DNA of 64,000 nucleotides from Paenibacillus sp. (GTDB lineage Bacteria > Bacillota > Bacilli > Paenibacillales > Paenibacillaceae), in the NCBI GenBank assembly GCA_023512345.1, contig JAILZT010000002.1, forward strand, positions 434,001 to 498,000. The letters are read 5' to 3'. The translations under genes were made by a program, and so were the position numbers. The notes under the pieces are model-generated. The model worked only from the letters and a program-made list of their open reading frames with translations. It was not told the origin of the DNA and searched no databases. Below, piece after piece: positions 1-64,000 of the stretch; the stretch's first letter is position 1; every line of letters starts with the position of its first letter.

Positions 1-2
1 AA

Positions 3-659
3 TCCCAGAAGATCCTCTGCAGCAGCCCCCATTCCAAAAAAGCCCACTGCCTCAATCACTCCCTTGGCTTATGTATAGGGATGTGCGCGGGCGGAGAGGC
101 GCTTGAGAAGTACAATGAAATTATAGATCGAATCATCGCATTACTGAATGGAACGGATACTAGTATCCTGATCGATATGGAGAATCAAATGAACGAGGCT
201 GCGGAGAAGTATGACTTTGAGACTGCGGCCAAATACCGGGATCTTGCCGGGGCGGTCAGTTCACTGCTACAGAAAGAGAAGGTCATCGGCTTCGCAGAGG
301 AGAACAAAAACATTGTAGTTATGGAGCCTATCAACGATCATACCCTCAAGCTTATTCTTATCAAAGGCAGCCGCATCCTCTTTCGTGCAAAGATTGAAAC
401 GGTGCCTTTAGACCTGCAACAGCTGTATAACGATATACAGTCAGCCATATCAGACAACTTCAGGGATCAATCGCTGGATTCCCCGGGAACCATCAGCCGT
501 CACAAGATCGACGAAGCCCAAATCATCTACAGCTATTTAAAAAACAGCACCGGCAGTTATCTCATCATTCCTGAGGAATGGCTAAACGTAGAGAACCCCA
601 TCGAATTGAATGAAGCCGTTCACGGTCTTTTGAAGAGCTATTTTAATCTCGAGCATTAA
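3..659 (+). CDS. UvrC-like protein with UVR motif, 5' end cut by window edge
   Basis: Frame stays open upstream of the listed ATG (81) to the window edge (SQKILCSSPHSKKAHCLNHSLGLCIGMCAGGEALEKY...), UvrC-like Cys region; UVR motif MENQMNEAAEKYDFETAAKYRD. Confidence 0.75.
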   Translation, partial: SQKILCSSPHSKKAHCLNHSLGLCIGMCAGGEALEKYNEIIDRIIALLNGTDTSILIDMENQMNEAAEKYDFETAAKYRDLAGAVSSLLQKEKVIGFAEENKNIVVMEPINDHTLKLILIKGSRILFRAKIETVPLDLQQLYNDIQSAISDNFRDQSLDSPGTISRHKIDEAQIIYSYLKNSTGSYLIIPEEWLNVENPIELNEAVHGLLKSYFNLEH

Positions 660-1212
660 CTCCATAATGAAGCAGAACAATTCCAGAGGCGAAGCTCCTT
701 GTATCTAGCAGCTGAAGCTTATGACTTGTGACATCTTTAAAAAGAGGCTTGCCCCCACCAACAACCACTGGCGTTAGAAGGAGTAAGTACTCGTCAATCA
801 ACCCTTCATTCGTAAGCTGCTGCACAATCGTGCCGCTCCCAAAAATAGTGATATCAGCACCCTTGCTATCTTTCAGTTTTCTTACTTCCTCAACTAGATT
901 ACCGCTACATAGCTTGGAATTCTCCCAGGAAACTTCTTCTAGAGTGGTTGAAAACACCATCTTAGTCATCTGATTCAATTCTTCAGCCATCAGCCGGGCT
1001 CCTTCAGGAGCATTGGGATTCTTGGCTACCCCAGGCCAGTAACCTTCGAACATCTGATAAGTTAATCTTCCAAAAAGTATCGTGTCAGGATTCATCATCT
1101 CATGCGAGGCTTTGTCCACTTCAGGGTCATGAATAAACCAATCGATCGCTCCGTTCGGGCCCGCATAATAACCATCAATAGAGACACTGTTAAATACAAC
1201 AATCTTCCTCAT
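643..1212 (-). CDS. Dihydrofolate reductase family protein (RibD C-terminal-like)
   Basis: MRKIVVFNSVSIDGYYAGPNGAIDW...GSGTIVQQLTNEGLIDEYLLLLTPVVVGGGKPLF; start placed at the internal Met behind GGGTGA RBS rather than 1251. Confidence 0.85.
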   Translation of the reverse strand: MRKIVVFNSVSIDGYYAGPNGAIDWFIHDPEVDKASHEMMNPDTILFGRLTYQMFEGYWPGVAKNPNAPEGARLMAEELNQMTKMVFSTTLEEVSWENSKLCSGNLVEEVRKLKDSKGADITIFGSGTIVQQLTNEGLIDEYLLLLTPVVVGGGKPLFKDVTSHKLQLLDTRSFASGIVLLHYGVNARD

Positions 1213-1298
1213 ACTGTCACCCTTTCTGGAATGTATGTTACGATGCATCAACGACTGAATCTGTTCCTTTAGATGATATCTCTTTTTGAGAAAACATA

Positions 1299-1339
1299 AA
1301 AGGTGACCCCCTCCTCATTTTTCGAGGAAGCGATCACCA
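1299..1339 (-). terminator. Stem-loop downstream of the SLH mannanase gene
   Basis: AAAGGTGACCCCCTCCTC...GAGGAAGCGATCACC, U-rich tail in minus direction. Confidence 0.4.
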
Positions 1340-1371
1340 TTCTTAGCAAAACTTTGATCTTTGGTTTTGTA

Positions 1372-4300
1372 TTACAAATTTAATAGTCTATAAATCACGA
1401 CCGCCGCTTCTGCACGTGTGGATAATCCATCAGGATTGAACCGGTTGTTGCTTCCGACTACTACGCCTAGACTTGAGGCTAATGCAACACCTTCGGATAA
1501 GGAGGAATGTATAGATGCCGCATCCTCAAACTTCGCTAATGCTGCTGCAGTTTCAGAAGTGTTTTTATAGCCTTTAACCATTTCCAAAGCCCTTGCAGAG
1601 AGGGTTGCCATTTCTGCGCGGCTAATCGTTGCATTTGGCTCAAAAGTCGACGTTGTGCGTCCATTGATGATTCCGGCCTTGGCAGCTGCAGCCACTGAGG
1701 AACCAAACCAATCGCCAGCTTTTACATCATTAAAGGTTGCAACAGCTGATGCATCCTCTAAATGGAATGCTTTTACGATCATTGCAGCGAATTCAGCACG
1801 CGTTACCTTATCATTAGGGGCGAAAAGGCCCGCAGCCTTGCCTTGAACAATGCCTTTGGCAGCCGTGTAACTAATTTCTTTGCCTGCCCATGCTTGAACA
1901 CTGGCCGTATCGCTGAATTCAACTTTATTCTCTACAACGACATAGGTTGAGAATGATTTCCGCTCACTCTCAAAATATTTACCTTCAGCATTGTATTTAC
2001 CTCCATAAAATTCAAGCTTGTTATCCACAATTTTTGCTAATACAAGAAGATCTGTATTCATACCGTCAGCATTAGCTATAGGGAGCTTAACAATGACTGG
2101 CTTAATAAAGGTTACAGGGTTATTCGAAGCATCCAAAAATTCAAAGTTATAAACGTCTGAAGCTACTTTGAAAGTAGTTGCCTTAGCAGCTGTTGAAGGT
2201 GGTAGTTGGTCAATAACCAAAGTTGTATTTCCTTTGAATTGATCTACATCGACTGACAATGTAACTCCGTTGACCTTAACAGCTATCTTATCCATTCCTG
2301 CATCCTTCGCCTGCTGCACAAAAGATAATGGTATGGACACTTCTGTGTTTTTTGATGTCTGATCACCCAACTCCAAAGTAACAATCACCTTAGCTTTTGC
2401 AGCATTTGCATGCACGGCTTGTAATTTGGCATTTAGTTTGTCTGCCTGATCTTTAACCGTTTTGAATAAACTTACAAAAGTCTTCGGATCTAGTTCAAGC
2501 TTCGCCTTATCACCTGTTACTTTTATAGATTTGGAAACATCAATGACTGATGTTTTCTCGATGGCATCCTGCACAGCCTGAGTTGATAGCACTTTATCCA
2601 AGGCTTTGATAATCTCTGTGTCCATCCCCGGTGCAAGCAACAAATTTGGCATTGGAGGAGTTACTGCGACTGGTGCTTGAGGGGTCGCATCTGTTCCAGG
2701 ATTTGGAACAGGAGGTCCTGGAGGCGTCTCCCCCTCTTTTACATAACTTGGAGCTACTTCCGTATAGGGAGCGCTCGTCATAATTAGAAATGTACTCGCA
2801 GCCTTAATATCCTGAATAGATTTAGTATCTCCTACCCACTTGTTGAACTTCATCCCTGGTTTAGGAGGAGTTGCTGTTAGCGTAATCTTTTCCCCAACCT
2901 CGTGGATTCCTGTGACATCCCCGCCCTCAACATACAAATAGGATGCCTTGTCAGTTCTAAATGGCGAAGCTGGCAACCCCTCTTTGTTGTACAGATTTCC
3001 AATAGGAGCATCATTCCAGTTGTATCTTACAGCCACCGGAGCGCTAACTTGTTCCGAAGACACGACTACCTTGTCTCCTTCTACCCGCGCATCAGCCCAA
3101 TAGAACTTGCCGTCTGAGCCGGCGATTGCGAAGCCTTTGAGATTCCCCGATGCATCTAATTGAACGGAATCCAGGCCTGTTTTTACACCTGCCATCAATC
3201 CGGTACCTTTATGATCGAACGATAGAGTAATAGCATTCCCTGTCGTTGTCATGGATTGATAGATTGGACCGGAATACACTACAGGTTGGTTATAGAATTT
3301 ACCCAGGACACTCATTGCACCCCGGATGCCAACATCCTGCTTATTGGTAGGATGAATATCTGCCGGATTTCCCACATCAGTAGTAACCACCAACGTAGTT
3401 CGATCATCATTGAGCACGGTATTTAACTGAGCTTCACGGATAACCGGAAGACCAGGATTTCCATCATCCTGTGCTGGATTGTCTTCGCTTTGAATCGTTC
3501 CGTAGGCAGATATCTGAAAGATTGTAAATGTTAATTGATTATTGTTAAAGGTTGAACGCCAATCTTCGATCAGCTTCGGCAAGGCTTGGTTGTGACGATA
3601 CTCACCCCAGTTGCTTTCTCCCTGATACCATAACACTCCCTTCAGTTTGTAAGGAGCTACAGGAGCGATCATCCCGTTATATAACGCAGTCGGAGAGGTC
3701 GCTATTTCCATATTAACAGCACCTGATCTAATATCGTTCGAAGACTGAACTAATGAAGGCATGGTCTGTAATGTTTCATAGCTGGTCCAATTCTCTGCTT
3801 TTGTACCTCCGACAGCAGAGAATATAATGCCAACAGGAATGCCCGTTTCCTGATTTAATTCGCGGGCGAAGAAATATCCTACTGCAGATAGATTGGCCGC
3901 TGTGTCCGGAGTCGTCACCTGCCACTTGGCTTGACTATCGATCAACGATACAGGATACCGACTTGTTTGTTCAGGAATCGTAATAAAGCGTATATCAGAA
4001 TGGTTAGCATTGCTGATTTCACTTTGTGCATTAGTGGCTTCAGACAATTTAAAGGCCATGTTGGATTGTCCGGATGCAAGATATACATCACCAAAGAGGA
4101 CATTCGTGTAGGTGATTGTCTCCGTTCCATCAGTAACCGTTATCGTATGTTGGCCACCGGCCGGATACACTCCGAGTTCGACCTTCCATTGACCCTTGGA
4201 ATTGGCATTGCTGGTCAAGGTTTTATCGTCGATTACGACGGTCACAGAGGTACCAGGCTCCTGCCAGCCGCTAATTTCAGCTTCTTTATCCCTTTGCAGA

Positions 4301-7300
4301 ATCATATTGCTGCTGAACATAGGGTTCACTAAAGGTTTTCCGATATAAGCAGGCGTAACAGTGTAAGGAATGGTAGTGCTAACCGCTTGGAAGTCTGCAC
4401 TGGATCCGATCTGACGGGCGTATACCTTCAGTTCATACTCGCCCGGTGCAGGCGGAAGCCATATATAAGTAAAACTTTTACTGTATTCGTTCAAATCTGT
4501 CCATTCACCATCGGACTTTTTGACCAGAAAACGATATTCAGCAGCGCTATTAGCTAGCCCCGTAAGCGTAACCGGTACGTCCACAGGTCCGGAAGTGCCT
4601 TCTTCCGTATTCAAATCAACATGGGTTAATAACCCACCGCCACCACTTATCTTGATATAGTCTACATCCATCCATCCCCAGCTATTGGTGATGTCAATGG
4701 TGTTCATCCCTGCCTTCAATTCATACTGGCCCAGTATGGCGTCCTTCCATTCGGAGGTTTCTTTAAACGTATAATCGGCCAATTTCTCATCATTTAGGGA
4801 CACGGTATTTACTTTCGATCCGCCAATTGTTTTGTATCGGATAGAAATTCTATAAGTTCCACCCACAGCCACATCGGCATTAATTCTCAAATTGTCTCCG
4901 CCTGCATCAAAGCCCGTCACAAAGCCGTTACCAGAGTATCCATTCTCTTCTGTAGATACCGTTACGCCCGTTAAGGTCCCCTTCTCCGCCTCATACTTGA
5001 GAGAGCTATACAGATCTTTAGGAAGTTCATCCTTCGTTATCACGTATTCGCTATTGTATACCTTATTAATATGCTCCAGAGAATTCTGTTTGCCGTCTCT
5101 AATAAAATGACCACTCCATGTACTGAAGAAACTCCAATCTGCCTTATAGGACTGCAGCAAATCCGGATCGGGGATTGGACCATTTTCGGCGAGTGCTACA
5201 ACTTTCTTATCATTAACTAAGGACACCACGCTGTCATACTTAGCAATACTTGGGTTATAGTCGCCCTCAGGACTGTAAATATCTACGCTGGCAATATCCA
5301 CGACATCATCACCCGGGTACCATTCTGGACTCTCAGAGTTCCATACCCAGATCAAGTTATTCAGCTTATGCACATTCGTCAAACGATCGTACACCAGATG
5401 GTACAGTTGCTTAGTCGCTTCTGGTCCTTTGGATCCCCACCAGAACCATCCACCTTGCGCTTCGTGGAGCGGTCTCCATAGAACAGGAACGTTCGCATCC
5501 TGAAGACGCTTCAGTTGTACAGCAATAGCATCGATATCCCTTACAAGCAGCTGGTAATCCTCTGAATCTGGGTTATCCATCGCATACTTTACATCAAAGC
5601 TGGTTGCATATTCGTAGAAACCTCTCCACCATTCTTTTTCCGGCACGTCATAAAGACCTTTCGGTGCGTTCCAGTGCCATGCGAGGGCAACTATCCCCCC
5701 CTGCTGGTACCATCCGATCATCTTTTCAACTTCTGTTGAGGTAGCCCCACGTTCCACTCGGGAAGGTGTATAGTCGATGAGATCCGAACTGAAAATAGCT
5801 GGATACTTACCCGTCTGTTCATGAATCCATTCGACCTCTTCCAGATTTTGCTGACCGGAAATAATATTCTTTCCATAACGGTCCACCATGTAATTAATCA
5901 GCGCTCTTGCTTCCGGTGTAGCGTTCGGATTCACAAGCGAGCTTTCAATATCATGAGCCTGCGCCTCAGCTGCAGGAGTCAGCTTAACATAATCGATATT
6001 GTACCAACCCCAATGAGGTTTGAACTCGATGGTATTCTCGCCGACGTTCAGCATAGCCTTGCCACCTGATACCTCTTTGAACTCAGTCGTGGGTTCAAAA
6101 TGGACTTCACTTGTTTCACCATTCACCACCATTTGGCTGAACTTATCCCCATATGGAGCACTGAAACCAACCGCAATGTCATACATTCCTGCGGCAGTCG
6201 CATTATACGTGAGTTTTAGTGAGCCCTCTTGCTTAAAATTCGCATAACCTGTTCCAGAGAACCCAGTTCCCGAAGTGCCTATCGTAACATCTCCCGTCAT
6301 TATTCCATCCTCTGCTTCCAACTTACTGCTGACAGCAGGCGGGTTGGCAAGTTCAACCTTAATGTATTCAATACCATAATAGCCCCACTCTCGCGTGAAT
6401 TTAACCGTATTCGTACCGGCATTCAGCATGACTTTGCTTGCCAGTTTCTCATTTACCACGGTTCCTTCTGCAGGAGCATCAAGCGTGATTCCCCCGACGC
6501 CCATGTCATTGACAACCAGACCGGTATTTTTACTCCCGTAACCACTTGGAATATAGTAGCCTACGCTCAACTTATAAAGATCTGCCTTGTCCACGTCAAC
6601 ATTGAATGTTGCAGTACCGTCTACATCTGTAGAGTTTGGATCCTCACTATAAAAGAAGGATACATAACCTTCACCGGCGTAAAGGTCATCCCCATCTTGC
6701 GGGGTAGCGCGCTTTTCAACCCCGTAGCCATTCAGGACCGCGTCTTTGTAGGTAACTACAGTTACGCTCGCCCCTGGAGGAGGCGTTATTGGAGGAGTAA
6801 CCACTTCCCCTCTAAGCTTTAACCGTACATTATCCAAGTAGATCGGACCACTGTACGTCAGCGCCGAGTTTTTAGCCAACTGCACAACGAATTGTTTTTG
6901 TGTTAATGCCGCCGAAATGGAAGCGGTCTCATGAATCACAACGTATTCGTTATTGTTAATGGCTGTCTTCTCAACTTCAGAAATCGTCCGTTCGCTGAAT
7001 CCCAGATTTGCCCACGGTCCATTCATAGCCGTACCTACCGCGAATTTCCCTCCGAATGAAGCGGGTACATACACGTCGTAAGTTACAGATTCATAGCTAC
7101 CAACCGCAGCGGCCAGCTCTACAGTCAGTGCCGCCTCTTCCCACTCGGAATCACCGCCCAAGGGTGCATAATCAGTATTTATCTTAAGAGAATATGAGTT
7201 GCCTTGGACCGATAAATCCTGACTTACGGATAATGGATCTATTGCTGCAAAACCCTCGCCCCACCCTTTATTCCAGCCCTTCGTTGTACCCTCTTCGAAA

Positions 7301-7431
7301 TCGTAGACAATGTCGGCTGTAGTCTGCGCACTTGCTACTGGTTTAGGTGGAACAAACAATGAACCTAACAATGAACCTAACAAAGAAAAACATAATAGTA
7401 TCGAAATTTTTCTTTTATTCCATTGCGACAC
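1372..7431 (-). CDS. Multidomain secreted, SLH-anchored enzyme: N-terminal CBM27-like region, CBM35-like modules, GH26 beta-mannanase, CBM35-like, SGNH/sialate O-acetylesterase-like domain, three SLH domains
   Basis: Signal peptide; GH26-like block VNPNATPEARALINYMVDRYGKNIISGQQ...PLHEAQGGWFWWGSKG; esterase block FGDVYLASGQSNM...VLWYQGESNW; C-terminal SLH motifs (ITRAEMATLSARAL, STRAEAAVVIYRLL). Confidence 0.88.
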   Translation of the reverse strand: MSQWNKRKISILLCFSLLGSLLGSLFVPPKPVASAQTTADIVYDFEEGTTKGWNKGWGEGFAAIDPLSVSQDLSVQGNSYSLKINTDYAPLGGDSEWEEAALTVELAAAVGSYESVTYDVYVPASFGGKFAVGTAMNGPWANLGFSERTISEVEKTAINNNEYVVIHETASISAALTQKQFVVQLAKNSALTYSGPIYLDNVRLKLRGEVVTPPITPPPGASVTVVTYKDAVLNGYGVEKRATPQDGDDLYAGEGYVSFFYSEDPNSTDVDGTATFNVDVDKADLYKLSVGYYIPSGYGSKNTGLVVNDMGVGGITLDAPAEGTVVNEKLASKVMLNAGTNTVKFTREWGYYGIEYIKVELANPPAVSSKLEAEDGIMTGDVTIGTSGTGFSGTGYANFKQEGSLKLTYNATAAGMYDIAVGFSAPYGDKFSQMVVNGETSEVHFEPTTEFKEVSGGKAMLNVGENTIEFKPHWGWYNIDYVKLTPAAEAQAHDIESSLVNPNATPEARALINYMVDRYGKNIISGQQNLEEVEWIHEQTGKYPAIFSSDLIDYTPSRVERGATSTEVEKMIGWYQQGGIVALAWHWNAPKGLYDVPEKEWWRGFYEYATSFDVKYAMDNPDSEDYQLLVRDIDAIAVQLKRLQDANVPVLWRPLHEAQGGWFWWGSKGPEATKQLYHLVYDRLTNVHKLNNLIWVWNSESPEWYPGDDVVDIASVDIYSPEGDYNPSIAKYDSVVSLVNDKKVVALAENGPIPDPDLLQSYKADWSFFSTWSGHFIRDGKQNSLEHINKVYNSEYVITKDELPKDLYSSLKYEAEKGTLTGVTVSTEENGYSGNGFVTGFDAGGDNLRINADVAVGGTYRISIRYKTIGGSKVNTVSLNDEKLADYTFKETSEWKDAILGQYELKAGMNTIDITNSWGWMDVDYIKISGGGGLLTHVDLNTEEGTSGPVDVPVTLTGLANSAAEYRFLVKKSDGEWTDLNEYSKSFTYIWLPPAPGEYELKVYARQIGSSADFQAVSTTIPYTVTPAYIGKPLVNPMFSSNMILQRDKEAEISGWQEPGTSVTVVIDDKTLTSNANSKGQWKVELGVYPAGGQHTITVTDGTETITYTNVLFGDVYLASGQSNMAFKLSEATNAQSEISNANHSDIRFITIPEQTSRYPVSLIDSQAKWQVTTPDTAANLSAVGYFFARELNQETGIPVGIIFSAVGGTKAENWTSYETLQTMPSLVQSSNDIRSGAVNMEIATSPTALYNGMIAPVAPYKLKGVLWYQGESNWGEYRHNQALPKLIEDWRSTFNNNQLTFTIFQISAYGTIQSEDNPAQDDGNPGLPVIREAQLNTVLNDDRTTLVVTTDVGNPADIHPTNKQDVGIRGAMSVLGKFYNQPVVYSGPIYQSMTTTGNAITLSFDHKGTGLMAGVKTGLDSVQLDASGNLKGFAIAGSDGKFYWADARVEGDKVVVSSEQVSAPVAVRYNWNDAPIGNLYNKEGLPASPFRTDKASYLYVEGGDVTGIHEVGEKITLTATPPKPGMKFNKWVGDTKSIQDIKAASTFLIMTSAPYTEVAPSYVKEGETPPGPPVPNPGTDATPQAPVAVTPPMPNLLLAPGMDTEIIKALDKVLSTQAVQDAIEKTSVIDVSKSIKVTGDKAKLELDPKTFVSLFKTVKDQADKLNAKLQAVHANAAKAKVIVTLELGDQTSKNTEVSIPLSFVQQAKDAGMDKIAVKVNGVTLSVDVDQFKGNTTLVIDQLPPSTAAKATTFKVASDVYNFEFLDASNNPVTFIKPVIVKLPIANADGMNTDLLVLAKIVDNKLEFYGGKYNAEGKYFESERKSFSTYVVVENKVEFSDTASVQAWAGKEISYTAAKGIVQGKAAGLFAPNDKVTRAEFAAMIVKAFHLEDASAVATFNDVKAGDWFGSSVAAAAKAGIINGRTTSTFEPNATISRAEMATLSARALEMVKGYKNTSETAAALAKFEDAASIHSSLSEGVALASSLGVVVGSNNRFNPDGLSTRAEAAVVIYRLLNL

Positions 7432-7497
7432 GGGCTTACCTCCCTGATATTTTTTTGTCCATCGCCGATTTTAAACGGGATGTCTTCTCCATTCTAC

Positions 7498-7512
7498 ATT
7501 GAAGCGTTTTCA
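7498..7512 (+). promoter_or_regulatory. Candidate catabolite-responsive element (cre)
   Basis: ATTGAAGCGTTTTCA matches WTGNAANCGNWNNCW at 14 of 15 positions, 67-81 bp upstream of the mannanase start. Confidence 0.4.
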
Positions 7513-7658
7513 TAAACAATATAAGTTAGGGAAATTTTTGAATAATTTATGTTTGGTGAACATAACAAAATAGGTTTTTTGTTATGTTACATAGAGGATG
7601 AAAACTTATATATCATAACAAAATAACTAAAATTATTATGTTCGTGTTTCTTTCACAT

Positions 7659-7848
7659 GGGGCTGGGGGATGCTTGGGGTAGGGGCGGATGCGGGGGCTG
7701 GGGTACGTGATGCGGAATATGCGGGGGATCAGGGGAGTGTAGGGATTGTAGAGAATGTTTTTGGGGATGGGGGGATACGCTATGGATGGGAGCCGGGGAA
7801 TGTGGGATATGCTGGATATGTTGGATATGCGGGATATGCGGGAATGCG
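7659..7848 (+). repeat. G-rich low-complexity tract with G-quadruplex motif and 9-bp tandem repeats
   Basis: GGGGCTGGGGGATGCTTGGGGTAGGGG at 7659-7685; GGATATGCT GGATATGTT GGATATGCG GGATATGCG GGAATGCG at 7805-7848. Confidence 0.8.
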
Positions 7849-7936
7849 TATGTGTAGTAGGTGGGCAGATAAGTTCATCCACGTCAAAACGATTTAGTAA
7901 CTAACTTTGGGTATTGTATCAAACTCGGGAGATTCT

Positions 7937-8118
7937 TACGGACTCAGGTGACCCTATTTGATTAAAATACTCACATTCCGCATGCATACGGACTCAGATG
8001 CACCTATTTAGGCTAAAAGGGCTTAATTACGGCTTGTGAAGAACAAATAACGTCTTCTGAGTCCGCATGGACTTCAAGTCAGCCATTTGTGCAACATTAA
8101 GGGCTCTGGAGTCCGTAA
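7937..8118. repeat. Four-unit palindromic intergenic element, copy 1
   Basis: CGGAC cores at 7939 and 7989 (direct, 50 bp apart); inverted GTCCG cores at 8061 and 8111 (50 bp apart). Confidence 0.8.
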
Positions 8119-8282
8119 GCAGTTTGATCCCTTGGGTTCGGCGGCTGGCTAGTTACATTTATTTTAGTTACTATAGAATATTTCAGCACTTACATAAGCG
8201 TATGTATTCAGTTATACTTTTTCCAGTTAGATTACTTCTACATTAATCGCCGGGTACCCAATACTAAGGAGGATATTCATAC

Positions 8283-9200
8283 ATGAGAACTATGAAACTA
8301 GGAACCAGTAGTTTAGAGGTGCCGGTTGTTGCAGTCGGCTGCATGCGTATAAATTCGCTGGACAAGAGTGAGGCGGAGCAATTTGTTCAAACCGCTCTCG
8401 ATGAGGGTGCAAATTTCTTTGACCATGCCGATATATACGGTGCTGGTGCCTGTGAGGAAATATTCGCGGATGCCATCCATATGAATGAAAGTATTCGTGA
8501 AAAGATCATTCTACAATCTAAATGTGGCATTCGGCAGGGAATGTTCGACTTTTCTAAAGAACATATTCTAGATTCAGTTGATGCTATCTTGAAGCGCTTG
8601 AGAACCGATTACCTGGATATTCTGCTTCTGCATCGTCCAGATACATTGGTAGAACCAGAAGAGGTAGCCGAAGCTTTTGATCTTCTTGAAAGTTCCGGAA
8701 AAGTGCGGCATTTCGGCGTTTCCAATCAGACTCCTATGCAGATCCAGTTACTAAAGAAATTCGTGAAGCAGCCACTTGTTGCCAATCAGCTCCAGTTAAG
8801 CATCACTAACGCCAACATGATCTCCCAAGGATTTAATGTGAATATGGAGAATGAAGCCGCCGTTAACCGTGATGGCCTCATATTGGATTATTGCAGACTG
8901 AATGATATCACGATTCAGCCTTGGTCTCCATTTCAGTATGGATTCTTTGAAGGCGTTTTCCTTGGAAGCGACAAATTCCCCGATTTGAATCAAAAGATCG
9001 ATGAAATCGCCAGTAAATATGAGGTAAGCAACACGACAATTGCTATCGCGTGGCTGTTGCGCCATCCTGCACACATGCAACCGGTCATAGGCACCATGAA
9101 TATTGATCGGTTAAAGGATTGCATTCAAGCTGGCGATGTCCATCTCACTCGCGAAGATTGGTATGCGATCTACCGTGCAGCAGGTAATGTACTTCCCTAA
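8283..9200 (+). CDS. Aldo/keto reductase family oxidoreductase
   Basis: MKLGTSSLEVPVVAVGCMRI...FFDHADIYGAGACEEIF...LDILLLHRPD...KVRHFGVSNQTP; RBS AAGGAGG. Confidence 0.92.
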   Translation: MRTMKLGTSSLEVPVVAVGCMRINSLDKSEAEQFVQTALDEGANFFDHADIYGAGACEEIFADAIHMNESIREKIILQSKCGIRQGMFDFSKEHILDSVDAILKRLRTDYLDILLLHRPDTLVEPEEVAEAFDLLESSGKVRHFGVSNQTPMQIQLLKKFVKQPLVANQLQLSITNANMISQGFNVNMENEAAVNRDGLILDYCRLNDITIQPWSPFQYGFFEGVFLGSDKFPDLNQKIDEIASKYEVSNTTIAIAWLLRHPAHMQPVIGTMNIDRLKDCIQAGDVHLTREDWYAIYRAAGNVLP

Positions 9201-9226
9201 ACATATCGTATGAATAAACCGTTAAA

Positions 9227-9273
9227 GATAAAGTAACCTCCAATCTTCATTGGACAGAGGTTGCTTTATTTTT
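9227..9273 (+). terminator. Rho-independent terminator
   Basis: GATAAAGTAACCTC...GAGGTTGCTTTATTTTTTT. Confidence 0.7.
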
Positions 9274-9375
9274 TTGCAGAAAAGTATTCCTATGTATACT
9301 GCGGGAAGGAAATCAGTCTTAGCCAAACGAATATTAGTAAAGCTCACACTTTATGACCGGAGGGAATTAAACTTT

Positions 9376-10647
9376 ATGAACGTAAAACGCGAGATTTTGA
9401 AAAAATTATTCCTGTATCTATTAAGAAACTTTCTGCAGGGGGCAGCGATTGGAGTTGTTGCCATCGTCCTTACGGACCTTATCTTTGAGGTGCCACTTTT
9501 CTCTCAACCAGCCATTATAAGCATTATTTTCGTCGGCCTCGGAAATATTGTTACAGGTTTTTTAAACTTCAAGGCTTATGCAACCCCGTTCGCAGAAATC
9601 GAATCCTTCATTTCTACCATTGCCCAGGGCGATCTGACACGTAATATTGATTTGAAAAAACTCGGCCCTCTTAATCGATTCGGAGCGCCTATGAATTTGA
9701 TGCGTCAATCCTTGAATCAACTTGTATCTACTGCTAAGGAAACTGCAGAGCAGGTGAACCGTTCCATTGAAACCGTTTCGGTTCAATTAGAAAGTACGAC
9801 AAATGATTATAACCAGATTACTCATACCGTTCGTGAAATATCAACGGCCATTCAAACACAGTCACAATCAGCTGCTGAAAGCTCGCGGGCCGTGGATGAT
9901 ATCGCTGTAGGCGTTGGGAAAATCTCCGAAAGTTCAATTACTGTCGGAACTTCCAGCACCAATGCAGCGAGTGTCGCTGCCAGCACCAGAGAAGATATTG
10001 AATCCATGAATCACCAAATGAAACTAGTTCAGAGCGCTTTTGGCCAGCTTGCAACGACTATTCAAGAATTCGTGCAAATCAGTGAACATATCAGCGGTTC
10101 TATTCAAGCCATCACCGATATTTCTGGTCAAACGAATCTGCTAGCGCTGAATGCCAGCATTGAAGCGGCCCGAGCGGGTGAGCAAGGGAAGGGATTCGCC
10201 GTCGTAGCTAGTGAAGTGCGCAAGCTCGCGAACAAGTCAAGCGAATCAGCCAATGCAGTCCAAGAGCTGATTATTCAAATCAAGACCAATACAAAACAGG
10301 CAATGGACGCGATGGTGCATTCAGAGCATGTAGTCGATTCCAGCTTTCAAGTTGTCACAACTACAGAAACATCTATGCTCGAAATTCTCAATGCCGTTGA
10401 AACCATCAATCAGCAAATTCATCATATTTCCTTCATCGGAGAACAATTAGCCGCAGGTGGTGAAGAAGTCTCCGCAACTGTTGATGAGATGGCCAAGGCT
10501 GCCGAAAGCTCCAACAAGGGCGTGCTGGAAGTGGTCCATCTCACAGACAACGTGCAGGTTTCAATGAATGAAATCACCCAAGAAACGTCCAAGCTTCACG
10601 AGTTAGGAAATAACCTTCAGACGCTTATGAACCGTTTCACGATTTAA
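9376..10647 (+). CDS. Methyl-accepting chemotaxis protein-like signalling protein
   Basis: [41 protein letters not shown] signature; N-terminal TM segments; start moved to ATG 9376 behind GGAGGGAA. Confidence 0.9.
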
Positions 10648-10760
10648 GTCAATGACATGCTAAAACAGGCCCAAAGATCCATCTTTATTCGTCGATTTTT
10701 ACGACCGAACTAAAACATGGAAATTTGGGCCTTTGTTTATTTGCAGGAAGGCTCCTCGTA

Positions 10761-11672
10761 CTAATTAACAGAATGCAAAGTTTTATCCAAAGCGATTTCC
10801 AAAGGTGTTGCAGCCACACCAAACCGCTCTGTGAATTTGCGACTGTCTACTATAAAATCCTCTTCAAATTGATATAGCATTTCTATGCTTTCTCTTGCCG
10901 CAGGTATGAACAATCCCCCTAATCGCAGCATCGCTCTTCCCATCGTTCGAATATCGGGTGGAAATCCGGCAATTTGATAGGCCTCTTCTATAAATTCCCT
11001 AGTCGTAATCGCCTCCGTATTGGGCACATGCCACGCCTTTCCTAAAGCATCATCATGTTGGCTAAGCACAACGAGTGCTTTTCCAAAGTCATCAATAAAG
11101 GTGTACGTATGTTTCTTATCTGGATTGCCCATCACTGTACAAGCTTTCCCCTTTGATATGGGAGTAAAAAGCCTTGAGCCTACAGAGGAATTATGTACAT
11201 TCGGACCAAAAAAGTCAGCCCCTCTCCCTATTGTCACCTGCAGAGAACCCTCTTCATATAATTTACTTAATATCCGGGACATATCAGCTCTAACCTTACC
11301 CTTCTTAGTCGTAGCAGCGATAGGTGAGTTCTCATGCATACTCCCTTTTACCAACCCGTACATGTACAAATTCTCAGCTACTACGAGCTTGGCCCCGGCA
11401 GCCATAGCACCTAATATGATATTATCCTGAAAAGGTATACATAGTTCACTCCACTTGTGGTACGGGGGTTGTGCACATTGAAAAATGGTCTTGTAGCCAT
11501 TCATGACACTTTTTGCTTGATCGATATCCATAAGGTCTGCCTTTGCTACCTGTACTCCCTGTGGGACAATTGCGGTTCCATGGAAACTAATCATTTTAAC
11601 AGGCTCTTTCTGAGCGACAAGCTCCCTCATTACAGCCATTCCTAACGGACCTGTTCCTAAAATCAAATTCAT
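10761..11672 (-). CDS. NAD-dependent epimerase/dehydratase family protein
   Basis: MNLILGTGPLGMAVMRELVAQ...; RBS GGAGGGGG before ATG 11672. Confidence 0.82.
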   Translation of the reverse strand: MNLILGTGPLGMAVMRELVAQKEPVKMISFHGTAIVPQGVQVAKADLMDIDQAKSVMNGYKTIFQCAQPPYHKWSELCIPFQDNIILGAMAAGAKLVVAENLYMYGLVKGSMHENSPIAATTKKGKVRADMSRILSKLYEEGSLQVTIGRGADFFGPNVHNSSVGSRLFTPISKGKACTVMGNPDKKHTYTFIDDFGKALVVLSQHDDALGKAWHVPNTEAITTREFIEEAYQIAGFPPDIRTMGRAMLRLGGLFIPAARESIEMLYQFEEDFIVDSRKFTERFGVAATPLEIALDKTLHSVN

Positions 11673-11725
11673 TATTATCCCCCTCCGATAAATACTGGAT
11701 AATAACAAAATAAACCCTATAGCTA

Positions 11726-12583
11726 CTATAGGGTCAATGCTTTTCTGATCGGAACTTGCAGCTCGACAATAAACTCTTCCGGCTTCATCATTTGTGCCAT
11801 ATCAACGATATAATGCTCGATAGATGCACCCCATTCGATGTATCCATTGTCCTCGATCCATTGCAGCAGCTTACTATAAATCCGTTTGCAGGATATATCG
11901 TTAGGAATTCCACAATAAAGGGCGGTAATATAATCGCCTTCAGGAATGATGCGTGTATAAGCGGCTTCCTGTCCCACATTATCCAGGAGGATACAGTATT
12001 CCAGATCGGATTCCGCGCGGTCGAAGGTCATAATATTCTCATGATATACCGTCATGATATGTCCTGGGGATGCTCCTATGGCTTCCACTTTTCCGAATAA
12101 TTCGGTGAACTTCACGATAGAAGGTTCCATTCCGCAGGCATACTGACCTCGGTCAAATACCACGTGCCGGTCGGGGAACCGTTTTAACTCTATAAGAACC
12201 TCCAGCTCTTTCAACCCATTACCTAATTCCTGAAGCATGGCGATTTGAGCTGTTCTCTGTTCAATAGATTTAAAGGTCTGTTCCAGTTTTTTGATCTCTT
12301 CCAACGTTTCCTTTTGCTTGGATTCGAGTGTTGTATACAGAACATCCAAGCTGTCGCTCCGCAGCATTACCCCGATCTCATCTAACGACAAATGCAGCAT
12401 CTTCATATCCTGAACGATCTTGATATACAGAAGGTCCCGGTTAGAATAATAACGGTAACCCGTTAATTTATCCGTATCACTAGGAATAACCAACCCGAGC
12501 TTATCGTAGTATCGCAAAGTCTGAACCGATATATTGCAGATTTTGGCCGCTTGGCCGATTGAATAATATTGATCATTACTCAT
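11726..12583 (-). CDS. MerR family transcriptional regulator with effector-binding domain
   Basis: YYSIGQAAKICNISVQTLRYYDKLGLVIPSDTDKLTGYRYYS; start taken at ATG 12583. Confidence 0.9.
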   Translation of the reverse strand: MSNDQYYSIGQAAKICNISVQTLRYYDKLGLVIPSDTDKLTGYRYYSNRDLLYIKIVQDMKMLHLSLDEIGVMLRSDSLDVLYTTLESKQKETLEEIKKLEQTFKSIEQRTAQIAMLQELGNGLKELEVLIELKRFPDRHVVFDRGQYACGMEPSIVKFTELFGKVEAIGASPGHIMTVYHENIMTFDRAESDLEYCILLDNVGQEAAYTRIIPEGDYITALYCGIPNDISCKRIYSKLLQWIEDNGYIEWGASIEHYIVDMAQMMKPEEFIVELQVPIRKALTL

Positions 12584-12711
12584 GTGACGCAACCCCTTTA
12601 CTAGACAAAAACACCTGCTCCTGATAGGACAATACACACATTGTATCATGGACGGAGATCGATAACATTGCGCACAGATAGACCGGTAGATGTGTATAGG
12701 ATAAGTATCAA

Positions 12712-12747
12712 AAAAAGAGCGCTAACCCAAGGGGTAGCGTTCTTTTT
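12712..12747 (-). terminator. Rho-independent terminator
   Basis: AAAAAGAGCGCTAACCCAAGGGGTAGCGTTCTTTTT. Confidence 0.7.
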
Positions 12748-12770
12748 CAGAAAAATACTATCCATGTTGA

Positions 12771-14492
12771 CTAGTTAATAAACTGGACATGTTGCATTAA
12801 ACGTTTTAACATAACAACCGCTTGTGCTCGACTAGCATTTGCAGAAGGAACAAACGTCTCATGGGTCATACCCGTAATGATGTTTGCATCAACAGATTGC
12901 GCTACAGCCATTTGCGCCCAGCTGCTAATAGAAGCTTTATCCTTAAATTTAGCTAGCGCTTGATTTGGTATTACGGAAGAATCGTTTGCTTTACCAATGG
13001 CAGTAATCGCTCTGGATATCATAACTGCCATTTGTTCACGAGTAATCGTATCGTTTGGCTTGAAGCTGTTACCTGTAAATCCATCAACCAGTTTGGCTTG
13101 AACAGCAGCGTTAATGGCTTCGGCATACCAATCTGTGGATTTCACATCTGTGAAGGTAGTTGAACCTCCATTCGAAGTTAATCCTAAGGAGCGAACCAAT
13201 AAAGCTGCGAATTCGGCTCTTGTAATGTTACTGTCAGGAGAAAAGCTGCTATCCGTCGTACCTTTTACCACGAGCTTGGAGGACAGCAGTTCAATATCTG
13301 ATTTTGCCCAATGCTTACTAATATCGTTGAACATTTTCGTAGAGGAAAGGACGGTATAAATACTGTTCCCATTCCGCTTGAAGGTAATCTTAGTAGAGCC
13401 GTTTGCTTGCTGGTTAAAAACCGCAGGTACAAAAGAAAATTGACTTGTTGACGGATCGTAAAGGACGACTGTAGAACGAGTAGCATCCACAGGAACCGTC
13501 AATACAATACTTCGATCTACGTATGTTGAACCAAACTGGTTTAACTCGATTGTTTTTCCGTTTCCTGTTGCAGTAACAGAAAATTCAATGGCATTTCCTA
13601 ATTGGGAAGTAGCAATGTTCTGTGCATTGACTTTGATTTTAGCGTTAATATCTGTACCCACTGTTGAGATATTTACTTGGATAACCGCATTAGCATCTGC
13701 AGCCCCTAGACTTTGGGCTATAGCTGCAAGGTTAATTATACTTAAAGGCAGTGAATACTCTCCGTCATTGGTTTGTAAAGAAATGATTGTATTAGGATTG
13801 CTAACAGCAGCAGCCGCTAATACCGATGACGAAAGTTTAAACTGAACGGCTTCGTGAGCAGGGTTGTTGAAAGTAATAAATACAATTGGAGCATCACTTT
13901 GGTTAGTCTGCGTTTGCGCTTTAGTCAGAGCGTCGGCAAGTGCTGCACTGTCCTGAGTGACAGTAGTGGTCACAAGGCCATTCGCTGCTGTTGAAGATAC
14001 TGCAATGTTCTTGCTTGTATCCACTTGGACTGGCTCCGCATTCGTAGCGGGCGGGGTTATTGGGTTGCCAGGCGCTGATATCGTTCCAGCAGGGACACTT
14101 ACACTTCCCGCTCCACTTCCTGTTCCCGATCCATCACCACTGCCACTACTTGCTGCTGTTACCACTAAATCCTGTGTATCTACTTGATCTGCTTGCCCCG
14201 CCATAACTTTATAAGTTCCGGCAGCTTCACTCTTAGCTAAAGTGAACGAACTGGAAAACTTCCCATCGCTAACCTTGGCAATATCGTAAAATACAGTACT
14301 TTTTACCGGACGCAATACTTGGATAATCACTTCATCCAGAGAGGATGTACCGGAAATCACCACAGTACCGCCTAGCTCAACAGATGAGAGTGTGTTCAAG
14401 GTAACTGCTGTGCTGCTTGCAAATGCTGCAGCAGGTACGAGTGAAAAACAAAGGGCAATAATCAACATCAACCTCAACTTGCGTAATTTCAC
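12771..14492 (-). CDS. Secreted SLH-domain cell-surface protein
   Basis: Signal peptide LRLMLIIALCFSLVPAAAFA; three C-terminal SLH motifs (ITRAEFAALLVRSL, ITREQMAVMISRAI, ASRAQAVVMLKRLM); GGGGAGGAATATCAAGGTG favours a GTG start at 14492 over the listed 14522. Confidence 0.85.
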   Translation of the reverse strand: MKLRKLRLMLIIALCFSLVPAAAFASSTAVTLNTLSSVELGGTVVISGTSSLDEVIIQVLRPVKSTVFYDIAKVSDGKFSSSFTLAKSEAAGTYKVMAGQADQVDTQDLVVTAASSGSGDGSGTGSGAGSVSVPAGTISAPGNPITPPATNAEPVQVDTSKNIAVSSTAANGLVTTTVTQDSAALADALTKAQTQTNQSDAPIVFITFNNPAHEAVQFKLSSSVLAAAAVSNPNTIISLQTNDGEYSLPLSIINLAAIAQSLGAADANAVIQVNISTVGTDINAKIKVNAQNIATSQLGNAIEFSVTATGNGKTIELNQFGSTYVDRSIVLTVPVDATRSTVVLYDPSTSQFSFVPAVFNQQANGSTKITFKRNGNSIYTVLSSTKMFNDISKHWAKSDIELLSSKLVVKGTTDSSFSPDSNITRAEFAALLVRSLGLTSNGGSTTFTDVKSTDWYAEAINAAVQAKLVDGFTGNSFKPNDTITREQMAVMISRAITAIGKANDSSVIPNQALAKFKDKASISSWAQMAVAQSVDANIITGMTHETFVPSANASRAQAVVMLKRLMQHVQFIN

Positions 14493-14525
14493 CTTGATAT
14501 TCCTCCCCTTCATGTTATTCATTTT

Positions 14526-16649
14526 TTAATCATTATTATGATTTTCATTACCAACATTGCTCATGGCTTGATCTATTTCAAGCTGTGTCTTTACAGTTGC
14601 TAGATTCAACCCGAGATTCATGGCATCGCTGCTATACTTACTAACTACAAACACTTTAACCGTATAATTAGGATTCGTAGCTGCATCACTTACATTGAAA
14701 TTTGCTGAGTACGTTCCTGTATTTACTTTTAAATTAGCCGCAACAATACTTACAGGTGTAGTACCATTGAACAATTCGAAAATTACCGTTTGATTTCCAA
14801 TAGTATTACTATCGTTGGCGTTGTTAAACAAATTAATTTTTGCAGTGATTCCATGATCCACACTCACTACTGGGGCAGTAATATAGAATATTTCAGATGA
14901 TTTATAAGCTCTGCCTTCTAGATATTTGCTGCTGAATCCTTCCGCATCTACACTAATCTTGTAGTAATGATCTTCTAGGAAAACACCTGTCAAAATGGTG
15001 AGCTTCCCTTCGCTCAGCGAATATTCCGAGGAAGTCAATTCTCTATCCGTCCCAATGCTTGAATCGTATACTACGACCTCTTTTACATGACTTCTCCATA
15101 CCGGATTATCCGCAAACACAAACTCACTTGCGCCATTACTTAAGACATATCCTGAAATGTCAGGGGTGTTGTAAGCAACCACTTCATCTACCGCACTATT
15201 ACGTACAGTATCGTATAAATCACTCACCACGTTAGCAGCAACTTTAACTTTTAATGAACCCTGTTGCTTCGGATTTTGAAAGAAAATATTGATTTTATCC
15301 CCTTGAACAGTAACCACATCCTGTACATCCAAGGCTGTATAGGTTACATCACCATCTGTAGAAAGGGTGATTTGTTCATGTAAGTGAGAGACTCCATCGA
15401 TAAGAGTTCGGTCTACTAGATCAGTGTTGGAATCAAACTCTAAGCTCATCCAACGGCCATCCTGTGAAAAGTATCTATCGTCCAAACCAAATCCTGTATT
15501 TTGAGGATAAAACCAATCCGTATTCACATTATTAACGATTACATTCCCGGCTTTATCTTTAAAATGGTTCGAATAAAAGGCGAAATAGTATTGATAGCCT
15601 GTGAGCGGCGCTGCAAAATGAATGGTTGCAACAGGACCTGCGAAGGTTACCATTACATCTGAAGGAAGGTTGTAATACCAGTTATTGGAGTTATACCACT
15701 GTACGTTTTGTAGAAAGCTCACCTCATCAGCCGCTGCACTAAAAATATCTTCATCAAAGACAATATTTAAATCCTGCAATGAATTTGAAAGATAGGAGTA
15801 CAGATAGGTTGGCGGTGTTGTATCTGCCGGGGCCGGATCTATACCCCCAACGTTGGCTTCTATTATAGCGGTGAGTCTGGAATCATTTTGGACATTTCCA
15901 TGACTATCCTTAAGGGCTCCTCCACTAATAGAGATCTGATTCATCGTTCCTGATAAAGCCTCCGTAAAGTGGATCTTCAGCTTTCCATCTTCAATCTTTA
16001 CCGTATCACCTACAACCAAGTGCTTCCAGGTGGAGTTTGAACCTCTTACTAAATAAATATAATTATCAAAAGCTTCTGTATTTTCTACAACATCTTCATT
16101 AAAAGTAATGGTTACATCATGATTATCACCGCTAATAGCGGTGCTTTGAATTACTGGAGGGCTAACCTGTAAATTCATTTCCTCATTAAGGTTACCAGCT
16201 GCATCCTTTAGAGTGCCGCTTGCGATTTTAATAGCCGTATTCGCTCCTAAGATGACTTTCATATCATTATCATAACTCAAATAAATCTGTCTGGAACTAT
16301 TTTGATAGATATCGCCTTGTCCAGAAACGGATACAAAATGTTCCCCGTCTGTCGCAATACTCAAGTTATTTTTTAGAAAAGCGATGACCTGATCTTCATC
16401 TGAATCCAGTGGTGCATTGATAGAGAAGTTCTCATCAAAATTCAAATACACATCATTGCCATCATAGGACTCAGCGCCTACAAAAGCCGGAGGGGTAATA
16501 TCATCTGCAGAGATATCAGCCGTTGCGCTAATAGCATAACCTTGACTAGGTGAAATCGTTAGGACTGAAGCAACTGTGATTACAACCGCCATCATTTTTG
16601 CTACAGGTTGCATGAAGTTTGACCTAAATTTCTTATTACTTGTTACCAT
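14526..16649 (-). CDS. Secreted protein with Ig-like/SwmB-type repeats
   Basis: Signal peptide; repeated 'VYLNFDENF / VTITFNEDV / LNIVFDEDI ... LKDAAGN / LKDSHGN / FKDKAGN' modules. Confidence 0.7.
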   Translation of the reverse strand: MVTSNKKFRSNFMQPVAKMMAVVITVASVLTISPSQGYAISATADISADDITPPAFVGAESYDGNDVYLNFDENFSINAPLDSDEDQVIAFLKNNLSIATDGEHFVSVSGQGDIYQNSSRQIYLSYDNDMKVILGANTAIKIASGTLKDAAGNLNEEMNLQVSPPVIQSTAISGDNHDVTITFNEDVVENTEAFDNYIYLVRGSNSTWKHLVVGDTVKIEDGKLKIHFTEALSGTMNQISISGGALKDSHGNVQNDSRLTAIIEANVGGIDPAPADTTPPTYLYSYLSNSLQDLNIVFDEDIFSAAADEVSFLQNVQWYNSNNWYYNLPSDVMVTFAGPVATIHFAAPLTGYQYYFAFYSNHFKDKAGNVIVNNVNTDWFYPQNTGFGLDDRYFSQDGRWMSLEFDSNTDLVDRTLIDGVSHLHEQITLSTDGDVTYTALDVQDVVTVQGDKINIFFQNPKQQGSLKVKVAANVVSDLYDTVRNSAVDEVVAYNTPDISGYVLSNGASEFVFADNPVWRSHVKEVVVYDSSIGTDRELTSSEYSLSEGKLTILTGVFLEDHYYKISVDAEGFSSKYLEGRAYKSSEIFYITAPVVSVDHGITAKINLFNNANDSNTIGNQTVIFELFNGTTPVSIVAANLKVNTGTYSANFNVSDAATNPNYTVKVFVVSKYSSDAMNLGLNLATVKTQLEIDQAMSNVGNENHNND

Positions 16650-16668
16650 CTGAATTCCCCACCTCTTA

Positions 16669-16699
16669 AATTTTAGTATTTCAAAACCCTACTAAAATT
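16669..16699. promoter_or_regulatory. Candidate operator or leader hairpin upstream of the surface-protein pair
   Basis: AATTTTAGTA (16669-16678) / TACTAAAATT (16690-16699) perfect 10-bp inverted repeat, 21-bp pitch. Confidence 0.35.
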
Positions 16700-16866
16700 T
16701 AGTATATATCCCCCCAATGACGGCAGAATGACAAACTTCGACAGAATTCTACTCTATTAGCGAAGAGGATTAATTTATGGGAGAACGCATTTGGTCCGTA
16801 TTTTGGGGTAATAACAAGTAACATCAAATTCAAATCCTTTCAAAACAAATAGAGAGGAATACCCAT

Positions 16867-17757
16867 ATGAAGCAAGCAATGATCATTATTAATCCCTCTT
16901 CCGGTAAGGAAGAAGCACTCCAATATGTCAGCAGCGTAGAGGGAATTCTGCGTGATAAAGGATACATGGTTATGGTCAAGGAGACGGAAAAGGAACTGGA
17001 TGCCACACACTTTTGTATCCATGCTTGCGAGGAATGTTATGACCTGGTCGTGTCCATCGGCGGGGATGGCACTCTTCACGAGACGATTAATGGACTTATG
17101 AATCAGGGACACCGCCCGAAACTCGGAATAGTGCCTCTAGGTACGGTTAATGATTTTGCCCGTGCTTTACAAATTCCCCTGAATCCCGAAGAAGCCATTC
17201 GGACACTCACTTCTTCCAGAGTGAAAGTCGTAGATATCGGTCGATTGAACGATCGACTGTTCGCGAACGTCGTTGCTGCAGGTTCACTTGCTGAATCACT
17301 GTCTTCCGTAACGTCAGATGATAAATCGAGGTTTGGCTCTTTTGCCTACATCAAGGAGGGCATAAAAGAGCTTATAAATCATTCGGCTCACCCACTAGTT
17401 ATTCATCATGATGGACAAGTCTGGGAAGGAGAATCTCCACTTTTCCTGGCTGCTTTAACGAATTCGGTAGGCGGATTTGAACAATTGGCCCCCGATGCAG
17501 CTGTTGACGATGGCCTGATCCACTGCTTTATCATTAAGGATCTGAATATATTCAAGACTCTAACGGTCAGCTTGTCTTTATTATTGGGTAACCTGAAGGA
17601 GAATAAGGATGTTATTTATTTTACTGCGAAGAAGATAAGTGTAAGCTCGTCAGAGTCAGTTAGAACGAATGTTGATGGAGAAGAAGGCCCGCCTTTGCCC
17701 ATTGAACTCCGAATCCTTCCTCGTCATATTGAAGTGATTGTTCCGGAGAAGGAATAA
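16867..17757 (+). CDS. Diacylglycerol kinase catalytic-domain lipid kinase
   Basis: MIIINPSSGKEEA...DLVVSIGGDGTLHETINGLMNQ...LGIVPLGTVNDFARAL. Confidence 0.93.
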   Translation: MKQAMIIINPSSGKEEALQYVSSVEGILRDKGYMVMVKETEKELDATHFCIHACEECYDLVVSIGGDGTLHETINGLMNQGHRPKLGIVPLGTVNDFARALQIPLNPEEAIRTLTSSRVKVVDIGRLNDRLFANVVAAGSLAESLSSVTSDDKSRFGSFAYIKEGIKELINHSAHPLVIHHDGQVWEGESPLFLAALTNSVGGFEQLAPDAAVDDGLIHCFIIKDLNIFKTLTVSLSLLLGNLKENKDVIYFTAKKISVSSSESVRTNVDGEEGPPLPIELRILPRHIEVIVPEKE

Positions 17758-17858
17758 AGTCTCCTAAATGAGGCGTATCCTCTCTATGAAAGGCCCTCCT
17801 ATATAGCTCCCCTCCTTCATATCCTGTTAGTAGATTCATATATGGAGGTGTTGGGAAA

Positions 17859-18293
17859 ATGGCAATGGCAATCAGTCCACTCTGCAGACAATATGCAACG
17901 ATATTAAGAGCGACCCCACAGATTATAAATGGGGTTTGTACGGCTTCATCGGTCCGAAATAATATTAAACCTAGAATATTAGGCAAAAACTCAAAATCCT
18001 TTTTAACAATTCCACAAGCCTTTTCGTTTGAAAGCATTGGCCGTGACGGAAGAGCCCTAAATCTGGGCGAGACAGTTATTCTGACGGCTGAGATCAATCC
18101 ATTTATTTCACGCCTTCGTAAACATGGGATTAAAGTAACCGCCCTTCACAATCACTGGTTATTTACCAACCCTAACATTTGGTACATCCACTTCGAAAAG
18201 GTGGAGAAACCGTTAGTATTCGCTAGAAATGTACGCGATGCACTAAATGTACTGACCACTAAAACCGTTCGGCCTGTCATGATAAAAAAATAA
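17859..18293 (+). CDS. DUF1259 (LppY/LpqO-like) protein
   Basis: RDGRALNLGETVILTAEINPFISRLRKHGIKVTALHNHWLFTNPNIWYIHFE; RBS GGAGGTG. Confidence 0.75.
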   Translation: MAMAISPLCRQYATILRATPQIINGVCTASSVRNNIKPRILGKNSKSFLTIPQAFSFESIGRDGRALNLGETVILTAEINPFISRLRKHGIKVTALHNHWLFTNPNIWYIHFEKVEKPLVFARNVRDALNVLTTKTVRPVMIKK

Positions 18294-18382
18294 ACTCATA
18301 AGATCGGATCTAACAAATTCAGGCTGCCGCTAAGTTGCGGTGGCTTGTTCTTGTTTATCTCTAACCCATATATAGACATGAT

Positions 18383-18401
18383 ATATATCAATATGATATA
18401 T
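18383..18401. promoter_or_regulatory. Candidate operator upstream of SDR gene
   Basis: ATATATCA-ATA-TGATATAT perfect dyad. Confidence 0.3.
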
Positions 18402-18440
18402 TATGTTTTGTAATATAGAACTTACCTTGGAGGGATCTTA

Positions 18441-19274
18441 TTGAAAACGATTTTTATCACCGGAGCTTCGTCAGGAATTGGTAGAGCCACAACCAAATAC
18501 TTCGCTGAAAGAGGATGGAATGTTGTCGCAACCATGCGCTCTCCTGAGAAGGAAACGGAATTTGTGGATTCCGATTCCATTTGCGTACTAAAGCTCGATG
18601 TTGAAAACAAAGCGACGATTGAAGCCGCAGTAGCAGAAGCAATCACAAGGTTTGGTAAAATTGACGTTCTTCTTAATAATGCAGGATATGGCACCATGGG
18701 AATCCTTGAAGCTGCTACGGATGAGCAGATTAGAAGACAATTCGAGGTAAATGTTGTGGGGATGATCCAAATGACCAGAGCTGTTTTGCCGCATTTTCGG
18801 TCTAATCAAGAGGGTATGCTCATTAATATTTCTTCTATGGGGGGCAAGGTTACTTTTCCTACTATGTCGTTATATCACTCCACTAAGTTTGCAGTAGAGG
18901 GGTTCACTGAATCCGTATCCTATGAATTAGCCTCACAAAATATTAAAACAAAACTGATTGAACCAGGAGCTATTGCTACGGATTTTGGCGGAAGATCCAT
19001 GGATTTCTTTTTTACTGAATCTTTAACGGAATATAAGCCGTTCACTTCTGCGTTTCTGGGTAAATTAGCTGACATGGAAAAAGATCCTGCCTACGCCTCA
19101 CAAGCTTCACTAGTCGCTGAAACGATCTATCAAGCGGCAACGGATGGTACGAGCAGATTACGATATGTGGTTGGACCCGATGCAAGAACCCTTATCGACA
19201 TGAAAGAGAATTCGGGGGACGAAGAGTACATGAAGAATATAACGATGCACTTTGGCTTAAGCTCCTCTCATTGA
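18441..19274 (+). CDS. Short-chain dehydrogenase/reductase
   Basis: MKTIFITGASSGIGRATTKYF...LLNNAGYG...SLYHSTKFAVEGF. Confidence 0.93.
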   Translation: MKTIFITGASSGIGRATTKYFAERGWNVVATMRSPEKETEFVDSDSICVLKLDVENKATIEAAVAEAITRFGKIDVLLNNAGYGTMGILEAATDEQIRRQFEVNVVGMIQMTRAVLPHFRSNQEGMLINISSMGGKVTFPTMSLYHSTKFAVEGFTESVSYELASQNIKTKLIEPGAIATDFGGRSMDFFFTESLTEYKPFTSAFLGKLADMEKDPAYASQASLVAETIYQAATDGTSRLRYVVGPDARTLIDMKENSGDEEYMKNITMHFGLSSSH

Positions 19275-19387
19275 ACCTCTTTCCTTCCACTTTAAGCATT
19301 GAAGAGGCCTAACTAGCTTTTAAGAAGCTAATTGGACCTCTTCTGTCTATTCTTGGACACCCTTAGTCACTATAATGCCCCCTTTTC

Positions 19388-19417
19388 TTGACAATAAATA
19401 AGTTTAGAAACTATACT
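19388..19417 (+). promoter_or_regulatory. Promoter TTGACA-18-TATACT overlapped by putative MarR operator
   Basis: TTGACA 19388-19393, TATACT 19412-19417; AGTTTAGAAACTATACT 19401-19417. Confidence 0.5.
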
Positions 19418-19466
19418 AAATTGACAGAATAAAACTTCAAAGAGCGCTTAATTTTTTTGAATATTT

Positions 19467-19483
19467 AGTTTAGTAACTAAACT
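19467..19483 (+). promoter_or_regulatory. Putative MarR operator
   Basis: AGTTTAGTAACTAAACT, perfect 17-bp odd palindrome. Confidence 0.6.
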
Positions 19484-19565
19484 TATTGCTACAACCTGGC
19501 TCTCTTTCACCCAATCAAGGCAACGATACAAGTAAAAAATATATCTTGTAAAAGGAGAAATCTTT

Positions 19566-20642
19566 ATGAAGGAACGTATTGTAGTCGTTGGCGGATATGG
19601 TCATGTGGGACAAAAGATATGCACAGAGCTGGGTGAGCGATATCCGGGTAAAGTTTATGCTGCTGGAAGAAATTTTGCTCGTGCAGAGCAATTCAGCCTC
19701 TCAACCGGTGGGAAAGTGAAGCCATTACAACTCGATATCGGATATCCGATCGACTTAGGTATTTGGGATACCATTAAGCTGATCGTTATGTGCTTGGACC
19801 AAACAGATACCACATTTGTTCAGGCTTGTTTGGATAGAGGGATTGATTATGTGGACATATCCGCCAATGATTTGTTTCTCTCCCAGGTGGAAAGATTACA
19901 TGCAGAAGCAGCAAGCAGCCGTGCAACAGCAGTGCTAAGTGTTGGTCTTGCTCCGGGGCTGACAAACTTGATGGCCCACTATGCTAAACGTCTAATGGAT
20001 CAGACGAATGCCATAGACATCTCCATTATGTTGGGAATGGGGGATCAGCACGGCAATGCCGCAATCGAATGGACTATAGACAACTTGGGCACAAAATTTG
20101 ATGTAATTCAGGATGGAGTCCGCACTGAAGTAATGAGTTTCACAGAGGGTAAAAAAACGGATTTTGGGGCGGGGCTAGGCCGTAAAAAAGCGTATCGATT
20201 CAACTTTTCGGATCAGCATGTGCTTCCGCGAACACTCGACGTATTATCGGTTTCCACACGTCTGTGTTTCGATTCATCTGCGGTGACGGGGTTTCTTGCT
20301 TGGTTAAGAGCATTAGGAGTGTTCTCTTTATTGGAATTCACGCCGATTCGCTCTGCCGCCATACTGTTGTTCAGCAAGATAAAATTAGGAAAAGAAATGT
20401 TTGCAGTAAAAATTGATGCATGGGGGACAAAGGGTCAGCAAGACATGTTAGTCGAGTGCTTCTTACAGGGAAAAAAGGAAGCCGAAATTACTGCCAAGGT
20501 GGCTGTTGTCGTTGCAGATGCTATCTACCATTCCTCGCATCCACATGGTGTATATCATATCGAGCAGTTGTTTAGATTAGAGGACTTGCTAGGTTCTATT
20601 GATCAAGTAGTGACCTATGAAACCAGAATTATTTCTGCATAA
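19566..20642 (+). CDS. Saccharopine dehydrogenase NADP-binding-domain-like protein
   Basis: MKERIVVVGGYGHVGQKICTELGERYPGKVYAAGRN...; RBS AAAGGAG. Confidence 0.8.
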   Translation: MKERIVVVGGYGHVGQKICTELGERYPGKVYAAGRNFARAEQFSLSTGGKVKPLQLDIGYPIDLGIWDTIKLIVMCLDQTDTTFVQACLDRGIDYVDISANDLFLSQVERLHAEAASSRATAVLSVGLAPGLTNLMAHYAKRLMDQTNAIDISIMLGMGDQHGNAAIEWTIDNLGTKFDVIQDGVRTEVMSFTEGKKTDFGAGLGRKKAYRFNFSDQHVLPRTLDVLSVSTRLCFDSSAVTGFLAWLRALGVFSLLEFTPIRSAAILLFSKIKLGKEMFAVKIDAWGTKGQQDMLVECFLQGKKEAEITAKVAVVVADAIYHSSHPHGVYHIEQLFRLEDLLGSIDQVVTYETRIISA

Positions 20643-21063
20643 ATTCATTTAGCTTTTGAATACATCTTTCGAAAATTTGAATCTCTTCTTCATTTAATTG
20701 CGCACTAAGCTCTTTGTAGAAATTTAGATGCACTTCTTCGTGTGCTAGGTAAGCATTCTTCCCCTTTTCTGTTAGTGAGATCAATACAGCCCTGGAATCA
20801 TCGGGGTGAGCAGAACGCTTAACGAGTTCTTTTGCTTCTAAGCGAGCATAAATCTGTGTCACTGCCCCTTTTGTTACGCCGAGTCGGGAAGCCAGTTCAC
20901 TCATAAGGATCTCCCCGTCATAACCAATGGCGTCAATCGTATGAATTTCACTTGGAGTGAGCGGGCCTGCGTCTCCATAGGTATGAGGATGGCGTTCAAG
21001 TCTTTGCAACTGCATAAATAATTTGCCTAGATTATGACTTCCTGTTTTCATTTTTTTATCCAT
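20629..21063 (-). CDS. MarR family transcriptional regulator
   Basis: winged-helix pattern LTPSEIHTIDAIGYDGEILMSELASRLGVTKGAVTQIYARLEAKELVKRSAHPDDSRAVLISLTEKG. Confidence 0.92.
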   Translation of the reverse strand: MDKKMKTGSHNLGKLFMQLQRLERHPHTYGDAGPLTPSEIHTIDAIGYDGEILMSELASRLGVTKGAVTQIYARLEAKELVKRSAHPDDSRAVLISLTEKGKNAYLAHEEVHLNFYKELSAQLNEEEIQIFERCIQKLNEFMQK

Positions 21064-21069
21064 GCTTTT

Positions 21070-21086
21070 AGTTTAGTTTTTAAACT
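21070..21086 (-). promoter_or_regulatory. Putative autoregulatory MarR operator
   Basis: AGTTTAGTTTTTAAACT, 14/17 to the site at 19467. Confidence 0.5.
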
Positions 21087-21140
21087 ATTATTTTGTCAAG
21101 ACGAGCCATTCAATTCTGGATTAGACAGCCCAAGTAAGTA

Positions 21141-21173
21141 AAGAAGCTGGCGCATGTGCGCCAGCTTCCTTTA
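21141..21173. terminator. Stem-loop downstream of the 21198-23237 gene
   Basis: GAAGCTGGCGCA-TG-TGCGCCAGCTTC. Confidence 0.5.
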
Positions 21174-21197
21174 TTCATGTGTTCATTCGATTTTCCG

Positions 21198-23237
21198 TTA
21201 CAAGGTGCTTTCGTTTGTAGGGGCTGTCACTCCATCAGGGGCTACTCCGTCAGGAGCTACTCCATCAGGCCGAACACCGTCAGGCATTACACCGTCAGGT
21301 CTTACACCACCATCGGGTCTTACACCTTTGGATCTACCACCTCCACCGCCTCCGCCAAATTCGTTGATTTTAGCAGCCGTTACTCCCGTTTCGTCCAACC
21401 AAGTAACGCTGGTTGTAATCTCAAACCCAGTCACCTTCGTGCCTCCAGTATACTCCCCATCCGCATAATAACCGCTCACTTCACTGCCAGTGGATGTACC
21501 TCCTGAGTAAAGGGTGTAAGACCCGCCTTTCTTCAGAACTGGCGAACTGATTACCACGGTTTGATAATCTTTTTCGGGCGCTAAGGTCATGATATTGTTA
21601 CCCTCGCTATCTTCCAGATGAACTAAAGTTCCGGCCTTCTGTGTCTGTGGAAAACTCATAAGGAGCGAGAATTGACTCGAACTGTCTGATGGCGCTTGGG
21701 CCATTCCCGAACTTCCCGCTGCCGCTAAGGTTCCACCTGTCATTTCGAAGGTGCCGTCATAGTCCAATGTGCCATTGCCGCTGCCGGTTGGACCACTCAC
21801 AACCACAGTGCCGCCAGACATGGAGAGGGATCCATTAGAGTCCAATCCGTCGCCTAGAGAATTAACCGTTAAGTAGCCTCCGGTGATATTAAGCAGATTG
21901 GTTGTTCCACCTGATGCATTCGTTCCGTCATCAGAGGCAACCACATGAGTTTCGCCACCTGAAATCGTGATCACAGATCCTTCGATTCCTTCATAACTTT
22001 TGGTGATATCGACCTTACCGCCGGAAATCGTTAATGAGGTACCCGCATGCAATCCGTCATCGCCAGATGTAATACCGAGTTCTCCACCAGCCACAACTAC
22101 ACTTACGTTACTGTGAATGGCATCATCTGCAGAATCAATCGCAAAGGTTCCGTTATTAATCACAATGTTACCTGCAGCTTTCACACCTTTTGCACTTAGG
22201 GATTCTGCTTCTTCCGCTTCATCCGTCTCTTCCGTTTCAGTCGTGGACTCGGTTGTATCGCCGCCCCATGGGCCGCCTTGCCCTCTCTCTTCCACTTTCG
22301 GCGCAGCGTTCTGATTGCCGCCGCCCGTAACCATGGAATAGGTCCCGCCATCAATCAATACGGAGGTCGCCGCTTGAATTCCATCGGCACCCGCCTTAAC
22401 ATCAAACGTTCCACCTGCTATAGCAATAAATCCTTTAGCAGCATCGGTGTCATTGGTTGCTTTGATGCCATCTCCTTCTGCGACGATTGTTATATTCCCG
22501 TCTGCAACAGCAACCATGTCACGACCTAGAATTCCGTCATCAGCTGCCTGAATCTCAATAGTTCCTTCAATGATTTTGAGGTCGTCCTTACTTGTTATCC
22601 CGTTGTTGTAGTTAGCGAGAACCGATAGTTTACCGGTTCCATTAATCGTTAGATCCGCCTTACTGAAAATGGCTGCATTGGGTTCATCCGTTGAAGCATC
22701 CTCAAGTACATAGGTTTTCCCATCGGTAATAACGTTCTCAGTTCCTTCTTGCAGTGTAATCATTGCATTCTTAGCTTCTTTGATGTAGATCGGAGCGTTG
22801 TCACTGTCATGAATGTTCACACCGTTCAAGACTAACCGTACGTTCCCTTCATCCTGTACATCAACTACAACCTGACCTTCGGTGAGCGTTCCGCTTAGGA
22901 CATAGGTTCCTGCTGCAGTAATTGTCACCGAGCCATCCTTTGCTTCAGCCCCCGAACCTTTAATGCTGGCGTTTGTTCCATTCAGTGTTATTAGAACCGG
23001 ATTCTCTGTACTCCAATCCGTAGCTTGATCATCTTCATCAAAGGTCACCAAATCTGCCAGCTTCATACTAACCTGTTGTCCATCTACAGCGACTGCGGCC
23101 TGCTCTGTTGTAATTGCTGTGGTCGCCTCAACAGCCGTCTGTGCCTCAGATGTATTTCCACAAGCAGCGATTAAGGCTGCACTCATAAACACCATCGATA
23201 ACTTACCTAATTTACTTCGTTTAATTAACTTCTTCAT
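21198..23237 (-). CDS. Lipoprotein-like carbohydrate-binding-domain (DUF4353-type) protein with Gly- and PDGV-rich tail
   Basis: Lipobox-like ALIAACG; repeated 'GTYVLSGTLTEGQVVVDVQDEGNVRLVLNGVNI', 'ISGGKVDI', 'MSGGTVVV'; tail GGGGGGRSKGVRPDGGVRPDGVMPDGVRPDGVAPDGVAPDGV. Confidence 0.8.
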   Translation of the reverse strand: MKKLIKRSKLGKLSMVFMSAALIAACGNTSEAQTAVEATTAITTEQAAVAVDGQQVSMKLADLVTFDEDDQATDWSTENPVLITLNGTNASIKGSGAEAKDGSVTITAAGTYVLSGTLTEGQVVVDVQDEGNVRLVLNGVNIHDSDNAPIYIKEAKNAMITLQEGTENVITDGKTYVLEDASTDEPNAAIFSKADLTINGTGKLSVLANYNNGITSKDDLKIIEGTIEIQAADDGILGRDMVAVADGNITIVAEGDGIKATNDTDAAKGFIAIAGGTFDVKAGADGIQAATSVLIDGGTYSMVTGGGNQNAAPKVEERGQGGPWGGDTTESTTETEETDEAEEAESLSAKGVKAAGNIVINNGTFAIDSADDAIHSNVSVVVAGGELGITSGDDGLHAGTSLTISGGKVDITKSYEGIEGSVITISGGETHVVASDDGTNASGGTTNLLNITGGYLTVNSLGDGLDSNGSLSMSGGTVVVSGPTGSGNGTLDYDGTFEMTGGTLAAAGSSGMAQAPSDSSSQFSLLMSFPQTQKAGTLVHLEDSEGNNIMTLAPEKDYQTVVISSPVLKKGGSYTLYSGGTSTGSEVSGYYADGEYTGGTKVTGFEITTSVTWLDETGVTAAKINEFGGGGGGGRSKGVRPDGGVRPDGVMPDGVRPDGVAPDGVAPDGVTAPTNESTL

Positions 23238-23266
23238 ATCTCATCTTTCCTTTCAGTTTACTTATT

Positions 23267-23959
23267 TTAATAATCAGTTGAGGTAGGACTCATCGTCAGC
23301 GAGATGTCCAGGTTGCCGTTTCTGCAACGTATATCATCCAGAAATTCCTTCTGGTTCGTAAGCCCATCCATCGAAACGGCATATACCAGCTCATACAAGC
23401 TGCCGAGCTCTGTCGTTCTAATCTTTTTAAGCTCATATCCAATGTTATATTTTTTAAAAATTTCGTCGAAGGCTTCGTCATATCCCAAATTCTCTGGAAT
23501 CGTCACTTTAAGCATTCTCTGTAATGTTTTTCTCACGCCAAAGTTAAAGTGGTTCAGGATGAACATGAGCACGCACAGGATCACTGTAAACAATACGGCG
23601 TAACCGAAGGATCCCACTCCGCAAGCAAGTCCGGAGGCCATGGTGAACAGGACAAACGTAATATCTTTTGGATCGCCTGGAGCGCTTCTAAACCGAATGA
23701 TGGAGAAAGCTCCGGCAAGGCTGAAGGCTCTTGCAATATTGCTGCCGATCAAAAGAATAATGATTGCCACAATCACCGGCAGCAAGACCATAGTCAAGGT
23801 GAAGCTTTGAGAATATGAATTGGGATTAGTTTTCATATAAGTGAAGCTGATGATGCCGCCTAGTACGATGGATAAAAGGATGGTTATGACTGCATTGGTT
23901 AAACTTAAATCTGTATTTGTTAAAGTAGTGTTGAAGATTGAATCAAGCATAGATGACAC
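23267..23959 (-). CDS. DUF4956 membrane protein
   Basis: Multiple TM segments with FSLAGAFSIIRFRSAPGDPKDITFVLFTMASGLACGVG. Confidence 0.85.
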   Translation of the reverse strand: MSSMLDSIFNTTLTNTDLSLTNAVITILLSIVLGGIISFTYMKTNPNSYSQSFTLTMVLLPVIVAIIILLIGSNIARAFSLAGAFSIIRFRSAPGDPKDITFVLFTMASGLACGVGSFGYAVLFTVILCVLMFILNHFNFGVRKTLQRMLKVTIPENLGYDEAFDEIFKKYNIGYELKKIRTTELGSLYELVYAVSMDGLTNQKEFLDDIRCRNGNLDISLTMSPTSTDY

Positions 23960-24686
23960 TCTCCCTTTCGATTTTGCTGTTATTCAGCATCTTTCTATAT
24001 TCATTACCGTACTTGGAAAAGCTTGTACGGAACATTTCGTGTTCGGACAGCATTTTCGACAGCCACAACGGAACCGTCTTCTCTGCTTTCACTTCCATCA
24101 ACCATTGGCCATTCTCCACCAGAGGTTCTCCGTGGTCTCCATTTTCCAGCTTAAGATCATACCGTCTGCTTCTAATATTGGTGTCGAAGGTAATTCTGAG
24201 ATCTCGGTTTTGTTTGCAGAACAGCGCTTTTCTCTCATAAGCCAGGTACACTTTTGGGTGCAATTCATAGCGTTTCAGGAAATACGTGATTTCATTGATG
24301 ACCTGTTTATTCATGTAATCCTTTAACTCAGGTTCAAGTCCAGTACGGACAAAATCATAGGCTTCATTTAATTGAAGCGCCGTTCTTCTTTTATTGACCA
24401 GCCCGAATACCTTTTTCTTGATTTCCAGATACACTTTCGCATCCTGATTCGGAACACCGTAAGCTCTTAATCGAAGTTTTTCCTTATACTTTGGCTTCGC
24501 CAGGCTGTTTCGAATCAACGCATCATTGGGTGTATCAAAATATAAATTACTTATGGAATAAAACTCATGCTGTTTGTTGTACTCGTCCAGTTCCATATAC
24601 TCCAGCAATTTATTGTAGAATGTGTGATAGCCACCATGATCAAGTAAGTACTTGTTCTCGTATCGGTTAAACACCTCTATAGCCAT
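23943..24686 (-). CDS. VTC-domain polyphosphate polymerase-like protein
   Basis: NRYENKYLLD...YFDTPNDALIRNSLAKPKYKEKLRLRAYG...VYLEIKKK...WLMEVKA; ATG at 24686 preferred over TTG 24695; overlaps DUF4956 gene by 17 bp. Confidence 0.87.
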   Translation of the reverse strand: MAIEVFNRYENKYLLDHGGYHTFYNKLLEYMELDEYNKQHEFYSISNLYFDTPNDALIRNSLAKPKYKEKLRLRAYGVPNQDAKVYLEIKKKVFGLVNKRRTALQLNEAYDFVRTGLEPELKDYMNKQVINEITYFLKRYELHPKVYLAYERKALFCKQNRDLRITFDTNIRSRRYDLKLENGDHGEPLVENGQWLMEVKAEKTVPLWLSKMLSEHEMFRTSFSKYGNEYRKMLNNSKIERESVIYA

Positions 24687-24760
24687 AGGGTTCAAATCCT
24701 CTCTATTCTATATTCTCGTGTGGATATCTCGTTTGCTCATGTTTGAATCTTAGCCCCCGA

Positions 24761-24778
24761 ACCTTTAATGAATCTTAA
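24761..24778 (-). promoter_or_regulatory. OmpR-type response-regulator box facing the VTC operon
   Basis: Reverse strand TTAAGATTCATTAAAGGT, 11-bp direct repeat. Confidence 0.45.
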
Positions 24779-24833
24779 ATGCTTTTACATTCCGTTAATA
24801 TTTCTATAGCTACTTCATCATTACTTGAGCCCC

Positions 24834-24851
24834 TTAAGGTTCGCTAAAGGT
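24834..24851 (+). promoter_or_regulatory. OmpR-type response-regulator box facing the two-component genes
   Basis: TTAAGGTTCGCTAAAGGT, 11-bp direct repeat; 15/18 match to the box at 24761. Confidence 0.45.
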
Positions 24852-24912
24852 AATCTTGATATAATTACTTCAATAAACAGATCCATAATTTACGATAGAG
24901 GATGGCAAACCC

Positions 24913-25590
24913 ATGAGAATATTAATCGTAGAAGATGAGCTTCATCTTGCGGAGGCCTTAACCCAAATATTAAAGAAACATAATTACTCCGTAGATGCTG
25001 TACATGACGGCAGATCGGGTCTGGATTACGCTCTAAGCGGGATATATGATTTGCTGCTGCTCGACATTATGATGCCTGAAATGGATGGGTACAGCGTACT
25101 CAAGAAAATTCGAAGTGAGGGCCTGTCCACTCCCGTAATTTTTCTTACCGCAAAGGGGGAGATCACAGATATGGTGACAGGTCTGGATCATGGTGCGGAT
25201 GACTATATTGCCAAACCTTTTTCGTCGGAAGAACTGTTGGCAAGAATACGGGCTGCGTTAAGGCGTAAAGGTGAGGTTATTCCGGATGATGCTCTGAAAT
25301 TCGGGGATATAGAGCTCCAAACAACGAATCTGAGACTCACTGTCAAAGGGAAAGAGATGAAGCTGAATTTAAAGGAAAGTGAATTATTAGAGCTTCTTAT
25401 ATCGAGGAAACAAGCCGTTACCTCCAAAGAACAAATCATTGAAAAACTATGGGGATTTGATTCTGAGGTAGAACACAACAATGTGGAGGTATACATTTCT
25501 TTTTTGCGAAAAAAACTTACCTTCTTGAATTCGGCCGTACGCATTAGCACGCTCCGAGGCGTAGGGTATGTATTAGAGGTGACCACTTAA
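24913..25590 (+). CDS. OmpR-family response regulator
   Basis: MRILIVEDELHLAEALTQIL...LLLLDIMMPEMDGYSVLKKIR...winged-helix C-terminus. Confidence 0.95.
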   Translation: MRILIVEDELHLAEALTQILKKHNYSVDAVHDGRSGLDYALSGIYDLLLLDIMMPEMDGYSVLKKIRSEGLSTPVIFLTAKGEITDMVTGLDHGADDYIAKPFSSEELLARIRAALRRKGEVIPDDALKFGDIELQTTNLRLTVKGKEMKLNLKESELLELLISRKQAVTSKEQIIEKLWGFDSEVEHNNVEVYISFLRKKLTFLNSAVRISTLRGVGYVLEVTT

Positions 25591-26855
25591 TGTTCACGAA
25601 GCTCAGAAATCGATTTCTTATAGTTAACCTAGCCACCATCTCTGTGATGATGCTTGTAGCCTTTGTTTCTATATATATGATTACCTATCAGGACGTGCGG
25701 AGAAGTATCGATATGGAACTCCATAAAATCACGGAGAATAATGAGTACCCCCAAGGCAATTTCGATCGCCCGCGCATCGAACCAACCTCACCCGAAACGG
25801 ATGGCGGCCCTATGGACAACGGGAAGTTTCCGCCAGAACGTTCGATTTTCTTCATGGTGAAAACCGATCAGGAGCGGGGTATTACGGACAAAATCTCCAA
25901 ATTTGATATCGACAATGAACTTTATGAGCTTGCGCTGCAGGAAGCTGTATCTATGAACAAGGACACCGGTCAATTCAACTTGGGCGGGAGTGACTGGACC
26001 TTTAGCGTTCAGCCAACCGATGAGGGATTCATGTATGTATTCCTTGACGTCACCGACCAGCAGGGTATTTTGACGAATTTAATCTACACCTTCGCTGTTG
26101 TAGGGTCGGTGATGCTGATTGCTTTATTCTTCACAAGCCGATTCTTCGCTAATCGGTCGATCACTCCGGTTAAGGAAGCATTCGATAAACAAAAGCAATT
26201 CATTGCTGATGCCTCCCATGAACTTAAGACACCTCTAGCCATCATTAACACCAATACAGATGTGCTTTTATCCAATAGCGAAGACACGATAGACAATCAG
26301 TCCAAGTGGCTGTACTATATCAAATCAGAAACCGAAAGAATGACAAGACTCACTAATGACCTTTTATACTTGACCCAAATGGATGATTCCAAAACAAACA
26401 TGATCTTTACGAAGTTCAACATCAGCGACACGGTTGAAGACATCATTTTGACTATGGAAGCCGTTATTTTCGAGAAGCATCTTTCCCTTGAATATGACAT
26501 TGAACCCAACTTGACGGTGTACGGAAGCAGCGAGCAAATTAGGCAGGTCGTCATGATCCTCTTAGATAATGCTGTGAAGTATGCCAATTCTAAAGGCTCC
26601 GTTACCCTTTCTCTGAAAAAACAGCAGAACGAAGTCATTCTATCGGTATCCAATACTGGAGAGGGTATTGCTGCGGAACACCTAACTAGAATCTTTGATC
26701 GATTTTACCGAACCGATGCTTCTAGGGCCCGCAAGCAGGGGGGTTATGGCTTGGGTCTGGCTATTGCTAAGTCCATTATTGATCAGCACAAAGGAAAAAT
26801 TTACGCCAAAAGTGTAATCAGTGAATCCACCACGTTCTATGTTCATCTTTCTTAA
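25590..26855 (+). CDS. Sensor histidine kinase
   Basis: FIADASHELKTPLAIINTNTDVLL; HATPase GGYGLGLAIAKSIIDQH; overlaps the RR stop. Confidence 0.95.
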   Translation: MFTKLRNRFLIVNLATISVMMLVAFVSIYMITYQDVRRSIDMELHKITENNEYPQGNFDRPRIEPTSPETDGGPMDNGKFPPERSIFFMVKTDQERGITDKISKFDIDNELYELALQEAVSMNKDTGQFNLGGSDWTFSVQPTDEGFMYVFLDVTDQQGILTNLIYTFAVVGSVMLIALFFTSRFFANRSITPVKEAFDKQKQFIADASHELKTPLAIINTNTDVLLSNSEDTIDNQSKWLYYIKSETERMTRLTNDLLYLTQMDDSKTNMIFTKFNISDTVEDIILTMEAVIFEKHLSLEYDIEPNLTVYGSSEQIRQVVMILLDNAVKYANSKGSVTLSLKKQQNEVILSVSNTGEGIAAEHLTRIFDRFYRTDASRARKQGGYGLGLAIAKSIIDQHKGKIYAKSVISESTTFYVHLS

Positions 26856-26915
26856 CTCGTTGGTTTGAGCGCTTTATCTGGTAGGGCTGAATGATTTTGA
26901 TTATCCCCTCAGCCC

Positions 26916-27503
26916 TTACCCATCCACCTTTTTAAAATATTGATATATCTTATTGAGCTTTTCTTTCTGCTTGCCCCGCGGACTCTCCATACTGCCAAAC
27001 TCAAAAAACTTCACTTTTTTGATCCCTACATAGTTGAAAAGTGCCTTTCGCATTAATGCTTTATGAGCGTTATTCAACCAAATCAACGGGTAATGGGCAG
27101 GCCCCTTCATGCTGGAAATACAAACTACTGACTTCCCCTTTAAAAGCCCCTCCGGCAACAGTTTTCCGGTATCCTTATACGCAAATCCAGAAGCAAACAT
27201 CTGGTCAATGTATCCCATAAGCATAGCTGGAGGACGTCCCCACCAGATCGGATAGACAAACACAATCTTGTCGGCCCATTTAAGCTGCTCCCTGTATGGA
27301 GTAAGATCCGGGTCCTTATGCATATCTCGTCTGCGTTTGGTTTCATTAAATACTAATAGCGGATTAAAACCTTCCTCATATAAATCCAATACTTTTACCT
27401 CTTGAATGGCCGTATTCTCTTTACTCCCTCTAATAACTTCCTGCAAGAATGCATAACTCAGGCTCTGGTGATTCGGATGAGTATATACAACTAATATGTT
27501 CAT
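26916..27503 (-). CDS. Flavodoxin-fold NAD(P)H-dependent oxidoreductase
   Basis: MNILVVYTHPNHQSLSYAFLQEV...VFVYPIWWGRPPAMLMGYIDQMFASGFAY; ATG 27503 with AGGAGG-like site (plus cctcc). Confidence 0.9.
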   Translation of the reverse strand: MNILVVYTHPNHQSLSYAFLQEVIRGSKENTAIQEVKVLDLYEEGFNPLLVFNETKRRRDMHKDPDLTPYREQLKWADKIVFVYPIWWGRPPAMLMGYIDQMFASGFAYKDTGKLLPEGLLKGKSVVCISSMKGPAHYPLIWLNNAHKALMRKALFNYVGIKKVKFFEFGSMESPRGKQKEKLNKIYQYFKKVDG

Positions 27504-27520
27504 TAAAAAACCTCCATTAC

Positions 27521-27575
27521 TTGTCATTTGATAAGCAAAGGGTAGCACGTATTCGTTATAGTTGTCAAATGATAA
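27521..27575. promoter_or_regulatory. Paired putative MarR operators in the divergent intergenic region
   Basis: TTGTCATTTGATAA (27521-27534) and TTGTCAAATGATAA (27562-27575), each an imperfect palindrome, 41 bp apart. Confidence 0.5.
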
Positions 27576-27623
27576 TTGTTTTATGATAATTATTTTGCTA
27601 TCGTTTATTTTAGAGGTGATTTT

Positions 27624-28052
27624 ATGGATAAGAACAATCTGTTCCAACAATTTGTAGCCTTCACGGCTTCCGTACATCAAATATCGAATGAGCTTTCCAA
27701 AGATGTGAAATCCGAAGCGATCACACCTGTTCAATATAAAATTCTTGAATACATTGCTGTCAGTCAGCCTATTACGATAAGCGAAATCAGTGAGTGTATG
27801 CATATATCTATGCCGAATACGAGCCGTGAACTCAGAAAGTTAGGGGAGAAGGAACTCATAGACAAGGTCTCCGACGAGGAAGATCGGCGTAAACAATATA
27901 TTCGGCTTTCCGAAAAAGGGGGGGCGATGATGGACGAGGCTTTTCAACGGATGGAGTCTCAATTCAATCAACGTATCGAAAAGGCTTCAGAGGAGGAGCT
28001 GCAGGAAATCGAGCGTGCGCTTCATCTACTTCACAGCAAGGTGTTTTACTGA
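27624..28052 (+). CDS. MarR family transcriptional regulator
   Basis: ITISEISECMHISMPNTSRELRKLGEKELIDKVSDEEDRRKQYIRLSEKG; ATG 27624 behind GAGGTGAT. Confidence 0.92.
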   Translation: MDKNNLFQQFVAFTASVHQISNELSKDVKSEAITPVQYKILEYIAVSQPITISEISECMHISMPNTSRELRKLGEKELIDKVSDEEDRRKQYIRLSEKGGAMMDEAFQRMESQFNQRIEKASEEELQEIERALHLLHSKVFY

Positions 28053-28529
28053 GGATACTTGGATTCTTAAGGCAGCGTAACCGATCATTGCGCCGGAAGT
28101 GTTCAATATAAGGTCATCCACATCAAAGGTGCCTATGAACAAAAGCAGTTGTATCATTTCAAAGCATAAGCTTAAAGATAGGGAAAGTACGAAAACCCTA
28201 CTGATTGAGCTTGCTGATGATGAGAAAAGCTTCGGCAGGAAGATACCCAGCGGAATAAAGGCCAGAATGTTGCCGATTAGATTTATGGATGAAAGTGGAC
28301 TTGAAATAGACAAGCTATAGATCTCTCTTATGATTTCTTTGAACGGAGTATAGTTGCCGGGCCGATCAAAGATATGATACGGATGATTCAGCGTGGTCTC
28401 TAGTTGGTTCAGCAGAACCTGCACATCAACAGACCCCCACTTGAATAGGATCAACTTAGTTAAAAAATACAGATAAACCATAAATCCCGCTGCCGTTACC
28501 ATTCGCTTCAAAGCTGCAGTATATTTCAT
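28026..28529 (-). CDS. VanZ family protein
   Basis: NLIGNILAFIPLGIFLPKLF...CFEMIQLLLFIGTFDVDDLILNTSGAMIGYA. Confidence 0.9.
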   Translation of the reverse strand: MKYTAALKRMVTAAGFMVYLYFLTKLILFKWGSVDVQVLLNQLETTLNHPYHIFDRPGNYTPFKEIIREIYSLSISSPLSSINLIGNILAFIPLGIFLPKLFSSSASSISRVFVLSLSLSLCFEMIQLLLFIGTFDVDDLILNTSGAMIGYAALRIQVSSVKHLAVK

Positions 28530-28562
28530 GAGTTAACCTCCTTTGCTTTTTTTGTTATGTAT

Positions 28563-29432
28563 TCACTTTTTTACAGTCACAATGATTCCGTTTGTATTGT
28601 TCCCTGATATGTTATATCGACCGTTCTCCGGTACCTTAAGGATGTTTTGGGACATCGAATAATAGCTAACGTTATATTCTTCACCCTCTACTACTGCCGA
28701 CAAGTTCTTCTTTTCTTTTAAAAAGTCACAATATTGCTCCAATACAAGATCTTTTTCCTGCATGATAGCACTGTGGGGCAAACCTACATAACGAAAATGC
28801 CAGGGTTCATATTGAATCCCCGTGAGTTCGGCTTTATCCTTGGGATACCGTAAAATAAATCCGTATTTCCATGCGTTTTCTTGCAGCCACTTCCCCTCAT
28901 CTGCTTGGCTCATTTCAGTCTCTGTAGATCCAATATCAAGGGATAATCCTAGATTGTGTTCACTGTACCCCGCGGGTAAAGCATACGCTGAACCCTTGTC
29001 CCGATAAAGTTCCTCTTGCTTCTCAAAATCTCTGTAGCCACTACTGATCACGAAATGATTTACGCCCTCTTTTCCAGCAGCCTTAACCATTGACTTAAAT
29101 GCCTGCGCTACATGCTTTGACAGGTAAATATTATGACCCGGCAAACCATATCCCTGTGTTAATTCTGTATGCTCCGCTAAATTTACAATGTCGGACTTCA
29201 CCCCTTCCTCATGAACAGGATAATCCTTGTTAACCAACAATAGATCCCCTTTGTATACTTGATCCTGTGGAACAATTTTGATCATTTTTGAATTCCCTAG
29301 GCTAAACCGCTGTTGTTCGTATCCATCAAGGGTATTCTCCTTGTCCTGTCGCTCTTGAAAGTACTCCGTTGTCAAAATACCTGCATACCCCAGCAGTAAC
29401 ACTACAAATATAAAAAAGCCCCACTTCTTCAT
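28563..29432 (-). CDS. D-alanyl-D-alanine carboxypeptidase, M15/VanY-type
   Basis: FVISSGYRDFEKQEELY...PAGYSEHNLGLSLDIG...GFILRYPKDKAELTGIQYEPWHFRYVG. Confidence 0.93.
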   Translation of the reverse strand: MKKWGFFIFVVLLLGYAGILTTEYFQERQDKENTLDGYEQQRFSLGNSKMIKIVPQDQVYKGDLLLVNKDYPVHEEGVKSDIVNLAEHTELTQGYGLPGHNIYLSKHVAQAFKSMVKAAGKEGVNHFVISSGYRDFEKQEELYRDKGSAYALPAGYSEHNLGLSLDIGSTETEMSQADEGKWLQENAWKYGFILRYPKDKAELTGIQYEPWHFRYVGLPHSAIMQEKDLVLEQYCDFLKEKKNLSAVVEGEEYNVSYYSMSQNILKVPENGRYNISGNNTNGIIVTVKK

Positions 29433-29550
29433 AACCTATATCCTCCTTAACCCCTTATACCTTCAGGATAGAGAACAATAGTTAAAAAAAAGCAGGGCAA
29501 TCATAAAGTTTTTCTTAAAACTAGGGCTCCATCTCGAGAGAACTCGTCCG

Positions 29551-29735
29551 TATGCGGACTGAGAAGACCTTATTTGAGCAAAATCAGACAATTCGGGAAT
29601 TATACGGACACCAGAGACGCTATTGAGCCCTTTTCTTCCTAAAAGAGGCTTTTTTTATTTGAACAGTGTCTCCTGAGTCCGCATGGGATTCGCATAACCT
29701 TTTGAGTCGTAAATAGCGGCGATACAGTCCGCATA
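29551..29735. repeat. Four-unit palindromic intergenic element, copy 2
   Basis: CGGAC cores at 29555 and 29605 (50 bp apart); inverted GTCCG cores at 29677 and 29727 (50 bp apart). Confidence 0.8.
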
Positions 29736-29765
29736 TAAGAGGTGTGAAGTGCGGATCGTAGGCGT

Positions 29766-30869
29766 CTAAGCGTTGGACCCGGGCTCTTGCGGCAATCGGA
29801 CCTCAAAGAGTGTTCGCACCACGCTGCTTTCTACTGAAATCACTCCATCATGCTGCTCCACAATATTTTTTGCAATGAACAGGCCAAGACCCGTTCCCCC
29901 CTCTAGATGCGTTCGTGCCCGGTCACTCGTATAGTACATATCGAAGATATGCGGTAAATCTTCTGGAGCTATATGCCCTCCGTAGTTGACGACCTGAATA
30001 ACCACTTGCCCTGCATCCAGATGGCAATTGATATCTACATAGAACCCATCCTTCCCGTAACGGGAGGCGTTCGTCAATAAATTCTCGAATACACGTGCCA
30101 ACAGTTCTCCATCTCCGGAAATATATAAGTTAGGCGTAATATTTAATCGGGATAGTAGATGGCTTTTTTCGAACACAGGGTATAGTTCCTCATTCAATTG
30201 CATCAATAGCTCGCTGATGTCTATTCGTTTCTTTTCAACGGGAAGCATCCCATAGTTCATTCTAGTAATATCGAACAATCCATCGATTAGTTTTTCCAAG
30301 CGTTGAGATTTGGTGAAGGCAATAGAGGTGTAATGTTTGATTTGCTCTGCGGTCAGATGCTCATCCTTCAGAATTAAATCTAGATATCCCAACACAGATG
30401 TAAGCGGCGTCCGCAGATCATGAGCCAAATTCACGACTAACTGATCCTTGCTGTTCTCCGCAAAATCCCCTCTTTCCACCGCCACCTGAAGTTTTTCACT
30501 CGCCAGATTCAGATCCTCCGCAATGACTTTGAACTCATCCTCTGAAGTAAGCTCTACCCTATTCTTAAAATCACCATTAGCCAGATGATGAATTCCCCGG
30601 GAAATTTCATTGAAGTAGGTAGCATATGGCTTGGTAAACCAATAGAAAAAAAGAATGGCCATAGGGATAAATAGGATCAGGAAAAAGTAAATATCGCCTA
30701 TATTGCTCATAATCTGACGATACTGAGCCAGCGGATCTTCCCGGCGAACACCTGCATAATAGAGTTGAAGAAGCCTATAGACCCCATAAGTGATAGCACC
30801 AGACAAAAGCATACTTAACCCCAGCAGCAGAATCATTTTTGTCCGAAAGCTTCGAATTCTCTTAATCAT
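29766..30869 (-). CDS. VanS-like sensor histidine kinase
   Basis: NLAHDLRTPLTSVLGYLDLIL; GGTGLGLFIAKNIVEQH; start at ATG 30869 overlapping the upstream RR stop. Confidence 0.93.
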   Translation of the reverse strand: MIKRIRSFRTKMILLLGLSMLLSGAITYGVYRLLQLYYAGVRREDPLAQYRQIMSNIGDIYFFLILFIPMAILFFYWFTKPYATYFNEISRGIHHLANGDFKNRVELTSEDEFKVIAEDLNLASEKLQVAVERGDFAENSKDQLVVNLAHDLRTPLTSVLGYLDLILKDEHLTAEQIKHYTSIAFTKSQRLEKLIDGLFDITRMNYGMLPVEKKRIDISELLMQLNEELYPVFEKSHLLSRLNITPNLYISGDGELLARVFENLLTNASRYGKDGFYVDINCHLDAGQVVIQVVNYGGHIAPEDLPHIFDMYYTSDRARTHLEGGTGLGLFIAKNIVEQHDGVISVESSVVRTLFEVRLPQEPGSNA

Positions 30870-31557
30870 TGAACGTATACCCCACGCCCCAAATGGTTTT
30901 GATGAACTTGTCTTTATTGTTATCTTCTCCAAGCTTCTTACGAAGTGTACGGATATGCACCATAACCGTGTTGCCGCTCTCATAGTAGGCTTCGCCCCAC
31001 ACCTGCTGAAAGATACTTTCGGCGCTGAATACCTGCTTAGGATGGCTGGCTAATAGGTACAGAATATCAAATTCCTTCGGTGTTAACTCGACCGGTTCGC
31101 CATATAGGGTAACGGTGTGCTGATCAAGTGAAATCGTTAATCCACTCGCTTCTAGTACTGTTTTGTTCGCTGCCGCAGGTTGATTGAAGCGCAAAGAACG
31201 GCGAAGCTGAGAATTCACTCGGGCTACCAATTCCATAGGATTGAACGGTTTTGTCATATAGTCGTCGGCCCCCATTACAAGCCCTGTGATCTTATCGAGA
31301 TCAGAGATTTTGGCACTCAAAAAAATAATGGGCAGATGATATTGCTCCCGAATTTGACGGGTAACCTCATAACCATCCAGCTCAGGCATCATAATATCCA
31401 AAATGGCCAAATCTATCGATTGTGACTGAATCGCATGAATGGCTGCTCTCCCATCCGCCGCTTTGACAATATCATATCCCTCTTTTTGTAAGTGTAAAGC
31501 AACCAAATCGGCGATCTCCGCCTCATCATCTGCAATTAGAATCGTGATACGCTTCAT
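30862..31557 (-). CDS. VanR-like OmpR-family response regulator
   Basis: ITILIADDEAEIADLVALHLQ...LAILDIMMPELDGYEVTRQIR... Confidence 0.94.
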   Translation of the reverse strand: MKRITILIADDEAEIADLVALHLQKEGYDIVKAADGRAAIHAIQSQSIDLAILDIMMPELDGYEVTRQIREQYHLPIIFLSAKISDLDKITGLVMGADDYMTKPFNPMELVARVNSQLRRSLRFNQPAAANKTVLEASGLTISLDQHTVTLYGEPVELTPKEFDILYLLASHPKQVFSAESIFQQVWGEAYYESGNTVMVHIRTLRKKLGEDNNKDKFIKTIWGVGYTFND

Positions 31558-31648
31558 TTGCCTAGTTCACTCCTATATAAGATGATCCACAACAGAACAT
31601 GTTAAATTTATTATTTGTTACCTTCCTTATCCTGAACCATAACGCAAA

Positions 31649-31676
31649 AAAGGGCAACCCCGTTCAGTTGCCCTTC
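31649..31676 (-). terminator. Rho-independent terminator
   Basis: AAGGGCAAC-CCCGTTCA-GTTGCCCTT with minus-strand U-run. Confidence 0.75.
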
Positions 31677-31738
31677 GCTGTTGTAAGCTGTTGCACACTC
31701 GCGCTTAAAAAGTCGGAGGAAGATTGGAAATTACCGCT

Positions 31739-32683
31739 TTACTTGCGCCATCTTTCAGCTAACTCACGGATTTGATGCGGCGTTGTACGGCAGCATCCGC
31801 CTATTATGCGGGCCCCTGCAGCGTACCAGCGTTCCGATTCATCACGCATACTCCCGCAAGTTCCGTTTCCATGCCAGGTTTTGGTCTCCGGGTTGTACGT
31901 CTCTCCCGAGTTAGGATATACAATGATCGGTTTTGTGGTGTATTTGCTTAGAATAGTGACTGCTTCGGTCACCACGGTTGTCGGTGCACAGTTCAGGCCG
32001 ATCGCAGCAATCTGCTTATTAGACCCGAACCGAGCGGCACACTCTTCAAGCGATGTCCCCTCACTGATGGAGGTTCCATCCTTCAACGAAAAGGACAGCC
32101 AGGCGAAGACATCCGGAAATTCCTTCAGCAGTGCCTCTAACACCCCAGCCTCTTGAAGGGATGGAATGGTCTCAAAAGCTAAGATATCGGCCCCTGCTTC
32201 GATTAATGCAGCCATCCGGGGACGATGAAAAGCGGTTAATGTCTCATCTGTCACCCCGTAATGACCTACATACTCCGATCCGTCCGCCAGATAAGCACCA
32301 TAAGGACCTACGGATGCTGCTACAATCGGCTTTGGCCGATGGATCTGCTCCCCTTCCTGCCAAACATCATCTCTAGCCCGACTGGCTAGCTGCACTGTTA
32401 AGCGGATCAGATCCAGCGCAGCTTGTTCTCCGATTCCTTTTTCACCAAAGCCCAATACCGTAGCCTGATAACTGGACGTAATTGCACAGTCCGCTCCGGC
32501 TCTGAAATAATCGGCATGCACCCGATAGATTAGCTCAGGATTCTCCAGCAGCACACGGGCAGACCAGAGAGGATCATCTAGATTACATCCATGCTGCTCC
32601 AATTCGGTCGCGAGGGCTCCATCCAGTATCATAACGGAGTAATCACGTAAAATAGCTTCAATTGGATTGGATAGGTTCGACAT
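31739..32683 (-). CDS. mmuM: Homocysteine S-methyltransferase
   Basis: [33 protein letters not shown]...GLNCAP...[15 protein letters not shown]. Confidence 0.92.
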
Positions 32684-34067
32684 GGGCTTGTCCTCTTTTC
32701 TTTACACGTTGAGTGAGATAGTAGCTGCCATAACATAAGATTATAAAGGGTATTCCACAATACAGCGCAATTCGCTGTGTCGAGTCAAAGGCTATTCCTA
32801 TACATGAAGCCAGGCAAAGGACTAAAGAGACTACTGGTACCACCGGATAAAAAGGAGTCCGATAAATTAGATCCTTAACTGAATTCCCTTCCCGTAGATA
32901 CTGCCTGCGGAATAACAATTGTGATAGGCTGATGCTCATCCATACGACAACAACAGCCAGTCCGGAAATCGATACCAAGGCAATATACACTGTCCCCGGT
33001 GCAATAATGCTGGACAGCAACGCTAATCCACCACCCAGCATACTGAAGGTTACCGCATAGATCGGCACGCCCCGCTTCGTTAACTTAGCAAACACCGGAG
33101 AGATGGTCTGCTTATCCGCTAGAGACCACAACATCCGGGAGGAGGCATATAATCCTGAATTGGCTGCTGACAGAATGGCTGTCAGAATAACAAAGTTCAT
33201 GATATCAGCGGCATATGGAACACCGATACGCTCCATCACAGCTACAAATGGACTTTCCAGAACACTGGCGTCTGACATGGGCAGCAGTGCAGCCAGAATT
33301 ACAATCGTCCCAATAAAAAAGATAATCAGACGCCACAACGTGGTATGGATTGCTTTAGGAATTGTTTTTTCCGGATCAACCGTCTCCCCGGCTGCAATTC
33401 CAATTAACTCCGTACCCGAAAAAGCAAAATTGACGGCGAGCATAGTAAGAAGAATGGCTGTTGCACCATGCGGGAACCAACCGGAAGCCGTTATATTTGA
33501 AAAGAGGGGGGCAGCTTCCGTCTCAGCCATTGGGATAAATCCGAACATTGCGGCCCCACCCAGAATAATAAATATTACAATCGTTAGTACTTTAATCGAA
33601 GAAAACCAAAACTCAGATTCCGCAAAAAGTCTGACCGTCAAAGAATTAAACAAAAAGATCATCAATGCAAACAATGCACTCCAAATCCATACGTTAACGG
33701 AAGGGAACCAGCGCTGCATCAACAATCCTGCCGCTGTAAACTCTGAACCAAGCGCAACGGTCCAAGTCAACCAGTACAACCAGGCAACTGTATATCCTGT
33801 TGCTGGACCTATATACTTAGCTGCATAACTGTGAAACGCACCGGTCTCCGGCATATGTACGGACAGTTCTCCAAGACAAAGCATAACCAAATAAACGGAT
33901 ACCGCACCAATGAGATAAGCCAAAATTGTCCCTAAGGGTCCAGCCTGCTGAATGGTATAGCCGGAACTAAGAAATAATCCAGTCCCGATTACCCCGCCAA
34001 GCGACAGCATGACGACATGCCGTGTCTCCATCTTTCTTTGAAATGGTTGTTTTCTGTTGTTGTCCAT
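32658..34067 (-). CDS. mmuP: Amino-acid permease, probable S-methylmethionine permease
   Basis: [42 protein letters not shown]; overlaps mmuM; SAM riboswitch upstream. Confidence 0.85.
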
Positions 34068-34102
34068 GCTTTCTCCCCTTCTTCTTCATCCAGGGTGAAC
34101 AC

Positions 34103-34132
34103 AAAAAACGCACCCTTATAATAGAGTGCGTA
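34103..34132 (-). terminator. Expression-platform terminator of SAM riboswitch
   Basis: Minus strand ACGCACTCTATTATAAGGGTGCGTTTTTTGT. Confidence 0.8.
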
Positions 34133-34152
34133 CTGATAAATAAAGACAAATG

Positions 34153-34254
34153 CTTATCTATCAGGCTGTTCACCCGCTGGAGTTAGCACAGTATCCTTCA
34201 GAGATCTGTTGCTGAGGCTTCAAAGGGCCAGTCCCTCCACCTCTCTGGATAAGA
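34153..34254 (-). ncRNA. SAM-I (S-box) riboswitch aptamer
   Basis: Minus strand CTTATCCAGAGAGGTGGAGGGACTGGCCCTTTGAAGCCTCAGCAACAG...GATAAG; S-box core GGTGGAGGGACTGGCCC..TGAAGCC..CAGCAAC. Confidence 0.95.
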
Positions 34255-34344
34255 AATAATTTGATTTTTAACTACTATAGCGATCTATGTTTCAGCTGTC
34301 AATATATAAGTAGATTTATGTGCCCGTTCGCAGCGCAGGCTTCA

Positions 34345-34884
34345 CTACTCTGGTTTATACTCACCTAACTTCCCTTCGTAGATCAAATACAACCGCTCGC
34401 TTTGCCGGAAGTCGTCCGGTGTAACGAGTGCAGGCAGCTTATTCCATAGCTTTATTCCTGAGCGCTCCAGAATCTCGGCAACAAATTGCGAACAAAAGTA
34501 GGAGTTGCTGAATTCAACAGGTTCTTTGAGTGCAATACCGATAACACCCAGAATGTTATAGAGATACTTTTTACGGCTTCGGATGAAAATTTGCAGTACC
34601 CGCTTCATTTTCTCAACTTCACGGTCGGATACATGGAGCTCATAAATGACACAGGTCGTATTCGGATATTTGCTGAATGTGCCTGTCTGAATATCCTCTT
34701 TCACAAATCCACCATTGAGTGGGTTGCTCGGGTGCTTTCTCCCGAAGCTGTACAACTCCGAAAGTTCCCGGTTAAACGAAATCGAAGCGTGGTTGTAAGG
34801 CGCCTTCGTATACCCTTGAATCACTTTCGTAAAAAGAGTTCCGGTATTCGTAAGCAAGATAAAGACCGATCGATCCTCTGCCAT
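34345..34884 (-). CDS. Permuted papain/NlpC-P60-like (YiiX-type) protein
   Basis: NHASISFNRELSELYSFGRK... with later YFCSQFVAEILERSGI. Confidence 0.6.
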   Translation of the reverse strand: MAEDRSVFILLTNTGTLFTKVIQGYTKAPYNHASISFNRELSELYSFGRKHPSNPLNGGFVKEDIQTGTFSKYPNTTCVIYELHVSDREVEKMKRVLQIFIRSRKKYLYNILGVIGIALKEPVEFSNSYFCSQFVAEILERSGIKLWNKLPALVTPDDFRQSERLYLIYEGKLGEYKPE

Positions 34885-34981
34885 TTACAAAATTTCCCCT
34901 TATCAAGTTTGGACTGATACTTCATAATAACATATGATCCCTTTAATGGAATCCTACTCTGCGATAAGTTGGTGATTGGCA

Positions 34982-35896
34982 ATGGACAGCTCACTCTTCA
35001 CATTAGTTCTTATTTTTGCAGTCTTATCAGTCATCCAATTGCTATATTATGTAATAGGAAAAGTGCAGCCAGACAAAGACTATGCGGCTATTGGAGTTCG
35101 TATCAAAACCTGGTGGGGTATGCTGATGGTTTTTTGCTTGGCCACTCTTTTCAACCCTATTGTTTCACTGCTGTCCCTCATGGGACTTACCTTCTTCGCA
35201 CTAAGAGAATATTTCTCCATGATCAAATCCAAAAAAGCCGACCGCAGACTTTTTCTGTGGGCGTACTTATCCATTCCTCTACAATTTTATTGGATTTATA
35301 TTGAGTGGTACGGGATGTTTATCGTCTTTATCCCAGTCTATATCTTCTTACTCCTACCGATTCCTCGCCTGATTAATAAAGGAACGGTAGGTTTTCTGCG
35401 CAGTGTCAGTCGGGCTCAATGGGGGCTTATGCTGATGGTTTTTGGGCTTAGTCATCTGGCCTATTTCCAATTTGCTACGCCGCAGTATGGAGCGGGTCTT
35501 GTGCTATTTCTAGTAGTGTTGACGCAGTTAAATGACGTCGTGCACCATCTGGCATCCATGTATTTCGGCAAGAGAAAGATTGTCCCGACAGCCAATCCGT
35601 ATTTAACTTGGGAAGGTTTTGCGTGCGCGTTTATCGTAACGACAGGAAGCTCTTATCTAATTTACCCGCACTTAACCCCTCTGGATCTAACTTTTGGGAT
35701 CGTGTCCGGCATGCTAATCAGTTTGAGCGGTTTCTTCGGCAGCCTAACAGTTTCCGTTTTGAAACGGGACTTATTAATAGGCGATGATGATAAATTCGAG
35801 GCTTTGAAAAAAAGCTACTTAAGCCGGGTCGATAGCCTGACCTATACCTCCCCGGTCTTTTTCCACGTAATCCGTTATTTTTTTGATTTCATGTAA
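34982..35896 (+). CDS. CdsA-like phosphatidate cytidylyltransferase family membrane protein
   Basis: Multiple TM helices; C-terminal KRDLLIGDDDKFEALKKSYLSRVDSLTYTSPVFFHVIRYFF. Confidence 0.65.
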   Translation: MDSSLFTLVLIFAVLSVIQLLYYVIGKVQPDKDYAAIGVRIKTWWGMLMVFCLATLFNPIVSLLSLMGLTFFALREYFSMIKSKKADRRLFLWAYLSIPLQFYWIYIEWYGMFIVFIPVYIFLLLPIPRLINKGTVGFLRSVSRAQWGLMLMVFGLSHLAYFQFATPQYGAGLVLFLVVLTQLNDVVHHLASMYFGKRKIVPTANPYLTWEGFACAFIVTTGSSYLIYPHLTPLDLTFGIVSGMLISLSGFFGSLTVSVLKRDLLIGDDDKFEALKKSYLSRVDSLTYTSPVFFHVIRYFFDFM

Positions 35897-35909
35897 TAAC
35901 TGAGTCGTA

Positions 35910-37229
35910 TCACAACGCTCTGTCTTCATAGACCGTGCGGTAGTCAGCTACGACAAGTTGCCCATTTTCCTGCGCGAAGGTGAGAATTTCCTCAGTCTTG
36001 TAAAATGCCGGCTCACTGGTTTGGGTGAAATAGGTAATCTGCACGTTGCTGCCATTCCTACTGATCTCAAAATCAACAACCCATGGGCTGGAGACTCCGA
36101 TGTTATAGTTCCAGTTCTCGCCGCCTCTAACGATTTGCTCTTGCTTGAATCGCTCCTTCATGGAAGCCGACATCATTTCATATCGGGGCTGACCCTCACG
36201 GGAGATGAGGGCTTGGGCCCATACAGTAGTCATCTCATCGAGCTGACTCATAGAAGCAACCGGTTTGCGGGAAGGGTTGGCCGTGAAGCCTGCCATGAAG
36301 ATAAGCACTATCATACAAGCAGCAGCGACCACTCCAAATGTCGGTTTTTTATAGTTCAGGACATTTTTAATTCTGGCATGAACACTGCTTTGGCTGAAGG
36401 CCAGGGGACTGCCGGGCAGGCGTCCGCTTTTTTTAACCGCAAGGGAGAGCAAGGAATGGGAGTAGCCAGATTTTGCGTTCTTGCCCAGTTTTCGAATTAC
36501 ACTTTCATCACAGGACATTTCCATATCCTTACTCATTAGGGCAAAAGAGAGCCACATCCACGGATTGAACCAGTGAACAATAAGCACCAGGAACGCCATC
36601 GGTTTGATCAGATAATCAAATCTTCGAATATGTGTCTGCTCATGCGCGAGAATAAAGCTAAGCTCCGTCTCCTTCAATCCCACAGGGATAACAATTCTAG
36701 GCTTAATGAATCCATAGACAAAAGGTGTAGTGATTCGGTCAGATTCAAAGACATTCCCTTGTACGACCGTGGCTGTTCTCACCTTATGTAAGAGTTTCAG
36801 GTAAGAAATAATGCTGTAACTCAATAGCAGCACCATGCCAACTACCCAGATTATCCCCGCAAGCTCCATCGTGATTTGCATCGGATTCACACTTGCTTCA
36901 GGTGTTGCAGGAGGAAGGGAGGCATTCACGATAGAATTGATGACTCCCGCCCCTACATCTACCGTTGGGTTGTTCATCAAACCCACATGATCGGGAACAT
37001 ACGCCATGAATCCGCTGGCGGTTTGAACATGGGGGGCCAGAAATCTTAACAAGCTAAGATCTGAGCTAAAACTAAGAGGGCACACCAGCCTTACGAGTAC
37101 CGCCAACCATAAAAGATATGGGAAGACTTTGGGTGCTTTGCGAAAAACCAGCCGGATTGCCATCACAGCAAAAGCTACATAACTTGCCGTAATGCTCATA
37201 TTCAGTAGGGTGGTGAACAACGTGGTCAT
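35910..37229 (-). CDS. BlaR1/MecR1-like M56 family sensor peptidase
   Basis: FILAHEQTHIRRFDYLIKPMAFLVLIVHWFNPWMWLSFALMSKDMEMSCDESVIRKLG. Confidence 0.93.
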   Translation of the reverse strand: MTTLFTTLLNMSITASYVAFAVMAIRLVFRKAPKVFPYLLWLAVLVRLVCPLSFSSDLSLLRFLAPHVQTASGFMAYVPDHVGLMNNPTVDVGAGVINSIVNASLPPATPEASVNPMQITMELAGIIWVVGMVLLLSYSIISYLKLLHKVRTATVVQGNVFESDRITTPFVYGFIKPRIVIPVGLKETELSFILAHEQTHIRRFDYLIKPMAFLVLIVHWFNPWMWLSFALMSKDMEMSCDESVIRKLGKNAKSGYSHSLLSLAVKKSGRLPGSPLAFSQSSVHARIKNVLNYKKPTFGVVAAACMIVLIFMAGFTANPSRKPVASMSQLDEMTTVWAQALISREGQPRYEMMSASMKERFKQEQIVRGGENWNYNIGVSSPWVVDFEISRNGSNVQITYFTQTSEPAFYKTEEILTFAQENGQLVVADYRTVYEDRAL

Positions 37230-37585
37230 TCCGTCGCCTCCTCGATAATGCGTTTGAGCTGTTCTGCCTCTTTTGAAGTGATTTTATGATTGCCTAGAAA
37301 GGCCGTCAGAAATTGCGGCAATGAACCGTCAAAGGCTTTATCGATTAAAGCTTCACTCTCATACTTCTGTGCATCCTCGCGTTTGATCAGGGTTGATACC
37401 CGCGCATTTTGATTCTGTAATATCCCGCGTTCACAGAGTTTCCGGAGTACGGTATAGGTCGTTGACTTCTTCCAGCCCAATCTGTCGAGACAAAGCTTAA
37501 CCAGCTCCGTTGAATTAACCGGTTCGTTCTCCCAGATGAGCGATACAAATTTATATTCCGCATCAAAGAGTTTATAGGGCCCCAA
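37226..37585 (-). CDS. BlaI/MecI family repressor
   Basis: SLIWENEPVNSTELVKLCLDRLGWKKSTTYTVLRKLCERGIL; TTG start. Confidence 0.92.
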   Translation of the reverse strand: MGPYKLFDAEYKFVSLIWENEPVNSTELVKLCLDRLGWKKSTTYTVLRKLCERGILQNQNARVSTLIKREDAQKYESEALIDKAFDGSLPQFLTAFLGNHKITSKEAEQLKRIIEEATE

Positions 37586-37601
37586 ACTCTCACCTCACTT
37601 T

Positions 37602-37650
37602 AAGTTTATTACGATAAACCTCTTAATTGAAGTCTATTGCAGTAAACCTC
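37602..37650 (-). promoter_or_regulatory. Putative tandem BlaI operators
   Basis: AAGTTTATTACGATAAACCTC (37602) and AAGTCTATTGCAGTAAACCTC (37630), 28 bp apart. Confidence 0.5.
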
Positions 37651-37686
37651 TAATGTCAAAGCGGGAAATGGGAGCCCTGCTCACCC

Positions 37687-38673
37687 TTAATTGGACGAGG
37701 AGGAGGCGGCAGCCGATGCAGCGGCGGCGGCGGCAATCGCGGTCTGCTGAGCAATCACAATATTGGTAATGCTAGTGGAGAGCGTCGTGGTTAGAATGCC
37801 GCCTTTCACATCATCTACGAATTTAAAGGCTACCAGTGCAGCCGACAGCAGCAACAATTCCTGCTTGGCGATGGACCAATTACCGAAGCCCTTTTGGGTA
37901 CGCAAGAATTCATAAGTCTCCGAGACATCGCTAACGATAGATTCCCTGTCGCCAGGAAGTAACGATAGTACGCCAAGCGAAGAGAGCGTATATTCCTTGT
38001 CCAACCGTATTCCCTGTGAGCGGAAGGAATCACGTAAGGCAAGTACACGGGTCGCTGCTTCTGACACTTCCTCTCCAAGAACCAGTACCTGTGTCAGAGC
38101 TTGTACGCTGTTCCCCGATAGAAACTCTGGCTTCAGTGCGGCGTAGAGTTGCTCCATGCTCTTCACTCCGCTATGTACGTCGATATCGGAAAGGCCTAAC
38201 ATAGCTGCGAAGATATAGTCATCCTGACCCGTAAGGAAACGGTGGTTTGTCTTCATACTATCGTAGAAAGCTTTTGCCCGTTCTACGGTTCGTAGATACT
38301 GATCCGATGTAGTATTAGCTGCGATTTGATAGGCGGCAACGACGAGATAATCGGAAGCTCTGAATTTGGCGTTCTTCATCGTGTCATAAACAGACAGCGT
38401 GTTGGCAAGCTGCGTTTCTTTATCTGTAGAAAGAGACAGCAGGGCCGCAATACTGATTGCCGAATTCCCCCTGAAGGAAGAAAAGAGCCCGGTATTCTCC
38501 TTTATAAGTTCATAGCTCTCGCGAATCGCGTAATCATCCGCTATCTTGTTTTCGGCTGTGTACAGTAAGGCAGCTAATCGGTTGACCATGGCATTCTGCC
38601 AGACAAACGCCTTTTTGATCCTTTGTGCGTTATCAACAAATAAATCCAAACTATTTTTATACTGCTCATTCAT
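37687..38673 (-). CDS. DUF4003 family protein with Ala/Ser-rich tail
   Basis: SFRGNSAISIAALLSLSTDKETQL...; tail AIAAAAAASAAASSSSN. Confidence 0.75.
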   Translation of the reverse strand: MNEQYKNSLDLFVDNAQRIKKAFVWQNAMVNRLAALLYTAENKIADDYAIRESYELIKENTGLFSSFRGNSAISIAALLSLSTDKETQLANTLSVYDTMKNAKFRASDYLVVAAYQIAANTTSDQYLRTVERAKAFYDSMKTNHRFLTGQDDYIFAAMLGLSDIDVHSGVKSMEQLYAALKPEFLSGNSVQALTQVLVLGEEVSEAATRVLALRDSFRSQGIRLDKEYTLSSLGVLSLLPGDRESIVSDVSETYEFLRTQKGFGNWSIAKQELLLLSAALVAFKFVDDVKGGILTTTLSTSITNIVIAQQTAIAAAAAASAAASSSSN

Positions 38674-38901
38674 TGCTTACACCTACCTATAGTTGATATA
38701 TAAATTGGGGACTTATATTCATTTTACATCAACCATAGTTTTCCTGAATACTATATTTTTTCCACTTCCATACTTCTCATAAAAAGACTGGTAAAGTCCG
38801 TCTATAATTAAATTTTCTCTTGCATGTTTTGGTATATGCATCCATTATTTAACTTGGAGAAATCATTAATGGAAAATAAAGTATCCGAATGACGGGGGAC
38901 G

Positions 38902-39816
38902 ATGTTCATTAATAAGGAATTTTTAATCCGCAATCCTCAAGAGAAAGATGCGGAGCAAATCGGAAAACTGGATTTTGTTCTACAAATGGTGTATCTGTAT
39001 CATGGTGATCTGGATAAGAGAAATATGTTCTGTGCAGTCAATGAAGATGAAGAAATTGTAGCCGTAGCCCATCTGATGGAGCATGATACCTTTCACGCAG
39101 TTCAGCAGGTGGAAGACCGAAATTTTATCCGCTATCTTACCTTTGAGATTACCTTCGGGGACAATAAGGAGGATGAAAGGGTCAAGAATGCTCTAACAGA
39201 AGCATTGATCCGGCGGTCCAGAGAAATCAAAGCACAGTATCCAGATAAGCGTATTGTCATGGCCCAATATGTAGATACCGATAATCTCAAAGAATTGAGT
39301 TACTTCTTCGCACACGGGTTTACTATCTTTAATACGATTGTCGTGTTCAAATTTGATTTGGCCCGGGAGATTCCCCGTTATCCGTTACCGGAAGGTGTAC
39401 GGGTGCAGCCCTTTGCACTGGACAACAGCGAGGCTAAGGAGAAATACAACCAAGCTGAACTGGCTTCCTTTGACGGTGTCGCCTGGAGTATGAATCATTT
39501 GGGATGGATGCAGGGTGCGCAGGAGATGGTCAATTTCTGTGCGTTTCATGGCAGCGAGTTGATCGCCAATACGTCTACCTGGAGAATCTCAGAGGAGAGA
39601 AGTGTAACGGAGAACGTCTTTGTCGTCCCAGAATGGCAGAAACAAGGCATTGCCCGGAGCATTATCTGCACAGCGCTTGATTACTTGAAAACGCAAGGTA
39701 AAACCATCGCCACGCTTGGCACTCACGGAAACAATCAAAAAGCCATTCGCCTCTATCAGCAGATCGGCTACGAACTATACGGGTTCAGGCTGACGATAGG
39801 CTATGAAATCCATTAG
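38902..39816 (+). CDS. GNAT family N-acetyltransferase
   Basis: VFVVPEWQKQGIARSIICTALDYLKTQGKTIATLGTHGNNQKAIRLYQQIGYE. Confidence 0.88.
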   Translation: MFINKEFLIRNPQEKDAEQIGKLDFVLQMVYLYHGDLDKRNMFCAVNEDEEIVAVAHLMEHDTFHAVQQVEDRNFIRYLTFEITFGDNKEDERVKNALTEALIRRSREIKAQYPDKRIVMAQYVDTDNLKELSYFFAHGFTIFNTIVVFKFDLAREIPRYPLPEGVRVQPFALDNSEAKEKYNQAELASFDGVAWSMNHLGWMQGAQEMVNFCAFHGSELIANTSTWRISEERSVTENVFVVPEWQKQGIARSIICTALDYLKTQGKTIATLGTHGNNQKAIRLYQQIGYELYGFRLTIGYEIH

Positions 39817-39863
39817 AAAAAGAAACAGGCTCTTGTTATCCAAGCAAGGCCTGTTTCTTTTTC
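39816..39863. terminator. Bidirectional terminator between convergent genes
   Basis: GAAAAAGAAACAGGC...GCCTGTTTCTTTTTC. Confidence 0.8.
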
Positions 39864-39893
39864 CACAAGTATGAAATTACCGATGCTACCTAG

Positions 39894-40745
39894 TTATAGG
39901 AACCTTTTTTTATACTCGCTTGGCGGGATTCCTACTACGCTGCTGAACACCCTGCTGAAATATAAAGGATTCTCATAACCGACAATGGAAGCCACCTCCC
40001 GCACATGTAGAGAAGATTCAGAGAGCAGTCTTTTAGCCTCATTTATACGAATACGAGTTATATATTTCACAGGCGTCGTACCTGTCACCATCTTAAACTT
40101 ATGGATAAAGTGGAACAGACTCAAGCTGCACTCCTTGGCAAGATCCGTAATAATGAGATTCTGACTGAACCTTTCATGCATAATTTCAATGATCCTGTTT
40201 ATATCCGTATGGGGGTCCGCTTTGTGGTGGTCTTCCGTATTCTGTAGTCTTCTGCCTACAAGAGTAAGCATCTTCAACAAGTGTGCGCTTGTCATATGTT
40301 CGTGTAAGGGTTTATTCGTATTGAGTTCACGAGTGATCTCTTTATATAAAATCACCAATTCATCCATCGCACCTACGACATGAACGGGTTGGCTTAGAAG
40401 CCCAAATTGTTGCAGGTAGTCGTGAGCCGCATAACCGGTAAAATGAATCCAGTAAGCCTCTGTGAAATCCTTGGCATAATAGCTGTAATGTTGAGGCTGA
40501 TTGGGGGTATAAATAACGATTTGTCCGCCCGATACCTCCGTTGTCTTATCCTCGAATTGAAAGTAGCCCTTTCCACTGACCATATAAATCAATTGATAAT
40601 CAACCCTACCCTGCTCACGGTTCCGGGTTAGACTCCTCGTAATCAGCTTCTGATAACCACAGTAGTTCACACTCATGAAGCTCTCATTATTCTCGACACC
40701 AGACTCCGACCAACCCTTCTGTGCATCCCCAAAGATACTGATCAT
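39894..40745 (-). CDS. AraC family transcriptional regulator
   Basis: NLIITDLAKECSLSLFHFIHKFKMVTGTTPVKYITRIRINEAKRLL...VASIVGYENPLYFSRVFSSVVGIPPSEYKK. Confidence 0.94.
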   Translation of the reverse strand: MISIFGDAQKGWSESGVENNESFMSVNYCGYQKLITRSLTRNREQGRVDYQLIYMVSGKGYFQFEDKTTEVSGGQIVIYTPNQPQHYSYYAKDFTEAYWIHFTGYAAHDYLQQFGLLSQPVHVVGAMDELVILYKEITRELNTNKPLHEHMTSAHLLKMLTLVGRRLQNTEDHHKADPHTDINRIIEIMHERFSQNLIITDLAKECSLSLFHFIHKFKMVTGTTPVKYITRIRINEAKRLLSESSLHVREVASIVGYENPLYFSRVFSSVVGIPPSEYKKRFL

Positions 40746-40761
40746 ACCTCTTCACTCCCAT

Positions 40762-40863
40762 AGCAATTTTGTGCATGTTAACAGCAATATGGTTTATTCA
40801 ATAATTTATATTATAACTTTATAATCAGATTACAGTTGTGTATTAAGCGCAATTTTGTGAATG
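40762..40863. promoter_or_regulatory. Direct repeats flanking the araC-type/bgal divergent promoter region
   Basis: AGCAATTTTGTGCATG (40762) and CGCAATTTTGTGAATG (40848), 14/16 identical. Confidence 0.45.
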
Positions 40864-40895
40864 CTTTATAGAATCTTTTCGGAAGGGGAAACATC

Positions 40896-43292
40896 ATGTA
40901 TAAGGGTAGAATCTCGAAGAATATGAATTTGGATTGGAAATTTCTCAGAGGAGACGAGCCAGGAGCATGGTATAAAGGCCTTGATGATTCCAACTGGCGG
41001 AATGTGACCCTTCCTCATGATTGGTCTGTTGAAGAACCGTTCTCTGAGGAGCATTCAAGCGGTACGGGGTATCTGCCGGGCGGTATGGGCTGGTATAGAA
41101 AAAGCTTTGCCGTCCCCTCAGAATTCAAAGGAAAAAGAGTCTGCGTAACCTTCGAAGGTGTCTATAATAATTCCCAAGTATGGTGCAACAGCTACTACGT
41201 TGGAAAAAGACCTTACGGATACAGCACCTTTACCTATGATATCACGGACTTCATCTCCTTTGGGGAGGAGAACAATGTGATCTCCGTAAAAGTCGACCAT
41301 AAGGATATTGCAGATTCCAGATGGTTTACGGGATCAGGGATTTACAGAGATGTATCGATAACCATCACAGACCCTATCCATATCGATCAATACGGTGTAT
41401 TCATTACAACGCCAACGGTTTCCACAGCACAAGCCACATTATCCGTTAATATCCGTTTGTCCAATGAGACTATGAATGATAAGGATATACATATCAAAAA
41501 TTCCATATTGGATGAAGACGGAACTGTAATCAACTCGAAAGTGGACTCCAGACTCCTACCGGGTGAATCACAAATGGAGCTCGATCAGACCCTCCTAGTG
41601 GAAAACCCCAAACTTTGGTCACCGGATACCCCTTATCTATACTCTGTATTGACAGAAATTATAAAAGACGGCGAAGTCATTGATCATATACAAACATCCG
41701 CGGGAATCCGTTGGTTCGAATTTGATGCGAATAAGGGCTTCTTCTTAAATGGCGTGAATATGAAAATGAAAGGGGTTTGCGTTCATCATGATGCAGGCTG
41801 TCTAGGTGCCGCGGTTCCCGAAAAGGTATGGGTTCGCAGATTACATGCGCTTAAGGAAATGGGCTGCAATGCCATAAGAATGAGCCATAATCCTCCGGCC
41901 TCCAATTTGCTGGATTTATGCGACTCTATGGGATTTCTAGTTATAGATGAAGCTTTTGACGAATGGGAAGGTGTAAAAAACAAATGGTCCACCGGACATA
42001 ATGTTTACCCTCCTAAGCATTTTGGTTACTATGAGGATTTCCCGCAATGGAGCGAAATTGACATCAAAGAGATGGTTCTGAGAGACCGTAACCACCCCTC
42101 TATTATTTTATGGAGTATTGGAAATGAAGTGGACTATCCCAACGATCCTTATTGCCATCCCTATTTCGAGACAATGACAGGGAATAATGATGCCAACAAA
42201 CCGGCAGCTGAAAGACAATATGACCCGAATAAGCCAAATGCCGAAAGACTTGCATCGATCGCCAAGCGTCTTGTGAAGTATGTAAAGGAATGTGATACCA
42301 CCCGGCCCGTTACTTCAGCCCTGGCATTCCCGGAATTGTCCAATCTTACAGGATATTCTGATACCCTAGACGTGGTTGGGTACAATTATAAAGAGCATTT
42401 ATATGAGGATGACCATAATAAATATCCGAACAGGGTTACTTACGGCAGTGAAAATAGTGCCAGTCTGGAGGCATGGCTGGCGGTTAGAGACAATGACTCC
42501 ATCAGTGCTCAGTTTATCTGGACTGGAATCGATTATTTGGGAGAGGCAAAGGGGTGGCCTGTTAGGGTTGCACAATCAGGGTTCTTGGACCTTGCCGGTT
42601 ATAGGAAGGCCAGCTATTATTACCGCCAGAGCCTATGGAGCCAAGAACCGATGGTGTTCCTCGCAACGCTGAAAAAAGACGACCCCGATTATGAGACCAA
42701 ACGGAGATGGAATGGCGGCACTCCCCGTTGGAATTGGGCAGCAGGAGAGCAGCTGATGGTCATCTGTTATACCAATTGTGAAGAAGCAGAGCTCTTTATC
42801 AATGGAAGATCGTTAGGGACTCAACAACTGAAGGAATCTCCTCAGAGCTATCTGACTTGGGAGGTTGACTATGAGGCGGGAAGACTAGAAGTCGTTGCTG
42901 CAGGCAGTGATAGCCGCCACTTTTCCTGCGAGCTTCACACGGTATCCCAACCCGAAAAGCTCACTATGCGCGCTGATTTCTCTGATCTGAATGCCGATGG
43001 ACAGGATATTGCCCACATCGAGATCGAGATTACAGATCACAGCGGGAAGCCTGTTGTTCTGGCTGATCATCCCATACAGCTATCCATTCAGGGACCCGGC
43101 GAAATTCTGGGATTGGAAAATGGAGATGCGCAGGATGTGGAGCCCTATAGCTCCAGAACTCGAAAGGCATTTCACGGAAAGCTCCTTGCCTACATTAGGA
43201 CAACAACCACACCTGGACAGATCATAGTGAAGGCTGAATCCCCAGGCTTGGAGCCGGCACATCTAACGATCACCGCAAATAATTTTAGATGA
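40896..43292 (+). CDS. GH2 family beta-galactosidase
   Basis: WRNVTLPHDWSVEEPF...NAIRMSHNPPASNLLDLCDSMGFLVIDEAFDEW...RDRNHPSIILWSIGNEVDY. Confidence 0.95.
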   Translation: MYKGRISKNMNLDWKFLRGDEPGAWYKGLDDSNWRNVTLPHDWSVEEPFSEEHSSGTGYLPGGMGWYRKSFAVPSEFKGKRVCVTFEGVYNNSQVWCNSYYVGKRPYGYSTFTYDITDFISFGEENNVISVKVDHKDIADSRWFTGSGIYRDVSITITDPIHIDQYGVFITTPTVSTAQATLSVNIRLSNETMNDKDIHIKNSILDEDGTVINSKVDSRLLPGESQMELDQTLLVENPKLWSPDTPYLYSVLTEIIKDGEVIDHIQTSAGIRWFEFDANKGFFLNGVNMKMKGVCVHHDAGCLGAAVPEKVWVRRLHALKEMGCNAIRMSHNPPASNLLDLCDSMGFLVIDEAFDEWEGVKNKWSTGHNVYPPKHFGYYEDFPQWSEIDIKEMVLRDRNHPSIILWSIGNEVDYPNDPYCHPYFETMTGNNDANKPAAERQYDPNKPNAERLASIAKRLVKYVKECDTTRPVTSALAFPELSNLTGYSDTLDVVGYNYKEHLYEDDHNKYPNRVTYGSENSASLEAWLAVRDNDSISAQFIWTGIDYLGEAKGWPVRVAQSGFLDLAGYRKASYYYRQSLWSQEPMVFLATLKKDDPDYETKRRWNGGTPRWNWAAGEQLMVICYTNCEEAELFINGRSLGTQQLKESPQSYLTWEVDYEAGRLEVVAAGSDSRHFSCELHTVSQPEKLTMRADFSDLNADGQDIAHIEIEITDHSGKPVVLADHPIQLSIQGPGEILGLENGDAQDVEPYSSRTRKAFHGKLLAYIRTTTTPGQIIVKAESPGLEPAHLTITANNFR

Positions 43293-43389
43293 AACCATAA
43301 GTTGCATGGCTCCGATATTTAGGAACTTCTGCAAACTCCTTTCTCTTGGTAAGCTAAGCTCAATTCAAACAAGAGAAGGAGTGAGTGTC

Positions 43390-44043
43390 GTGAAGATCAG
43401 TGTTATGGGAACAGGCAACATGGGCAAAGCTTTGGTCAAACAACTAGCTGCCTATTCTGAGGGTCAAATCTTGTGGGGTTCACGAAATCCGGGAGAGGCT
43501 GCTCGGTTGGCAAAGGAATTTCAACTCGATAACATAATGACATGCAGCTATGATGATGCTCTTCAAGCTGATATCATCGTCCCGGCCTTTCATGTTTCTG
43601 TATTAGAGGAATGGGCACTCGCTTATAAAGAGCAGCTTAAGGGCAAGATTGTTGTTGATATCTCCAATCCTTTTAACAATGATTACAGTGATTTCACTAC
43701 CTCTTGGGGGGAATCATCTGCTGAGAATATTCAGGCCCTATTGCCGGACTCCACAGTATTAGGGGCTTTTAAGAATACTTTCTTCAAGGTGGTTGAGGAA
43801 CCTGTATTTCAAGATCAAATCAGCGATGTGCTTGTTACAGGGGATGATGAAGCGGCTATCCAGCAATTCTTGGAGCACTTTAAACCGCTCCCGTTCCGGT
43901 TCATTCATGCGGGCAAGCTGGTTAATAATCGAACCATTGAACGTTTCACTTTGCTTGAATTAGAGCTTGCTGTTCGATACAATACGTATCCTTATATTTC
44001 TCTCCAATTATTTGGCGTCAAGGAAACCTTACCCGTAAGCTAA
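43390..44043 (+). CDS. NADPH-dependent F420 reductase-like (NAD(P)-binding) protein
   Basis: VKISVMGTGNMGKALVKQLAAYSEGQILWGSRNP; GTG 43390 behind AAGGAG preferred over ATG 43306. Confidence 0.82.
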   Translation: MKISVMGTGNMGKALVKQLAAYSEGQILWGSRNPGEAARLAKEFQLDNIMTCSYDDALQADIIVPAFHVSVLEEWALAYKEQLKGKIVVDISNPFNNDYSDFTTSWGESSAENIQALLPDSTVLGAFKNTFFKVVEEPVFQDQISDVLVTGDDEAAIQQFLEHFKPLPFRFIHAGKLVNNRTIERFTLLELELAVRYNTYPYISLQLFGVKETLPVS

Positions 44044-44885
44044 CTTATAAATCGTCGAATCTTCTGACCCTTCGTACGATTCCTGCTAAAAATAGAAATC
44101 GTTCTTAGAGCCTCTGGATGATCTAATGGCACAAAAACTAACCGGTCTGAGAATGGAGTGATGGACGCTTCCGGCAATACCGTAACTCCATCACCATTCC
44201 CCACATAACCGAGGATGACTTCACTGAAGTCTACCTCGGTTTTTATATGCATAGGCCGTTCCATTGTCGCGAACAACTCCGTCAATTTGGCGCGAATGGT
44301 ACACCCCTCGGTATAAAGAACTAGCGGTTGATTGCTTAGTTCCGTCAATGTAATCATGGGCTGCCCAGATAACGGATTTTCTTTCGACATTACGACATAC
44401 AAAGGCTCCTGATTCAGATCCTCTATCCAAATGGAAGGATGCATGGAAATCCGTTCAGCAACGATTAGATCCACCTCACCATTAAGCAACAGCTTGTAAA
44501 CTTCCTTCGTTGACTGTCGGTATAACAACTCGACTTCATGGCCCTGTTCTTGTAATCTAGGCAGCGCGGGCATCAAATAACGAGCAGCTAAATCCGGGAC
44601 TGCAGCCATCCGAATATGATGCCATACTTTATAGGGTTCAAGCTGATTCTTTATGGAAGACAATTGATCGAATAATATCGTGGAGGAATCATATAATACC
44701 TTCCCCGCTTCGGTTAGCTCCACTCCCTGAGAGGAACGGATAAAAAGCTGGACATCCAAGTGTTTTTCCAAGCTTCTCAACTGTTTGCTGAGTGCAGTAT
44801 GCGATATATGTAAATTCTCACTGGCTTTTGCTATGCTTTTTGTTCGAACCGTCTCAACAAAACCCTTTAAAAACTCTATATTCAC
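44040..44885 (-). CDS. LysR family transcriptional regulator
   Basis: MNIEFLKGFVETVRTKSIAKASENLHISHTALSKQLRSLEKHLDVQLFIRSSQGVELTEAG; GTG start. Confidence 0.94.
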   Translation of the reverse strand: MNIEFLKGFVETVRTKSIAKASENLHISHTALSKQLRSLEKHLDVQLFIRSSQGVELTEAGKVLYDSSTILFDQLSSIKNQLEPYKVWHHIRMAAVPDLAARYLMPALPRLQEQGHEVELLYRQSTKEVYKLLLNGEVDLIVAERISMHPSIWIEDLNQEPLYVVMSKENPLSGQPMITLTELSNQPLVLYTEGCTIRAKLTELFATMERPMHIKTEVDFSEVILGYVGNGDGVTVLPEASITPFSDRLVFVPLDHPEALRTISIFSRNRTKGQKIRRFIS

Positions 44886-45068
44886 ATACTCACCCTCTTC
44901 TTCTTTTTCTTAATGCGGCCCTCTCCGATGAACATCTAGTGTGGATAATAACCCAGTAATTAAGTCCGATCGGTAAAAAGAATTCGTATTAAATCTGACA
45001 GCACCTGATCATACACGACTCTCGCCGATTCCTCATTAGGCTTAATTAATTAGCTTACGATGCTAGTT

Positions 45069-45192
45069 TAAGTGTACTTTATACACTTATTTACCTTGAA
45101 ATCCGCTTAGGATGCACTTTAATTGCACTTTCTGCAACTAAACCACCGTTTCGCTCAAACACCCGATTTTAATTGTATAAAGTACATCTAAA
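45069..45192. repeat. Three phased hairpins (~50-51 bp pitch)
   Basis: TAAGTGTA-CTTTA-TACACTTA; TTTAATTGCA-CTTTC-TGCAACTAAA; TTTAATTGTA-TAAAG-TACATCTAAA; centres ~45079, 45130, 45180. Confidence 0.6.
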
Positions 45193-45274
45193 TGTTTATG
45201 ACACCCACCGCATCTATTCCTTCCCACAGCAAACTAATTCCACGTCAATCTTTACTTTGGTTCACTATATTCAG

Positions 45275-47026
45275 TTAATTTACGCTCTTAGTATAGATAG
45301 TACTTATTACCGTCCCTTCACCTATTTGCGAGCTCACGGCAATTCGCCCCCCCATCGCTTGGACTAATTCCTTAGTTATAGCCATTCCGAGACCACTGCC
45401 TTCTATCGAGCTATCCGTATTCGTCCCCCGATAATAACGGTCAAATAAGCGTGCAATGGTCTGTGGATCCATTCCTTGACCGTCATCTCTGAAGTCTATG
45501 CGCCAACCTTTCTCTGGCAGTTCGATCAATTCAATAATCATCCCCGTACCTGGAGAATTATGAAAAATCGCATTGGCTATGATATTGTCGACTACGCGTT
45601 CGAACCACGGAGGATATACGGCTGCCATAATGGGAGTGGATGGTGTTATACAACGAATCTGACTCCCCTCGTATTGTAGGTGTGAAGTAGCCAGTGATAC
45701 AGATTCGGATAATAGGACACAGATGTCCAACTCTTCAAAGGTAACAGGGATTACCCCGTTTCTTAGTCTGTAAGTCAAAGTAAGATCGTTGATGAGTTTA
45801 TTCATATACACCGTCTTCTCCAATATCGTTGAGGCAAATTGGCGTACTTCCTCCTCAGACCAGATATATTTTTCCGCCTCCAGCATATGCGCATATCCCT
45901 GAATAGAAGAGAGCGGCGTCTTCATATCATGCGTAACCCCTGCGATCCACTCTTCTCGATTTTTCTGAGTTTGTTCTTCAGCATCCTTCGCTGCACGGAG
46001 CTCGATAGCCAGAGAATCGATCGAATCCATCACTTCACCAAAGATACGGTATCCGCGCTTCCAATCTCCTTTGCGATTACGTCTTTCGTTGTTCACGCGC
46101 ACATGCTCACTGTAATCACCTTTGCCCAACCTTTGAATCCAACTGAGAATATAAAGGACCGGCGATCCGAATCGATTGGCATACCAAAGGGACAGCAGGA
46201 TAAAGAGCACAAAAGCCGACAGCAGGAAGGCTCCGATCCCGATAATCATTACACCCGACTCTGAATTAAGCATTGGGAATCGTGCGGCTTGATTCTTATT
46301 AATGTCCATTGGATACTGTACAGCCCAAGTCAGCCCAGTTATATGGTCATATGAAGTATCCATCCCTAATCCATTAAGGGTGGGATTATGAGTTCTCATG
46401 GCCAATTCATGCAGCGTATAAGATGCCTGCGTATTCCCCGGCTTCTTCCAAGAAGCTACTTCAACCCCCTCACGATCAAGGACTTGAACCCAACTCCCCA
46501 TTTGATCTAACTGAACAATAGTACTATTGGAAAATAGAATCTGGTCGTCCATGATCTTACCATCAGATATTAATCGCTGAAGTAAATCCACCTTTGTAGA
46601 CCGTTCACCATAAAGCATCGTATATAAATGCTTGTCCTTCTCTTGTATCCAAAGCCCTAGTCGATAAGGAAACGGCTCATTTCCTAACCAATAATCTATA
46701 AGCTGCCCTGGGGCATAACGGGCAGGCAAGTCGTTCGGCGCATTGAAGGACTGAAGGACATTGCCTTTCTCGTCCAAACTTTGCAGCCACCCCCCATCTT
46801 CCTTTAACCGCTGTAACAAAACTGAATTAACAATCAGCCCATTGGAATCAATGTCCGCTTCTGAGATAAGGCGCGATATGCCCATGGGAGCAAAATTACG
46901 GCTAATCTCGATGTCCTCGAATTTTTCTAACATCCATATCACAATGATGATGGCCAACACCGCCAACATAAGTCCAGTCACAGCCATCTGCCATGCAAAC
47001 CTTACCGCGAACCGCCTCCGAATCAT
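45275..47026 (-). CDS. Sensor histidine kinase with HAMP-like linker
   Basis: WIAGVTHDMKTPLSSIQGYAHML; GSGLGMAITKELVQAMGG. Confidence 0.94.
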   Translation of the reverse strand: MIRRRFAVRFAWQMAVTGLMLAVLAIIIVIWMLEKFEDIEISRNFAPMGISRLISEADIDSNGLIVNSVLLQRLKEDGGWLQSLDEKGNVLQSFNAPNDLPARYAPGQLIDYWLGNEPFPYRLGLWIQEKDKHLYTMLYGERSTKVDLLQRLISDGKIMDDQILFSNSTIVQLDQMGSWVQVLDREGVEVASWKKPGNTQASYTLHELAMRTHNPTLNGLGMDTSYDHITGLTWAVQYPMDINKNQAARFPMLNSESGVMIIGIGAFLLSAFVLFILLSLWYANRFGSPVLYILSWIQRLGKGDYSEHVRVNNERRNRKGDWKRGYRIFGEVMDSIDSLAIELRAAKDAEEQTQKNREEWIAGVTHDMKTPLSSIQGYAHMLEAEKYIWSEEEVRQFASTILEKTVYMNKLINDLTLTYRLRNGVIPVTFEELDICVLLSESVSLATSHLQYEGSQIRCITPSTPIMAAVYPPWFERVVDNIIANAIFHNSPGTGMIIELIELPEKGWRIDFRDDGQGMDPQTIARLFDRYYRGTNTDSSIEGSGLGMAITKELVQAMGGRIAVSSQIGEGTVISTIYTKSVN

Positions 47027-47027
47027 T

Positions 47028-47741
47028 TTAACCCTCCCCTTTTGAAAGGATCAGCTTATACCCCATCCCTCTTACATTGACAAGGTATTGTGGCTTCGAG
47101 GGATTGATCTCAATTCTCTCACGAACGCGATGGATATGAACCATAACAGTGTTGTCATCATTATATAGGTCCTCTCCCCAAACCCGTTGATACAGATCAC
47201 TCTTACTGAATATCCGGTTAGGATGCTTACAAAGGAACAAGAGCAGCTGGAATACTTGTGCCGGACAATGAGAAGTGTGTCCTTCTACGGTCAGTGTCCC
47301 TTCCACTTCGTCCAGCTGAAAGCGGCCAAAATCATAGATACGAGCAGAAATCCGCTCTTCTGATTGTGCCTGCAGATATCTGCGCAGTTGTGCCCGCATC
47401 CTCGCAACGACTTCCAGTGGGTTAAAAGGTTTAGCAATGTAGTCATCTCCACCCACTGCAAACCCTGATAAGGTATCAAAATCCGATGTTCTAGCGGTAA
47501 TAAATAGGATTGGGGCATCCGTAGTACGACGAATGAATGGACAAATTTCAAGACCGCTGGCACCCGGCATCATAACGTCCAGCAGTACAATATCATATTT
47601 TTTATTTGCACATGCACTAAGTGCCGCTTCTCCGTTAAAGGCTGTATCAATATGAGAAAAACCTTCTTTCCGAAGCACGGTAACCATCATTTCCACAATG
47701 GCGCGTTCGTCGTCAACGATCAGTATTTGGACATCCTTCAA
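47028..47741 (-). CDS. OmpR-family response regulator
   Basis: VQILIVDDERAIVEMMVTVLRKEG...IVLLDVMMPGASGLEICPFIR. Confidence 0.94.
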   Translation of the reverse strand: MKDVQILIVDDERAIVEMMVTVLRKEGFSHIDTAFNGEAALSACANKKYDIVLLDVMMPGASGLEICPFIRRTTDAPILFITARTSDFDTLSGFAVGGDDYIAKPFNPLEVVARMRAQLRRYLQAQSEERISARIYDFGRFQLDEVEGTLTVEGHTSHCPAQVFQLLLFLCKHPNRIFSKSDLYQRVWGEDLYNDDNTVMVHIHRVRERIEINPSKPQYLVNVRGMGYKLILSKGEG

Positions 47742-47807
47742 TCCTCATCACCCCATCAAGAATTTTCTCTCATTGTATCATGGCTACATTACCCCACGAG
47801 TAACGGA

Positions 47808-47825
47808 ACCTTACCGCAATCTTAA
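47808..47825 (-). promoter_or_regulatory. OmpR-type 11-bp direct-repeat box
   Basis: Reverse strand TTAAGATTGCGGTAAGGT. Confidence 0.35.
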
Positions 47826-47939
47826 CTTTTAATCCAAAAAGCAAGAATAGTTTATGAACAAGTAATCTTTAATTAAACGGGTCGTAAGCTTAGTCCAGTA
47901 TGCTAGATCTAATCTATTAAGCAAAGGAGGATCTGTTGA

Positions 47940-48944
47940 ATGCTTAACAATAAAAGGCGGAATTTAACTCATATGGGGCGTACCCTAATCTCTCTGCTCA
48001 TGATTGTCCTAGTTATGGCAAGCTGCAGTAGTAGCGATCAAAATAATCCGAAGGGAGAAACTAGTGATATGAAGAGAATTGGCGGCGAAGACATTGCTCC
48101 CATGATTCTTGCGGGTGAATATGAACGACTGTACGTCCAGTTTAGTGAAGAGTTAAAAAGGATTGTCAAACTTGAGGAATTCCGTGCAATGGCCGAAGAA
48201 TTTATCAAGGATATTGACTCTTTCCAGCTCCTATCGAACATGCAGGTAAATGGAGCCGAATCTTTGGTTTGGAACGATTCTACAGGGAGTAAGGAATTGA
48301 CAGCCACGGTAGATGCAAAAGGAGTTATCATCGGAATTCAAATCATGCCTCATAAACCCCATCCAGAGACGGATGACGCTTACTCTAAGACTCTGTTTAA
48401 TCTACCTTTTGGAGAGGAATGGCTGGTCTATTGGGGTGGAAAAAGTATATTTGTCAATTACCACTATGAGTATGAACAAGTACGCTATGCTTATGATTTT
48501 CTAAAAGAAAAAAACGGGTACACCTACGAAGGCAACCCAAAACTCAACGATAGTTATTTCGCTTTCAATGAAGAGGTTTATGCCCCGGCAGAAGGTGTGG
48601 TTGTTGAAGCCATTGATGGCATTTTAGATAATGAGCCCGTAGGTAAGATGAATGAGGAACAGCCTGCAGGAAATATGGTCCTTATCCAACATAGCAATGG
48701 AGAATATAGTACAATAGCTCATCTAAAAAAGGGTTCAGTCCAAGTAAAAGCAGGGGATACTGTGTCTACCGGCCAACTTATCGGGTTATGCGGCAATTCA
48801 GGAAACTCCTCTGAGCCTCATATTCATTTTCAAGTATCTGCAGGAACGGACGAAAAACAGTTGACTACCCTTCCTGTCACCTTTCAGGATGGTTTGGAAC
48901 CGATCCGCGGTGATATCGTATCAGGAACTATAAATAAACAATAA
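47940..48944 (+). CDS. Lipoprotein with DUF3887-like region and M23-type peptidase domain
   Basis: Lipobox VMASC; EVYAPAEGVVVEAIDGILD...GNMVLIQHSNGEYSTIAHLKKGSVQVKAGDTVSTGQLIGLCGNSGNSSEPHIHFQV. Confidence 0.88.
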   Translation: MLNNKRRNLTHMGRTLISLLMIVLVMASCSSSDQNNPKGETSDMKRIGGEDIAPMILAGEYERLYVQFSEELKRIVKLEEFRAMAEEFIKDIDSFQLLSNMQVNGAESLVWNDSTGSKELTATVDAKGVIIGIQIMPHKPHPETDDAYSKTLFNLPFGEEWLVYWGGKSIFVNYHYEYEQVRYAYDFLKEKNGYTYEGNPKLNDSYFAFNEEVYAPAEGVVVEAIDGILDNEPVGKMNEEQPAGNMVLIQHSNGEYSTIAHLKKGSVQVKAGDTVSTGQLIGLCGNSGNSSEPHIHFQVSAGTDEKQLTTLPVTFQDGLEPIRGDIVSGTINKQ

Positions 48945-48959
48945 TGAAGAGGTGAAAGC

Positions 48960-49724
48960 ATGAAGCCTATTCCTAAGAAAAAGATGAATACGACAAATGG
49001 TAACCTGGAATACGCACAATCTGGTGGGGGTAGGCCTGCCGTCATTCTCATTAATGGAGGAAGCGGCCCGATTGAAGGCTGGTACAAAGTGTTCCATGAA
49101 TTAGCTGAGCAGACAACCGTTTTTGCTTATAATCGATTTGGGGTAGGAGGCAGCGATAAACCGTCCACCCCTCAGCATGGGAATGCCATTGTAAACTCAC
49201 TCAGAGAATTGCTTCATGAAGTAAACCTCCAGCCTCCTTATATACTAGTTGGCCACTCTCTCGGGGGGTTATATGCTAACCTATTTGCCAGGCAATTTCC
49301 AGATGATATAGCGGGAGTCGTACTTCTGGATTCCAGCCACCCGTTAGATCTAAAAATTAATGAAACCCAAAGTGGATTCATCCGGGGCATTAATCGAATC
49401 CTTCGTAAGTTCGACTCCTTCTCTTCCCATAAACAATGGAACGAGGTTCACTTTGTAGAAGAGACCGTAGCGCAAATTGGGCAGGCTGCTCCTTTCCCGG
49501 ATGTTCCGTTATTCGTGGTATCTGGGGGCAAAAAACCACCCATGCTGCCAGAGCATGCCTATCAATTAAGAAAAGCCAATCAACTAGACTTTGTTCAGCT
49601 GAACACTCAGGGTAAACATATTATAGCTTCCCAAAGCGGACATTTTCCGCAGATGTCGGAGCCCGAAGTCGTAAAGCAGGCTATTCAGGAGTGTATAGCT
49701 AAGGTGAGAAAAAAAAACACATGA
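48960..49724 (+). CDS. Alpha/beta hydrolase
   Basis: YNRFGVGGSDKP...YILVGHSLGGLYANLFARQFP...VVLLDSSHP. Confidence 0.92.
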   Translation: MKPIPKKKMNTTNGNLEYAQSGGGRPAVILINGGSGPIEGWYKVFHELAEQTTVFAYNRFGVGGSDKPSTPQHGNAIVNSLRELLHEVNLQPPYILVGHSLGGLYANLFARQFPDDIAGVVLLDSSHPLDLKINETQSGFIRGINRILRKFDSFSSHKQWNEVHFVEETVAQIGQAAPFPDVPLFVVSGGKKPPMLPEHAYQLRKANQLDFVQLNTQGKHIIASQSGHFPQMSEPEVVKQAIQECIAKVRKKNT

Positions 49725-49748
49725 GCAGCCGTGCTCATGTGTCTTTTC
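49716..49748. terminator. Bidirectional terminator
   Basis: ACACATGAGCA-GCCG-TGCTCATGTGT flanked by A-run and T-rich tail. Confidence 0.8.
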
Positions 49749-49790
49749 TCTATATCAACCTACCAGCAAACTTTTTAAAAAAAGTGTTGT

Positions 49791-50993
49791 CTATGAAACC
49801 GGATTAACAGCAGCAGCGGTAGCAACATCCTGAGTCTTACCCTTTTTAACCCCTGATGCTACCAACACAACTAAGAATACTCCTGAAATCCCCCACAATA
49901 CTTCTGCGTTCATACTACCCGCCTTAAATCCACCGAAATACATGACCTCCCTCAGTCCTGCCGCCACAAACTTCAGTGGAGTCCATGAGTACAACCAATC
50001 CTGCGTGGCTTGAGACAGAAACTCAGGGGCGATGTTAAGCACTGGCATGGAGAAGAACATGAGCAGCACGAGAATCCCCATAGCAGGAAGGCCAATCCAG
50101 TTCAGCAACGAAGATTGTATGAGGAAGAATGCCGAGCCAGCCAGCCAAAGGAACAACCAGGCATCTACAGCATTTGCTAGCTCCATTCCATACCATGACG
50201 AGGCCATCCATACCAAGAAACCCGACACCCCTATAATTACCAACAGCCCAATAAATGTTTGTGTTAGGATCAAACTCCATCTCTGAGCCCCCTTAGCGAC
50301 TGCCTGCCGCGATAGTAAAGACAAGATTAACCCAATCGCCAAGCTTCCAATCCACAAAGTCTGAGTGAGCAAGCCTGGCGCATTACCACTCGCATTATTA
50401 ATACCAACGGCGTGAATCGTCTCCTCTTGTACAGTTATTGGAGATAATAAAGCTTTAGCTGCCCCAACTGGTATCTGCTCAGATTGCTGACTGATCTGTT
50501 TAAGAAGCTGCGTAGATAGTTCCAGACTGGCACCGTTCATTGCAGCTCCAAGGATCTGTTTTACAACCGACGAGGCTTGCGTATTCATTCCTTCATTCGT
50601 AATCATCTTCACCACAGCTGGCATTGGATTTGGGCTAGCCAATGATAACATTCCACTGCTAAGGTCTACCGGTAATACCAGTGCCCCATAGTACTCCTGC
50701 TTATCCATCCCGGCTCTAGCTTCAGCTTCTGAACCTACAATCTTCCACACTATAGGAAGCTGCTTATTAGACATTAATTTCTCTCGGACCGCGTCACCCA
50801 CAGCAAGAAACTCACCCGTCGGCAGTCCCACCTGCTTATCTAGAACTACAATAGCAACTGGCAAATTCTTAGGTTTCGCCCCCACTACAGAGCCCATCAT
50901 CGCAGCACCAAAAACAATTAATACGACAAATAAAGCAATCAATCCAAGCCACAACTTTTTTTGTTTCAAAAGAGTCATACGTCTCCACTCCAT
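49791..50993 (-). CDS. YhgE/Pip/ABC-2-type membrane protein (DUF3533-like)
   Basis: KKLWLGLIALFVVLIVFGAAMMGSVVGAKPKNLPVAIVVLDKQVG...EAEARAGMDKQEYYGALVLPVDLS; 5-6 C-terminal TMs. Confidence 0.82.
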   Translation of the reverse strand: MEWRRMTLLKQKKLWLGLIALFVVLIVFGAAMMGSVVGAKPKNLPVAIVVLDKQVGLPTGEFLAVGDAVREKLMSNKQLPIVWKIVGSEAEARAGMDKQEYYGALVLPVDLSSGMLSLASPNPMPAVVKMITNEGMNTQASSVVKQILGAAMNGASLELSTQLLKQISQQSEQIPVGAAKALLSPITVQEETIHAVGINNASGNAPGLLTQTLWIGSLAIGLILSLLSRQAVAKGAQRWSLILTQTFIGLLVIIGVSGFLVWMASSWYGMELANAVDAWLFLWLAGSAFFLIQSSLLNWIGLPAMGILVLLMFFSMPVLNIAPEFLSQATQDWLYSWTPLKFVAAGLREVMYFGGFKAGSMNAEVLWGISGVFLVVLVASGVKKGKTQDVATAAAVNPVS

Positions 50994-51157
50994 CTCTGAT
51001 TTTAATTAACATTGTGTTGATTATTGATCATATTGTTAATTATAATAAGGGATAGATGGAATACAATAATCAGCTTTAGCTGGTTCTGTTTATTACTCAA
51101 CACTGCAGCCCCAAACTGTTCACTGCTCCGAATATTTTTATCAAAAGAGGTGCCTAT

Positions 51158-51775
51158 ATGTCTGAAAAAGTGGATCGAAGGCAAGCCCGAACAAAACAAT
51201 TCATGCGTGAGGCTCTCCTGTCGATTTTAAAAGAGAAAAGTATCGAGGGGATTACCGTTACTGACATCGCGAACCGTGCAGATATTAATAGAGGAACCTT
51301 CTACCTGCATTATCGGGACGTAGCTGACATGCTGGACCAAATGAAGGATGAGGCTTTTGAGCAGATTCAGAATACAATCCAGCAGCTTAACCCTAAAGAG
51401 TTAATGGTTTATGCCGACCGAAATGAGCCCTACCCAAAGATAACCCTAATATTCGAGGAGGTTGAGCGGCAGGCAGAATTCTTCAAGGTTATGTTCGGAC
51501 CTCATGGGGATGTTTCTTACATCAACCGTTTTAAAGATCTGATGGAAACTCGTATTTTTAAGAACCTTTCTTATGCACAGCCCCAAGAGGAGAACCGATT
51601 AGTTCCTTTGGAATTCCTGATATCATATATGGCTTCAGCTAACCTGGGAGTAGTACTCCATTGGCTGCAATCAGGAATGAAACAAACACCTCTCGAGCTT
51701 TCAGCTATAATGACAAACCTAATGAATTATGGTCCGATTACATCATCTGGACTGAGAGGTCAAGCTAGTAATTGA
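51158..51775 (+). CDS. TetR family transcriptional regulator
   Basis: RRQARTKQFMREALLSILKEKSIEGITVTDIANRADINRGTFYLHYRDVADML. Confidence 0.93.
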   Translation: MSEKVDRRQARTKQFMREALLSILKEKSIEGITVTDIANRADINRGTFYLHYRDVADMLDQMKDEAFEQIQNTIQQLNPKELMVYADRNEPYPKITLIFEEVERQAEFFKVMFGPHGDVSYINRFKDLMETRIFKNLSYAQPQEENRLVPLEFLISYMASANLGVVLHWLQSGMKQTPLELSAIMTNLMNYGPITSSGLRGQASN

Positions 51776-51835
51776 ACCACAAGCATGTTCCGTATATGAT
51801 AAATTGATAAGTTTTTAAAGGGAGGCTTCGTTTAC

Positions 51836-52348
51836 GTGGCAGTATTAATCAATGAGCAAATTAGAGCATCCGAGGTGGTGCTGACAGGACTGAGAGGCGA
51901 GAAGATTGGCACGCTCTCCAGAGAGGAAGCGCTGGCTATGGCCCGTTCACAAGGAGTGGACTTAGTCTGCACCTCGCTGATGAGCAGTCCGCCGCCTTGC
52001 AGCCTTGTTGCTAAGGGGAAAGGAAAAGCGGCAGCACAAAAGGAAGCAAAGGCGAGCAAGGCGGTTGCAGGACGTGCGGTGGGAGGTAGCATAGAGAAGG
52101 TCAAGGAACTTCGCTTCACCGCACATATCGAAGAGCACGACTACGACACGAAGCTGCGTCAGGCGGACAAGCATCTCCGCTCCGGCAAACCAGTACAATT
52201 GGTAGTGAAATCATCAGGTGCAAAGGAAGCACTCGCTGCGAAGGCGGTGCTGGAGCGACTGCTGACCGATCTCAAGGAATCTGGAGTGAAGGACACCGGC
52301 ATTCAGACGGGCGGCAAAGGCTCGCAGGTGAAAGTAAATCCGCGTTGA
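51836..52348 (+). CDS. Translation initiation factor IF-3 paralogue (divergent)
   Basis: VLINEQIRASEVVLTGLRGEKIGTLSREEALAMARSQGVDLVC...PPPC...VKELRFTAHIEEHDYDTKLRQADKHLRSGKPVQLVVK; GTG start, RBS GGGAGG. Confidence 0.88.
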   Translation: MAVLINEQIRASEVVLTGLRGEKIGTLSREEALAMARSQGVDLVCTSLMSSPPPCSLVAKGKGKAAAQKEAKASKAVAGRAVGGSIEKVKELRFTAHIEEHDYDTKLRQADKHLRSGKPVQLVVKSSGAKEALAAKAVLERLLTDLKESGVKDTGIQTGGKGSQVKVNPR

Positions 52349-52380
52349 GTAAATCATTCTACAGGACCGTGTCTTGAATT

Positions 52381-52413
52381 AGCCCCTACTGCCACATAGG
52401 CAGAGGGGCTTTG
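52381..52413. terminator. Stem-loop downstream of IF-3 paralogue
   Basis: AGCCCCTACTGCC-ACATA-GGCAGAGGGGCT. Confidence 0.55.
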
Positions 52414-52432
52414 ATTTGCTCAAAGGCATCCA

Positions 52433-53119
52433 CTATTCTGGCTTTTTCCACACCAATGAGTATCTCCAGAACAAATGTATTTTGAAGTGATTACCGGGTA
52501 AGTATGTATCATAGATCTCTTTTAACTCTTTTTTGCTTAAATATCGGTCCGTTTTCATGTGCTCCTGCATAGCTATTATTTCTTCTTCATTTTTTATGCG
52601 TTGCGGCTTTGTTTTTAAATAGTACTTATTTAATGGAATGGCAAGTAGATCCGGCAGGTAATCCAAGCGCTTATTCTGGTTATATAAATCTAAAAATATC
52701 AGAACTCCGCCTGGTTTTAATGCTCGCTTTAACTTAGGTAAAATCTCATGAAGGTTGATGTGGTGCAATACAGCTAAGGATGAGAAACAATCGACAGATT
52801 CATCGTTGAACGGGTATTCCATTATATCTTGAGCGCGATAGCTGACGTTTGGTAATGACTTTGAAAAATCTTTCGCCTTTTCTATACTGATCGGAGATAG
52901 GTCAAATCCATAGACCTCTTTGGATTGCATGGCTAATTCCCTCGAAAACTCTCCGGTCCCGCAACCTATATCAATGGCCATTTCACATTTCTTAGGTACA
53001 AATTGAAGCAGATAGTCATGATAGTGATTATTATGATCCCACTCATGTTCTTGCTTCGCAAATCTACTAATTTTATCGAAATCCTCTTTGACACTTTTCA
53101 TATTCTGCAATGCTGCCAC
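52433..53119 (-). CDS. Class I SAM-dependent methyltransferase
   Basis: AIDIGCGTGEFSRELAMQSKEVYGFDLSPISIEKAKDF. Confidence 0.92.
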   Translation of the reverse strand: MAALQNMKSVKEDFDKISRFAKQEHEWDHNNHYHDYLLQFVPKKCEMAIDIGCGTGEFSRELAMQSKEVYGFDLSPISIEKAKDFSKSLPNVSYRAQDIMEYPFNDESVDCFSSLAVLHHINLHEILPKLKRALKPGGVLIFLDLYNQNKRLDYLPDLLAIPLNKYYLKTKPQRIKNEEEIIAMQEHMKTDRYLSKKELKEIYDTYLPGNHFKIHLFWRYSLVWKKPE

Positions 53120-53265
53120 ACCTTCCCTTCAGGGTAATTAGTCGTATATCATATTCGTGTACCTGGTAAGGAATCCCTTTTAATTGTAATAGCTGAACCT
53201 ATCCAGTAAAATGAACAAAATGAATCTAGTTATCCTAAATTCTTATTCCTAAAGGAGCGTCTGTC

Positions 53266-54612
53266 ATGATCGACCCGTCCATAACCGAAGGAGTCATTCG
53301 TACACGTACGAAACTCCGTAAAGATTTGCTGATCTCTATTTTCGAAGAATTCGACGGTAAGATTCTGGGATTGAATCCTGAAAAGAGAGCGGAAAAGTAT
53401 CAGAAAATGTCCCTGAACCCTTTTTCCTTTTACAGAGGCAACGCTTACCTATTCTATTTTGACGCCACTAGACAATACTTTCCTTACCATACCTCGGTGG
53501 ACCGTCCTACCTGGATTCAGGGGGACCTGCATTTTGAGAATTTCGGCGCATTTCGCAGTGAGGATGGGGGGATTGTCTATGATGTAAATGATTTCGATGA
53601 AGGTTATGTCGGTTCCTATCTATACGATCTGCTGCGAATGGCAGGTAGTATTGCCCTCGTAGGCAGGCAGTTCGGATACGGTGAGACCGAGCAGCTTGCT
53701 AATATCGAAAGTTTCATCCGTTCTTATGCCAGACAAATTCGCCGTTTCTGCCAAGGCAAGGATAGCCCGGACGATTTCGTTATGGATGAAGGCTCGGCGA
53801 AAGGACCCGTTAAGAAACTTCTTCGCAAGCTGGAGAAACGCAAACAGGAGCATTATCTGGAGAAAGTAACCGCCCAAATGCAGAATGGCAGAGTATTTCT
53901 GGAGAATTCCGAACTGGTTATTCCCACTGAAGCCGAACAAGCACAGCTGGAGAATGCCTGGTCCTTCTATACAGAGACCGTTATCTCCCGCAATCTGAAT
54001 GAGGATCACTTCCGGATGAAGGATATTGCCGTCAAACACGGCACAGGTACTGCCTCCATCGGATTAGACCGTTTTTACATATTGATTGAGGGCGGAACAG
54101 AAAAAGAAGATGTCGACGACACCATACTGGAAGTGAAAGAGGTACGCGTACCCGTACCGGCTTATTTCATGCCTTATTCCCAATCCTTCTGGGACTATTT
54201 CGGGCATCAAGGCAAACGTGTGTCGGCCACACAACAGGCGATGCACCATAAAGCAGATCCCTATCTGGGGTTTCTCACTATGGAAGAAAGACACTTCTAT
54301 GTACGGGAACGTTCTCCTTATAAGAAGAGACTGAAGCCTAAGGACATTGAAACTACGGGTGACATGATCCAAGTGCTGGAGGTTATGGGTTGTTTAACTG
54401 CCAAAATGCATGCCCGGGCCGATGCTGATGTGAACATTGGACTTCTGCCTTACCATAGTGAGAAGGAGATTTTCAAGGCCATGGGTCCCGACCTGGATGC
54501 CTTTGCCCGACACATCTCCCATTGGGCTTATGCTTATGCTAACCAGATTGAGACAGACTACGGAATATTCACGGAATGGGTAAAAGAAAGTTTTGGGGTA
54601 CAACCTATATAG
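53266..54612 (+). CDS. DUF2252 family protein
   Basis: MSLNPFSFYRGNAYLFYFD...IQGDLHFENFGAFRSEDGGIVYDVNDFDEGYVGSYLYDLLRMAGSI. Confidence 0.93.
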   Translation: MIDPSITEGVIRTRTKLRKDLLISIFEEFDGKILGLNPEKRAEKYQKMSLNPFSFYRGNAYLFYFDATRQYFPYHTSVDRPTWIQGDLHFENFGAFRSEDGGIVYDVNDFDEGYVGSYLYDLLRMAGSIALVGRQFGYGETEQLANIESFIRSYARQIRRFCQGKDSPDDFVMDEGSAKGPVKKLLRKLEKRKQEHYLEKVTAQMQNGRVFLENSELVIPTEAEQAQLENAWSFYTETVISRNLNEDHFRMKDIAVKHGTGTASIGLDRFYILIEGGTEKEDVDDTILEVKEVRVPVPAYFMPYSQSFWDYFGHQGKRVSATQQAMHHKADPYLGFLTMEERHFYVRERSPYKKRLKPKDIETTGDMIQVLEVMGCLTAKMHARADADVNIGLLPYHSEKEIFKAMGPDLDAFARHISHWAYAYANQIETDYGIFTEWVKESFGVQPI

Positions 54613-54619
54613 TCATAGC

Positions 54620-54650
54620 AAAGGCATCCGTTTCCGGATGCCTTTTTCTA
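54620..54650. terminator. Terminator between convergent genes
   Basis: AAAGGCATCCG-TTTC-CGGATGCCTTTTT. Confidence 0.75.
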
Positions 54651-55904
54651 AGTGGGGATTGTTATAAGGAACGTCGTACCTTTACCTTTTACACTATCGA
54701 CTTCAATATTTCCCTTCACTTTATTGATTGAACTGTAGGCCATAAGCATGCCCAGACCTGTTCCTTCTTCTTTTGTAGAATAATAAGGCTTGCCTAGACG
54801 CGATATTTCTTCCTTTGTCATTCCAATGCCGGTATCCCGGATACTAATAATAATATTTTGTTTGCTCTCCGATATATCTATAAATAAAGTACCGCCGCCC
54901 TTATCTTTCATCGCTTCAATACCGTTTTTATATAAATTAATTAGACATTGCTGGATTTGGTTTCTATCATAATGTTTATTTAACGAGTTATTAAAGCTAA
55001 ACTTAACCTCAACTTTATGAATACTAGCATAAGCCGTAATAATATTTTTTGTATATTCAGACTCTGCTTTCATGTTGGAATAAACCATGTTTTCGGATTG
55101 TGGCTTGGCAAATAAAAGATAGTCGCTAACTATCCTTTCCGCTCGGTTCAGCTCTTGTAAAGATAACTCCACAAAGCTTTTTTCCTCGGGTGTAATAGTT
55201 TTGGATTTGTATAAAAGTTGGAGAAAACCACTAGTTACCGTTAAGGGATTTCTTATTTCGTGTGATACACTCGCTGCTAACTCACTGACGACATTCAATC
55301 TCTCCGATTGCAAAATCCGCTCACGATTTTTAATATTGGTAAGAATCTGCTCAATTAAAATCATAATGATACTCATCACCCCAACACAAGTCGTTAATAC
55401 ATTGAGGGCAAGAATCCAGAAATTCCGATCTAACGTACCCACTATAAAACCTAATATAACTAGGTAAGCACTCATGGTAACAAAGGAAACCACGGTGGCA
55501 CTTATAATCCGACGTTTCGAATTGAGTTTTAGAAACCTTTTACTTAATATAGGGACGATAATCAATACCGCTGTAGAAAAAAGAAAGGATTGAACCGTTC
55601 CACCTCCACCTAAATAGAAGCGGTATATATTCAATACTACATATAAGGGCAAAACATTTGCGTACCCTCCAAAAAGAGCGACGATAATAAAGGGAATGTA
55701 TCTTAAATCAAATATAAATCCGATTTCTAATTTAATAGGTTTGGCAATACAAAGGATCATCGTCACTGCCGATAGCAGAACAAGAATCTTACTATTATAG
55801 GAATGGGCTCTATTTTCAAAGAAAATCAGAAAAATTAAAACGGGAAACAGTAAAAATAAAAAATTCAAAAGCAGCGTTTCAAACAAGGGATAACTTCCTA
55901 TCAT
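54648..55904 (-). CDS. Membrane histidine kinase (5TM-LYT/KinB-like)
   Basis: VVSELAASVSHEIRNPLTVTSGFLQLLYKS; N-terminal polytopic region; GTGLGMLMAYSSINKVKG. Confidence 0.9.
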   Translation of the reverse strand: MIGSYPLFETLLLNFLFLLFPVLIFLIFFENRAHSYNSKILVLLSAVTMILCIAKPIKLEIGFIFDLRYIPFIIVALFGGYANVLPLYVVLNIYRFYLGGGGTVQSFLFSTAVLIIVPILSKRFLKLNSKRRIISATVVSFVTMSAYLVILGFIVGTLDRNFWILALNVLTTCVGVMSIIMILIEQILTNIKNRERILQSERLNVVSELAASVSHEIRNPLTVTSGFLQLLYKSKTITPEEKSFVELSLQELNRAERIVSDYLLFAKPQSENMVYSNMKAESEYTKNIITAYASIHKVEVKFSFNNSLNKHYDRNQIQQCLINLYKNGIEAMKDKGGGTLFIDISESKQNIIISIRDTGIGMTKEEISRLGKPYYSTKEEGTGLGMLMAYSSINKVKGNIEVDSVKGKGTTFLITIPT

Positions 55905-56079
55905 TCTCCGTTACTAAAAAATGTAAATATTAAGTTTTTATCTTTATAATAGAACATTACGCTAATTCAATATTATAAGTAAAGGTAAACTTAACCATTT
56001 AGAAAGGTTTAACGTATCCTCGCTTAGTCTAAGAAGAAACGGCTGGGGCTTCCTTCTAATGACAGTATCCTTTATACCC

Positions 56080-56270
56080 AAATAGAGGGACTTTGTCCCT
56101 CTATTTCTGCGCATAGGGCCTCACTTTGGCAATTAGAGGGAATTTCTCCCACTAATTTTGATGATATACCCTATTTGGGGCTGTATAGCTAAGATTATAG
56201 GGATATTTTCCCTTTAATCTTATAATCAAGGCATTTCGGTCGGTAATAGCGGGTACTTTTCCCTCTAATT
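56080..56270. repeat. Four phased hairpins (~51/62/51 bp)
   Basis: AAATAGAGGGAC-TTT-GTCCCTCTATTT (56080-56106), AATTAGAGGGA..TCCCACTAATT (56131-56157), AAGATTATAGGGA..TCCCTTTAATCTT (56191-56221), TAATAGCGGGTA..TCCCTCTAATT. Confidence 0.75.
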
Positions 56271-56435
56271 CACATAAGCCTTGGTCCGCCATCGTCCGCA
56301 ACCCCAAATCGGCTACCTATAAGACGTAGTTGCCCCAAACCCGGTGAACATCAGGCGAAGTTAGATCGAAATCGTCCCCGGTACAGTGGCGCAAACGGAA
56401 GTAAGCACTAATTTCGAGTAAGAGCCTACTAAGTC

Positions 56436-56486
56436 AAAAAAAAGAGGATATCCTGTTAGCCATTTCACGGCTCTTGGGATATCCTC
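56436..56486 (-). terminator. Rho-independent terminator
   Basis: A-run (minus-strand U-run) then GAGGATATCC...GGGATATCCTC. Confidence 0.7.
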
Positions 56487-56559
56487 ATTGTAGTCATTCT
56501 TCTGATCCAGAAGGTTACAACTTATTAAACCTTTTCATTTAAAAAACAATCTTTAGAGG

Positions 56560-57438
56560 TCAATCTGAGATCTTTACCAATCCACGAACAAAGGTCTCAA
56601 AGTTTTTGGCCAAATAAGTAATCTTATTATTATTCTCTTGCTCCACATACACAACTTCCGGCTCACCATCATTGCCGCATGAACGGTAATCCAACATCAC
56701 CACATCATGACCTGCGGAAGGACAATCACAGATAACCACACCAAATTCAGGATAACCCCATTCTTCAATCATAAATCGGCTGCCTGCATCTCCGCACAGC
56801 GAATTACTCTTGTCTCGTCCAATTCCCAAGAACCCGGAAATAGAAATATGGTCTTTGGCCCATGAGGTTGCTTCCCCCGTAGGATAAGACTTGTTATGAG
56901 GAATCCCTCCATTATGTACCTTCATCATAGAAATATAGAAAGCTGGCAGCTTGAAGACTAATTCCTCTTCCACTGAAGAAATCAGCTCATCTGTAGGTGA
57001 CTCAGAAACGTATTCCTGTAACGCATAATCACTGTCATCCCAAAAGTTTGAGAAGTCGAACTCTGCTGCTACAGGTTTCTTAACGGTTGTAATCTTACTC
57101 CGACTCCATTCCAGGAACTCTAAAGTATCCTCATCTTCGGGGTCTAATTTATCTGCGGCTTTAAATTCCCTTACGGCTTCCTTATATTGACCTAGATAGT
57201 AATAGGAAAACCCAGTGCGGAAATGCCAAAGCGGGTCATCCTTACCCTCTTCTGCAATCAATAAAAACTGTTCAAGGGCCTCTTCATAACGTTCGAGATT
57301 ATTCAAAGCTCTACCCAAATGACTAATTAGCTCATAATCTCTATCCGCCTCAGGTATTTCTATGACTGCATCTACTATTTCCTCGAATTCATCTTCTTCA
57401 TGCCACAGATCCAGCTGTGCTAAAAGATCATCTCTCAT
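56560..57438 (-). CDS. TPR + SMI1/KNR4 (SUKH) family protein
   Basis: TPR-like EALEQFLLIAEEGKDDPLWHFRTGFSYYYLGQYKEAVREFKAADKLDP; SUKH-like EELVFKLPAFYISMMKVHNGGIP...ISGFLGIGRD. Confidence 0.85.
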   Translation of the reverse strand: MRDDLLAQLDLWHEEDEFEEIVDAVIEIPEADRDYELISHLGRALNNLERYEEALEQFLLIAEEGKDDPLWHFRTGFSYYYLGQYKEAVREFKAADKLDPEDEDTLEFLEWSRSKITTVKKPVAAEFDFSNFWDDSDYALQEYVSESPTDELISSVEEELVFKLPAFYISMMKVHNGGIPHNKSYPTGEATSWAKDHISISGFLGIGRDKSNSLCGDAGSRFMIEEWGYPEFGVVICDCPSAGHDVVMLDYRSCGNDGEPEVVYVEQENNNKITYLAKNFETFVRGLVKISD

Positions 57439-57546
57439 TAATTACGCCTCCCATTTCGATAACACAATTACCTATTAGAGATTATACCATTTAGAGCCCA
57501 GCCGTCTCCAGTACGAACAAGCTTGTTTCCCTTCCATCCTGCACAA

Positions 57547-57582
57547 AAATACCCTCAGGCAATAAACTGCCCGAGGGTATTT
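57547..57582 (-). terminator. Rho-independent terminator of siderophore operon
   Basis: AAATACCCTC.GGC...GCCCGAGGGTATTT. Confidence 0.75.
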
Positions 57583-57603
57583 GAATTGAAAGGATAATAA
57601 TGA

Positions 57604-58632
57604 TTATTCCGTCACAACGCTTTGAGCTTCCTTAATCATTTCGCTTACCGAGATCAGGCCTCCACCGGACAGGTACCAATAGTTAGGGTCCAGATAGACA
57701 ATCTTGCCTTCTTTGAAAGCATTGGTTTTCTTCACCAGATCATTCTCAACCGCCTCTTTTGCCGGAGATGCCTGACCGTTCTCACTTTTCACTACAGCAC
57801 CTCTGTCTATAACAAACAAATAATCCGGGTTCTTCTCTAACACATATTCATACGACACACTTTGTCCATGGGTTGATACTTCGATGTTAGCATCTGCAGG
57901 TGTGAAGCCAAATACATCATGAATGACACCAAAGCGAGAGCCTGTGCCATAAGCACTGATCTTACCTTCGTTAGCTAGAATTACAAGTGCCTTCTTCTGC
58001 GTGGCTGCTGCTGCGTCATGCAGCTTTTGAATATCTGCGTTGATCGTAGCCAGCTCTGCATCCACTTCGGTTTCTTTCCCGAAAATTTCACCAAGTGTTT
58101 TTACATTTTCAGTAAAGGACTGCAGGTAGTTCGCATTATCGACCGCTACATATAAGGTAGGAGCAATTTTGCTAAGCTCTTCGTAAATTTCCTGTTGTCT
58201 GCCGGAGACGATAATCAAATCAGGAGATAGGCTGTTTATTTTTTCGAAATCAGGTTCAAACATATCCCCGATGTCCTCATATTTAGCATCGCTAAATTTA
58301 GATAAATAAGAAGGAATACTTCCTTTAGGTAAGGCAGCAATTTCTACGCCCAGCTTATCCAGCGTGTCCAAAGAGCCAAAGTCAAATACAACAACCTTTT
58401 GCGGGTTTTTCTTAACCATAGTCTCTCCCAAAGCGTGCTTGAACGTAAGCTCAGCCGGTTCAGCAGACGGTTCCACAGTGGGTTCAACAGAGGGTTGAAC
58501 TGTCGCTGAAGCGTTGTTAGCTGATGTATTGTTATTTGACGTTGCAGCATTATTCGAACCACAAGCTGCTAGAACAACTACCATGAATAGAGCCATTACC
58601 GTAATAAGTATATTCTTCTTCAATATGTTCAC
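57604..58632 (-). CDS. yclQ: Siderophore ABC transporter substrate-binding lipoprotein (YclQ-like)
   Basis: Lipobox LAACGS; VVVFDFGSLDTLDKLGVEIAALPKGSIPSYLSKF...SPDLIIVSGRQQ; TTG at 58623 behind AGGGGTG may be the true start. Confidence 0.88.
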   Translation of the reverse strand: MNILKKNILITVMALFMVVVLAACGSNNAATSNNNTSANNASATVQPSVEPTVEPSAEPAELTFKHALGETMVKKNPQKVVVFDFGSLDTLDKLGVEIAALPKGSIPSYLSKFSDAKYEDIGDMFEPDFEKINSLSPDLIIVSGRQQEIYEELSKIAPTLYVAVDNANYLQSFTENVKTLGEIFGKETEVDAELATINADIQKLHDAAAATQKKALVILANEGKISAYGTGSRFGVIHDVFGFTPADANIEVSTHGQSVSYEYVLEKNPDYLFVIDRGAVVKSENGQASPAKEAVENDLVKKTNAFKEGKIVYLDPNYWYLSGGGLISVSEMIKEAQSVVTE

Positions 58633-58735
58633 CCCTATATATAATTGTAAAGCTATTTAAATTATAATTGCTGACCACAGGAAGCTGGCGCCTTTACACT
58701 TCCTGCAGCCGCGTCATAATAATTTACCAATGGAA

Positions 58736-58994
58736 CTATATAAATTGAACTTAAGATTTTTAGAATATAGGATTAGTCGCACTGCGGTGAATGTTTGGAC
58801 TTCCGGCCGCTGTTGTCTACAGATTTCTTTGAATAATACCGCTCTTCGCGGTGGAAATCCGTAGACTGCCTATGCTTTCGAAGCTAGCTTTCCTACGGAA
58901 AGCTTTCGGGCGGTCGCTCTCGCTCCTCCAGTTCCAAAATTCCCCTCCGTCACTCTGTTCCCTTTTCTTTAATTTTAAAGTTCAAATTATATAG
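58736..58994. mobile_element. MITE-like non-coding element with terminal inverted repeats
   Basis: CTATATAAATTGAACTTAAGATT (58736) versus reverse complement of right end CTATATAATTTGAACTTTAAAATT (58971-58994); internal stem-loops, no ORF. Confidence 0.6.
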
Positions 58995-59003
58995 CCAATT
59001 TCT

Positions 59004-59765
59004 CTAAGTGCCAAAATATACGCCTATCTTTTTCCCGCCATAGCTTTCAATGGGAATGTCCATATCATACACATCCCCGAGTACAGCCGAATCGATAATC
59101 TCATCAACGGTGCCTTCTCTAATAATCCGCCCATTCTTGAGCGCAACAATGTAATCGGAGTAACAGGAGGCGAAGTTGATGTCGTGAATAACCAGCACTA
59201 CCGTCTTGCCTCTTTCATCCACCAGCCGCCGGAGTACTTTCATAATCTGCACAGAATGCTTCATGTCCAGATTATTCAACGGTTCATCCAGCAGGATATA
59301 ATCGGTATCCTGAGCCATCACCATTGCGATGTAAGCTCGCTGCCGCTGTCCGCCGCTCAGTTGGTCAATGTATTTATCCTGCATCTCTGTAAGCTCCATA
59401 AAAGAAATGGCCCCACTAATCTGGGCCCGGTCCTCCGGTGTCAGTCTGCCCTGTGAATAAGGGAACCTGCCGAAGGCTACCAGCTCCTGAACTGTAAGTC
59501 TCACATTGATATGATTGGACTGCTTCAGCACCGATATTTTACGGGCCAAATCTTTGCTTTTACAAGTCCCTATTTCCTTACCTTCGATGAGCACCTCACC
59601 TGCATCTTTGGTAATGAGACGGCTGATCATGGATAGCAATGTACTTTTACCCGCTCCATTTGGCCCAATGAAGGAGGTGATTTTACCTTTAGCAATGGAC
59701 AAGGACACATTATCAACCACGGTTGTTCCGCCATAACGCTTGGATACATTTCGGACTTCTACCAC
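59004..59765 (-). CDS. yclP: Siderophore ABC transporter ATPase (YclP-like)
   Basis: Walker A FIGPNGAGKSTLLSMISRL; signature QLSGGQRQRAYIAMVMAQD; Walker B YILLDEPLNNLD. Confidence 0.94.
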   Translation of the reverse strand: MVEVRNVSKRYGGTTVVDNVSLSIAKGKITSFIGPNGAGKSTLLSMISRLITKDAGEVLIEGKEIGTCKSKDLARKISVLKQSNHINVRLTVQELVAFGRFPYSQGRLTPEDRAQISGAISFMELTEMQDKYIDQLSGGQRQRAYIAMVMAQDTDYILLDEPLNNLDMKHSVQIMKVLRRLVDERGKTVVLVIHDINFASCYSDYIVALKNGRIIREGTVDEIIDSAVLGDVYDMDIPIESYGGKKIGVYFGT

Positions 59766-60703
59766 GACTTGTTCTCCTTTAGCAGCAAATGGACGAAATA
59801 GACGCCGCCTGCAAAATTAATAATGACACTAACTGTAGTAGTGAAACCAAACACTCTCTCCACCAAAAACTGTCCGCCGACAAGCGCTACGATACTAAGC
59901 AGAACGGCTGCGGGTATCAGATATTTATGTTTATAAGTACGGAATAACTGGTGGGCTACATTGGCTACCAACAAACCAAGGAACGTTATAGGACCTACAA
60001 GGGCTGTTGAAATGGATACAAAAATAGCAATCACCATGAGCAATCTTTTGACAATATACTCGTAGTCCAAACCTAAATTTATAGCCTCATCTCTACCTAA
60101 AGAAATTACATCTAAATACTTGGTAAAACGCATGAAGTAAAGCGTCGTTACCGCAAGGATAACCATAGAGAGAATCAATAAGTCACTACTTACATTGTTG
60201 AAGCTGGCGAACATTTTCCCCTGTAGAACGAGAAATTCATTCGGGTCAATCAAGACCTCCATAAAGGACGAGGCGCTCTGGAACATCGTGCCCATAATGA
60301 GCCCTACGAGAAGCAAGAAGTATATATTCTGTCCTTCCCGGCGAAACATTAGCTTATACAGCAAGCCAGAGAAGAGCACCATCATAGCAGCAGAAAACAT
60401 AAAATTAATATTCTTGTTCATAAAGGTCATATTGGCAGACCCGAGGGCAAATACACCGAACGTCTGAATGAGCATATAGAGAGAATCCAGACCGAGAATG
60501 CTAGGTGTCAAAATACGGTTATTGGTTATGCTCTGAAATACAATAGTCGAGACAGCGATTACGGCTCCGGTGATTAAGATAGCGATAAGCTTTTTCCCCC
60601 GGCTGGGCAGCACATAATCCCAATTGCCTCCTGTCTGATAAGTCATGAACAAGACGATAAGTGCAACAGCGGCTATAGATAGTACAGTAAGCTTCATCCT
60701 CAT
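59759..60703 (-). CDS. yclO: Siderophore ABC transporter permease (YclO-like)
   Basis: IAVSTIVFQSITNNRILTPSILGLDSLYMLIQT; FecCD-type. Confidence 0.9.
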   Translation of the reverse strand: MRMKLTVLSIAAVALIVLFMTYQTGGNWDYVLPSRGKKLIAILITGAVIAVSTIVFQSITNNRILTPSILGLDSLYMLIQTFGVFALGSANMTFMNKNINFMFSAAMMVLFSGLLYKLMFRREGQNIYFLLLVGLIMGTMFQSASSFMEVLIDPNEFLVLQGKMFASFNNVSSDLLILSMVILAVTTLYFMRFTKYLDVISLGRDEAINLGLDYEYIVKRLLMVIAIFVSISTALVGPITFLGLLVANVAHQLFRTYKHKYLIPAAVLLSIVALVGGQFLVERVFGFTTTVSVIINFAGGVYFVHLLLKENKSW

Positions 60704-61653
60704 GACATATACGCCTTTCTTCTCATCAGTAGGTAAATGAACAATCCGCTACCGATCACTCCCACCATTAGACTAATGGAAATCTCATAAGGGTAAATGA
60801 TGAGTCTGCCCAAGATGTCACAGAACAAAAGAAACACCGCTCCGAGTACAGCTGTATGCGCCAGACTTTTTTTCAAATGATCTCCTATATAGAGAGTTAC
60901 GATGTTGGGTACAACCAGTCCCAGAAAAGGAATCGTTCCCACGGTTAAAATAACAACTGACGAGATGAGGGCAACAATAGCTAACCCGATATTCACTACC
61001 GCTCTGTAGTTCATCCCGAGATTAATAGCGAAATCCTCGCCCATTCCGGCCACCGTAAACTTATTAGCGAACAGATAGGCAAGCACCACCAAAGGCAGAC
61101 TAATATAGATTAGTTCGTACTGTCCTTTAATAATGGAGGAGAAGTCTCCTAGCAGCCATGATGATATGTTCTGAACCAAATCATTACGGTACGCGAAAAA
61201 AGTGGTGATTGAACCTACAATGTTACCGAACATGAGCCCCACGAGAGGGATAAATATACTATCTTTAAATTTAATTCGATCCAGAATTCGCATGAAAATA
61301 TAAGTCCCCAACAAGGCAAAGCCGAAGGCTACTAGTAGCTTTTGCATCGGAGTCGCCCCCGAAAAAATCATCAAGGCTACTAAAATACCGAATTTAGCAG
61401 AATCCATCGTTCCGGCCGTAGTCGGAGATACGAATTTATTGCGCGTGAGCTGCTGCATGATTAATCCTGCAATGCTCATACTCACTCCGGCAATGATTAA
61501 GGATGCAAGTCGTGGCAATCTACTAACGACCAAGACTTGTATCTGTGATTCTGAGAGATGGAACAGATCAAGCGGTGAAATATCTTTAATACCAATAAAC
61601 AAGGAAATAAATGAGAACACTAGTAGCAGAAGGAGCAAATATTTTAGTTTCAT
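60700..61653 (-). CDS. yclN: Siderophore ABC transporter permease (YclN-like)
   Basis: RLPRLASLIIAGVSMSIAGLIMQQLTRNKFVSPTTAGTMDSAKFG; FecCD-type. Confidence 0.9.
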   Translation of the reverse strand: MKLKYLLLLLLVFSFISLFIGIKDISPLDLFHLSESQIQVLVVSRLPRLASLIIAGVSMSIAGLIMQQLTRNKFVSPTTAGTMDSAKFGILVALMIFSGATPMQKLLVAFGFALLGTYIFMRILDRIKFKDSIFIPLVGLMFGNIVGSITTFFAYRNDLVQNISSWLLGDFSSIIKGQYELIYISLPLVVLAYLFANKFTVAGMGEDFAINLGMNYRAVVNIGLAIVALISSVVILTVGTIPFLGLVVPNIVTLYIGDHLKKSLAHTAVLGAVFLLFCDILGRLIIYPYEISISLMVGVIGSGLFIYLLMRRKAYMS

Positions 61654-61702
61654 AAGCTTTCCTTATCCTTAAATTTGCATGAAGAGTTTTGACCTCCTCA
61701 TT

Positions 61703-61721
61703 GATAATGATTTTCATTCGC
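61703..61721. promoter_or_regulatory. Fur box
   Basis: GATAATGATTTTCATTCGC, 15/19 to GATAATGATAATCATTATC, ~50 bp upstream of the yclN-like start. Confidence 0.7.
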
Positions 61722-61788
61722 ACTGAATATTATTATACAGACGGCGTTTTTTTTGTCAACCATATCAAATTCAAAGAACTTGAATAAA

Positions 61789-61827
61789 AAAACGACGGCC
61801 GAATGAACAATCATCGGTCGCCGTTTG
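61789..61827 (-). terminator. Rho-independent terminator
   Basis: Minus strand AAACGGCGACCGATGATTGTTCATTCGGCCGTCGTTTTTTT. Confidence 0.75.
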
Positions 61828-61852
61828 TTGAATATATTCTAAAAGGGCCGCT

Positions 61853-61891
61853 ATCAATTACGACTAACTGGCTGCTGAGATCCGCTCATGA
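61853..61891. repeat. Partial duplicate of an internal hydrolase-gene segment
   Basis: ATCAATTACGACTAACTGGCTGCTGAGATCCGCTCATGA resembles 62001-62040. Confidence 0.6.
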
Positions 61892-61925
61892 TCATTCCGA
61901 AAGATACTGAGCTTCCTCCTCAATA

Positions 61926-62762
61926 TCAGCCTTTCAAGAATTGCAACAATGCATGGTTAAATTCCTCAGCGTGGGTAGCATTGAATCCGTGGGGGCCTCC
62001 ATCAATTACGACTAACTGGCTGCCTTCGATCCGCTCATGAGCTTTTTGACCACTGATCTCGACAGGAACGATCGCATCGGCGTCACCATGGAGAATGAGC
62101 GTTGGCAATTTAAACTTATCAAGGTCCGCCCGGAAATCGGTATAGCTGAATGCCGAGATGCAATCAAGCGTGCCTTTCGGCGACGCGAAAGCCGCAATAT
62201 CGCGATTGTATAAGCGGAACGCTTCGTTTACCAAGTCAGTTCTATCCCCAGAGGCGAAGAAATTGGTTATGAACTCATCTAGGAATGCTAGACGATCCGC
62301 CTTCACCCCGTCTTGAAATCCTTTAATAGTCGCATCGTCAAATCCGCCGTCCGGGTTATCCGATGATTTGTACAGGTACGGCGGGATAGCACCGGCAAAC
62401 ACCGCTTTCGATACCCTCTCCGTTCCATAAGAACCGATGTAACGCGCTACTTCGCCTCCGCCCATGGAGAACCCGACCAATGTCACATCGTGAAGATCCA
62501 GGTGCAAAATCAACATATGCAAATCCGCCGCGAACGTATCATAGTCGTATCCATTCCACGGCTGGGAAGACTGACCGAATCCACGACGATCATAAGTGAT
62601 CACTCGATAACCAGCTTCTACTAGTGCAGGCACTTGCTTCTCCCAGGACCTTCCACTGAGCGGCCAACCATGAATCAGAACAACTGGCTTGCCCGTTCCG
62701 ATATCCTCATAATGAAGCTCAATTGCAGTTCCATTCTCGTTTCCAACCGTAACCTTTGCCAT
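61926..62762 (-). CDS. Alpha/beta hydrolase (non-heme chloroperoxidase-like)
   Basis: VVLIHGWPLSGRSWEKQVPALVEAGYRVITYDRRGFGQSSQPWNGYDYDTFAADL...LVGFSMGGGEVARYI. Confidence 0.95.
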   Translation of the reverse strand: MAKVTVGNENGTAIELHYEDIGTGKPVVLIHGWPLSGRSWEKQVPALVEAGYRVITYDRRGFGQSSQPWNGYDYDTFAADLHMLILHLDLHDVTLVGFSMGGGEVARYIGSYGTERVSKAVFAGAIPPYLYKSSDNPDGGFDDATIKGFQDGVKADRLAFLDEFITNFFASGDRTDLVNEAFRLYNRDIAAFASPKGTLDCISAFSYTDFRADLDKFKLPTLILHGDADAIVPVEISGQKAHERIEGSQLVVIDGGPHGFNATHAEEFNHALLQFLKG

Positions 62763-63053
62763 TTGTATATCCCTCCATTATTTGTTTTCCGCTTCCGTGG
62801 GCTTCCACTATGTATGTTTTTCGATTAACACAGTGTTTTCTCTGGGTTGGTAATCGCCGTATTCTTTGACCTCCCCTTTCATTGTTAAATATAGCTAAAT
62901 TTTTAACGATCAGAATATAACAATTAATAGTCTAACTGTCAACACCCCTAAAAAATGTATTTCTATAACGGCTATGCCTTTATCAAAGGAATATTCAATG
63001 GCTTAAACTTGTAATATGTAGCAATTTTAATCAAACATACCATTAAAATAATA

Positions 63054-63965
63054 TTGTATATTTTTAATCAAAGGGAGGTGGTAAACATATATTACGACTT
63101 GATTCACAAGAGTATTGATTATATTGAGCAACATTTAGACGAGGACTTGAGCTTGGATATTATTTCGAACGAAGCTGGGTTTTCTAAGTTTCATTTCCAC
63201 CGGATCTTTCGAAAGTATGTCGGAAAGAGCGTTGCGGATTATATCCGCTCTCGTAGATTGAGTTGTGCAGCGAATCTTCTTCTATATACGGAGGAGCGCA
63301 TTCTTGATATTGCGTTACATTACGGGTTTGAGAGCCAGGAATCTTTCACGAGAGCTTTTAAAGCAGCATACGCTCTGCCACCAGCACAATATAGAGCGCA
63401 AATGAAACTATTCGTTCAAGAAAGAGAGGAAATCACAATGTCTGAAATCAAAGGTTGGCTAATCACAGGTACTACTCCAGACCAGTATAGAGCTGCGCTT
63501 GATACTCGAATATATAATAAGGGTAAAAAATCGGTTTGTTTTCAGTCAGTAGCTGGAGAAAAAATGGATCCCAACCATTTTGGAACCTTAATGCAACAAT
63601 TTCAGGCCGACAACTATTTGGGTAAACGGATGCGTTTTTCCGGGTTTGTTAGAACTGAAATGGTTACGGATTGGTGCGGCTTATGGATGCGTATTGATGA
63701 CAAATTACAAAACACATTAGGGTTTGACAATATGCAGAGCAGGAGCATCAAAGGGACCGTCGAGTGGAATTACTATGCCTGCGTCCTAGATATACCATTG
63801 GAAGCCGATTGTATCAGTATTGGAATCTTGTTGTCAGGTTCCGGAACGGTTTGGTTGGATGATTGCACTTTTGAAGAGGTAGGCAAGGACATCCCTGTTA
63901 CTGATTGCCGGGCAAGAACGGAAGTATTTCCATCTGAACCGCAAAATCTAAAGTTTGAGGCCTAG
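63054..63965 (+). CDS. AraC family transcriptional regulator with C-terminal ligand-type domain
   Basis: YYDLIHKSIDYIEQHLDEDLSLDIISNEAGFSKFHFHRIFRKYVGKSVADYIRSRRLSCAANLL; initiation codon unclear. Confidence 0.88.
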   Translation: MYIFNQREVVNIYYDLIHKSIDYIEQHLDEDLSLDIISNEAGFSKFHFHRIFRKYVGKSVADYIRSRRLSCAANLLLYTEERILDIALHYGFESQESFTRAFKAAYALPPAQYRAQMKLFVQEREEITMSEIKGWLITGTTPDQYRAALDTRIYNKGKKSVCFQSVAGEKMDPNHFGTLMQQFQADNYLGKRMRFSGFVRTEMVTDWCGLWMRIDDKLQNTLGFDNMQSRSIKGTVEWNYYACVLDIPLEADCISIGILLSGSGTVWLDDCTFEEVGKDIPVTDCRARTEVFPSEPQNLKFEA

Positions 63966-64000
63966 TTGCTTTTAATGACGCTTTAAGGGAGGTGTTTATT

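Follow-up and report, generated by a model that had tools for sequence, protein, structure and literature searches.

The window, that is, the whole stretch of 64,000 nucleotides of Paenibacillus sp. DNA that was analysed, contains a 185-bp element made of two direct and two inverted boxes, located in the gap between an open reading frame (ORF) ending at 7882 and another beginning at 8283. A second copy lies further along the window. Their features are as follows.

7935..8119, no strand assigned: four-box element, copy 1; the resemblance to its nearest genomic relatives stops at these edges, give or take a few bases
7936..7958, plus strand: box 1 of copy 1
7986..8008, plus strand: box 2 of copy 1
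8046..8068, minus strand: box 3 of copy 1 (inverted)
8096..8118, minus strand: box 4 of copy 1 (inverted; variant GGACTCCAGAGCCCTTAAT)
29551..29735, no strand assigned: four-box element, copy 2 (subfamily B), with boxes starting at 29556(+), 29606(+), 29680(−) and 29730(−)

With the first G of GGAC as reference, the boxes of copy 1 start at 7940(+), 7990(+), 8064(−) and 8114(−), a spacing of 50-74-50 bp, and the geometry of copy 2 is identical. Sequence, coordinates and the arrangement of two direct and two inverted units are as given in a preliminary description of this DNA, which had also noticed the matching spacing of the two copies; its value of 50-72-50 was counted from another reference base, and the fixed geometry itself holds. 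As it had claimed, the element has no ORF: none of 80 aa or more crosses copy 1. Each box is about 23 bp long, with a consensus of about TAYGGACWCAGNNGMCSYTATT, in which GGAC and GMCS are the halves of an imperfect dyad. This dyad is clearer in distant relatives, where boxes of the CTAACGGAC...GTCCGTTAG type were found at locus L442, downstream of the partner gene described below. Directly to the left of copy 1, at about 7660-7860, is a G-rich tract of loose repeats (gggatatgcgggatatg...), and the 89-aa minus-strand ORF covering it is probably no gene. The window also holds an ordinary SAM riboswitch (RF00162, 87.8 bits) at 34151-34255 (−), and a third element, of subfamily B, is found some 530 bp to the left of its first base (G000:C12:433285-433469).

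A similarity search of the source genome returned 45 matches, and 160 were obtained with a degenerate box pattern, against 71 for its reversed control. Once assembled, the matches corresponded to 39 element loci, most of them with all four boxes, so that about 40 copies of the 185-bp element are scattered in the intergenic regions of this genome. Sixteen loci form subfamily A (inner spacing 73) and 11 form subfamily B (inner spacing 74); the others, window copy 1 among them, are a mixed group. Generic boxes paired at exactly 50 bp occur 47 times, and the pattern read backwards 0 times, which together with the copy number places the element well beyond chance. Neighbouring genes showed no preferred orientation in the source genome (21 tandem, 11 convergent, 7 divergent).

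Covariance model R1, which spans the whole element, matched 71 of 100 congeneric species, 29 having no detectable element, and 69 of 121 genomes of the family, in 15 of 19 genera. Many congeners gave at least 26 matches, which corresponds to at least 13 elements, as one copy can score on both strands. The dispersed, intergenic, ORF-less repeat family constrained in spacing that had been proposed is thus found across the Paenibacillus genome set. A generic pattern for box pairs (CG N13 YTATT, repeated at 50 bp), searched on either strand, had 0 to 197 matches per genome, and its reversed control 0-2. Named carriers include Paenibacillus, Cohnella, Gordonibacillus, Ammoniphilus, Alkalihalobacterium, Anaerobacillus and Terrihalobacillus. 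Tandem arrays of 3-8 whole elements with variable linkers were seen at L214, L146, L207, L384 and L385; when the genes flanking such arrays were considered as candidate partners, only ordinary genes were found. At L146, ORFs 6570-6902 and 6869-7429 read through the arrays to give repetitive peptides (VRGLQRPYLPKIDPSSPQNPQI). Hypothetical proteins translated from element arrays are probably artefacts, and some small hypothetical ORFs are probably misread copies. Around position 5679 of L067, two boxes form a compact palindrome of about 50 bp, possibly a half element.

The spacing was 49-52 / 72-75 / 49-52 in 183 elements, and exactly 50-74-50 in 73, and it stays constant while the sequence drifts to less than 65% identity. 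Among the 228 same-strand box pairs 49-52 bp apart at the named loci, 218 stood at 50 or 51 bp; no same-strand pair was closer than 49 bp, and the inverted inner pair stood at 73-75 bp. In 87 elements of less than 65% mutual identity, conservation resides mainly in the boxes. The box core differs by genus, and the boxes within one element change together.

Boxes 1/4 and 2/3 being inverted, the elements can be folded at about −41 to −76 kcal/mol, and a structured RNA or a single-stranded DNA hairpin could be what the geometry maintains. The preliminary description had accordingly paired units 1+4 and 2+3 into one long stem-loop. However, only the boxes are common to the two arms; the intervening sequence is unpaired, and in non-redundant elements no excess of spacer complementarity was found in the stem register. 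Changes on both sides were restricted to 2 of the 17 predicted pairs, and pair counting gave 97% of paired cells with 20 double changes, all from these two pairs. The letters that do correlate are box positions −3 to −1, and they correlate among all four boxes, about equally across all box pairs, nested or otherwise, which points to a common recognition sequence rather than to base pairing. Matches to Rfam 15 were at chance level both at the gathering threshold and at a relaxed E-value, and the elements have no preferred orientation relative to genes. A folded nucleic acid is therefore a very improbable explanation. Where selection on structure or a mobile repeat family had been suggested, the constraint on spacing and the dispersed family are retained, and the stem-loop as the source of the constraint is not.

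The geometry of a protein-DNA complex accounts better for the spacing rule. When the A+T profile was averaged over 75 non-redundant elements, a period of about 10.2 bp was seen across 183 bp, ending at the element edges (±91 bp). Peaks lie at about 0, 10.6, 21, 40.7, 51, 61, 71 and 90.5 bp from the centre, with an A+T content of 0.8-1.0 against about 0.25 in the troughs, and the profile is flat near 0.48 beyond ±92 bp. Moreover, elements of genus g7 measure 195 bp instead of 185, their central spacing being increased by 10 bp, about one helical turn. Such phasing is as expected for protein-wrapped DNA, and from these sequence features we infer a DNA-wrapping protein assembly. In four distant families of Bacilli, four boxes that differ in sequence lie after the partner gene, spaced about 50-60-50 bp from centre to centre (50-60-50; 49.5-61.5-50.5; 51-60.5-53; 49.5-60.5-51.5), and in a fifth family the boxes have steps of 41-41-41.5-52, the boxes at these five loci having been chosen by eye. 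At L443 and L445 (families f13 and f6), the gene homologue precedes an array spaced otherwise (41-41-41.5-52, or other repeats), which suggests further architectures.

Comparison across genomes of the proteins encoded beside elements revealed one family recurring in four genera, and no recurrent transposase. In the source genome, its gene lies on another contig than the window (G000:C33:343026-343670(−)) and is preceded, at 208 bp, by an element. Among the best 30 loci of a profile search for this family, each with about 2.6-3.6 kb of DNA, an element was found beside the gene in 29, the exception being at a contig edge. It was 3′ of the gene in 27 loci, the nearest element being 27-411 bp away, and 7 loci had elements on both sides; L384 has an array of eight and L385 one of four. 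As a control for background density, 200 kb of sampled G053 DNA contained 2 elements. Group-2 paralogues were ruled out as partners, as 0 of 20 of their loci had an element. Decayed copies of the partner gene, interrupted by stops, are present in G053, G071, G056 and G002.

The family and the element also co-occur among the 100 congeners: species with and without element numbered 69/13 when the family was present versus 2/16 when it was absent (Fisher p = 5.6e-9, for species that share ancestry). With group 1 alone the figures were 48/3 versus 23/26 (p = 1.3e-7, species again not being independent), the group-1 gene being absent from 23 of the 71 element-bearing species. Within genus g7, 14-31 box pairs were counted in genomes with the gene versus 1-10 in those without (p = 0.0014). 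A search of plasmids and phages detected one distant homologue on plasmids and none in phages.

These linkage data bear on whether the element is an ordinary MITE, a transposon derivative with two sites per end for some unrecognised transposase, next to which the nuclease-like gene would simply hitch-hike. The two direct and two inverted sites do resemble multi-site transposon ends, and G053 has many near-identical copies with conserved flanks. Yet transposon ends do not need a fixed inner spacing, no transposase recurred beside elements, and a single gene is linked to the element in nearly all loci (29/30). We consider this origin unlikely.

The partner protein is about 220 aa long. Group 1, which is 58-78% identical to the source-genome copy across genera, shares the stretch EVRDFxNGYRYLDLA...EIQ...HARD. 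Searches of Pfam, NCBIfam, PADLOC and PHROG gave no assignment of weight, no curated family cut-off being exceeded; the paralogues match REase_MTES_1575 (6e-5) and DUF559 (0.003) in Pfam below cut-off, and the linked group matches neither. A structure model (mean pLDDT 84) has a core of three strands, a helix and a strand, followed by a C-terminal winged helix. With this model Foldseek retrieved winged-helix proteins and, weakly, nuclease-containing chains, with no significant match in the PDB. On the basis of the sub-cutoff MTES_1575 match of the paralogues, a conserved D...E-x-Q motif and the modelled fold, the protein is predicted to combine a PD-(D/E)XK-like nuclease with a winged helix. 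The last motif residue is Q in the linked group, whose nuclease may consequently be inactive.

The position of the elements along the chromosome differed between lineages. On four complete g7 chromosomes (dnaA at base 1), 30/30, 17/18, 20/22 and 12/13 elements lie in the origin half. One subfamily is oriented with the replichore, judged by GC skew, in 32 of 32 cases in G053, and one in 16 of 18 cases in G048. The source genome has no significant replichore bias (9 co-directed versus 18 opposed), neither for subfamily A nor for B. The oriented G053 subfamily (L412-L431) is a larger repeat, with conserved flanks of about 160 bp upstream and 110 bp downstream of the core that include a TTGACA-like/TATAAT-like stretch. 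In general, repeat units reach variably beyond the element core. In the two closest species the element is missing from some sites, whose junctions are not clean, and no target-site duplication is visible in flanks that are too diverged. Fork-linked copying would explain the replichore orientation, and a positional role the g7 pattern.

Such a positional role is the basis of another explanation, in which the elements are protein-bound sites that structure or anchor the origin-proximal part of the chromosome, in the manner of RacA/ram or ParB/parS, and are kept for this service rather than by copying themselves. Besides the near confinement to the origin half, several g7 species share some elements with 70 bp of identical sequence, and the gene is strongly conserved. 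On the other hand, no origin bias was obvious in G048 or G053, and sites serving the chromosome fit poorly with a family undetected in 29/100 congeners and varying from 0 to 197 box pairs per genome. As a general explanation we find it rather doubtful.

We favour, as the probable reading, a REP/RAYT-like system of unrelated parts, in which the window element would be one dispersed copy whose partner is one chromosomal gene encoding a predicted PD-(D/E)XK-like and winged-helix protein. Each box, as an imperfect dyad, would be bound by a protein dimer, most likely via the winged helix. With about 5, 6 and 5 helical turns between successive boxes and A+T steps in phase, four dimers could wrap some 183 bp in a single symmetric assembly. 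The copy adjacent to the gene would be a founder or control copy, and the scattered ones would derive from a copying process probably using the partner protein, possibly as its catalyst, which in two species or more would take place at the replication fork. More tentatively, and somewhat below even chances, these systems may be a new class, independent of RAYT/REPIN, in which a protein-wrapped, nucleosome-like four-site unit and a nuclease-derived partner keep the same 50-60-50 geometry with unrelated boxes across families of Bacilli, and take a chromosome-scale role in some genera. If true, the arrangement of a repeat with a domesticated nuclease, as in RAYT/REPIN, has evolved two times or more, from unrelated enzymes, and would hence be useful, and the four-box system would be a ready test case for why bacteria retain such repeats. 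Phased bending every 10 bp or so over 18 helical turns would also be an unusual natural substrate for DNA wrapping in bacteria.

Several known systems share some of these features. MITEs and the larger palindromic repeats (ERIC, bcr1, RUP, Correia) are short, ORF-less, intergenic and dispersed, and fall into subfamilies, as the four-box element does; the latter differs by an inner spacing fixed across families and by neighbouring genes among which no transposase was found. RacA/ram, Noc and ParB/parS rely on dispersed, origin-proximal dyads, two features shared by g7 elements, whereas here the units are four-site and 185 bp long, the protein is unrelated and the occurrence patchy. The Vsr-like DUF559 and REase_MTES_1575 nucleases are matched below cut-off by the paralogues and have a similar acidic motif and alpha-beta core, but the four-box partner has a fused winged helix, and the open-licence papers searched report no repeat family linked to these nucleases. 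Judged from the open-licence literature only, in which we found no description of the element or of its partner protein, the two-part system looks undescribed. The closest parallel is with REP/REPIN elements and RAYT (PMC2817692, PMC3116915, PMC8049555): in both cases, many intergenic inverted repeats accompany a low-copy chromosomal gene itself flanked by repeats, with no close homologue of the four-box partner on the phages or plasmids searched, and the difference in REPIN counts with and without RAYT (PMC8049555) is paralleled by the g7 pair counts with and without the gene. The partner, however, is not a Y1/HuH protein, the Y1 transposase family (PF01797) having 0 matches in the source genome, and a REP is a 20-40-bp hairpin with a conserved tetranucleotide head, where the present element has 185 bp, four boxes, helical spacing and unpaired spacers. 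The four-box element and its gene act like a REP/RAYT pair (PMC2817692), yet are not a member of that family, as there is no Y1 protein and the element has another construction.
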